DNA from: an uncultured Eubacteriales bacterium
GTDB taxonomy: Bacteria > Bacillota > Clostridia > Christensenellales > Christensenellaceae
Direction: 5' to 3'
DNA: 27,393 nt
NCBI GenBank assembly: GCA_905193725.1
Contig: CAJJPW010000006.1
Coordinates: 1 to 27,393, forward strand
Part shown: positions 1 to 27,393 of the stretch, piece by piece
How the letters are laid out: every line of letters begins with the position of its first letter
Position numbering within the stretch: position 1 is the first letter of the stretch
Position numbers and translations under genes: made by a program
The notes under the pieces: generated by a model
What the model saw: the letters and a program-made list of their open reading frames with translations, nothing else
Database searches by the model: none
Told to the model about the DNA's origin: nothing

Positions 1-91
1 TACTAGTAAAAAACTGTCCATATTTTTTTCGTTCAGTTTTAGGCATACTTTCTATATATTCATTTGTGAGCTTTATAATTTTTTCTAACAT
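1..91 (-). CDS. Adenine-specific DNA methyltransferase, N-terminal fragment (cut by window edge)
   Basis: Only the first 30 codons are in the window. The ATG at 91 (minus strand) follows the ribosome binding site AGGGG and a good promoter. The peptide starts MLEKIIKLTNEYIE and continues to a KKYGQFFT motif at about residues 23-30. That motif is typical of the start of N6-adenine DNA methyltransferases of restriction-modification systems (Eco57I / N6_Mtase type), where a charged helix precedes the 'Y-G-Q-[FY]-[FY]-T' segment near the SAM-binding region. Catalytic motifs (FxGxG, NPPY) would lie outside the window, so the family call rests on this N-terminal signature alone. A restriction subunit, if present, would also be outside the window. 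Confidence 0.6.
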   Translation of the reverse strand, partial: MLEKIIKLTNEYIESMPKTERKKYGQFFTS

Positions 92-124
92 ATTTCCCCT
101 GCCTACAAATTTGATGTTTTTGCT

Positions 125-153
125 ATTATACTATAATTAAATAGGCATTTCAA
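125..153 (-). promoter_or_regulatory. Sigma-A promoter for the DNA methyltransferase
   Basis: On the minus strand TTGAAA (153-148) is followed by a 17-bp spacer and TATAAT (130-125). Transcription would start near 118, leaving a 5' leader of about 27 nt before the ATG at 91. This separates the methyltransferase from the upstream FmdB/CorA unit. Confidence 0.6.
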
Positions 154-197
154 CAAGCTCCATAATTAAGGCTTTTAAAAAAAAGCGCAAAGAACTG

Positions 198-410
198 TTA
201 CTTGCAACCGGAGCAGCAGCTGCAATTACCACTACAGCTTCCGGCACCCGATCCTCCCGGAGTGCCAAAATAACATTTGCCAGTGTAATTACGACAGGTG
301 TTTTGGCTGCCACAATGGGGGCAAACAATTTTATCCCGCTCTGCAGAAGAAAAGATCAACTCTTCAAATACCTGACCACAGTCTTTACAAATAAATTTTA
401 AAAGTGCCAT
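198..410 (-). CDS. FmdB-like zinc ribbon protein
   Basis: This 70-residue protein has two CxxC pairs (CKDC at residues 9-12 and CPHC at about 30-33). They form the zinc ribbon of the FmdB/CxxC_CXXC_SSSS family of putative regulatory proteins, whose function is not established. The N-terminus (MALLKFICKDCG) is typical of the family. After the ribbon there is a short Gly/Ser/Cys-rich tail with five further cysteines in the last 16 residues, which could bind more metal or be oxidised. The ATG at 410 is preceded by AAAGGAAGAG. The gene lies 41 bp downstream of corA on the same strand with no terminator between them, so cotranscription is likely. A link to metal homeostasis is only an inference from that neighbourhood. 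Confidence 0.8.
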   Translation of the reverse strand: MALLKFICKDCGQVFEELIFSSAERDKIVCPHCGSQNTCRNYTGKCYFGTPGGSGAGSCSGNCSCCSGCK

Positions 411-451
411 TTGACTCTTCCTTTCGTAAGGTCAATTTTGTTATTTACAGA

Positions 452-1381
452 TTATAGCATTTTTTTGCGCCACAGCCAAATAACCGTGATAATGGTGCAA
501 ACTGCAGAAATCCCAATCACAATCCAAAAACCAAACCCATTGCGCTCAAAGGGTACGGGTACATTAATTCCCCATAAACTGGTGATGAAAGTGGGAACGG
601 CGATCACAATGGTCATGACTGTCAAAAATCGCATTACTGCATTTAGATTATTGGAAATCACCGAAGCAAAGGCCTCTGTAGTGCCCTGTACAATGTCTCG
701 ATAAATGGTACACATCTCAATAGCCTGTTTGTTTTCGATGATGACATCCTCCAGCAAATCTGTGTCATCCGGGTAGTATTTAATGCTGCTGGACTTGAGC
801 ATTTTTTCTAGCACAATTTCATTGGCCTTTAAAGCAGTAGAGAAATAGACCAAGGATTTTTCGATTTTCAACAGCTTGATCAGGTCTTTGTTCTTCATAT
901 TTTTGTGAAGCGCATCCTCTACCTGTGTGCTGGACTTTTCGATCTGCCGCAAATACTGCAAAAATTTCTGGGCATTCTTAAACAGCAGCTGCAGTAAAAA
1001 GCGAGTGCGTTTACATGTATCAAAACTCCGTACCCGTTTGCGGAAAAAATCCTCGATAACAGAGCTCTCTTCCAAGCATACGGTAATGATATTCTCTTTG
1101 GTTAAGATAATACCCAGCGGCACCGTTTCATAGACAAATGTGTTGCCTTCTGCCTGAACTGTTGGCATATTTACTAAAATCAGTACATTGCCATCCTCGC
1201 AGTCAATACGCGCACTCTCCTCTTCATCCAGAGAATCGGGGATGAAAGAATCATCTAGGTCAAAATATTCGGTAATGTATCTAATTTCCTCTGGCTCGGG
1301 ATCCAGCATGTGAATCCAAGTGCCCTTTTCAATATGATCTAATTCTTCCAGTACGTCATTTGTCTTGTAATATTTAATCAT
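452..1381 (-). CDS. corA: CorA-family divalent cation transporter
   Basis: This 309-residue protein has the CorA layout: a long charged cytoplasmic N-terminal domain (about 1-245) and two C-terminal transmembrane helices (about 248-270 and 283-303), ending in a basic tail (WLWRKKML). CorA proteins form pentameric channels for Mg2+, Co2+ or Ni2+ in the cytoplasmic membrane. The pore loop after the first helix normally carries Gly-Met-Asn; here it reads WGINVP, so Met is replaced by Ile. GxN variants occur in CorA-like subgroups, so the transported ion cannot be assigned. The ATG at 1381 follows the strong site AGGTG, 20 bp after the stop of a small upstream ORF with the same type of ribosome binding site. 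It probably heads a transcript that continues into the FmdB-like gene. Confidence 0.9.
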   Translation of the reverse strand: MIKYYKTNDVLEELDHIEKGTWIHMLDPEPEEIRYITEYFDLDDSFIPDSLDEEESARIDCEDGNVLILVNMPTVQAEGNTFVYETVPLGIILTKENIITVCLEESSVIEDFFRKRVRSFDTCKRTRFLLQLLFKNAQKFLQYLRQIEKSSTQVEDALHKNMKNKDLIKLLKIEKSLVYFSTALKANEIVLEKMLKSSSIKYYPDDTDLLEDVIIENKQAIEMCTIYRDIVQGTTEAFASVISNNLNAVMRFLTVMTIVIAVPTFITSLWGINVPVPFERNGFGFWIVIGISAVCTIITVIWLWRKKML

Positions 1382-1401
1382 ACTTTCACCTGCCTAACGA
1401 A

Positions 1402-1485
1402 TTAGCTAAGCAGTCTACAGAAAATAAGGCCGCTTAGTCCGAAAAATGAAATAGATATGTGAGATTTATTAGGGTCAGCGTCCAT
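1402..1485 (-). CDS. Small ORF (27 aa) upstream of corA, possible leader peptide or small membrane protein
   Basis: ATG at 1485 on the minus strand has an excellent ribosome binding site (AGAGGTG, 5 nt before the start) and reads 27 codons to TAA at 1404-1402. The peptide begins MDADPNKSHIS, has a hydrophobic middle (about residues 12-23, FFGLSGLIF) and ends CRLLS. It sits between the corA promoter and corA, in the correct order and strand, with a 20-bp gap. I recognise no family. Translation signals are as good as those of the real genes around it, which is the main support. It could be a short membrane-active peptide or a leader that couples or controls corA translation. Conservation in relatives would decide. 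Confidence 0.5.
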   Translation of the reverse strand: MDADPNKSHISISFFGLSGLIFCRLLS

Positions 1486-1522
1486 ATTTTCACCTCTTTT
1501 TCTTTCAAAACATACCAATTTT

Positions 1523-1551
1523 ATTATACTTATTTTGCAAAATAAAAGCAA
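1523..1551 (-). promoter_or_regulatory. Promoter of the small ORF-corA-fmdB unit with a perfect palindrome in the spacer
   Basis: On the minus strand TTGCTT (1551-1546), a 17-bp spacer and TATAAT (1528-1523). The spacer contains a perfect 16-bp palindrome TTATTTTGCAAAATAA (1530-1545), placed where a repressor would block RNA polymerase. The start of transcription would be near 1516. Confidence 0.55.
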
Positions 1552-1732
1552 TAAAAATGGAAATTTTGAGGTGCTTAAATGCTGGGGTATTGATTAGCCA
1601 AATGGTGCATATAAGTAAATTGGGTTACTCTATCCCAAAAACAGTGGAAGGTGAAAGGAATAAAGCAGACTCATACGGTGTAAATAATTTATGAATCCTA
1701 TGGGATGGGCACTGCTAAATATTAGAAAGTTA

Positions 1733-1741
1733 TGATATAAT
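1733..1741 (+). promoter_or_regulatory. Extended -10 promoter for the DUF951-lepB unit
   Basis: TGATATAAT is an extended -10 element (TGn-TATAAT, 1733-1741) located 23 bp before the GTG start at 1765. No good -35 is visible at the right distance, as is common for extended -10 promoters. The rest of the 1552-1732 spacer shows no gene or clear structure. Confidence 0.5.
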
Positions 1742-1764
1742 AAGTGCCAAGAGGTGAAAAGACC

Positions 1765-1953
1765 GTGGAAAAGATCCAGGTGGGAGATAAAATCAGCACA
1801 AAAAAAAAACATCCCTGTGGGAGCTTTGAGTGGACTGTCATTCGAACAGGGGCAGATGTAAAGATGAAATGCAATGGATGCGGAAGGATTGTCATGCTCC
1901 CCTATGAGGAATTTATCAAGCGAGTAAAGAAGGTATGGAAAGATGAAGCATAA
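1765..1953 (+). CDS. DUF951 family protein
   Basis: This 62-residue protein starts at a GTG (1765) placed 7 nt after GAGGTG. A start at the in-frame GTG 1744 would lie upstream of that ribosome binding site and is unlikely. The family signature is visible: an N-terminal VGDKISTKKKHPCG segment, then a WTVIRTGADVKMKC strand and a CNGCGR turn, giving the conserved Cys residues expected of DUF951 (YyaB-like) proteins. Its function is unknown, and the size and cysteines suggest a small metal- or nucleic-acid-binding protein. Its last codons overlap the start of lepB by 11 nt in another frame, so the two are translationally coupled. Confidence 0.85.
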   Translation: MEKIQVGDKISTKKKHPCGSFEWTVIRTGADVKMKCNGCGRIVMLPYEEFIKRVKKVWKDEA

Positions 1954-2479
1954 TGGTCAAGAACCCCAGTCCAGAACCGAAAGGAACAAACGGGATCGCA
2001 AGAAAAATATTTTAAGCTGGGTCTATTGCATAGTGATTGCGGTAGTAGTAGCGGTGCTGCTCCGCCTGTTTGTACTGGAGTTTTATCTGGTCAAAGGGCC
2101 GTCTATGGAGCCTACCTTAGTGGAAGACAACAGGGTGTTTGTGGAAAAAGTATCCAAGTATTTTACGCTGCCCAACCGAAATGACATCGTCATTGTGCAC
2201 CCGGAAGGAATTGAGGAATCCTTTATCAAAAGAGTGATCGGATTGCCGGGGGAGACGCTAGAGATTATTGACGGATATTTGTATATCGATGGGCAGCGAT
2301 ATGAGGAAGATGTCTACCAGCAGCCAATGAGCTATGATATGGATCCCGTGACCGTCCCAGAAGACCATATTTTTGTGATGGGGGATAACAGAGATGTATC
2401 TTTGGACAGTAGAGACCCATCGGTAGGGTGCATCCCCAGAGACAAAATCATTGGTGTAGTAAAATTTAAAATTGGCTAA
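1943..2479 (+). CDS. lepB: Type I signal peptidase
   Basis: This 178-residue membrane-anchored serine protease removes signal peptides from exported proteins on the outer face of the cytoplasmic membrane. A basic cytoplasmic N-terminus (about 1-24) precedes one transmembrane helix (about 25-46). Box B GPSMEPTL carries the nucleophile Ser54, box D IKRVIGLPGE carries the general base Lys96, and box E MGDNRDVSLDSR lies near the C-terminus. Length and single N-terminal anchor match Gram-positive SipS-type enzymes. The ATG at 1943 overlaps the end of the DUF951 gene. An 81-bp gap separates it from the patatin-like gene, which may share the transcript. Confidence 0.95.
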   Translation: MKHNGQEPQSRTERNKRDRKKNILSWVYCIVIAVVVAVLLRLFVLEFYLVKGPSMEPTLVEDNRVFVEKVSKYFTLPNRNDIVIVHPEGIEESFIKRVIGLPGETLEIIDGYLYIDGQRYEEDVYQQPMSYDMDPVTVPEDHIFVMGDNRDVSLDSRDPSVGCIPRDKIIGVVKFKIG

Positions 2480-2560
2480 ACACATCTGCTTTTTGGCTGA
2501 ATAGGTCATAGACAAGTGGATGAAAATACAAAGAAGATAGAAGAGGAGTATGGAAAGAGA

Positions 2561-3430
2561 ATGTCAAAGATAGCGCTTGTGCTAGAAGGCGGTGGCATGA
2601 GGGGGATTTATACCTCCGGTGTGTTGGATTTTTTTCTGGATCAAAACCTGCGCTTTCAAAACATTATCGGTGTGTCTGCTGGAGCGTGTAATGCTGCATC
2701 ATATATCTCAAATCAGAAAGGCAGGCATTACAATATCAACAAAACCTATGCCAAAGACCCAAGATATGCGGGAGTGAGGACTTTTTTGCGAACAGGCAGC
2801 ATTTTTGGGATGAAATTCATTTTTGAAGATATCCCAGATCGCCTGATCCCATTCGATTACGATGCCTATATGAATAGCAACATGACCTTGGAGACCGTCG
2901 TCACTAACGCACGATCTGGACAGGCAGAATATTTGGTGGCACAGGGAAAGAAGGAGATCAACCAATTTATCATGGCGTCTAGTTCCATTCCTGTGGCCTC
3001 AAAATCCGTACTTATTGGAGCAGATCTCTACTATGACGGCGGGGTGGCGGATTCCATTCCTGTGGCCCATGCGCTAGAGGAGGGGTTTGATAAACAAGTG
3101 ATTGTACTGACCCAGCAAAGAGGGTTTGTTAAGCAGAGGAAGAATTTGGCTTGGTTTTACGCCGTGAGATTTCCTAGGAAAAAACAGCTGCGTGATACCC
3201 TAAACCGTCGGTATCAAGTATATAACGAAAGTCTGAAATTGGCAGCAAAATTGGAAGAACAGGGAAAAGCTCTGATTATCGCACCCTCACAAGCGCCGCA
3301 AGTAGGACGGGTGGAAAAAGATCTAAAAAAGATTGACCGGATTTATGAGATGGGATACCAGGATGCCCAAAATATCAAAGAAAAATTATTGGATTTTATT
3401 GCAGATGGAGAAAACATATTGCAATCCTAA
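2561..3430 (+). CDS. Patatin-like phospholipase / acyl hydrolase
   Basis: This 289-residue cytoplasmic hydrolase has the patatin fold. The oxyanion-hole motif GGGMRG lies at residues 10-15, the nucleophile elbow GVSAG puts Ser39 in GxSxG, and the catalytic Asp is Asp159 in YYDGG. Together these give the Ser-Asp dyad of the family, which cleaves acyl groups from phospholipids or other esters. The bacterial subgroup of this size (RssA-like and DUF6363-type) has no settled substrate. I place the start at the ATG at 2561, which follows AGAGGAG by 12 nt and puts the first strand (KIALVLEGGG) right at the N-terminus. A GTG at 2516 in the same frame has no ribosome binding site. It ends before a bidirectional terminator shared with adhE. 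Confidence 0.85.
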   Translation: MSKIALVLEGGGMRGIYTSGVLDFFLDQNLRFQNIIGVSAGACNAASYISNQKGRHYNINKTYAKDPRYAGVRTFLRTGSIFGMKFIFEDIPDRLIPFDYDAYMNSNMTLETVVTNARSGQAEYLVAQGKKEINQFIMASSSIPVASKSVLIGADLYYDGGVADSIPVAHALEEGFDKQVIVLTQQRGFVKQRKNLAWFYAVRFPRKKQLRDTLNRRYQVYNESLKLAAKLEEQGKALIIAPSQAPQVGRVEKDLKKIDRIYEMGYQDAQNIKEKLLDFIADGENILQS

Positions 3431-3485
3431 CCAAAAATACAGCAAGTTTCAACGTACAACTGACAGAAGATGATACAAAGGAATA

Positions 3486-3522
3486 AAAAAACATCCTTAC
3501 CTTTTTGGTAAGGATGTTTTTT
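3486..3522. terminator. Bidirectional intrinsic terminator between the patatin-like gene and adhE
   Basis: A perfect stem, AAAAACATCCTTACC pairing with GGTAAGGATGTTTTT around a TTTTT loop, is flanked by an A-run on the left and a T-run on the right. It can terminate both the plus-strand lipase unit and the minus-strand adhE transcript. Confidence 0.9.
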
Positions 3523-3558
3523 ATGTAATTAACTAAATACATAGTTAAGGGGGGCGAT

Positions 3559-6168
3559 TTATTTGCCGTAGTAGGCCTTCAGATACAGATCTTTGATCTC
3601 AGAGATCAACGGATATCTGGGGTTCGCTGTGGTACACTGATCCTCAAAGGCGTGTTCTGCCAGCGCATCTACTTTGGAGAGGAACTCCTGTTCGTTGATA
3701 CCACACTCGGCAATGGACATTGGGATGTGAAGATGCTGCATCAGCTCCCGAATGGCCTGCACTAAATTATCTACGCTCGTTTGCACGTCTTTATCGCCGA
3801 TACCCAAGTATCTTGCCAACTTTGCGTATTTTTGATCCGCAATAAACGTCTCATATTTGGGGAAGGTGGCAAACTTCGTGGGCTTTTGGGCGTTATATGC
3901 GATCACATGGGGCAGCAATACTGCATTGGCTCTGCCGTGTGGGATGTGGAACTCACCGCCCAGTTTATGAGCCATAGAGTGGTTCAGCCCTAAGAATGCA
4001 TTGGTGAATGCCATACCCGCAATACAAGAGGCGTTGTGCATCTTTTCCCGCGCTTCGGCATCTTCTGAGCCGTTGTCATAGGCTCTTTGCAGATTCTCAA
4101 ATACCAGCTCCGTGGCTTTAACGGCTAACCCATCGGTGTAGTCAGAAGCCATGACGGACACATAGGCTTCAATGGCGTGTGTCAGTACGTCTAGCCCTGT
4201 ATCAGCCGTAGCGGCCTTGGGCAGAGACATGGTGAACTGAGGATCGATGATAGCCACTGTTGGAGTGAGTGCATAGTCCGCCAGAGGGTACTTGATGTTG
4301 CCGTTTAACTTGTCGGTGATTACAGAGAAAGAGGTGACCTCAGAACCTGTACCCGACGTGGTGGGGATGGCGACGAATTGTGCTTTTTCTCCCAAGCGGG
4401 GGAACTTAAACGCTCTCTTGCGGATGTCCATGAATTTAAGACGCAAACCGCCAAACTCGGTCTCTGGATGCTCATAGAACAGCCACATACCCTTAGCCGC
4501 GTCCATAGCGCTGCCGCCGCCTACGGCGATGATCACATCTGGGCGGAATTCCCGCATGGACTCTACGCCGCGCATAATGGTCTCTACAGAAGGATCTGGT
4601 TCTACATCGCTAAAGATCTCACTGTGGCAGTAGATCTCCCGCTTTCTCAAATAGTAGAGCACTCTATCTACATACCCTAATTTGACCATCATAGGGTCGG
4701 TTACGATGAATGCACGGGAGATATCCGGCATTTTTTCGAGATATTGGATACAGCCATTTTCAAAGTAGATTTTTGGCGGAATCTTAAACCACTGCATATT
4801 CACTCTCCTGTGGGCGATTTTTTTCACGTTGATCAAATTTACGGTAGACACGTTGGAAGTGGTGGAATTATGTCCATAAGAACCACAACCCAGTGTCAGT
4901 GAAGGAGTATTGGTGTTGTAGATGTCGCCGATGGCACCCTGTGAAGAGGGAGAGTTGGCGATGACACGCCCAACCTTCATGCGCTTTCCGTACTCCTCGA
5001 TGAGCTTTTCGTCGCTGGAGTGAATCACTGCCGAATGTCCTAAGCCACCTAACTGAAGCATTTTTTCCGCTTTGTCAAAGCCCTCTTTGCTATCGTTTAC
5101 GATAAAGTACGCCAGTACGGGAGAGAGTTTCTCTAAAGAGAGAGGATAATCATATCCCACATCTTTGAGCTTGGCAATTAAAATTTTAGTATCCTCGGGC
5201 ACAGTAATCCCCGCGTTTTTGGCAATCCAAACGGGTTTTTTACCCACAACATCGGGGTTTACCGCACGTTTTTCGCTGTTAATTACATAATCGGATACTT
5301 TTTTGGTCTCCTCTTCGTTTAAGAAATAACAGCCATTTTCAGCCATAAACTGCTCAAAGGCCTTAGAGATCGCTTTATCGACAATGACAGCTTGCTCCGA
5401 GGCGCAAATCATGCCGTTGTCAAAGGACTTGGAGAGCATTAGGTCAGTACAAGCCCGCTTGATGTTGGCGGATTTTTCAATATAGCAAGGCACGTTGCCA
5501 GGACCTACGCCAAGAGCTGGTTTGCCGGCGCTGTAAGCTGATTGCACCATACCGCTGCCGCCTGTTGCCAAAATGAGGGATACCCCTGGATGATTCATGA
5601 GTTTGGTGGTTGCCTCCACAGAAGGTGTCTCTATGAACTGAATGCAGTATTTTGGAGCTCCCACCTCTTCGGCTGCTCTTCTTAAGATTTCTGCTGCCGC
5701 TGCAGAGCATTTCTGTGCTGCAGGGTGGAATGCAAAAATAATGGGATTGCGAGTTTTGGCACAGATGATGGACTTAAACATCGTAGTAGAAGTAGGGTTG
5801 GTAACAGGCGTAACACCTGCCACTACGCCCACAGGCTCTGCTACATCGTCCGTCCCCTCTAGAGAATTGGTATTGATGACGCCAACGGTCTTTTGATCCT
5901 TGATGGAATGCCAAATGTACTCAGTGGCAAAGATGTTTTTAATCACTTTGTCCTCAAAAATACCCCGCTGGGTCTCTTCCACTGCCAGTTTCGCCAATTC
6001 CATATGATGGTCTAGGCCGGCTAATGCCATGGTATGAACGATTTTGTCCACTTGCTCTTGGTTTAGCTCCATGTATTCGGCAAGTGCCTGCTGTGCATTT
6101 TTCACGAGCTTATCGATCATCGCATCAATGTCGACTTTTTTTGCTGGTTCTGTAGCTTTGTTAGCCAT
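3559..6168 (-). CDS. adhE: Bifunctional aldehyde-alcohol dehydrogenase
   Basis: This 869-residue protein, the usual AdhE length, converts acetyl-CoA to acetaldehyde and then to ethanol with two NADH, regenerating NAD+ in fermentation. The N-terminal CoA-acylating aldehyde dehydrogenase domain (about 1-440) has the GPGN motif near 222-225 and the catalytic Cys255 in GMICASEQ. The C-terminal iron-dependent alcohol dehydrogenase domain (about 455-869) has GGGSAMDAAK for the cofactor, PTTSGTGSE, and metal-ligand histidines in LTHAIEAYV, NHSMAHKLG and HIPHGRAN. AdhE of this type forms helical filaments (spirosomes). The ATG at 6168 follows TGGAGGAG. The gene is monocistronic, closed by the terminator at 3486-3522, and its upstream region carries Rex-like sites, as expected for an NADH-responsive fermentation gene. 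Confidence 0.98.
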   Translation of the reverse strand: MANKATEPAKKVDIDAMIDKLVKNAQQALAEYMELNQEQVDKIVHTMALAGLDHHMELAKLAVEETQRGIFEDKVIKNIFATEYIWHSIKDQKTVGVINTNSLEGTDDVAEPVGVVAGVTPVTNPTSTTMFKSIICAKTRNPIIFAFHPAAQKCSAAAAEILRRAAEEVGAPKYCIQFIETPSVEATTKLMNHPGVSLILATGGSGMVQSAYSAGKPALGVGPGNVPCYIEKSANIKRACTDLMLSKSFDNGMICASEQAVIVDKAISKAFEQFMAENGCYFLNEEETKKVSDYVINSEKRAVNPDVVGKKPVWIAKNAGITVPEDTKILIAKLKDVGYDYPLSLEKLSPVLAYFIVNDSKEGFDKAEKMLQLGGLGHSAVIHSSDEKLIEEYGKRMKVGRVIANSPSSQGAIGDIYNTNTPSLTLGCGSYGHNSTTSNVSTVNLINVKKIAHRRVNMQWFKIPPKIYFENGCIQYLEKMPDISRAFIVTDPMMVKLGYVDRVLYYLRKREIYCHSEIFSDVEPDPSVETIMRGVESMREFRPDVIIAVGGGSAMDAAKGMWLFYEHPETEFGGLRLKFMDIRKRAFKFPRLGEKAQFVAIPTTSGTGSEVTSFSVITDKLNGNIKYPLADYALTPTVAIIDPQFTMSLPKAATADTGLDVLTHAIEAYVSVMASDYTDGLAVKATELVFENLQRAYDNGSEDAEAREKMHNASCIAGMAFTNAFLGLNHSMAHKLGGEFHIPHGRANAVLLPHVIAYNAQKPTKFATFPKYETFIADQKYAKLARYLGIGDKDVQTSVDNLVQAIRELMQHLHIPMSIAECGINEQEFLSKVDALAEHAFEDQCTTANPRYPLISEIKDLYLKAYYGK

Positions 6169-6279
6169 AATGTCTCCTCCATTAAATATTTAAATTTAAT
6201 TTAACTTCTGTAATGATTTTCTTAGTATTCGCTAGCTGCATTTTCCTATTCTGCATCTTGCAAATAAAAGAAAATTTCC

Positions 6280-6312
6280 AATTGTATACCAGAATCAATC
6301 TAGTATACAATT
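6280..6312. repeat. Inverted repeat with two GTATAC cores upstream of adhE
   Basis: AATTGTATAC (6280-6289) and GTATACAATT (6303-6312) form a perfect 10-bp inverted repeat with a 13-bp spacer. Each arm is itself close to the palindrome TTGTATACAA, so this could be two adjacent dimer sites about two helical turns apart. It lies about 115-145 bp upstream of the adhE start and overlaps a possible minus-strand -10 (TATACT, 6307-6302). Confidence 0.5.
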
Positions 6313-6314
6313 TA

Positions 6315-6332
6315 TTGACACTTTTTTAACAA
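6315..6332. promoter_or_regulatory. Putative Rex operator 1 upstream of adhE
   Basis: TTGACACTTTTTTAACAA matches 11 of 14 defined positions of the clostridial Rex consensus TTGTTAANNNNTTAACAA, including a perfect right half. It covers the likely -35 region of adhE (TTGTTA on the minus strand, 19 bp from TATACT). Rex is the NADH/NAD+-sensing repressor of fermentation genes in Clostridia. The rex gene is not in this window. Confidence 0.5.
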
Positions 6333-6400
6333 GTTTCATAATATTTTTAGTTTTTCCTCTATATGATGGGAAAAACGATGCACATTATTTCAAAATTATT

Positions 6401-6418
6401 TTGTTAAAAAAATATCAA
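6401..6418. promoter_or_regulatory. Putative Rex operator 2 in the adhE / SDR intergenic region
   Basis: TTGTTAAAAAAATATCAA has a perfect left half and 12 of 14 defined positions of the Rex consensus TTGTTAANNNNTTAACAA. Read on the minus strand it closely resembles site 1. It lies about 235 bp upstream of adhE and about 245 bp upstream of the divergent SDR gene, so it could act on either. The remainder of 6419-6592 is AT-rich with a 16-bp palindrome AAAATTTGCAAATTTT at 6478-6493 and no gene. Confidence 0.55.
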
Positions 6419-6592
6419 TCTCTTGATGTGTAATAGTATGCACCTGATTTTGCAAAAAGTCAATAGGTTTACATAAAAAAATTTGCAAATTTTGCAGAAA
6501 AAGAAAATTAATATTTTTTACCAAGAAAATAAAAAATAAAGTGAGCAATATATGAATAGTGCACAGAACCTTCCCATCAGCTGGATAAAAGA

Positions 6593-6621
6593 TTGTAGAA
6601 ATGGAACAATTAGGCTACAAT
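6593..6621 (+). promoter_or_regulatory. Promoter of the SDR-desulfoferrodoxin unit
   Basis: TTGTAG (6593-6598), a 17-bp spacer and TACAAT (6616-6621). Transcription would start near 6628, giving a leader of about 35 nt with AAAGGA before the ATG at 6663. Confidence 0.55.
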
Positions 6622-6662
6622 AAGAATATAGTAATTTTTACATATAATAAAGGAATAGAAAA

Positions 6663-7394
6663 ATGAAAACAGTATTGATCACTGGCGCATCTGGCGGCAT
6701 TGGATCTTGTATTGCACAAAAACTATCTGCCTGTGGCTACTATGTCATAGCAGGATATCATCGCTCGAAAGAAAAAGCGTTGCAACTCAAACGGGATATG
6801 GAAGAAAAAGGAGGGAGGGCAATGCTGGTACAGGCAGATGTATCCCAACGAGATCAAGTGGAGACCATGTTTGAGGAAATAGAAAAGCAGGTAGGTTCTG
6901 TGGACATCCTGGTTAACAATGCGGGAATATCCTCGCAGATGCTCATTACAGATGTGAGCCCAGCTCACTGGAATCAAATGTGGGGAGTCAATGTAAATGG
7001 TGCTCTTTTTTGCACGCAACGGGTACTTCCTGGGATGATTTCCAAAAAACAGGGAAAAATTATTAATATATCCTCCATTTGGGGCATGGTAGGGGCTTCT
7101 TGCGAAGTACACTATTCGACTACCAAAGCAGCCATGATAGGTTTTACCAAAGCGCTAGCAAAGGAAGTGGGACCTTCGGGAATTCAAGTCAACTGTGTGG
7201 CACCGGGCGTGATAGAAACTCAGATGTTAAGGGACCTTTCGCCAGAAGATCTGGAAGCTCTAAAAGAAGAGACCCCTTTGGGCGTGTTAGGGCAGGGGGA
7301 AGACGTAGCCTCCTGTGTGGCATTTTTAGCCTCAAAAGAGGCGAACTTTATGACAGGGCAAGTGATCAGTCCCAATGGAGGGCTGGTAATCTAA
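6663..7394 (+). CDS. Short-chain dehydrogenase/reductase, FabG-like
   Basis: This 243-residue classical SDR has the Rossmann cofactor motif TGASGGIG (7-14), NNAG (85-88) and the catalytic Ser138-Tyr151-Lys155 set. The C-terminal half (NCVAPGVIET..., ending NGGLVI) is close to 3-oxoacyl-ACP reductases, although the usual final 'DGG' is NGG here. FabG reduces 3-oxoacyl-ACP with NADPH in fatty acid synthesis, but similar SDRs reduce many ketones. With no other fab genes nearby, a general NAD(P)H-linked reductase is as likely. The start ATG at 6663 has AAAGGA 9 nt upstream. The desulfoferrodoxin gene follows after 38 bp, probably on the same transcript. Confidence 0.9.
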   Translation: MKTVLITGASGGIGSCIAQKLSACGYYVIAGYHRSKEKALQLKRDMEEKGGRAMLVQADVSQRDQVETMFEEIEKQVGSVDILVNNAGISSQMLITDVSPAHWNQMWGVNVNGALFCTQRVLPGMISKKQGKIINISSIWGMVGASCEVHYSTTKAAMIGFTKALAKEVGPSGIQVNCVAPGVIETQMLRDLSPEDLEALKEETPLGVLGQGEDVASCVAFLASKEANFMTGQVISPNGGLVI

Positions 7395-7432
7395 AGTATA
7401 AAACTAAGGAAAAGGAATTAGGAGGTATTTTC

Positions 7433-7819
7433 ATGAACGACCAAAAATTTTTTCTATGTAAGCATTGCGGCAATTTAGTGGGTATGATTAACAACGCCGG
7501 CGTAAAGATCATCTGCTGTGGAGAGCCTATGGAAGAGCTCAAACCCAACACCCAGGATGCGGCGGTGGAAAAACACGTACCTGTAGTAAAAAGAGAAGGA
7601 CAAACGGTTGAAGTGTGTGTGGGCAGCGTGGCACATCCGATGGAGGAGAAGCACAATATTGGGTTTATCTATTTGCAGACCAAAATGGGTGGACAGAGAA
7701 AGAAGCTGGAAGTGGGGAAAGAACCAGCGGCAAAATTTGTTGTTACTGATGATGACGAACCAGTTGCAGTATTTGCTTACTGCAACTTGCACGGTCTGTG
7801 GAAAGCAGATGTAAAGTAG
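7433..7819 (+). CDS. dfx: Desulfoferrodoxin (superoxide reductase, 2Fe-SOR)
   Basis: This 128-residue protein reduces superoxide to hydrogen peroxide without making oxygen, an oxygen-defence enzyme of anaerobes. The N-terminal desulforedoxin domain has the four rubredoxin-like iron ligands Cys9, Cys12, Cys28 and Cys29 (CxxC ... CC). The C-terminal SOR domain has the full Fe(His)4Cys centre: His48 (in EKHVP, with the conserved Glu47 that also sits at the iron site), His68, His74, Cys117 and His120 (CNLHGLW). It is therefore a complete class I desulfoferrodoxin. An upstream extension of the frame exists, but the ATG at 7433 follows a perfect AGGAGGT and starts exactly at the domain. It is followed by a bidirectional terminator. 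Electrons normally come from rubredoxin, and none is encoded nearby. Confidence 0.95.
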   Translation: MNDQKFFLCKHCGNLVGMINNAGVKIICCGEPMEELKPNTQDAAVEKHVPVVKREGQTVEVCVGSVAHPMEEKHNIGFIYLQTKMGGQRKKLEVGKEPAAKFVVTDDDEPVAVFAYCNLHGLWKADVK

Positions 7820-7840
7820 AAATTCATTTGTAAAAAGCAC

Positions 7841-7878
7841 AAAAAGAGCCAGTGACAATCAGTCATCGGCTCTTTTTT
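7841..7878. terminator. Bidirectional intrinsic terminator after desulfoferrodoxin
   Basis: AAAAAGAGCC ... GGCTCTTTTTT with an inner TGAC/GTCA pairing. A-rich on one side and T-rich on the other, it serves both dfx (plus) and the kinase-like gene (minus), which converge here. Confidence 0.85.
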
Positions 7879-7887
7879 CATGCGTTT

Positions 7888-8508
7888 TCAACCCTTTTTT
7901 AGCTCTATATATTCCTTTAAAAATTTCACCGTATCTTCTAGAGAAAGCAAACTGCTGTCTATGGAGAGGTCGTAATTGGAAGCAGAGCCCCACTTTTTCT
8001 CGGTATAGTAGTTATAGTAATTGGCGCGAGATTTATCCGCTTTGGCCAGCATGCCTTCTATCTTATCCTGAGGTACATTGTATAGGGAATCAATACGCCG
8101 TTTGCGATATGCCAGCGGGGCATGGATAAAGAGACTGATCAGATCGGGATCATCCCGCAGAATATAATCGGCACAGCGGCCAATTAAGATACAGGAGCCC
8201 TGCTTAGCCAGGTCCTGAATGATGTTCGCCTGCAGTGTGTACAGTTTGTCGTTCATGGGCATATCCGAGATCGTAGAGACCCGGCTGCCAAACATATACG
8301 AACCAATGGCTAGGGAATACAGTAAGCTCTTAGTGGGCTTTTCATCAAACTGTTCAAAGATCTCAGGGCTCATGCCGCTCTTTTTTGCGGCCAGGGCGAT
8401 GAGGTCTTTATCGTAATAGGGGATGTCTAAACTGGATGCTAAGGCCTTCCCGATTTCTCTGCCGCCACTGCCAAACTGGCGGCCAATGGCAATGATCACT
8501 CGATTCAT
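7888..8508 (-). CDS. Cytidylate kinase-like family protein
   Basis: This 206-residue protein begins with a P-loop variant, GRQFGSGGREIGK (residues 9-21), followed by an IPYYDKDLI segment. Both are diagnostic of the AAA_26 'cytidylate kinase-like' family common in Firmicutes. A Walker-B-like stretch (CILIGRCADYIL) and a basic lid-type region (YRKRRID) are also visible. Real CMP kinase (Cmk) is a different, slightly longer protein, and the substrate of this family is not known. The ATG shares the ATGA with the stop codon of the MATE gene, so the two are translationally coupled and probably work together. It ends at the shared terminator 7841-7878. Confidence 0.85.
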   Translation of the reverse strand: MNRVIIAIGRQFGSGGREIGKALASSLDIPYYDKDLIALAAKKSGMSPEIFEQFDEKPTKSLLYSLAIGSYMFGSRVSTISDMPMNDKLYTLQANIIQDLAKQGSCILIGRCADYILRDDPDLISLFIHAPLAYRKRRIDSLYNVPQDKIEGMLAKADKSRANYYNYYTEKKWGSASNYDLSIDSSLLSLEDTVKFLKEYIELKKG

Positions 8509-9920
8509 GATTTAACCTCCACTTCTGATAGACTTTCCTGCTCGCTTTGCAATTTATTTAAGTGGCGCATTTCCACGAGAATAAAGATGAGCGCCAATAC
8601 AAATGCCAAAGTATCTGCAACTGGCCCTGAATATAGAATCCCCTCTAACCCAAGAAAAATAGGCAAAATTAGCATAGCCGGTATGAGAAAGATGATCTGC
8701 CTAGATAGGGATAACAGTGTCGCACGGAGGGGCTTGCCAATCGCCTGGAAAAAAATAGACGAAACCACCTGAAACGCATTGAGAATACAGCAAAAGAGGA
8801 ATGTGCGGAAACTCATCAGAGCGAAGTTGTTATATAGATCATTTTCCTGGCCAAATAAGTTGATAACGCTTTGTGGTGCAAATTGAAAAACGCAAAACCC
8901 GATGACGCCAATGACAAGAGAAGCTCCTACAGCGATGAGATAACATTTCTTTACCCGATGATAGTTTTTGGCCCCATAGTTAAACCCAATAATGGGTTGG
9001 GAGCCCACTGCCAGCCCGATAAAGAAAGAAAGGATGATGGAATTGACCTTCATGACGATTCCCAAAGCGGACAAGGGAATATCGCTTCCATAGGAAGACA
9101 TTGCGCCATAGTAGGTTAGCTGATTGTTCATCACTACTACCACAACTGTAATAGCCATTTGGGTGATAAAACTGGAAACGCCTAGTGAGAGTACATGGCC
9201 AATATACTTCCAACGAAGCTTAAAATAACTCTTCTTTAACTGAATATTCTTAAAATGCCTCAAATAGAACACGGCGATAAAAAATCCTACAATCTGACCG
9301 ATAATTGTCGCCCAGGCAGCTCCCGCTACCCCCCAGTGGAATACGAGAATAAAGATTGGATCCAAAATGGTGTTTAGGATAGCGCCGGAAAGCATGGAGA
9401 TCATAGCGAGCTTAGGGCTTCCATCGGCACGGATTGCAGAGTTAAGGCCGGTACTCATGATGACGAACGGAAGACCAATGATAATAATCTGGGTATACTC
9501 AATGGCATAGGGCAGGACGTTTTCCGTCGCACCAAAGAGTTTTAAGAGTGGAATCATCAGAGCAAAGCTCATGACAAAAAAGAAAATGCCCAAAATGCCA
9601 AGCATGACGATGGCATTTGCCACGCCCTTAGCAGCGCTCTCTTTATCGCCAGCCCCTAGTTTTAAACTTAAAAATGCTGCACATCCATCCCCTACCAAAA
9701 GGGCAAAGGCAAAACAGATGGTTACCAGGGGAAAGGCAACATTAGTTGCCGCATTACCTAGATATCCAACGCCTTGGCCGATAAAGATCTGGTCTACTAT
9801 GTTGTAAAGCGAGTTTACCACCATAGAGACGATGCTCGGGATGGCAAACCGGGCGATTAATTTGGAGATCTTCTCCGTGGCAAATGGATTGGTTTGTGCC
9901 GTCTGTACTGTTTGTTCCAT
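8505..9920 (-). CDS. MATE family multidrug/metabolite exporter
   Basis: This 471-residue integral membrane protein with about 12 predicted helices in two six-helix halves belongs to the MATE (multi-antimicrobial extrusion) family. The hallmark opening ARFAIPSIVSMVVNSLYN followed by DQIFIGQGVGYLGNAA is present, and a second-half counterpart appears around FFIGLAVGSQPIIGFNYGAK. These exporters use Na+ or H+ gradients, and the substrate cannot be inferred. The ATG at 9920 follows AGGTGAT, a 7-nt match to the 16S rRNA 3' end, and gives the family length. An in-frame ATG at 9989 with AAGGAAAGG would add 23 residues and cannot be excluded. The gene has a long 5' leader and is coupled to the downstream kinase-like gene. 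Confidence 0.92.
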   Translation of the reverse strand: MEQTVQTAQTNPFATEKISKLIARFAIPSIVSMVVNSLYNIVDQIFIGQGVGYLGNAATNVAFPLVTICFAFALLVGDGCAAFLSLKLGAGDKESAAKGVANAIVMLGILGIFFFVMSFALMIPLLKLFGATENVLPYAIEYTQIIIIGLPFVIMSTGLNSAIRADGSPKLAMISMLSGAILNTILDPIFILVFHWGVAGAAWATIIGQIVGFFIAVFYLRHFKNIQLKKSYFKLRWKYIGHVLSLGVSSFITQMAITVVVVVMNNQLTYYGAMSSYGSDIPLSALGIVMKVNSIILSFFIGLAVGSQPIIGFNYGAKNYHRVKKCYLIAVGASLVIGVIGFCVFQFAPQSVINLFGQENDLYNNFALMSFRTFLFCCILNAFQVVSSIFFQAIGKPLRATLLSLSRQIIFLIPAMLILPIFLGLEGILYSGPVADTLAFVLALIFILVEMRHLNKLQSEQESLSEVEVKS

Positions 9921-10010
9921 AGCGAGTATCACCTGTACTTTCTCAAATTTTAGCACAAAATCATAGAACACAAAAAAATTGCGTTCCATTGATTTACCTT
10001 TCCTTCTCAA

Positions 10011-10142
10011 TCACAGAAAGGAAGGTTCAAGACATATAAAAAAACAGCTAAATAAGCTCGTGTTTCCCGTAGATATTTGGATCAATTTGCCTCGATATAG
10101 CAACTGACGGGCGCTCAGCTCAGAAGTTGTAAAAGTGAGCAT
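10011..10142 (-). CDS. Candidate 43-codon leader ORF before the MATE gene
   Basis: The ATG at 10142 (minus strand) lies 9-10 nt after AAGGGA and reads 43 codons to TGA at 10013-10011. It crosses the terminator-like hairpin at 10038-10066 and ends about 20 nt before the alternative MATE start at 9989. The peptide starts MLTFTTSELSARQLL and has no recognised family. An open frame of this length occurs by chance fairly often, so the call is tentative. Its interest is the position: ribosomes on it would disrupt the hairpin, as in translation-controlled attenuation of drug-resistance genes. Confidence 0.25.
   Translation of the reverse strand: MLTFTTSELSARQLLYRGKLIQISTGNTSLFSCFFICLEPSFL
10038..10066 (-). 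terminator. Terminator-like hairpin within the MATE leader
   Basis: On the minus strand AAAC, a 3-nt bulge and AGCT pair with AGCT and GTTT around a TATTT loop, followed by seven T residues. It lies inside the leader of the MATE operon (transcription start near 10215), not at a gene end, which suggests attenuation. The stem is modest. Confidence 0.4.
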
Positions 10143-10221
10143 ATATTAATTTCCCTTGGCGAGCTTGAAAGCTCTAAAGAAACATCCCTTACTTAATAAC
10201 TGCTCTGTTACATGCGCAACT

Positions 10222-10250
10222 ATTTTACCTGTACTATCGGAAATTGTCAA
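10222..10250 (-). promoter_or_regulatory. Promoter of the MATE-kinase operon
   Basis: On the minus strand TTGACA (10250-10245), a 17-bp spacer and TAAAAT (10227-10222), close to the sigma-A consensus. The start would be near 10215, producing a leader of about 225-295 nt depending on the MATE start codon. The leader includes a GAGCT/AGCTC hairpin near 10160-10175. I could not match it to a known riboswitch class. Confidence 0.65.
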
Positions 10251-10363
10251 GGAAAACATGAAGACCCATCAAGGCAAATTGAAAGCAGGGAAAAGGGAGG
10301 GAAATAGGGAATTATCAAAATAGTATCGATAGACAAATAAAGTGTCCAGAAAGGAGTAGACGC

Positions 10364-11281
10364 ATGAAATTTCTCAATATGGGATCGCTCAACATCGACT
10401 ATGTGTATCAAGTGCAACACTTTGTACAGCCGGGGGAGACATTATCTGCCATAGACAGGCAAATATTCTGTGGGGGAAAAGGGCTCAATCAGTCGGTTGC
10501 CCTTGCCAAGGCTGGGGGCGAGACGTATCATGGCGGTTTAGCGGGTAAGGGCTCGGATTTGCTGCTGGATATGCTGAAAGATGGGGGTGTGCAGACTAGC
10601 CTCATTGATAGAGTACCCATGGAAAACGGACATACCATTATTCAGGTGGACGGCCAAGGGCAGAATTGTATCCTATTATATGGAGGGACCAATCAGGCGC
10701 TGACGCGGGAATATATTGATAAAACCTTTGCCACTTTTTCATCGGGGGATCTGTTTCTCACACAAAATGAGACCAATGAAGTGGCGTATATGATTCAAAC
10801 GGCTGCAAAAAAGGGAATGGCCGTTGCATTTAATGGCGCGCCTATGACATCTCGAGTGAAGGAGTACCCTTTGGAGCTGGTGGATATTCTGCTGATCAAC
10901 GAAGTGGAGGGGAAGATGCTCACAGGAGAGGAGCAAGAACAGCGCCAGCTGGACTGGATTGGACAAAGGTACCCCAATATAGACGTGGTGCTGACATTAG
11001 GAGCAAAAGGCGCCTGGTATCAGGGCAAAGGGAGACGATTTGCCACTGGGGTTTTTCCCGTAAAACCAGTGGACACCACTGGTGCCGGAGATACCTTTGT
11101 GGGATACTACCTCCAGAGCATTGCCAGCGGGCTGGAGGCGAAAGAGGCCATGGTAAGAGCTAGCGCGGCCAGTGCCTTGGCGATTGGGAAGAAGGGCGCG
11201 GCGAATTCTATCCCCTGGGCAGAAGAGGTAGAAAATGCCTTGCAAAGTGGAAAGCTCGGACAAATGAAAGAGATAGGTTGA
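10364..11281 (+). CDS. PfkB family carbohydrate kinase (ribokinase-like)
   Basis: This 305-residue cytoplasmic kinase has both PfkB signatures. The N-terminal CGGKGLNQSVALAKAG lies at about residues 36-51. The C-terminal DTTGAGDTF starts at Asp237, with Asp243 as catalytic base and GAGD as anion hole. NEVE near residue 180 is the Mg2+/phosphate NxxE motif, and LGAKGA is the nucleotide-binding strand-turn. The overall length and motif order match ribokinase (ATP + D-ribose to ribose 5-phosphate), but there is no rbs transporter or nucleoside hydrolase beside it, so other sugars or nucleosides are possible. The ATG at 10364 follows AAAGGAG. The gene stands alone between the MATE leader and an intrinsic terminator. 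Confidence 0.88.
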   Translation: MKFLNMGSLNIDYVYQVQHFVQPGETLSAIDRQIFCGGKGLNQSVALAKAGGETYHGGLAGKGSDLLLDMLKDGGVQTSLIDRVPMENGHTIIQVDGQGQNCILLYGGTNQALTREYIDKTFATFSSGDLFLTQNETNEVAYMIQTAAKKGMAVAFNGAPMTSRVKEYPLELVDILLINEVEGKMLTGEEQEQRQLDWIGQRYPNIDVVLTLGAKGAWYQGKGRRFATGVFPVKPVDTTGAGDTFVGYYLQSIASGLEAKEAMVRASAASALAIGKKGAANSIPWAEEVENALQSGKLGQMKEIG

Positions 11282-11295
11282 GCACAGAGATTTAC

Positions 11296-11332
11296 AAAAG
11301 GGCAGAGCATAAAATGCTTTTGCTCTTTTTTT
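11296..11332 (+). terminator. Intrinsic terminator after the PfkB kinase
   Basis: AAAAGGGCAGAGCAT pairs with ATGCTTTTGCTCTTTT, with one bulge and one G-U pair, and is followed by a T-run. It begins about 15 bp after the stop codon at 11281. Confidence 0.8.
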
Positions 11333-11344
11333 GTCATAGGGGTA

Positions 11345-11373
11345 TTGACAGATGGCATAAACTATTATATAAC
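11345..11373 (+). promoter_or_regulatory. Promoter of the PadR operon, with an overlapping dyad
   Basis: TTGACA (11345-11350), a 17-bp spacer and TATAAC (11368-11373). The -10 lies inside an imperfect dyad, ACTAT ... ATAGT (11361-11380), a plausible autoregulatory site for the PadR protein encoded just downstream. Confidence 0.7.
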
Positions 11374-11417
11374 ATATAGTAGTAGATGAAATATTGTACT
11401 GAAAGGGGTATGGTATC

Positions 11418-11741
11418 GTGAACGGGCAGTATAAAAAAGGAGTATTTGAACTATGCATACTCTCTTTGCTGGAGAAAAAAGACTGTTACGGTTATGACAT
11501 ATCGGAATTTCTATCCAGGCACATGGATATTTCTGACGGGACGGTCTACCCCATCTTGCGAAAGCTAAAGACGTCTGGTCTGGTTACGACCTATCTTTCC
11601 GAGCAAAGTGGGGGCCCGCCTAGAAAATACTATCAGATCACAAAACTGGGCAAAGAACAATATGCAAAGGACAAAGAGGAGTGGCTATCCTTTATTCAAA
11701 CCGTATGTGAAATATTAGAGGAGGGGAAGGAAGATGAATAA
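11418..11741 (+). CDS. PadR family transcriptional regulator
   Basis: This 107-residue protein starts with GTG at 11418, about 10 nt after AAAGGGG. It is a short, one-domain PadR winged-helix protein: GVFELCILSLL, YGYDI, the recognition-helix region SDGTVYPILRKLKTSGL, and the wing PPRKYYQITKLGKE. PadR proteins usually repress their own operon and release DNA on binding a small molecule or on stress. The gene overlaps the following DUF1700 gene by 8 nt. PadR-DUF1700 pairs are a recurring arrangement in Firmicutes, where the PadR member controls the membrane partner. Confidence 0.93.
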   Translation: MNGQYKKGVFELCILSLLEKKDCYGYDISEFLSRHMDISDGTVYPILRKLKTSGLVTTYLSEQSGGPPRKYYQITKLGKEQYAKDKEEWLSFIQTVCEILEEGKEDE

Positions 11742-12453
11742 GCAGCAATATCTTGTGGGCTTAAAGCAGGCGCTGCAAAGCTATCAAATGACCCAGGAGG
11801 AGATTGAAGAAATTCTACTGGACTACCAGGAGCACTTCGAAAATAAACTCGCCAGTGGATATTCCGAAGAGGAGATCAGTGTAAAATTAGGGGATCCCAA
11901 GGCAATCGCGGCACAATTTGCGGAGGAAGAGGGAAGCAAACAGGCCAAATCCAAAGTAGGGGCTGGCAAAAAGATATGCCTTATTCTGCTCAGCATCTGT
12001 ATGATTGTGGCAGATGCCATACTATATGCCTTTACGCTGACGTTGGGCGCAATCGCCATAGCGGTTGTAGGCACAGGTATTGGCGTCATGATTGGAAATG
12101 TAGCGCCGTATATCCATGTTCCCTACATGCCTACTATGGGCGGTATTTTACTGGGAGTGGCGTTTATTGCGCTGGGAATTCTGGCATGTGTGGGCATGAT
12201 TTACTATACGGCAGTGGTCAATAGCGCCAACCGAATTTACTTTCGTTGGGTAAAAAAGAAGTGGCAAGGCAAAAATCACTTAGAGCTTTCTGTTATTCCA
12301 AAATTCAGCGGAAAGACCAAAAGACGGCTGCGGGCAACCCTATTGATCATGTTGGTAATATTTATCGCCTTTCTCATTGCCTCATTTGTATACCTCTCCC
12401 TAACAGCTGGCTCAGTGGAGTTCTGGCACGTTTGGAACTGGTTTACAAACTAA
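11734..12453 (+). CDS. DUF1700 (HAAS-domain) membrane protein
   Basis: This 239-residue protein has an N-terminal soluble helical domain (about 1-65: a QYLVGLKQAL segment, then the conserved ILLDYQEHFENKL ... GYSEEEISVKLGDPKAIA) typical of DUF1700/HAAS proteins. Three or four hydrophobic segments follow (about 82-105, 106-122, 130-160 and 200-225). Function is unknown. Partners are normally PadR regulators, as here. The ATG at 11734 lies inside the end of the padR gene, with GGAGGGGAAGG upstream, so the two are translated together. The SDR genes that follow probably belong to the same transcript (44-bp gap, no terminator). Confidence 0.88.
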   Translation: MNKQQYLVGLKQALQSYQMTQEEIEEILLDYQEHFENKLASGYSEEEISVKLGDPKAIAAQFAEEEGSKQAKSKVGAGKKICLILLSICMIVADAILYAFTLTLGAIAIAVVGTGIGVMIGNVAPYIHVPYMPTMGGILLGVAFIALGILACVGMIYYTAVVNSANRIYFRWVKKKWQGKNHLELSVIPKFSGKTKRRLRATLLIMLVIFIAFLIASFVYLSLTAGSVEFWHVWNWFTN

Positions 12454-12497
12454 CCAAAGGAAGCGGTAATATTGAATCTGGAACAGGAGGCAAGGAT

Positions 12498-13352
12498 ATG
12501 AAAGCAGTAGTCATTACGGGAGCAACAAGTGGGATCGGCCTGGCGGTGGCAAGAGAACTGCTGGAAAAGAAATATGGCATTTTGGGGATAGGCCACCGGG
12601 AAGAAAATACCCAAGCTGTCTGGCAGCAACTAAAGGCAGAATTTCCAGATTGCTTTATCTGGTACACCTATGGGGATATGATGCAGCAAAGTGAGGTAAA
12701 ACGCATCGCCCAGCAGCTAAGGCAGGTAATACAAGACCATTGCCAAGGGCAGCTGTACGCGCTGATCAACAATGTAGGGTGTGTGAGAAGCTGGTATGCC
12801 ACCACCCAGGAAGGATACGAACAACAGTTTGCTCTCAATCATCTGGCAGGCTTTTTACTCACCCACTATCTACTGCCCTATTTGAAAGAAGGAAAGGGAA
12901 AAATTCTCTTTACAGGCAGCGCATCCCATAAGCACATGAAAATGCGGTGGAATGACTTGATGTTCCAGAGGAGATACCATCCCCTGCTGGCATATAAACA
13001 GACTAAGCTGGCGAATCTCCTATTTGCCACTGCTTTAAACGAGCGTCTGAAAGGAGCTGGCATGCAGGCCTATGTGGTAGATCCAGGGCTGGTCAACACG
13101 GAAATCGGCCTTAAGGAGACGGGAGGCTTGGTAAAAGTCGTATGGAAAATGAGAAAAAGAGGGGGTGTATCAGCCCGACAAGCGGCAAGCACCTATAGGA
13201 TGCTCTGTGAGCAACCATCTCCCGCCGGGCTATACTATCGGTTTTGTAAGCAGGAGCCCTATAGCAAATACGTGACAAAAGAAAGTGCAGAGAGACTATT
13301 TTCCATCAGTGAGGAGCTTTGTGGAATTTCCTTTGGAGAGGAGGAATCGTAA
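12498..13352 (+). CDS. Short-chain dehydrogenase/reductase (retinol-dehydrogenase/WWOX-like type)
   Basis: This 284-residue SDR has TGATSGIG at 7-14, NNVG at 91-94 (Val replaces Ala of NNAG) and the active-site set Ser141-Tyr166-Lys170 (YKQTK). The long insert between the Ser and Tyr and the NLLFA segment after Lys resemble the bacterial relatives of retinol dehydrogenases and WW-domain oxidoreductases rather than FabG. The substrate is unknown, probably a lipophilic aldehyde or ketone. The frame is open further upstream, but the ATG at 12498 follows AGGAGG by 7 nt and starts directly at the Rossmann strand. It is followed by a second SDR after one base. Confidence 0.88.
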   Translation: MKAVVITGATSGIGLAVARELLEKKYGILGIGHREENTQAVWQQLKAEFPDCFIWYTYGDMMQQSEVKRIAQQLRQVIQDHCQGQLYALINNVGCVRSWYATTQEGYEQQFALNHLAGFLLTHYLLPYLKEGKGKILFTGSASHKHMKMRWNDLMFQRRYHPLLAYKQTKLANLLFATALNERLKGAGMQAYVVDPGLVNTEIGLKETGGLVKVVWKMRKRGGVSARQAASTYRMLCEQPSPAGLYYRFCKQEPYSKYVTKESAERLFSISEELCGISFGEEES

Positions 13353-13353
13353 T

Positions 13354-14154
13354 ATGGATGTACTCATAACAGGAGGCGCAGGTGGGCTGGGCAGAGCCCT
13401 GGCGGTAGAGTGTGCCAAAAGAGGATATCGGATTTTTTTGACAGATATTGCTCTTCAGCCGCTGCAATCCATACAGCAGGGACTTACAAGGCAGTTTGAT
13501 GCATCTGTCTCGGTGTGTGCCTGTGATATGACGCAGCCTGAGCAGGTAAAAGAGATGTTAAAGAGTGCCAACCAAGAGGGATGGAAGTTTCAGATGCTGC
13601 TCAACGTAGCGGGAGTGGATCATGAAGGGGCATTTGCTGGCAGAGAGTCCAGTGAGCTATTGGATATTATCAAAGTCAATATAGAGGCAACGCTCGCCAT
13701 AACCCATGAGAGCCTTGCGTATCGAAATAAAAAAGTTCCCTTTTATATCGTATTCGTGTCCAGCTTAGCATCCCTATATCCCATGCCCCTCAAGGCCACG
13801 TATGCGGCGTCTAAGAGGTTTTTATTAGACCTTTCCATTGCTCTAGGAAGGGAATTGGAAAAAGAGCAGGTCTCCATCATGGCCCTATGCCCTGGAGGAC
13901 TGGCCACTACCCCGGGAGCCTGTGCGGGAATTCAGGCCCAAGGCCTTTGGGGGCAAATCACCACCAATCGGTTGGAGCAGGTAGCTCATCGGACCATTGC
14001 CAAAGTATTGAGAGGAAAAAAGATATATATTCCAGGGGCAGTGAATAAGGGACTCAGCGTGGCGGGAAAATTGGTGCCCAATCGGTGGATCGCCAAGCTT
14101 TTGTATCTCAGGTGGAAAGGTGCCCAGAGTAAATGGCTGGAGCCCACCCATTAG
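13354..14154 (+). CDS. Short-chain dehydrogenase/reductase
   Basis: This 266-residue SDR has GGAGGLG at 7-13, a degenerate LNVAG (83-87) in place of NNAG, Ser137 and YAASK with Tyr150 and Lys154. The C-terminal third contains a basic segment after a possible membrane-associating stretch (residues about 225-255, KKIYIPGAVNKGLSVAG ...), as in the DltE/YciK-type SDRs that act on lipids. The sequence is unlike its SDR neighbour apart from family motifs, so they are not a recent duplication. The ATG at 13354 is one base after the previous stop and has GGAGAGGAGG upstream. It is the last gene of the PadR operon. No clear terminator follows in 14155-14231. Confidence 0.87.
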   Translation: MDVLITGGAGGLGRALAVECAKRGYRIFLTDIALQPLQSIQQGLTRQFDASVSVCACDMTQPEQVKEMLKSANQEGWKFQMLLNVAGVDHEGAFAGRESSELLDIIKVNIEATLAITHESLAYRNKKVPFYIVFVSSLASLYPMPLKATYAASKRFLLDLSIALGRELEKEQVSIMALCPGGLATTPGACAGIQAQGLWGQITTNRLEQVAHRTIAKVLRGKKIYIPGAVNKGLSVAGKLVPNRWIAKLLYLRWKGAQSKWLEPTH

Positions 14155-14231
14155 AGAAAGAGCTGCCCGAGATAGCGCAACAAAATAGATGGGATGAAAC
14201 ATACATTTCAGGATGAAAAAGCCGAGGCATT

Positions 14232-15137
14232 TTAAAGACTTTTATGGAGAGAAAATGAGCGCCCAGCAGAGGCTTGGCTCATATTGAGCAACAGAATGGA
14301 GAGAAAGATCAGCCCAATGCCGGTGAGTTTGATCCAGGAGAGCGTTTCGCCGTAAAAGGCTACGCCAATTACCGTGGCAACAGCAGGCTCTAGTGTGGCT
14401 AGGATGGCGGCTTTTCCCGTCTCTATGTGTTGAAGGCCAATGGTGTAAAACAAAAAAGGCAGCGCGCAGCACAGCACGCCCAGCCCTAAACTGCTCCAAA
14501 AAGCTCCAGGAGAGGCGAAGAGAGCTAGGGAATGATGTAGGCCAGAAAGGGGCAGTGCACAGAACGCGGCAAAGATAAAGGTGTAAGTCGTCACCGTCAT
14601 GGAGGAATACTTTTTTAGGGCAACCCGGCCAAAGATGCTGTAAAGGGCGTAACCTAGCCCCGAGCCAACGCCCAGCAAAACGCCTATGAGGGAGATGCGG
14701 CTAGAGGTGTCTCCTAAAATACCTGCCACCAGAACACAGCCCGCTAGCGTGAGGACGAGGGCGATGCTTTTGAAAAGCGTTATCTTCTCCCCAAAAAATA
14801 TGGCGGATAGGACCATGACAAAGATGGGGCTAGTATACAGCAGTACCGCTGCCACTCCCAGGGAACTAAATTCCATGGCGCTGAAATAACACCAGTTAAA
14901 AAATACCAGGCTGAAGATGCCTGTGCCCACAAAATACCAACAGTCACGGAGGCGTATGCGCAGGCCAGCGGGATTAGCGAACAGCAAAAATAGCACCATG
15001 CAAATGGCTGCCACTGTGCAGCGTATGGCCACAATTTGCATGGAGGAAAAACCCATGGAGGAGAGCTGTTTATAGAAGATGCCAATGCAGCCCCATAAAA
15101 ATGCGGCCAGCACGATCAGCAGATAACTTTTCTTCAC
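14232..15137 (-). CDS. EamA/DMT family transporter
   Basis: This 301-residue integral membrane protein has ten predicted helices in two EamA repeats (about 5-140 and 150-290). Typical features are the opening LIVLAAFLWGCIGIFYK and the second-repeat start LLGVGSGLGYALYSIFGR, followed by a conserved ATLEPAVATVIGVAFYGETL near 240-265. DMT proteins of this type export amino acids or other metabolites, and the substrate is unknown. The start is GTG at 15137 after GGGAGGGG. The protein has its own promoter upstream. It converges with the SDR gene on the plus strand. Confidence 0.92.
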   Translation of the reverse strand: MKKSYLLIVLAAFLWGCIGIFYKQLSSMGFSSMQIVAIRCTVAAICMVLFLLFANPAGLRIRLRDCWYFVGTGIFSLVFFNWCYFSAMEFSSLGVAAVLLYTSPIFVMVLSAIFFGEKITLFKSIALVLTLAGCVLVAGILGDTSSRISLIGVLLGVGSGLGYALYSIFGRVALKKYSSMTVTTYTFIFAAFCALPLSGLHHSLALFASPGAFWSSLGLGVLCCALPFLFYTIGLQHIETGKAAILATLEPAVATVIGVAFYGETLSWIKLTGIGLIFLSILLLNMSQASAGRSFSLHKSL

Positions 15138-15172
15138 TTGTTTCCCCTCCCTTCCAAGCGCAACATGTTTTC

Positions 15173-15201
15173 ATTATACCTTGGCAGGGGAGGGCTGTAA
15201 A
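15173..15201 (-). promoter_or_regulatory. Promoter of the EamA transporter gene
   Basis: On the minus strand TTTACA (15201-15196), a 17-bp spacer and TATAAT (15178-15173). The start would be near 15166, about 30 nt before the GTG. Confidence 0.6.
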
Positions 15202-15216
15202 TAACCAAGGAGAGCG

Positions 15217-16749
15217 TTAGCGAAAAATGGTGCGGATGAGCCGGCAGTCGTCTTTGGAGACACAGCCCATGATGCGCAAAAGCGCCAAATATATGAGGGC
15301 GCTTAAGGCGATGTACACTACTAAGGCGGCCACGGAGGTGCCCGATGGGCTGACGCAAAAATAGGCCACTACTTTCACAAAGCAGAGTGAGAAGATCACA
15401 GCTAAAATGGGTTTGACAATCCAGCTGAGAATTTTAACGCGGAAGTTAGTGATTTTAAATAGGTGCCAGATGCTTAAAGAAGTGTTGAGCAGTTCGCTAA
15501 AAAAGATCACCACAATGTAGCCATATATGCCAAAAATGGGCAGGAGAAAATAGATCAAAATAATGCTAACAAACGAGTCCAGTATGTTGATGCGCATGGA
15601 GACTACCTGTGCATTGAGCCCCTTGAGCATCCCATCCACACATTGGTCCAGATACATCAGGGTGATCAGCGGTGCCAGCAGGCCAATGTACTCCCCAGCA
15701 TCGGCGCTATGGTAGATGGCAGTGCCCAGCGCGCCGGAAAAACAAGTTAAGATGCCAGCCACGCCGATGGAAAACAACAGCGCTACCTGAAACACCCTGG
15801 CCGCCACGTAGTCAATACGGGCGTAATTTTTTTGCTCTCGATATTCAGCCAGCTCGGGCACAATGAGATTGGAAAAGGCGGTCAAAAAGGCAGAGGGGAA
15901 GTAGATGATGGGCATGACCATGCCGTTGATGGTGCCGTATTGGGCAAGAGCCACCTCTTTGCTGGATCCGGATTTTTGCAGGCTGGAGGGAATGAGCAAC
16001 TGTTTGATAGAGGTAAGACCGGTGCGCAAATACGTGCTAAAGGCGATGGGCAGCGCAATGCCCAGCATGCGGCGGGTGATGTTGCGAGGCTGGGATTCAT
16101 CGTTTTTAGGCCGCCTTTTGTCTATGAGATACAGAAAAAGAGAGTAGAGGAAGGAGAGCATCTCGGCAATACATCCCCCTAAAAAGAGGGCAAGACAGGC
16201 GTATTCTAGCCCCTTTGGCATGAGCAATTGCAGTAGATAGACCACAGCGGCCATGCGAACAAGTTGCTCTAGAATCTGGGCAGAAGAGCTTTTGATGGGG
16301 CGGCGCATGGCGGTAAAATACCCGTTGAGAGTGCAGGAGATGGAGATAAAGGGAAGGGTAAGCGCCAATACGTAGAGGGAAGGAATGGTGCGGGCGTCCC
16401 TCAGCAGATGGAGGCCGATGGGCTTTGCCAGCAAAAGTAAGAGCAAAGTGGCGGCAAGGCCAAAACACACACTATAGGTGGTACACCGACGCATGACCTT
16501 TTTGACACAGCCATTGGGACCGTGAGAGAGCTCTTCTGCCACTAGACGAGTAGCGGCAAGGCCAATGCCGGACGAGGCAAAGACCACGGCAAAGGAGTAA
16601 ATGGACATGATCAGCTGATATAAGCCCATGCCCGCTGCGCCGATTTTATCCGCTAAATATACGTTAAATGTGACCGAAATGCTCCCCAAAAACAGGGAAG
16701 TTGCCGTCACAATCAATGCATTGATGAGAAAAACCTTAACTCGCTTCAT
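15217..16749 (-). CDS. SpoVB-like polysaccharide/lipid flippase (MOP superfamily)
   Basis: This 510-residue integral membrane protein with about 14 predicted helices belongs to the SpoVB/MurJ branch of the MOP flippase superfamily. Supporting stretches are the N-terminal helix ending in SVTFNVYLADKIGAAGMG, followed by LYQLIMSIYSFAVVFASSGIG, the loop LVAEELSHG, and the mid-protein IALPIAFSTYLRTGL. SpoVB is needed for spore cortex synthesis in endospore formers, and close paralogues flip cell-wall or polysaccharide precursors. The gene alone does not show which role this one has, but it fits a spore-forming Clostridium relative. The ATG at 16749 follows TGAGGT. No other sporulation gene is adjacent. 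The 3' end abuts the EamA promoter without a visible terminator. Confidence 0.85.
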   Translation of the reverse strand: MKRVKVFLINALIVTATSLFLGSISVTFNVYLADKIGAAGMGLYQLIMSIYSFAVVFASSGIGLAATRLVAEELSHGPNGCVKKVMRRCTTYSVCFGLAATLLLLLLAKPIGLHLLRDARTIPSLYVLALTLPFISISCTLNGYFTAMRRPIKSSSAQILEQLVRMAAVVYLLQLLMPKGLEYACLALFLGGCIAEMLSFLYSLFLYLIDKRRPKNDESQPRNITRRMLGIALPIAFSTYLRTGLTSIKQLLIPSSLQKSGSSKEVALAQYGTINGMVMPIIYFPSAFLTAFSNLIVPELAEYREQKNYARIDYVAARVFQVALLFSIGVAGILTCFSGALGTAIYHSADAGEYIGLLAPLITLMYLDQCVDGMLKGLNAQVVSMRINILDSFVSIILIYFLLPIFGIYGYIVVIFFSELLNTSLSIWHLFKITNFRVKILSWIVKPILAVIFSLCFVKVVAYFCVSPSGTSVAALVVYIALSALIYLALLRIMGCVSKDDCRLIRTIFR

Positions 16750-16850
16750 ATGTTACCTCAAATTTTGCTAAAAAACTCTTCAATCATCTATATGTTTTTG
16801 GGAATCTGCGATAGACCTAAATGCAAAAGCTTTCCAGGGAGAACGGTCCG

Positions 16851-16879
16851 TTGACAGAATTCTAGCGACGCAATATAAT
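16851..16879 (+). promoter_or_regulatory. Consensus promoter of the SCP2-like/ADH/AOR/MoaD operon
   Basis: TTGACA (16851-16856), a 17-bp spacer and TATAAT (16874-16879) is a perfect sigma-A consensus. The start near 16886 gives a leader of about 107 nt containing TTACAA (16896), TTGTAA (16917) and TTACAA (16937), which can pair in two alternative ways, and a short AGAAG-TTGA-CTTCT hairpin just before the GGAGGTGATC ribosome binding site. Confidence 0.8.
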
Positions 16880-16992
16880 ATAAAGAAAGAAAACCTTACA
16901 ATTCGTTTATCACTACTTGTAAAAAAACTGCGTGTATTACAAAAGACAATTCAATAGGGAGAGAAGTTGACTTCTTGGAGGTGATCTAAGAG

Positions 16993-17478
16993 ATGAACTG
17001 GATGTACCAAATAACGGTAAAGACTATGTTTTTCTTTTTAAGAAGGGGCCTTGTGGTACTATCTCACATGGATAGCGAGGTAAAGAGAGAGGTAGAGGCC
17101 TTCCCAGAGGGATATACTGTTGCCCTTGGGGTGCGCCGTGGGCCGGCCCTGGTGCTCCAAAAGACGGAAGGGCAGCTTAGAAAATGGAAAGCAGCCCAAA
17201 AAGAGCCGCCTCACATTGACGTGGATATCCAGTTTAAGAGCATTCAAGGTGCTTTTTTGGTGGTGACTGGTCAGATTGGCGTGGACGTGGCCAATGCCCA
17301 ACATCGGTTTACCCTAAAAGGGGATATCAACCAGGCCATGGGCGTCGTTCGGTGTATGACCAGGGCAGAGCGGTATTTGTTCCCTAAATTTATGGCTAAA
17401 AAAATACTCAAACGGCTGGACCCAAAAGAGACCAGCTCTGCGCTGGTGTACTTGCGGATGCTGTTTACAGGGAGGTAG
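16993..17478 (+). CDS. Uncharacterised small protein, possibly SCP2-like lipid/acyl-binding fold
   Basis: This 161-residue protein is the first gene of the aldehyde oxidoreductase operon. I recognise no certain family. It has no signal peptide or clear membrane segment. The N-terminus is mildly hydrophobic (about residues 11-23, MFFFLRRGLVVLS). The centre (about 75-115) shows alternating strands, DVDIQFKSIQGAFLVVTGQIGV, then FTLKGDINQAMGVVRCM. This pattern resembles SCP2 sterol-carrier domains, small hydrophobic-ligand binders that often end in such a 'GD' strand and helix. A basic helix (FPKFMAKKILKRLD) follows. The start has a near-perfect ribosome binding site and the next gene begins 4 bp after its stop. 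A role in carrying or presenting long-chain acids or aldehydes to the enzymes downstream is inference. Confidence 0.55.
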   Translation: MNWMYQITVKTMFFFLRRGLVVLSHMDSEVKREVEAFPEGYTVALGVRRGPALVLQKTEGQLRKWKAAQKEPPHIDVDIQFKSIQGAFLVVTGQIGVDVANAQHRFTLKGDINQAMGVVRCMTRAERYLFPKFMAKKILKRLDPKETSSALVYLRMLFTGR

Positions 17479-17482
17479 CGGT

Positions 17483-18667
17483 ATGAAAAACGATTATTTT
17501 GAGTTTTGCAACAGCGTGAAAATCATGTGTGGCAGATTTGCCCTGGAAAATATGCCACACGAACTAGAAAATTTGGGAGTCAAAAAACCCCTGGTGCTCA
17601 CTAACGACTTTTTGGTGAAGATAGGGCTGGTAAAGACGGCTCTGACTCCCCTAGAGCAGGCGGGTATGACGGGATATCCCATTTACGATCAAATACCTGC
17701 GGACTCCTCGGTAAACGTGGTAAACGATGCTGCCAAGGTGTTTCGGGAACAGGAATGCGATGGAATGATCGCCATCGGCGGCGGAAGTGTGCTGGACACG
17801 GCCAAGGGCGTGGGGATGGTGATTAGCCAAAACAGTCAAGATCTGCTGGCGTTTATGGGCAGTGAGATGCTCACAAGGGGCCAGAGAGTGCCTTACTTTG
17901 CCATCCCAACTACGGCGGGAACGGGATCGGAATCCACATTAGTGGCAGTGATTGCTAACCAGGAGCAGCACGTGAAGATGGAGTTTATCAGCTATAACCT
18001 GTTGCCGGATGTGGCGGTGATCGACCCGCGGATGACTGCCTCTCTGCCACCCAAGATGACAGCCGCTACTGGGATGGATGCCCTCAGCCATGCCATAGAG
18101 GCGTATACCTGCATTCAGAGGAACCCGCTGAGCAGCGCCTATGCCACGGCGGCCATTGAAATGATCGGGCAAAACCTGAAAAGAGTGGTGGAAGACGGCA
18201 AGGATGAAGAGGCCCGTCTCAACATGGCGCTGGCTTCCACCATGGCAGGAGCGGCGTTTTCCAACAGTATGGTGGGGCTTGTACACGCCATCGGCCATGC
18301 CTGTGGGGGAATCGCCCATGTGGCCCACGGAGAGGCCATGTCCATCTTGCTGCCCTACTGTATGGCTTATAATATGGACACTATAGGCTACTTATACGGA
18401 AAGCTGCTACTCCCCTTGGCTGGAGAACAGGTGTATTTGGAGACCCCCAAGGAGGAGCGAGGGATGAAGTTTCTCATGACCGTGCGGGATATGGCCAAGG
18501 AATTTCATGAAATGTGCGGTCTGCCCATCACACTCTCTCAGGCAGGAGTGAGAGAAGATCAGCTAACACCCATAAGCCATGGGGCGCTAAACGACGGGGC
18601 TATTTTGTATAACCCAAAGGAGATTCACGAAGATGAGGTTCTAGCACTGCTCCAGCAGGCATTTTAG
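17483..18667 (+). CDS. Iron-containing alcohol dehydrogenase
   Basis: This 394-residue group III alcohol dehydrogenase has GGGSVLDTAK (NAD(P)-binding, about residues 97-106) and PTTAGTGSES (about 141-150). The metal ligands lie in DALSHAIEAYT (Asp and His), GLVHAIGHACGG (His) and VAHGEA (His), so the metal site is complete. These enzymes interconvert primary alcohols and aldehydes or act on semialdehydes such as 4-hydroxybutyrate/succinate semialdehyde. The placement 4 bp after the SCP2-like gene and 37 bp before an aldehyde:ferredoxin oxidoreductase indicates aldehyde as the shared intermediate. It is not a duplicate of the AdhE C-terminal domain in this window: motif residues differ throughout. 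GGGAGG serves as ribosome binding site for the ATG at 17483. Confidence 0.95.
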   Translation: MKNDYFEFCNSVKIMCGRFALENMPHELENLGVKKPLVLTNDFLVKIGLVKTALTPLEQAGMTGYPIYDQIPADSSVNVVNDAAKVFREQECDGMIAIGGGSVLDTAKGVGMVISQNSQDLLAFMGSEMLTRGQRVPYFAIPTTAGTGSESTLVAVIANQEQHVKMEFISYNLLPDVAVIDPRMTASLPPKMTAATGMDALSHAIEAYTCIQRNPLSSAYATAAIEMIGQNLKRVVEDGKDEEARLNMALASTMAGAAFSNSMVGLVHAIGHACGGIAHVAHGEAMSILLPYCMAYNMDTIGYLYGKLLLPLAGEQVYLETPKEERGMKFLMTVRDMAKEFHEMCGLPITLSQAGVREDQLTPISHGALNDGAILYNPKEIHEDEVLALLQQAF

Positions 18668-18704
18668 ATGATCAGAAGTTAAAAAGGGGAAAGGTGGTGA
18701 AACC

Positions 18705-20615
18705 ATGGAGCTGAAAGGATACGCAGGGAAGATACTCAAAGTGAATTTGTCCACTCAAACCCACGAGGAATTTCCCTTTGAGGAGCAGGACTATCTCCGG
18801 ACGTTGGGCGGAAAGATCATGGCGGCGGATATCTTATACCATCATATTCGCCCGGGTATGCAGGCATACGATGAGGACAACTGGGTGGTGATCACCACTG
18901 GGCCTCTCACAGGATGTGGCTGCCCCAGCACCTCACGGTTTAACCTATCCACTATCTCTCCCTTGACAGGCATCCTCACCTCCTCCAACTGTGGGGGCAA
19001 CTTTGGGCTCATGCTCAAAAAGGCGGGGTACGATGGGCTGATTATCGAGGGAAAGGCAAAACAGCCGGTGCATTTGGAGATCACCCAGCAGAAAATTGCC
19101 TTTCATTCCGCTCAGGAGCTGTGGGGACTCAAAGTGGGGCCGGCGCAGGAAAAACTGCCGCCTCGCCACGGGAAGATGGTCATTGGCCCGGCGGGGGAGA
19201 ACAAAGTGCTGTATGCCGGGGTGTTCAGTGGAGAGCGGGCAGCAGGTCGAGGAGGCGTAGGCGCCGTGTTTGGGGATAAAAACCTCAAAGCGGTTACGGC
19301 CTTTGGCACCAAGCAGATGGAGATCGCCCAGCCCGAGAAACTCAAGGCCATCAATAAAAAGTGGGTGAGCCAGCTGAGAGCCCATCCCCTTACAGGTAGA
19401 CAGCTTCCCAAATTGGGCACAGCAGGACTCATCGCCCCTATGCAGGCAGGGCACATCCTAGCCACCAAGAACTTCAACACAGGGAGATTCGACGGCTTTG
19501 AAAAGGTGTGCGGAGAGCGGTTGGCGGAGAAATATCTGGTAAAAAACACCGGTTGTACCTCTTGTGCCATTCAATGCGCCAGACAGGTGGAAATAGACGG
19601 AAAAAAAGTCAAGGGGCCAGAGCTGGAGACATTGGGCCTTTTGGGGCCCAATCTGCTCAACGACGATTTAGAGCTCATTTTGCGTTGGAATTACGAGCTG
19701 GATGAGCTGGGCATGGACACCATCTCCACAGCGGGCACGATTGCCTTTGCCATGGAGCTACAGGAAAAGGGCAAGTGGGATTCTGGTCTGGAATTCGGCA
19801 AGACCCAAAACCTCTCTAAGGTCTTTGAAGATATCGCCTATCGTCGGGGCATTGGAGACGAACTAGCTGACGGCTCCAGAGCGCTGGCCGCCAAATACGG
19901 GGAGCGCCAGTGCGCCATGCAGGTAAAGGGGATGGAGTTGGCAGCCTACGAGCCCCGAGGCGCGGTGGGCCAAGGTTTGGGCTATGCCACGGCAAACAGA
20001 GGGGGCTGCCATTTAAATGCTGGATACTTGGTGGTGCTAGAGGGGCTAGGTCTTCACATAAACCCCTACACCAAAAAGGGAAAAGCCGCCTTATGCGTAT
20101 TGTTTCAAAACCTGATGGAAGGGGTTTCGGCAGGGGGAAGTTGTCTTTTTACTACCTACGCCTTCTTCCCAGGGTTTTTAATCGATAAGCCCAGGAGCAT
20201 TGCCACTCGGATGGTGAACAAGGCATTTTGTTATTTGGGGCCAGCGGTCCATTTGCTCACCCGCTTTCCCAAAATTGCCAGCATCAACTTACCCATGCTG
20301 CGGCATACCTCTGCCATTGCAGCGGCCACAGGGAGGAAGATGAATTTGGGCAGGCTCATGAGAATAGGAGAGTATGGATATAATCTGGAAAGAGCTTGCA
20401 ACGTACTTCTAGGCCAGAGGGAAGGGGCAGATACCCTGCCCGGGAGGCTCACACAGCAAGAGCAGATTGCTGGGCAGCCTAGAACCAAAGTGCCACTGGA
20501 TGATATGCTTGGGCAGTACTATCGGATTAGAGGTTGGGAAAAAGGTGCGCCCACACAAAAGACGCGCAAACGGCTGGGCATAGATCCAAGGGATGAGAGA
20601 AAAGGGCGGGGATGA
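18705..20615 (+). CDS. aor: Aldehyde:ferredoxin oxidoreductase (tungsten-bispyranopterin family)
   Basis: This 636-residue enzyme begins in the typical way (MELKGYAGKILKVNLS ... LGGKIMAADILY). It carries ligands for the single [4Fe-4S] cluster: Cys284, Cys287 and Cys291 in CTSCAIQC, and a fourth cysteine, probably Cys480 in GGSCLF. The pterin-binding segments GPLTGCGCPSTSRFN and GPAGENKV ... GRGGVGAVFGDKNLKA are present. Family members oxidise aldehydes to carboxylates with ferredoxin, or reduce carboxylates when ferredoxin is strongly reduced, as in alcohol formation by acetogens. They are cytoplasmic and usually tungsten-dependent. The adjacent ADH and MoaD-like genes support this role. The ATG at 18705 follows AAAGGTGG. 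It is slightly longer than the archaeal enzymes because of a C-terminal basic tail. Confidence 0.95.
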   Translation: MELKGYAGKILKVNLSTQTHEEFPFEEQDYLRTLGGKIMAADILYHHIRPGMQAYDEDNWVVITTGPLTGCGCPSTSRFNLSTISPLTGILTSSNCGGNFGLMLKKAGYDGLIIEGKAKQPVHLEITQQKIAFHSAQELWGLKVGPAQEKLPPRHGKMVIGPAGENKVLYAGVFSGERAAGRGGVGAVFGDKNLKAVTAFGTKQMEIAQPEKLKAINKKWVSQLRAHPLTGRQLPKLGTAGLIAPMQAGHILATKNFNTGRFDGFEKVCGERLAEKYLVKNTGCTSCAIQCARQVEIDGKKVKGPELETLGLLGPNLLNDDLELILRWNYELDELGMDTISTAGTIAFAMELQEKGKWDSGLEFGKTQNLSKVFEDIAYRRGIGDELADGSRALAAKYGERQCAMQVKGMELAAYEPRGAVGQGLGYATANRGGCHLNAGYLVVLEGLGLHINPYTKKGKAALCVLFQNLMEGVSAGGSCLFTTYAFFPGFLIDKPRSIATRMVNKAFCYLGPAVHLLTRFPKIASINLPMLRHTSAIAAATGRKMNLGRLMRIGEYGYNLERACNVLLGQREGADTLPGRLTQQEQIAGQPRTKVPLDDMLGQYYRIRGWEKGAPTQKTRKRLGIDPRDERKGRG

Positions 20616-20635
20616 TCGCCCGTGAGGAGGAAAAC

Positions 20636-20881
20636 ATGGCTCAGGTAGAGGTGAAGGTCTTTGGCGTGCTGCGTTTGGAGACAGGTATCCAAAGCATGAC
20701 GCTCCGGTGTGAAAGGGTTGGGGAGGTGATCCCCCAGCTCAATCGACAGGCCCAAACCAAAGTGCCCATTAGGGCAAGGGATGTGGCACTGTATCTCAAC
20801 GGCGCTGCCTGCACTAGGCAAAGCGTCTCCCTAACAGATGGCGATGAGATTTGGATCATGTCTCCTGCTGCAGGGGGATGA
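20636..20881 (+). CDS. MoaD/ThiS-like sulfur-carrier protein
   Basis: This 81-residue beta-grasp protein opens with VEVKVFGVLRLETG, has DVALYLNGAACTRQSVSLTDGDEIWIMSP in its second half, and ends in Gly-Gly. The terminal GG is the thiocarboxylation site of MoaD and ThiS. MoaD-like proteins are frequent partners of aldehyde:ferredoxin oxidoreductases, where they are thought to supply dithiolene sulfur for the tungstopterin. No MoaE or MoeB homologue is nearby. The ATG at 20636 follows GAGGAGG by 6 nt. A longer reading from 20612 would overlap the end of aor and is less likely. It is followed by a terminator. Confidence 0.85.
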   Translation: MAQVEVKVFGVLRLETGIQSMTLRCERVGEVIPQLNRQAQTKVPIRARDVALYLNGAACTRQSVSLTDGDEIWIMSPAAGG

Positions 20882-20940
20882 TGAATTTGTTTGCAGGAGA
20901 TACAGACAGGGTATAGAAATACATATATGTGAAAAACTAG

Positions 20941-20968
20941 GAAAAGGAGCGGCAGAAGCTCTTTTTTC
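20941..20968 (+). terminator. Intrinsic terminator of the AOR operon
   Basis: AAAAGGAGC pairs with GCTCTTTT (one bulge) around GGCAGAA, followed by a T-run. It lies about 60 bp after the MoaD-like stop codon. Confidence 0.7.
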
Positions 20969-20977
20969 ATAAGGCCA

Positions 20978-21006
20978 TTGCTCTAACGTTTGGGCTGGTG
21001 CAAAAT
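20978..21006 (+). promoter_or_regulatory. Possible promoter of cysK
   Basis: TTGCTC (20978-20983), a 17-bp spacer and CAAAAT (21001-21006). The match is modest, but it sits directly after the terminator and about 28 bp before the cysK start, where a promoter is required. No T-box or S-box leader is visible. Confidence 0.4.
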
Positions 21007-21033
21007 AGAAACTGCTAGAAGGGGACGATAGTT

Positions 21034-21972
21034 ATGACCAAAATCTACCACAGCATATTAGAACTCATTGGGAATACACCACTATTGGCTTTTGATCATT
21101 ACAGCCAAAATCTCGAGCTGAAAGCAAATCTCATTGGGAAATTAGAGTATAAAAACCCAGCGGGAAGCGTGAAGGACAGAGTTGCTAGAGAGATGATTTT
21201 AGAGGCAGAGCGTATGGGCCAGCTGAAAGAGGGGTCTGTGATCATAGAGCCTACCAGCGGGAATACGGGGATCGGCCTGGCTATGGTGGCGGCAGCCAGA
21301 GGATATCGGATCATTCTCACCATGCCAGAGACCATGAGCATAGAGCGGAGAAAGTTGCTTAGTGCCTATGGGGCGGAGCTCATATTGACAGACGGCAAAA
21401 AGGGCATGAAGGGTGCCATTGAAAAGGCACAGGCGTTAAAAGAGCAGATTCCTGGGGCATTCATCCCCGGGCAATTTGAAAACCCTGTAAATCCCCAGGC
21501 CCATAAAGCCACTACCGGCCCGGAGATCTGGAGGGATACGGATGGTCAGATTGCCGCATTTGTGGCAGGCGTGGGTACAGGAGGTACCATTTCTGGGGTG
21601 GGCAACTATCTCAAGGAGCAAAATCCAAACATTCAGGTGGTTGCAGTAGAGCCAGAGGATTCTCCAGTGCTCTCCAAGGGGACTGCCGGCCCCCACAAGA
21701 TTCAGGGGATCGGCGCGGGATTTGTGCCGGACACGCTGGACACCCATGTGTACGATGAGATCATCGCCGTGGGCCATGAGCAGGCATTTGAGGCAGCGCG
21801 GAACATCGCGAAGTGGGAGGGCTTCCTCATCGGCATCTCTGCTGGAGCCGCAGTTTGGGCAGCGACCCAGCTGGCCAAGCGTTCCGAGTTTGCAGGTAAA
21901 AACATTGTAGTGCTGCTGCCAGATGGAGGAGAGCGGTATTTATCCACGCCGCTATTTGGAGAGGAGCAATAG
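21034..21972 (+). CDS. cysK: Cysteine synthase A (O-acetylserine sulfhydrylase)
   Basis: This 312-residue PLP enzyme makes L-cysteine from O-acetylserine and sulfide in the cytoplasm. The fold-type II motifs are clear: LIGNTPLL near residues 11-18, the Schiff-base lysine Lys47 in NPAGSVKDR, the phosphate-binding GTGGT loop (about residue 180), EPTSGNTG at 72-79, and a C-terminal [10 protein letters not shown]. Length and motifs match CysK, not cystathionine beta-synthase, which would carry CBS domains. The ATG at 21034 follows GAAGGGG. No serine acetyltransferase gene is adjacent. About 100 bp of spacer with two hairpins lacking a T-run (21974-22006 and 22011-22031) separates it from the trp T-box promoter. 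Confidence 0.95.
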
Positions 21973-22053
21973 GGCGCCTAGAAGGAGCAAAAAGTCAGCT
22001 AGGTGCATAGGATACCATAGGTTACGGTATCAGAAACACTGGCCACCTATCAT

Positions 22054-22082
22054 TTGACTTTAACCAGCCGGTGTGATACAAT
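22054..22082 (+). promoter_or_regulatory. Promoter of the trpBA T-box transcript
   Basis: TTGACT (22054-22059), a 17-bp spacer and TACAAT (22077-22082). Transcription would start near 22089, just before the T-box Stem I, leaving a leader of about 680 nt before trpB. Confidence 0.75.
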
Positions 22083-22210
22083 TTATTTAGCAAACCGTAG
22101 AGCGAGAAGAGTACGTATACTTGAGGCAAATAGAGAGCAGGGTAGGGTGGAAACCCAGCGGCTAGGGTATATGGAATGGACTTGTGAGGGCGGATCGAAC
22201 AGGCACCCGG

Positions 22211-22600
22211 GGGCTAAGTAGAAGGCTGGCAGACATCAAAGCGGAGGTAGAAGCCGAGCGATACGTTGGCAGACATCGAAGCGGAGGCAGAAGCCGAGCG
22301 GATAGGCTGGCGAATCACCGAAGTGAAGATGAAAGCGAGCGGTACATTAGCAGATATCGAAGTGAGTAGAGTTAAGTACGTGGCCGAGTTTATATCAATG
22401 TGAGAGAGTCAGGTGGGCTAAGTACAATGCCGGGAAGCGAATAGTGAGCTAGGTGGATTACAGACGCAACTGGGATATGTACAGTTGGTTCAAGCGGACT
22501 AAGTACAGGGCGAAAGCGAGCGAAGTGATAAAACTGGCTTACATTTCGTGGGGAAAAAGATAAGAGGATGCCTAAGTAGTTGCCGACGGGAGGCCAACCC
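22211..22600 (+). repeat. Degenerate tandem array of about 40-bp units inside the T-box leader
   Basis: Units 1 and 2 (22227-22260 and 22267-22300) share 32 of 34 bases at a 40-bp offset. Unit 3 (22308-22341) and unit 4 (from 22347) follow at 41 and 40 bp with more changes. A recurring TAAGTAC-type box and a following GGC/TGC continue at intervals of about 33-46 bp to about 22583, for roughly ten units. Because the period is 40, not a multiple of three, reading frame is not kept, so this is an RNA or DNA repeat and not a coding one. It occupies the region between Stem I and the antiterminator, where stems II and III normally lie. Confidence 0.7.
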
Positions 22601-22681
22601 GTTATCCAGAGGCGGCGCATAAAAGTGCGCTAGAAAAGCGGGCGATTGATTCGCCAAATAAGGTGGTACCGCAGAAGTGAT

Positions 22682-22717
22682 AGCTTTTGTCCTTACAACA
22701 GGGCAAAGGCTTTTTTT
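22682..22717 (+). terminator. Leader terminator of the T-box
   Basis: AGCTTTTGTCCT (22682-22693) pairs with AGGGCAAAGGCT (22700-22711) with G-U pairs, followed by seven T residues. Its 5' arm overlaps the antiterminator's 3' side, the usual T-box switch. Confidence 0.88.
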
Positions 22718-22771
22718 ATGGAACGAGAGAAATATGATTTGGTAGCCAAGATAGAAAAGGAGAGATGAGAG

Positions 22772-23956
22772 ATGAGCAAGGGAAGATTTGGCCAGCACGG
22801 AGGCCAATACATTCCAGAGACTCTGATGAACGCAGTGATCGAACTAGAAGAGGCGTATCTACACTATAAAGAGGATCCGGAGTTTCAAAGCGAGCTGGAT
22901 GAGCTGCTTCGCAATTATGCTGGCAGGCCGTCCATGCTATATTATGCCCAAAGGATGACCCAGGATCTTGGGGGAGCTAAGATTTACCTCAAGCGGGAAG
23001 ATCTCAACCACACAGGTTCTCACAAGATCAACAATGTGCTGGGGCAGATCTTGCTGGCCAAGCGCATGGGCAAGACCAGAGTGATTGCAGAGACGGGCGC
23101 AGGGCAGCACGGTGTCGCCACTGCCACAGCTGCTGCATTTATGGGCATGGAATGTGAGATCTTTATGGGATATGAGGATACAGTGCGCCAAGCCCTCAAC
23201 GTCTACCGCATGAAGCTCCTAGGGGCAAAGGTGCATGCCGTAACGTCCGGCACCCAGACCCTCAAGGATGCTGTCAATGAGACGCTGAGAGAGTGGACCA
23301 GGCGGGTAGAGGATACCCACTATGTATTGGGATCTGTGATGGGACCACACCCATTCCCCACTATCGTCCGGGATTTTCAAAGCGTCATCGGCAAGGAAGT
23401 CCGCACTCAGATCCTAGAGAAAGAGGGCAAACTGCCCGATGCGCTAATCGCCTGTGTGGGCGGTGGCAGCAATGCCATGGGGCTGTTTTACGACTTCATC
23501 CCAGATAAAAATGTGCAACTTATAGGCTGCGAAGCGGCAGGCAGGGGCATTCACACCGACCAAAACGCCGCTACCATCGCAACAGGTACACTTGGCATTT
23601 TTCACGGCATGAAATCCTACTTTTGCCAAGATCAATATGGACAAATTGCCCCGGTCTACTCCATATCCGCAGGGCTGGATTACCCGGGCATTGGGCCGGA
23701 GCACGCCAACCTCCACGACACAGGGCGGGCACAGTACGTCTCCATTACAGACGACATGGCAGTGGAGGCCTTTGAATACCTCTCGAGAACCGAGGGGATC
23801 ATTCCCGCCATTGAGAGCGCCCACGCGGTGGCATATGCCAAACAGCTGGCGCCTACCATGGGAAAAGACCAGATTATCGTAGTAAACCTCTCTGGCAGAG
23901 GGGATAAAGACGTGGCGGCAATCGCCAGATACAAGGGGGTGGACCTTCATGAGTAG
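22772..23956 (+). CDS. trpB: Tryptophan synthase beta chain
   Basis: This 394-residue PLP enzyme joins indole to L-serine to make tryptophan, in an alpha2-beta2 complex with TrpA. It opens with the TrpB1-type start [16 protein letters not shown]. The Schiff-base lysine is Lys85 in HTGSHKINN, the phosphate loop is GGGSNA (about residues 230-235), [10 protein letters not shown] lies near 108, and [14 protein letters not shown] carries the substrate-closing segment. It is the classical TrpB1 type (length and HKINN) that pairs with TrpA, not the free-standing TrpB2. The ATG at 22772 follows AAGGAGAG. Expression is controlled by the T-box leader upstream. It overlaps trpA by 8 nt. Confidence 0.98.
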
Positions 23957-24731
23957 AATTCCAAATGCCTTTCGAGATAAAAATGCGTTTATCGCCTTCA
24001 TCACAGCGGGAGATCCAGATCTGGAGACCACCAAACAGCTCATATTGGAGATGGAACAGGCAGGGACCGATTTAATCGAGCTGGGCATTCCCTTCTCCGA
24101 CCCTGTGGCCGAAGGGCTGGTCATCCAAAAGGCGGATGAGCGGGCGCTGACGGTGGGAACTACCACGGATAAGATCTTTGACATGGTGCGGGAGATTCGA
24201 AAAGTATCCCAAATCCCTCTGGTGTTTTTGACGTATATCAATCCCATTTTTGTCTATGGGACAGAGCACTTTATCAAGCGGTGTGAAGAGTGCGGCATCG
24301 ACGGCCTCATCGTCCCCGACCTTCCCTATGAAGAGAGGGAGGAACTGCTGCCCTACTGCAACGCCTGCGGGATTGACCTGATTCCGCTGATCGCCCCCAC
24401 CTCAGAGGATCGGATTCGCATGATCGCCCAAGAGGCCCAGGGATTTGTGTACTGCGTCTCTTCCATGGGCGTCACAGGCGTGCGCCAAAATATCACCACG
24501 GACATTGGGCACATGGTCTCGCTGGTACGGGAAGTGAGCGATATCCCCTGTGCTATCGGGTTTGGAGTGTCCACAAAAAAACAGGCCCAACAGATGATTG
24601 CCCAGGCAGATGGGGTCATTGTGGGCAGCGCCATTGTAAAACTCATCGGGGAGTATGGAAAGGATGCGGTAAAGCCGGTGGCAGATTATGTCAAAGGGAT
24701 GAAAAAGGCCATTTTAGAGGTGAAACTGTAA
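23949..24731 (+). CDS. trpA: Tryptophan synthase alpha chain
   Basis: This 260-residue TIM-barrel lyase cleaves indole-3-glycerol phosphate to indole and glyceraldehyde 3-phosphate, passing indole through a tunnel to TrpB. The catalytic Glu44 lies in [10 protein letters not shown]. The second catalytic acid, usually Asp in 'ADG', is Glu55 here (VAEG), a swap allowed by the family signature. The next residue, commonly Pro, is Leu (EGLVIQ). The phosphate-binding end of the barrel (GFGVST, then GVIVGSAIV near 212-220) is intact, so activity is expected. The ATG lies within the end of trpB. No trpE, D, C or F genes follow; the gene is closed by a terminator, so this is a split, two-gene trp unit. 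Confidence 0.97.
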
Positions 24732-24766
24732 GCCCTCTCTTGGAAAAATGCAAAGAGAAAGAGATG

Positions 24767-24797
24767 AAAATAGCGCCGATTGCTGGGCGCTATTTTT
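24767..24797. terminator. Intrinsic terminator between trpA and feoB
   Basis: AAAATAGCGCC pairs with GGCGCTATTTT around a short GATTGCTG loop, with a T-run on the plus side and a shorter one on the minus side. It ends trpBA and probably also feoAB. Confidence 0.85.
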
Positions 24798-24828
24798 TCA
24801 GTATAGAAAAGACTTGGTATTTTGCTCC

Positions 24829-26976
24829 CTAGGCCAATCCCAGTAGACGCGAGAGGTTTGCCACGATAAAGCACAGGATGAGACCAGTAGCTGTGGGGAT
24901 GAGCAAAGAGGCCGCTGTCCACTTGAGACTCTGGGTCTCCTTTTTGATGGTCATGAGAGTGGTGGAACAGGGCCAGTGCATCAGGGAGAAGAGCATGGTA
25001 CATACTGCTGTCAGCCAAGTCCAGCCGTTTTCCACCAACAGTGAGTGGAGGGCAGTGAGGTTATCCATTTCCAGCAAATTGCCTGTGGCCAAATAGGCCA
25101 TGATGATAATGGGAAATACGATCTCGTTGGCGGGAATGCCCAAAATAAACGCCATGAGAATCACTCCATCTAGGCCAAATAGATGGGCAAAGGGATCCAA
25201 AAAGTTGGCACAATGGGCCAGCAAAGAGAGGCCTTCTACCTGCACATTGGCCATAATCCAGATAAATAGACCGGCTGGCGCGGCGACTACAGCAGCCCTA
25301 CCCAGCACAAACAGCGTGCGGTCAAAAATAGAACGGACGATCACCTTGCCAATCTGTGGGCGACGGTAAGGCGGCAGTTCCAAGGTAAAAGAAGAAGGGA
25401 CTCCTTTGAGAACTGTCTGGGAGAGCAACCGGGAGATGAAAAACGTCATAAAAATGCCCAACAGAATAAAGGCCATTAAGATCAACGTAGAGACAAGAGA
25501 ACTGCCCCAAAATACACCTGTTCCCACGAAAAACATGGTAATAATGGCGATTAAAGTGGGAAAACGGCCATTGCAGGGGACAAAATTGTTGGTGATAATG
25601 GCAATTAGTCGTTCCCGTGGGCTGTCGATAATGCGGCAGCCTACCACGCCAGCCGCATTGCAGCCAAACCCCATGCACATAGTGAGCGCTTGTTTTCCGC
25701 AGGCATGGCAGCGCTTAAAGTGTTTATCCAGGTTAAAGGCGATGCGGGGCAGGTATCCTAGGTCTTCCAGTAGAGTAAACAGCGGGAAAAAGATGGCCAT
25801 AGGGGGCAGCATTACCGAGACTACCCACGCCAAAACACGGTAGGCCCCCAGCACCAGGCTGCCATATAGCCACGAGGGGGCGCCTATGGATTGAAAGAAA
25901 TACACTAATTGGTCTTGAATCCAGAACAGACCATCGGATAGAAGCGCAGAAGGGTAGTTCGCCCCCACAATGGTCAGAAAAAAGATGATGCCCAGCAGCA
26001 CCAGCATAATGGGAATTCCCGTCCATTTGTTTGTGAGAATGCGGTCGATTTTCAATTGGCGCTCGTTGTACTTGGCATTATCTAGGCGCACCACATCTTG
26101 GATAAGAGATTCTACAATCCCATAGAGAGAGGAAACCACCGTATCCCGAAAATTGGCGCTTGTAATGCCGTGGGACTGGAGATGGGCCTGGGCCTGGCTG
26201 ACTGCTCTGGCCACTTCCTCGCAGGCCATCAGGTCAAAAGTTAGGTATTCTGTCATGGTATGTAACAGCGTGCTATCTCCCTCCAGCAGCTTGAGCCCCA
26301 CCCAACGGGTGGAGAGCTTTCCCCGAAGTACTCTCTCCAGCGGCTGTTGGAGAGTGGCAAGTGCCTGCTCCAGCGGCTCGGGATAGGTGATGGAAAGAGG
26401 ATGGGTGCTTTGGCCTTGGGAGATAGCGCATACCTGATCCATTAGCTGAGAAAGCCCTTTGCGGCTACGGGCGCTGGTGCCCACCACGGGGACGCCCAGC
26501 TTTTCTTGTAGCTGATGGAGATCGATTCGGATCTTCTTTTTTTTCGCCTCATCCATCAGGTTGATGCACACTACCACATGGGGGGTGATCTCGATGGTCT
26601 GGAGCACTAAATTCAGGTTGCGCTCCAGACAGGTAGCATCACAGACCACGATAATGCTATCGCTTTCCCCAAAACAGATGAAATCTCTGGCCACCTCTTC
26701 TTCAGCTGATAGGGCCATGAGGGAATAGGAGCCAGGGATATCCACAAGGACAAATCCCTGGCCGTTATGGATATAGTGGCCTTGAGCGTTACACACCGTT
26801 TTGCCTGGCCAGTTTCCCGTGTGCTGGTTCATGCCGGTGAGTTCATTAAACACCGTGCTTTTGCCCACATTGGGGTTGCCAGCCAGGGCGACAACTTTAT
26901 CGTCCGGACTGGATTTTTGGATGACCAACGGGCCGTCCTGTGCCTGCATGCCGGTAGAGTGAACAGTTAAGCCCAT
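24829..26976 (-). CDS. feoB: Ferrous iron transporter B
   Basis: This 715-residue protein is the main Fe2+ importer of anaerobes. The N-terminal G domain has G1 GNPNVGKS (33-40), switch I NWPGKTV, G3 DIPGSYS, G4 NLMDEAKKKK and a G5-like TSARS. A helical GDI-like domain is followed by a membrane part of about eight helices with two Gate repeats (e.g. YLPRIAFNLDKHFKRCHACGKQ, split by conserved cysteines, and CMGFGCNAAGVVGCRIID). The C-terminus ends in helices without a FeoC-like part. The ATG at 26976 follows AAGGAGG; the frame is open further upstream, but that stretch overlaps feoA and is not FeoB-like. It overlaps feoA by 10 nt, so both are translated together. Confidence 0.97.
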   Translation of the reverse strand: MGLTVHSTGMQAQDGPLVIQKSSPDDKVVALAGNPNVGKSTVFNELTGMNQHTGNWPGKTVCNAQGHYIHNGQGFVLVDIPGSYSLMALSAEEEVARDFICFGESDSIIVVCDATCLERNLNLVLQTIEITPHVVVCINLMDEAKKKKIRIDLHQLQEKLGVPVVGTSARSRKGLSQLMDQVCAISQGQSTHPLSITYPEPLEQALATLQQPLERVLRGKLSTRWVGLKLLEGDSTLLHTMTEYLTFDLMACEEVARAVSQAQAHLQSHGITSANFRDTVVSSLYGIVESLIQDVVRLDNAKYNERQLKIDRILTNKWTGIPIMLVLLGIIFFLTIVGANYPSALLSDGLFWIQDQLVYFFQSIGAPSWLYGSLVLGAYRVLAWVVSVMLPPMAIFFPLFTLLEDLGYLPRIAFNLDKHFKRCHACGKQALTMCMGFGCNAAGVVGCRIIDSPRERLIAIITNNFVPCNGRFPTLIAIITMFFVGTGVFWGSSLVSTLILMAFILLGIFMTFFISRLLSQTVLKGVPSSFTLELPPYRRPQIGKVIVRSIFDRTLFVLGRAAVVAAPAGLFIWIMANVQVEGLSLLAHCANFLDPFAHLFGLDGVILMAFILGIPANEIVFPIIIMAYLATGNLLEMDNLTALHSLLVENGWTWLTAVCTMLFSLMHWPCSTTLMTIKKETQSLKWTAASLLIPTATGLILCFIVANLSRLLGLA

Positions 26977-27236
26977 AGAGGAACCTCCTTTTTGCTGGGA
27001 ATAGCTCTGCTGTGAGAGGTGATCTTTTGGGCGTCTTCTTTTCGAAGAGCGATCACTGTACCTCTCACCCAATAGGCTTTGGGGTCGCCAGAGGGTGCGG
27101 CATAAAGACAAGTGGCTTTGGCGCCATCGGTTAGGCCCAAGTCTAAGAGCCTCCGGCGAATGGGGCCATCTGCATGGATTCCCTGAACGGTGGCAGATTG
27201 GCCGATATCTAAATCAAATAAACTGGCATCTATCAT
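26967..27236 (-). CDS. feoA: FeoA, SH3-like accessory protein for ferrous iron transport
   Basis: This 89-residue FeoA has the SH3-like beta barrel typical of the family: SLFDLDIGQSATVQGI, then RRRLLDLGLTDGAKATCLYAAPSGDPKAYWVRG and a final TVIALRKEDAQKI. FeoA is cytoplasmic and supports or regulates FeoB. I choose the ATG at 27236, preceded by AAAGGAG. An open frame continues to 27290 but begins with unrelated residues and would overlap the upstream promoter region. The gene is first in the feoAB transcript, divergent from a probable metalloregulator gene 95 bp away. Confidence 0.93.
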   Translation of the reverse strand: MIDASLFDLDIGQSATVQGIHADGPIRRRLLDLGLTDGAKATCLYAAPSGDPKAYWVRGTVIALRKEDAQKITSHSRAIPSKKEVPLWA

Positions 27237-27331
27237 ATTCAAATTGCTCCTTTCATATTGTAAAAGAGAGGGAGGTTTTCCCATACTCAATACTATGCAC
27301 CGGGGGAAAAAAGTGTGAAGGAGGGAAACTG

Positions 27332-27393
27332 TTGAGCGAGTTTCGCACCATTGCTGGATACAATAGACAGGAACATCGGGCGCTAACCCACAC
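27332..27393 (+). CDS. DtxR/MntR-like metal-dependent regulator, N-terminal fragment (cut by window edge)
   Basis: A TTG start at 27332 follows AAGGAGGG by 6 nt and stays open to the window end. The first residues (MSEFRTIAGYNRQEHRALTH) resemble the short N-terminal leader of clostridial DtxR-family repressors, which begin 'M-[SN]-E-F-x-T-x-x-G-Y' before the winged helix. Only about 20 residues are visible, so the DNA-binding and metal-binding parts cannot be checked. Divergence from feoAB is the expected arrangement for a Fe2+ or Mn2+ sensor controlling iron uptake. Confidence 0.5.
   Translation, partial: MSEFRTIAGYNRQEHRALTH

Follow-up and report, generated by a model that had tools for sequence, protein, structure and literature searches.

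A tRNA-Trp T-box leader of trpBA with a large, partly repeat-built insertion at the tip of stem II

A T-box leader is in general about 250 nt long (accessible text of PMC2494555), and leaders of 300-500 nt are many in some lineages among the RF00230 matches listed in our searches. The accessible text of PMC7583486 reports curious insertions in every T-box domain and a great diversity of stem II, with the structure and function of the insertions unknown, and within that text neither a repeat array nor an insert of the size reported here is described. The TBDB database removed sequences longer than 500 nt that came from earlier databases (accessible text of PMC7778990). Our search of the T-box literature, which covered titles and the starts of abstracts and mostly lay outside subscription papers, found no description of a giant stem II built from repeats. 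Here we analyzed a 27,393-nt stretch of DNA from an uncultured Eubacteriales bacterium (contig CAJJPW010000006.1, hereafter the window). Its trpBA leader contained all the parts tested of the transcriptional tRNA-Trp T-boxes that RF00230 recognizes upstream of trpB, but the tip between its two stem II S-turn strands measured 375 nt, against 7-52 nt (median 11.5) in 62 parsed trp T-boxes, and Rfam saw the leader as two sub-threshold pieces.

Judged from its sequence, the trpBA leader is a tRNA-Trp T-box whose specifier fits the regulated pathway; all its features lie on the plus strand. A promoter-like site at 22054-22082, in which 17 nt separate TTGACT from a TG-preceded TACAAT, matched 10/12 consensus positions, and the consensus scan gave 2 promoter-like sites in 21960-22790 against 0.6 expected. 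Stem I (22089-22190), in which the motifs follow the order of eight Rfam-recognized trp T-boxes, carries the specifier TGG (22177-22179) preceded by GAA (22174-22176), upstream of trpBA. The 5' strand of stem II (22191-22205) is made up of the lower strand CGGATC (22191-22196), the S-turn GAA (22197-22199) and the upper-helix strand AGGCA (22201-22205), in the register of the comparators and with the upper helix present in the minimum-energy fold. The 3' strand (22569-22585) contains the upper-helix strand TGCCT (22569-22573), the S-turn AGTA (22575-22578), also in comparator register, and the lower strand GTTGCCG (22579-22585). The upper helix has 5/5 standard pairs and the lower one 4/6, the other two being U-U and A-G. 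Then follow the IIA/B pseudoknot element GACGGG...CCCGTTA (22585-22604, as in the comparators), the stem III hairpin GGCGA-TTGAT-TCGCC (22641-22655, pairing probability 0.83) and the T-box sequence AAGGTGGTACCGC (22660-22672), all three within the RF00230 alignment, and an intrinsic terminator with a 12-pair stem and a T run (22682-22718). The genes downstream are trpB (22772-23956; TIGR00263, 656 bits) and trpA (23949-24731), the latter identified by its translation, with relatives of up to 67% identity beside trpB genes.

With a relaxed threshold, RF00230 matched the leader in two pieces, 22528-22697 with 40.4 bits and 22089-22196 with 40.0 bits. The leader is without a continuous match above the gathering score of 93 bits, which is a detection cut-off and no anatomical feature, and its two halves are split by the insert. 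The two pieces bear out the T-box context in which the original prediction had set a repeat array. That prediction had also let the array replace or expand the stem II/III region, which holds for stem II; stem III and IIA/B are both present and were not replaced. Because these two elements are present and both S-turn strands are in normal register, the array is, as placed by its flanking motifs, inserted into the apical portion of stem II. It is 363 nt long (22206-22568) and lies between the two S-turn strands, above the 5-bp upper helix. The motif order in the window was GAGGG (22186-22190), CGGATC, GAA, 375 nt, AGTA, GTTGCCG and ACGG, and the eight Rfam-recognized trp T-boxes from related loci had GAGGG, six bases, GAA (AAA in two of them), a short tip, AGTA, seven bases and ACGG. 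The purine content of the insert was 0.667. All 72 stretches of 363 nt that are at least this purine-rich start at 22075-22217 and thus overlap the leader, and none was found on the minus strand of the 27-kb window. A weak promoter-like site (9/12) was also seen inside the insert at 22400-22428.

Comparators were collected from two genome sets by searching for a stem I pattern of trp T-boxes, 17 bases long, with up to one mismatch. The search of 391 genomes of one class gave 88 places in 80 genomes, that of 398 genomes of one phylum gave 56 places in 46 genomes. Every place was carried into the analysis, one of the 56 being in the collection already, and the combined, filtered set held 123 distinct T-boxes (122 and the window). 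The 24 places of the combined set that failed the filter included six with the core at a normal 108-125 nt (L114-L116, L187-L189), two that look like T-boxes whose core the pattern missed (L117, L130) and one that reaches the contig end (L198); the remaining fifteen look like chance. From GAGGG in stem I to the T-box sequence, the window measured 469 nt and the 122 comparators 73-181 nt. An earlier set of 97 places had left 87 T-boxes (86 and the window) that had AGAG upstream and reached a T-box core in at most 1500 nt; 24 of the 87 fell outside the strict tip-length pattern, their spans lying within the range given, which left the 62 comparators parsed for tip length. The first upper stem II pair was standard in 98% of these 62. 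After 13 with other strand lengths were set apart, 49 comparators with a 7-nt lower 3' strand showed standard pairs in 82-100% at each of the six lower stem II positions, every position with more than one type of standard pair.

Orthologous leaders with a normal stem II in the same place had been named in advance as evidence against the array. All 37 T-boxes within 392 nt upstream of a trpB homologue had spans of 89-129 nt and a normal stem II without the insert; 24 of these rows had TrpB of 79.7-85% identity, and the other 13, with TrpB of 31-68%, may not be orthologues; two rows repeat others. As the insert was found in 0/37, it is lineage-specific at the distance of these comparators, which does not make it unreal. 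The TrpB of the window was 99-100% identical to clusters P0003-P0006, which come from metagenome-type sources, and at most 87% to the others among 120 listed, the 86% matches including names such as Syntrophomonas and Christensenella. TrpA reached at most 67% identity in genome contigs. SpoVB was 92% identical to one cluster and at most 54% to the next, among which Hydrogenoanaerobacterium and Ligaoa had 50-51%.

Tandem Repeats Finder reported one array in the insert, with a period of 40 and 3.4 copies (22227-22362; 72% matches, score 135), which the self-alignment also showed. The first two units, 22227-22260 and 22267-22300, agreed at 32/34 bases (94%) at an offset of 40, just as had been read by eye, and the best self-alignment of 22211-22600 scored 65, a value far above the 27 that was the highest among 40 dinucleotide shuffles. 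A self-alignment ending after two units had been named in advance as evidence against an array; in fact a 32-nt match at an offset of 81 (22250-22281 with 22331-22362, 81%) reaches units three and four, and these also count, since by our arithmetic it would score about 34 against the shuffle maximum of 27. In a four-unit alignment the mean column identity was 77%, and GAA was present in most units. After 22363 the sequence fitted a profile built from units one to three no better than shuffles did (p about 0.15), and the best self-match there was reached by 4/40 shuffles, so that the repeats decay quickly from 94% to undetectable.

The insert also contains four TAAGTA boxes (22215-22220, 22373-22378, 22419-22424 and 22500-22505). 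On the plus strand this hexamer occurs again at 22573, as the native S-turn strand, for which reason it was picked, and elsewhere in the window only at 1612. Four copies within 22200-22568 were reached by 0/500 shuffles; if the hexamer is not chosen beforehand, the top count of the array (4) was reached by 11% of shuffles. The spacings of the five are uneven (158, 46, 81 and 73 nt). Together with the profile result after 22363, this gives no support to the ten units at 33-46 bp steps that had been described; the repeats themselves are real, about 3.4 units of 40 nt. The supported content of the insert is three to four units plus boxes that resemble an S-turn strand, and the excess of TAAGTA is compatible with duplication having left copies of the 3' S-turn strand behind.

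We searched for relatives of the insert at several levels. When the whole leader served as a DNA query against 295 genomes of one order, 31 of them gave matches. The 36 matches listed fell within query positions 3-115, which is stem I, or 485-636, from the 3' strand of stem II onward, and the array had none. The insert with its S-turn strands gave seven matches of 20-35 nt in 394 genomes (E 0.002-0.01 per genome), where about four are expected by chance, so no relative of the insert was found in the 295 and 394 genomes. No Rfam family matched the insert, a 20-mer of the array had no match in viral contigs, and no trpBA DNA was found in plasmids. Comparison of the insert with its own stem I gave P 0.24 and with the stem I of comparators P 0.69; a weak similarity to 22584-22660 had P 0.015 before correction for five tests. 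Three other readings of the leader were also tried and rejected. A TRAP-binding leader has about 11 (G/U)AG triplets spaced by 2-3 nt, and the longest (G/U)AG chain here was 3 (shuffles: mean 2.6, maximum 5). For a tandem T-box or second stem I, only the two halves of one T-box were found in the leader. No convincing leader peptide was seen in three frames, and a repeat period of 40-41 moves the reading frame from unit to unit.

Folding predictions suggested that the insert is a structured RNA. It had a z score of -3.5, and 0/300 shuffles were as low; in a comparison of strands z was -3.56 on the plus and +0.45 on the minus strand, a difference reached by 0/200 shuffles. Among 30 control stretches taken from the window, one reached z -4.1. 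The predicted fold has two subdomains on top of stem II, in which units pair with other units: subdomain A (22206-22434; z -2.6, 2/300 shuffles as low) and subdomain B, a long imperfect hairpin (22437-22549; z -4.2, 1/500 shuffles as low), both thermodynamic predictions only. The probability of the upper stem II helix was 0.86 with the real insert and on average 0.12 with shuffled inserts, 4/100 of which reached 0.86, although the energy model misses the known fold of stem I and this score of the core rests on that same program. Pairing inside the insert was 0.56 (reached by 0/100 shuffled inserts), and pairing with the outside was 0.003 (2/100 as low). Thus, by computation only, the extra RNA would fold on itself on the sense strand and leave stem II uninvaded. 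The genome searches, which found no relative of the insert, gave no sign that it is conserved.

The fold does not appear to be a series of small modules. A single unit (22223-22266) had z -0.3 and the whole tandem array alone z -0.9, and the four-unit alignment gave only 3 weak pairs (-0.5 kcal/mol), 2 of them with two-sided change, so one hairpin per unit was ruled out on energy. With every GAA/GUA pair ranked by the helices on its flanks, the native one, 22197/22576, scored 13, tied second with 22221/22342, and the top pair, with 16, uses the same native AGTA; the other AGTA boxes had no good partners with helices on both sides. We also noticed that 10 nt of the third repeat unit (22308-22317) are perfectly complementary to 22647-22656, which spans the loop and the 3' side of stem III. 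The uncorrected P was 0.017, and the predicted probability of this alternative pairing was about 1e-9.

Elsewhere in the window, 20701-21063 folds strongly as RNA (z -4.1). A second structured RNA near 20701 was rejected, as there was no Rfam match and the stretch looks coding by eye; a short frame at 20637-20883, after an aldehyde ferredoxin oxidoreductase-like gene, reads by eye like a MoaD/ThiS-like protein.

Enlarged stem II tips were also seen in other T-boxes. RF00230 searches were run in 17 and 16 genomes. From the rows listed, 40 loci (L240-L279) were chosen because their T-boxes were long or fairly long, one row coming from the second search, so the tip lengths that follow are not a random sample: 96 nt in L244, 91 in L246, 74 in L243, 60 in L241 and 49 in L248. 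In L254 (1182-1264) the tip is 83 nt of ATCAATGATC-like tandem repeats (Tandem Repeats Finder, 1184-1249). In these six T-boxes the extra RNA sits in the same place as in the window and forms a hairpin or branched hairpin, but it is about four or more times shorter and of other repeat sequence; over all the related T-boxes examined, the stem II tip was 7 to about 100 bases, compared with about 370 in the window. L254 has a further array of 14-nt repeats at 897-959, and its downstream gene reads by eye like acetolactate synthase. In two trp T-boxes, L241 and L242 (Rfam matches of 483 and 427 nt), much of the extra length follows IIA/B and precedes stem III, and growth thus has a second site there.

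The same loci contained a different kind of T-box. In 5 of the 40, from 5 different genomes, a complete tRNA-Ala gene (anticodon GGC) lies inside the leader, between IIA/B and the T-box sequence (L247:247-322, L255:284-359, L257:296-371, L265:284-359 and, on the minus strand, L256:1160-1235). These T-boxes have the specifier CTC, and the downstream gene was leuS in the three checked (L247, L255, L257). The tRNA in the leader is the sole copy more than 90% identical to the L247 tRNA in these genomes, other matches having 71-86%. Genome G710 has a 92% copy of the L247 tRNA, also within a T-box match (C30), and L240 shows a similar tRNA-bearing arrangement but contains Ns. Our literature search found nothing on a tRNA gene inside a T-box, and a T-box carrying one deserves its own study.

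We propose, with a probability of roughly 0.6, that stem II of the trpBA T-box gained its 363-nt apical domain in part through tandem duplication, and that this domain is insulated from the core and delays the antitermination decision. Stem I would catch uncharged tRNA-Trp as usual. The long domain, transcribed next, would pack as a branch to the side, to be followed by the formation of stem II, IIA/B and the antiterminator. The main effect would be a longer interval between anticodon capture and the terminator decision, with the geometry of the core little changed; by our arithmetic the delay would be about 7-18 s at rates of 20-50 nt/s. In the simplest reading, the leader would be a working T-box and the insert an insulated appendage at a site where length leaves the core undisturbed, and delay would be its likely effect. 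The S-turn strands in register, the repeats, the sense-strand fold and the enlarged tips of other T-boxes favour this proposal; the two non-standard pairs of the lower stem II helix, the control stretch at z -4.1 and the stem I fold missed by the energy model speak against it.

The main rival, which we regard as a serious though unlikely explanation, is growth of repeats without function: the stem II tip would be permissive and lengthened by slippage or duplication, and selection would only purge forms that break the switch. The absence of the insert from 37/37 leaders upstream of trpB homologues and the quick decay of its repeats suit such growth, as does L254, where the tip consists of unrelated tandem repeats and further repeats lie downstream in that genome; the sense-strand fold beyond composition and the insulation of the core, however, exceed what drift should give, unless selection against misfolding suffices. 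It is doubtful that the domain goes further and is a working module made from duplicated stem II strands, which would make the leader a compound riboswitch, one of a giant T-box class, and tune the timing or the partner of the decision, for example by means of the bases in the insert that are complementary to stem III; if so, that class would be split by the RF00230 cut-off and dropped by the 500-nt filter of TBDB. Rather improbable is a ligand platform, to which some protein, another RNA or a further part of the tRNA would bind, adding a second input. A large, purine-rich RNA that is predicted to fold well, and again the 10-nt complement to stem III, would suit this role, but the insert matched no Rfam family and had no TRAP-like triplet chain, and the alternative stem III pairing is predicted to be vanishingly rare.

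Repeated stem II or S-turn modules, which the original prediction had suggested, are now very unlikely: four extra TAAGTA boxes and a GAA in most aligned units recall them, but single units do not fold, the extra boxes find no GAA that would give them good helices to either side, and the few pairs of the four-unit alignment are weak even though two show two-sided change. Hardly credible is a MITE-like mobile or repeated DNA inserted into the loop, or a degenerate second T-box. The abrupt presence in one lineage would agree with a mobile element, but a DNA palindrome would fold on both strands and the minus strand here does not, and repeat searches found no copy elsewhere in the window, nor was there a relative in the 394 genomes; a second T-box is opposed by the insignificant similarity to stem I and by the lack of any further T-box match in the leader.

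This leader shows that the tip of stem II can carry RNA several times its usual size while the rest of the T-box stays in register, and nature thereby offers a test of the time and space that a tRNA-dependent decision allows. It also points to a blind spot of surveys: relatives may be missing from them, because the leader splits into two sub-threshold Rfam matches and exceeds the 500 nt of TBDB.
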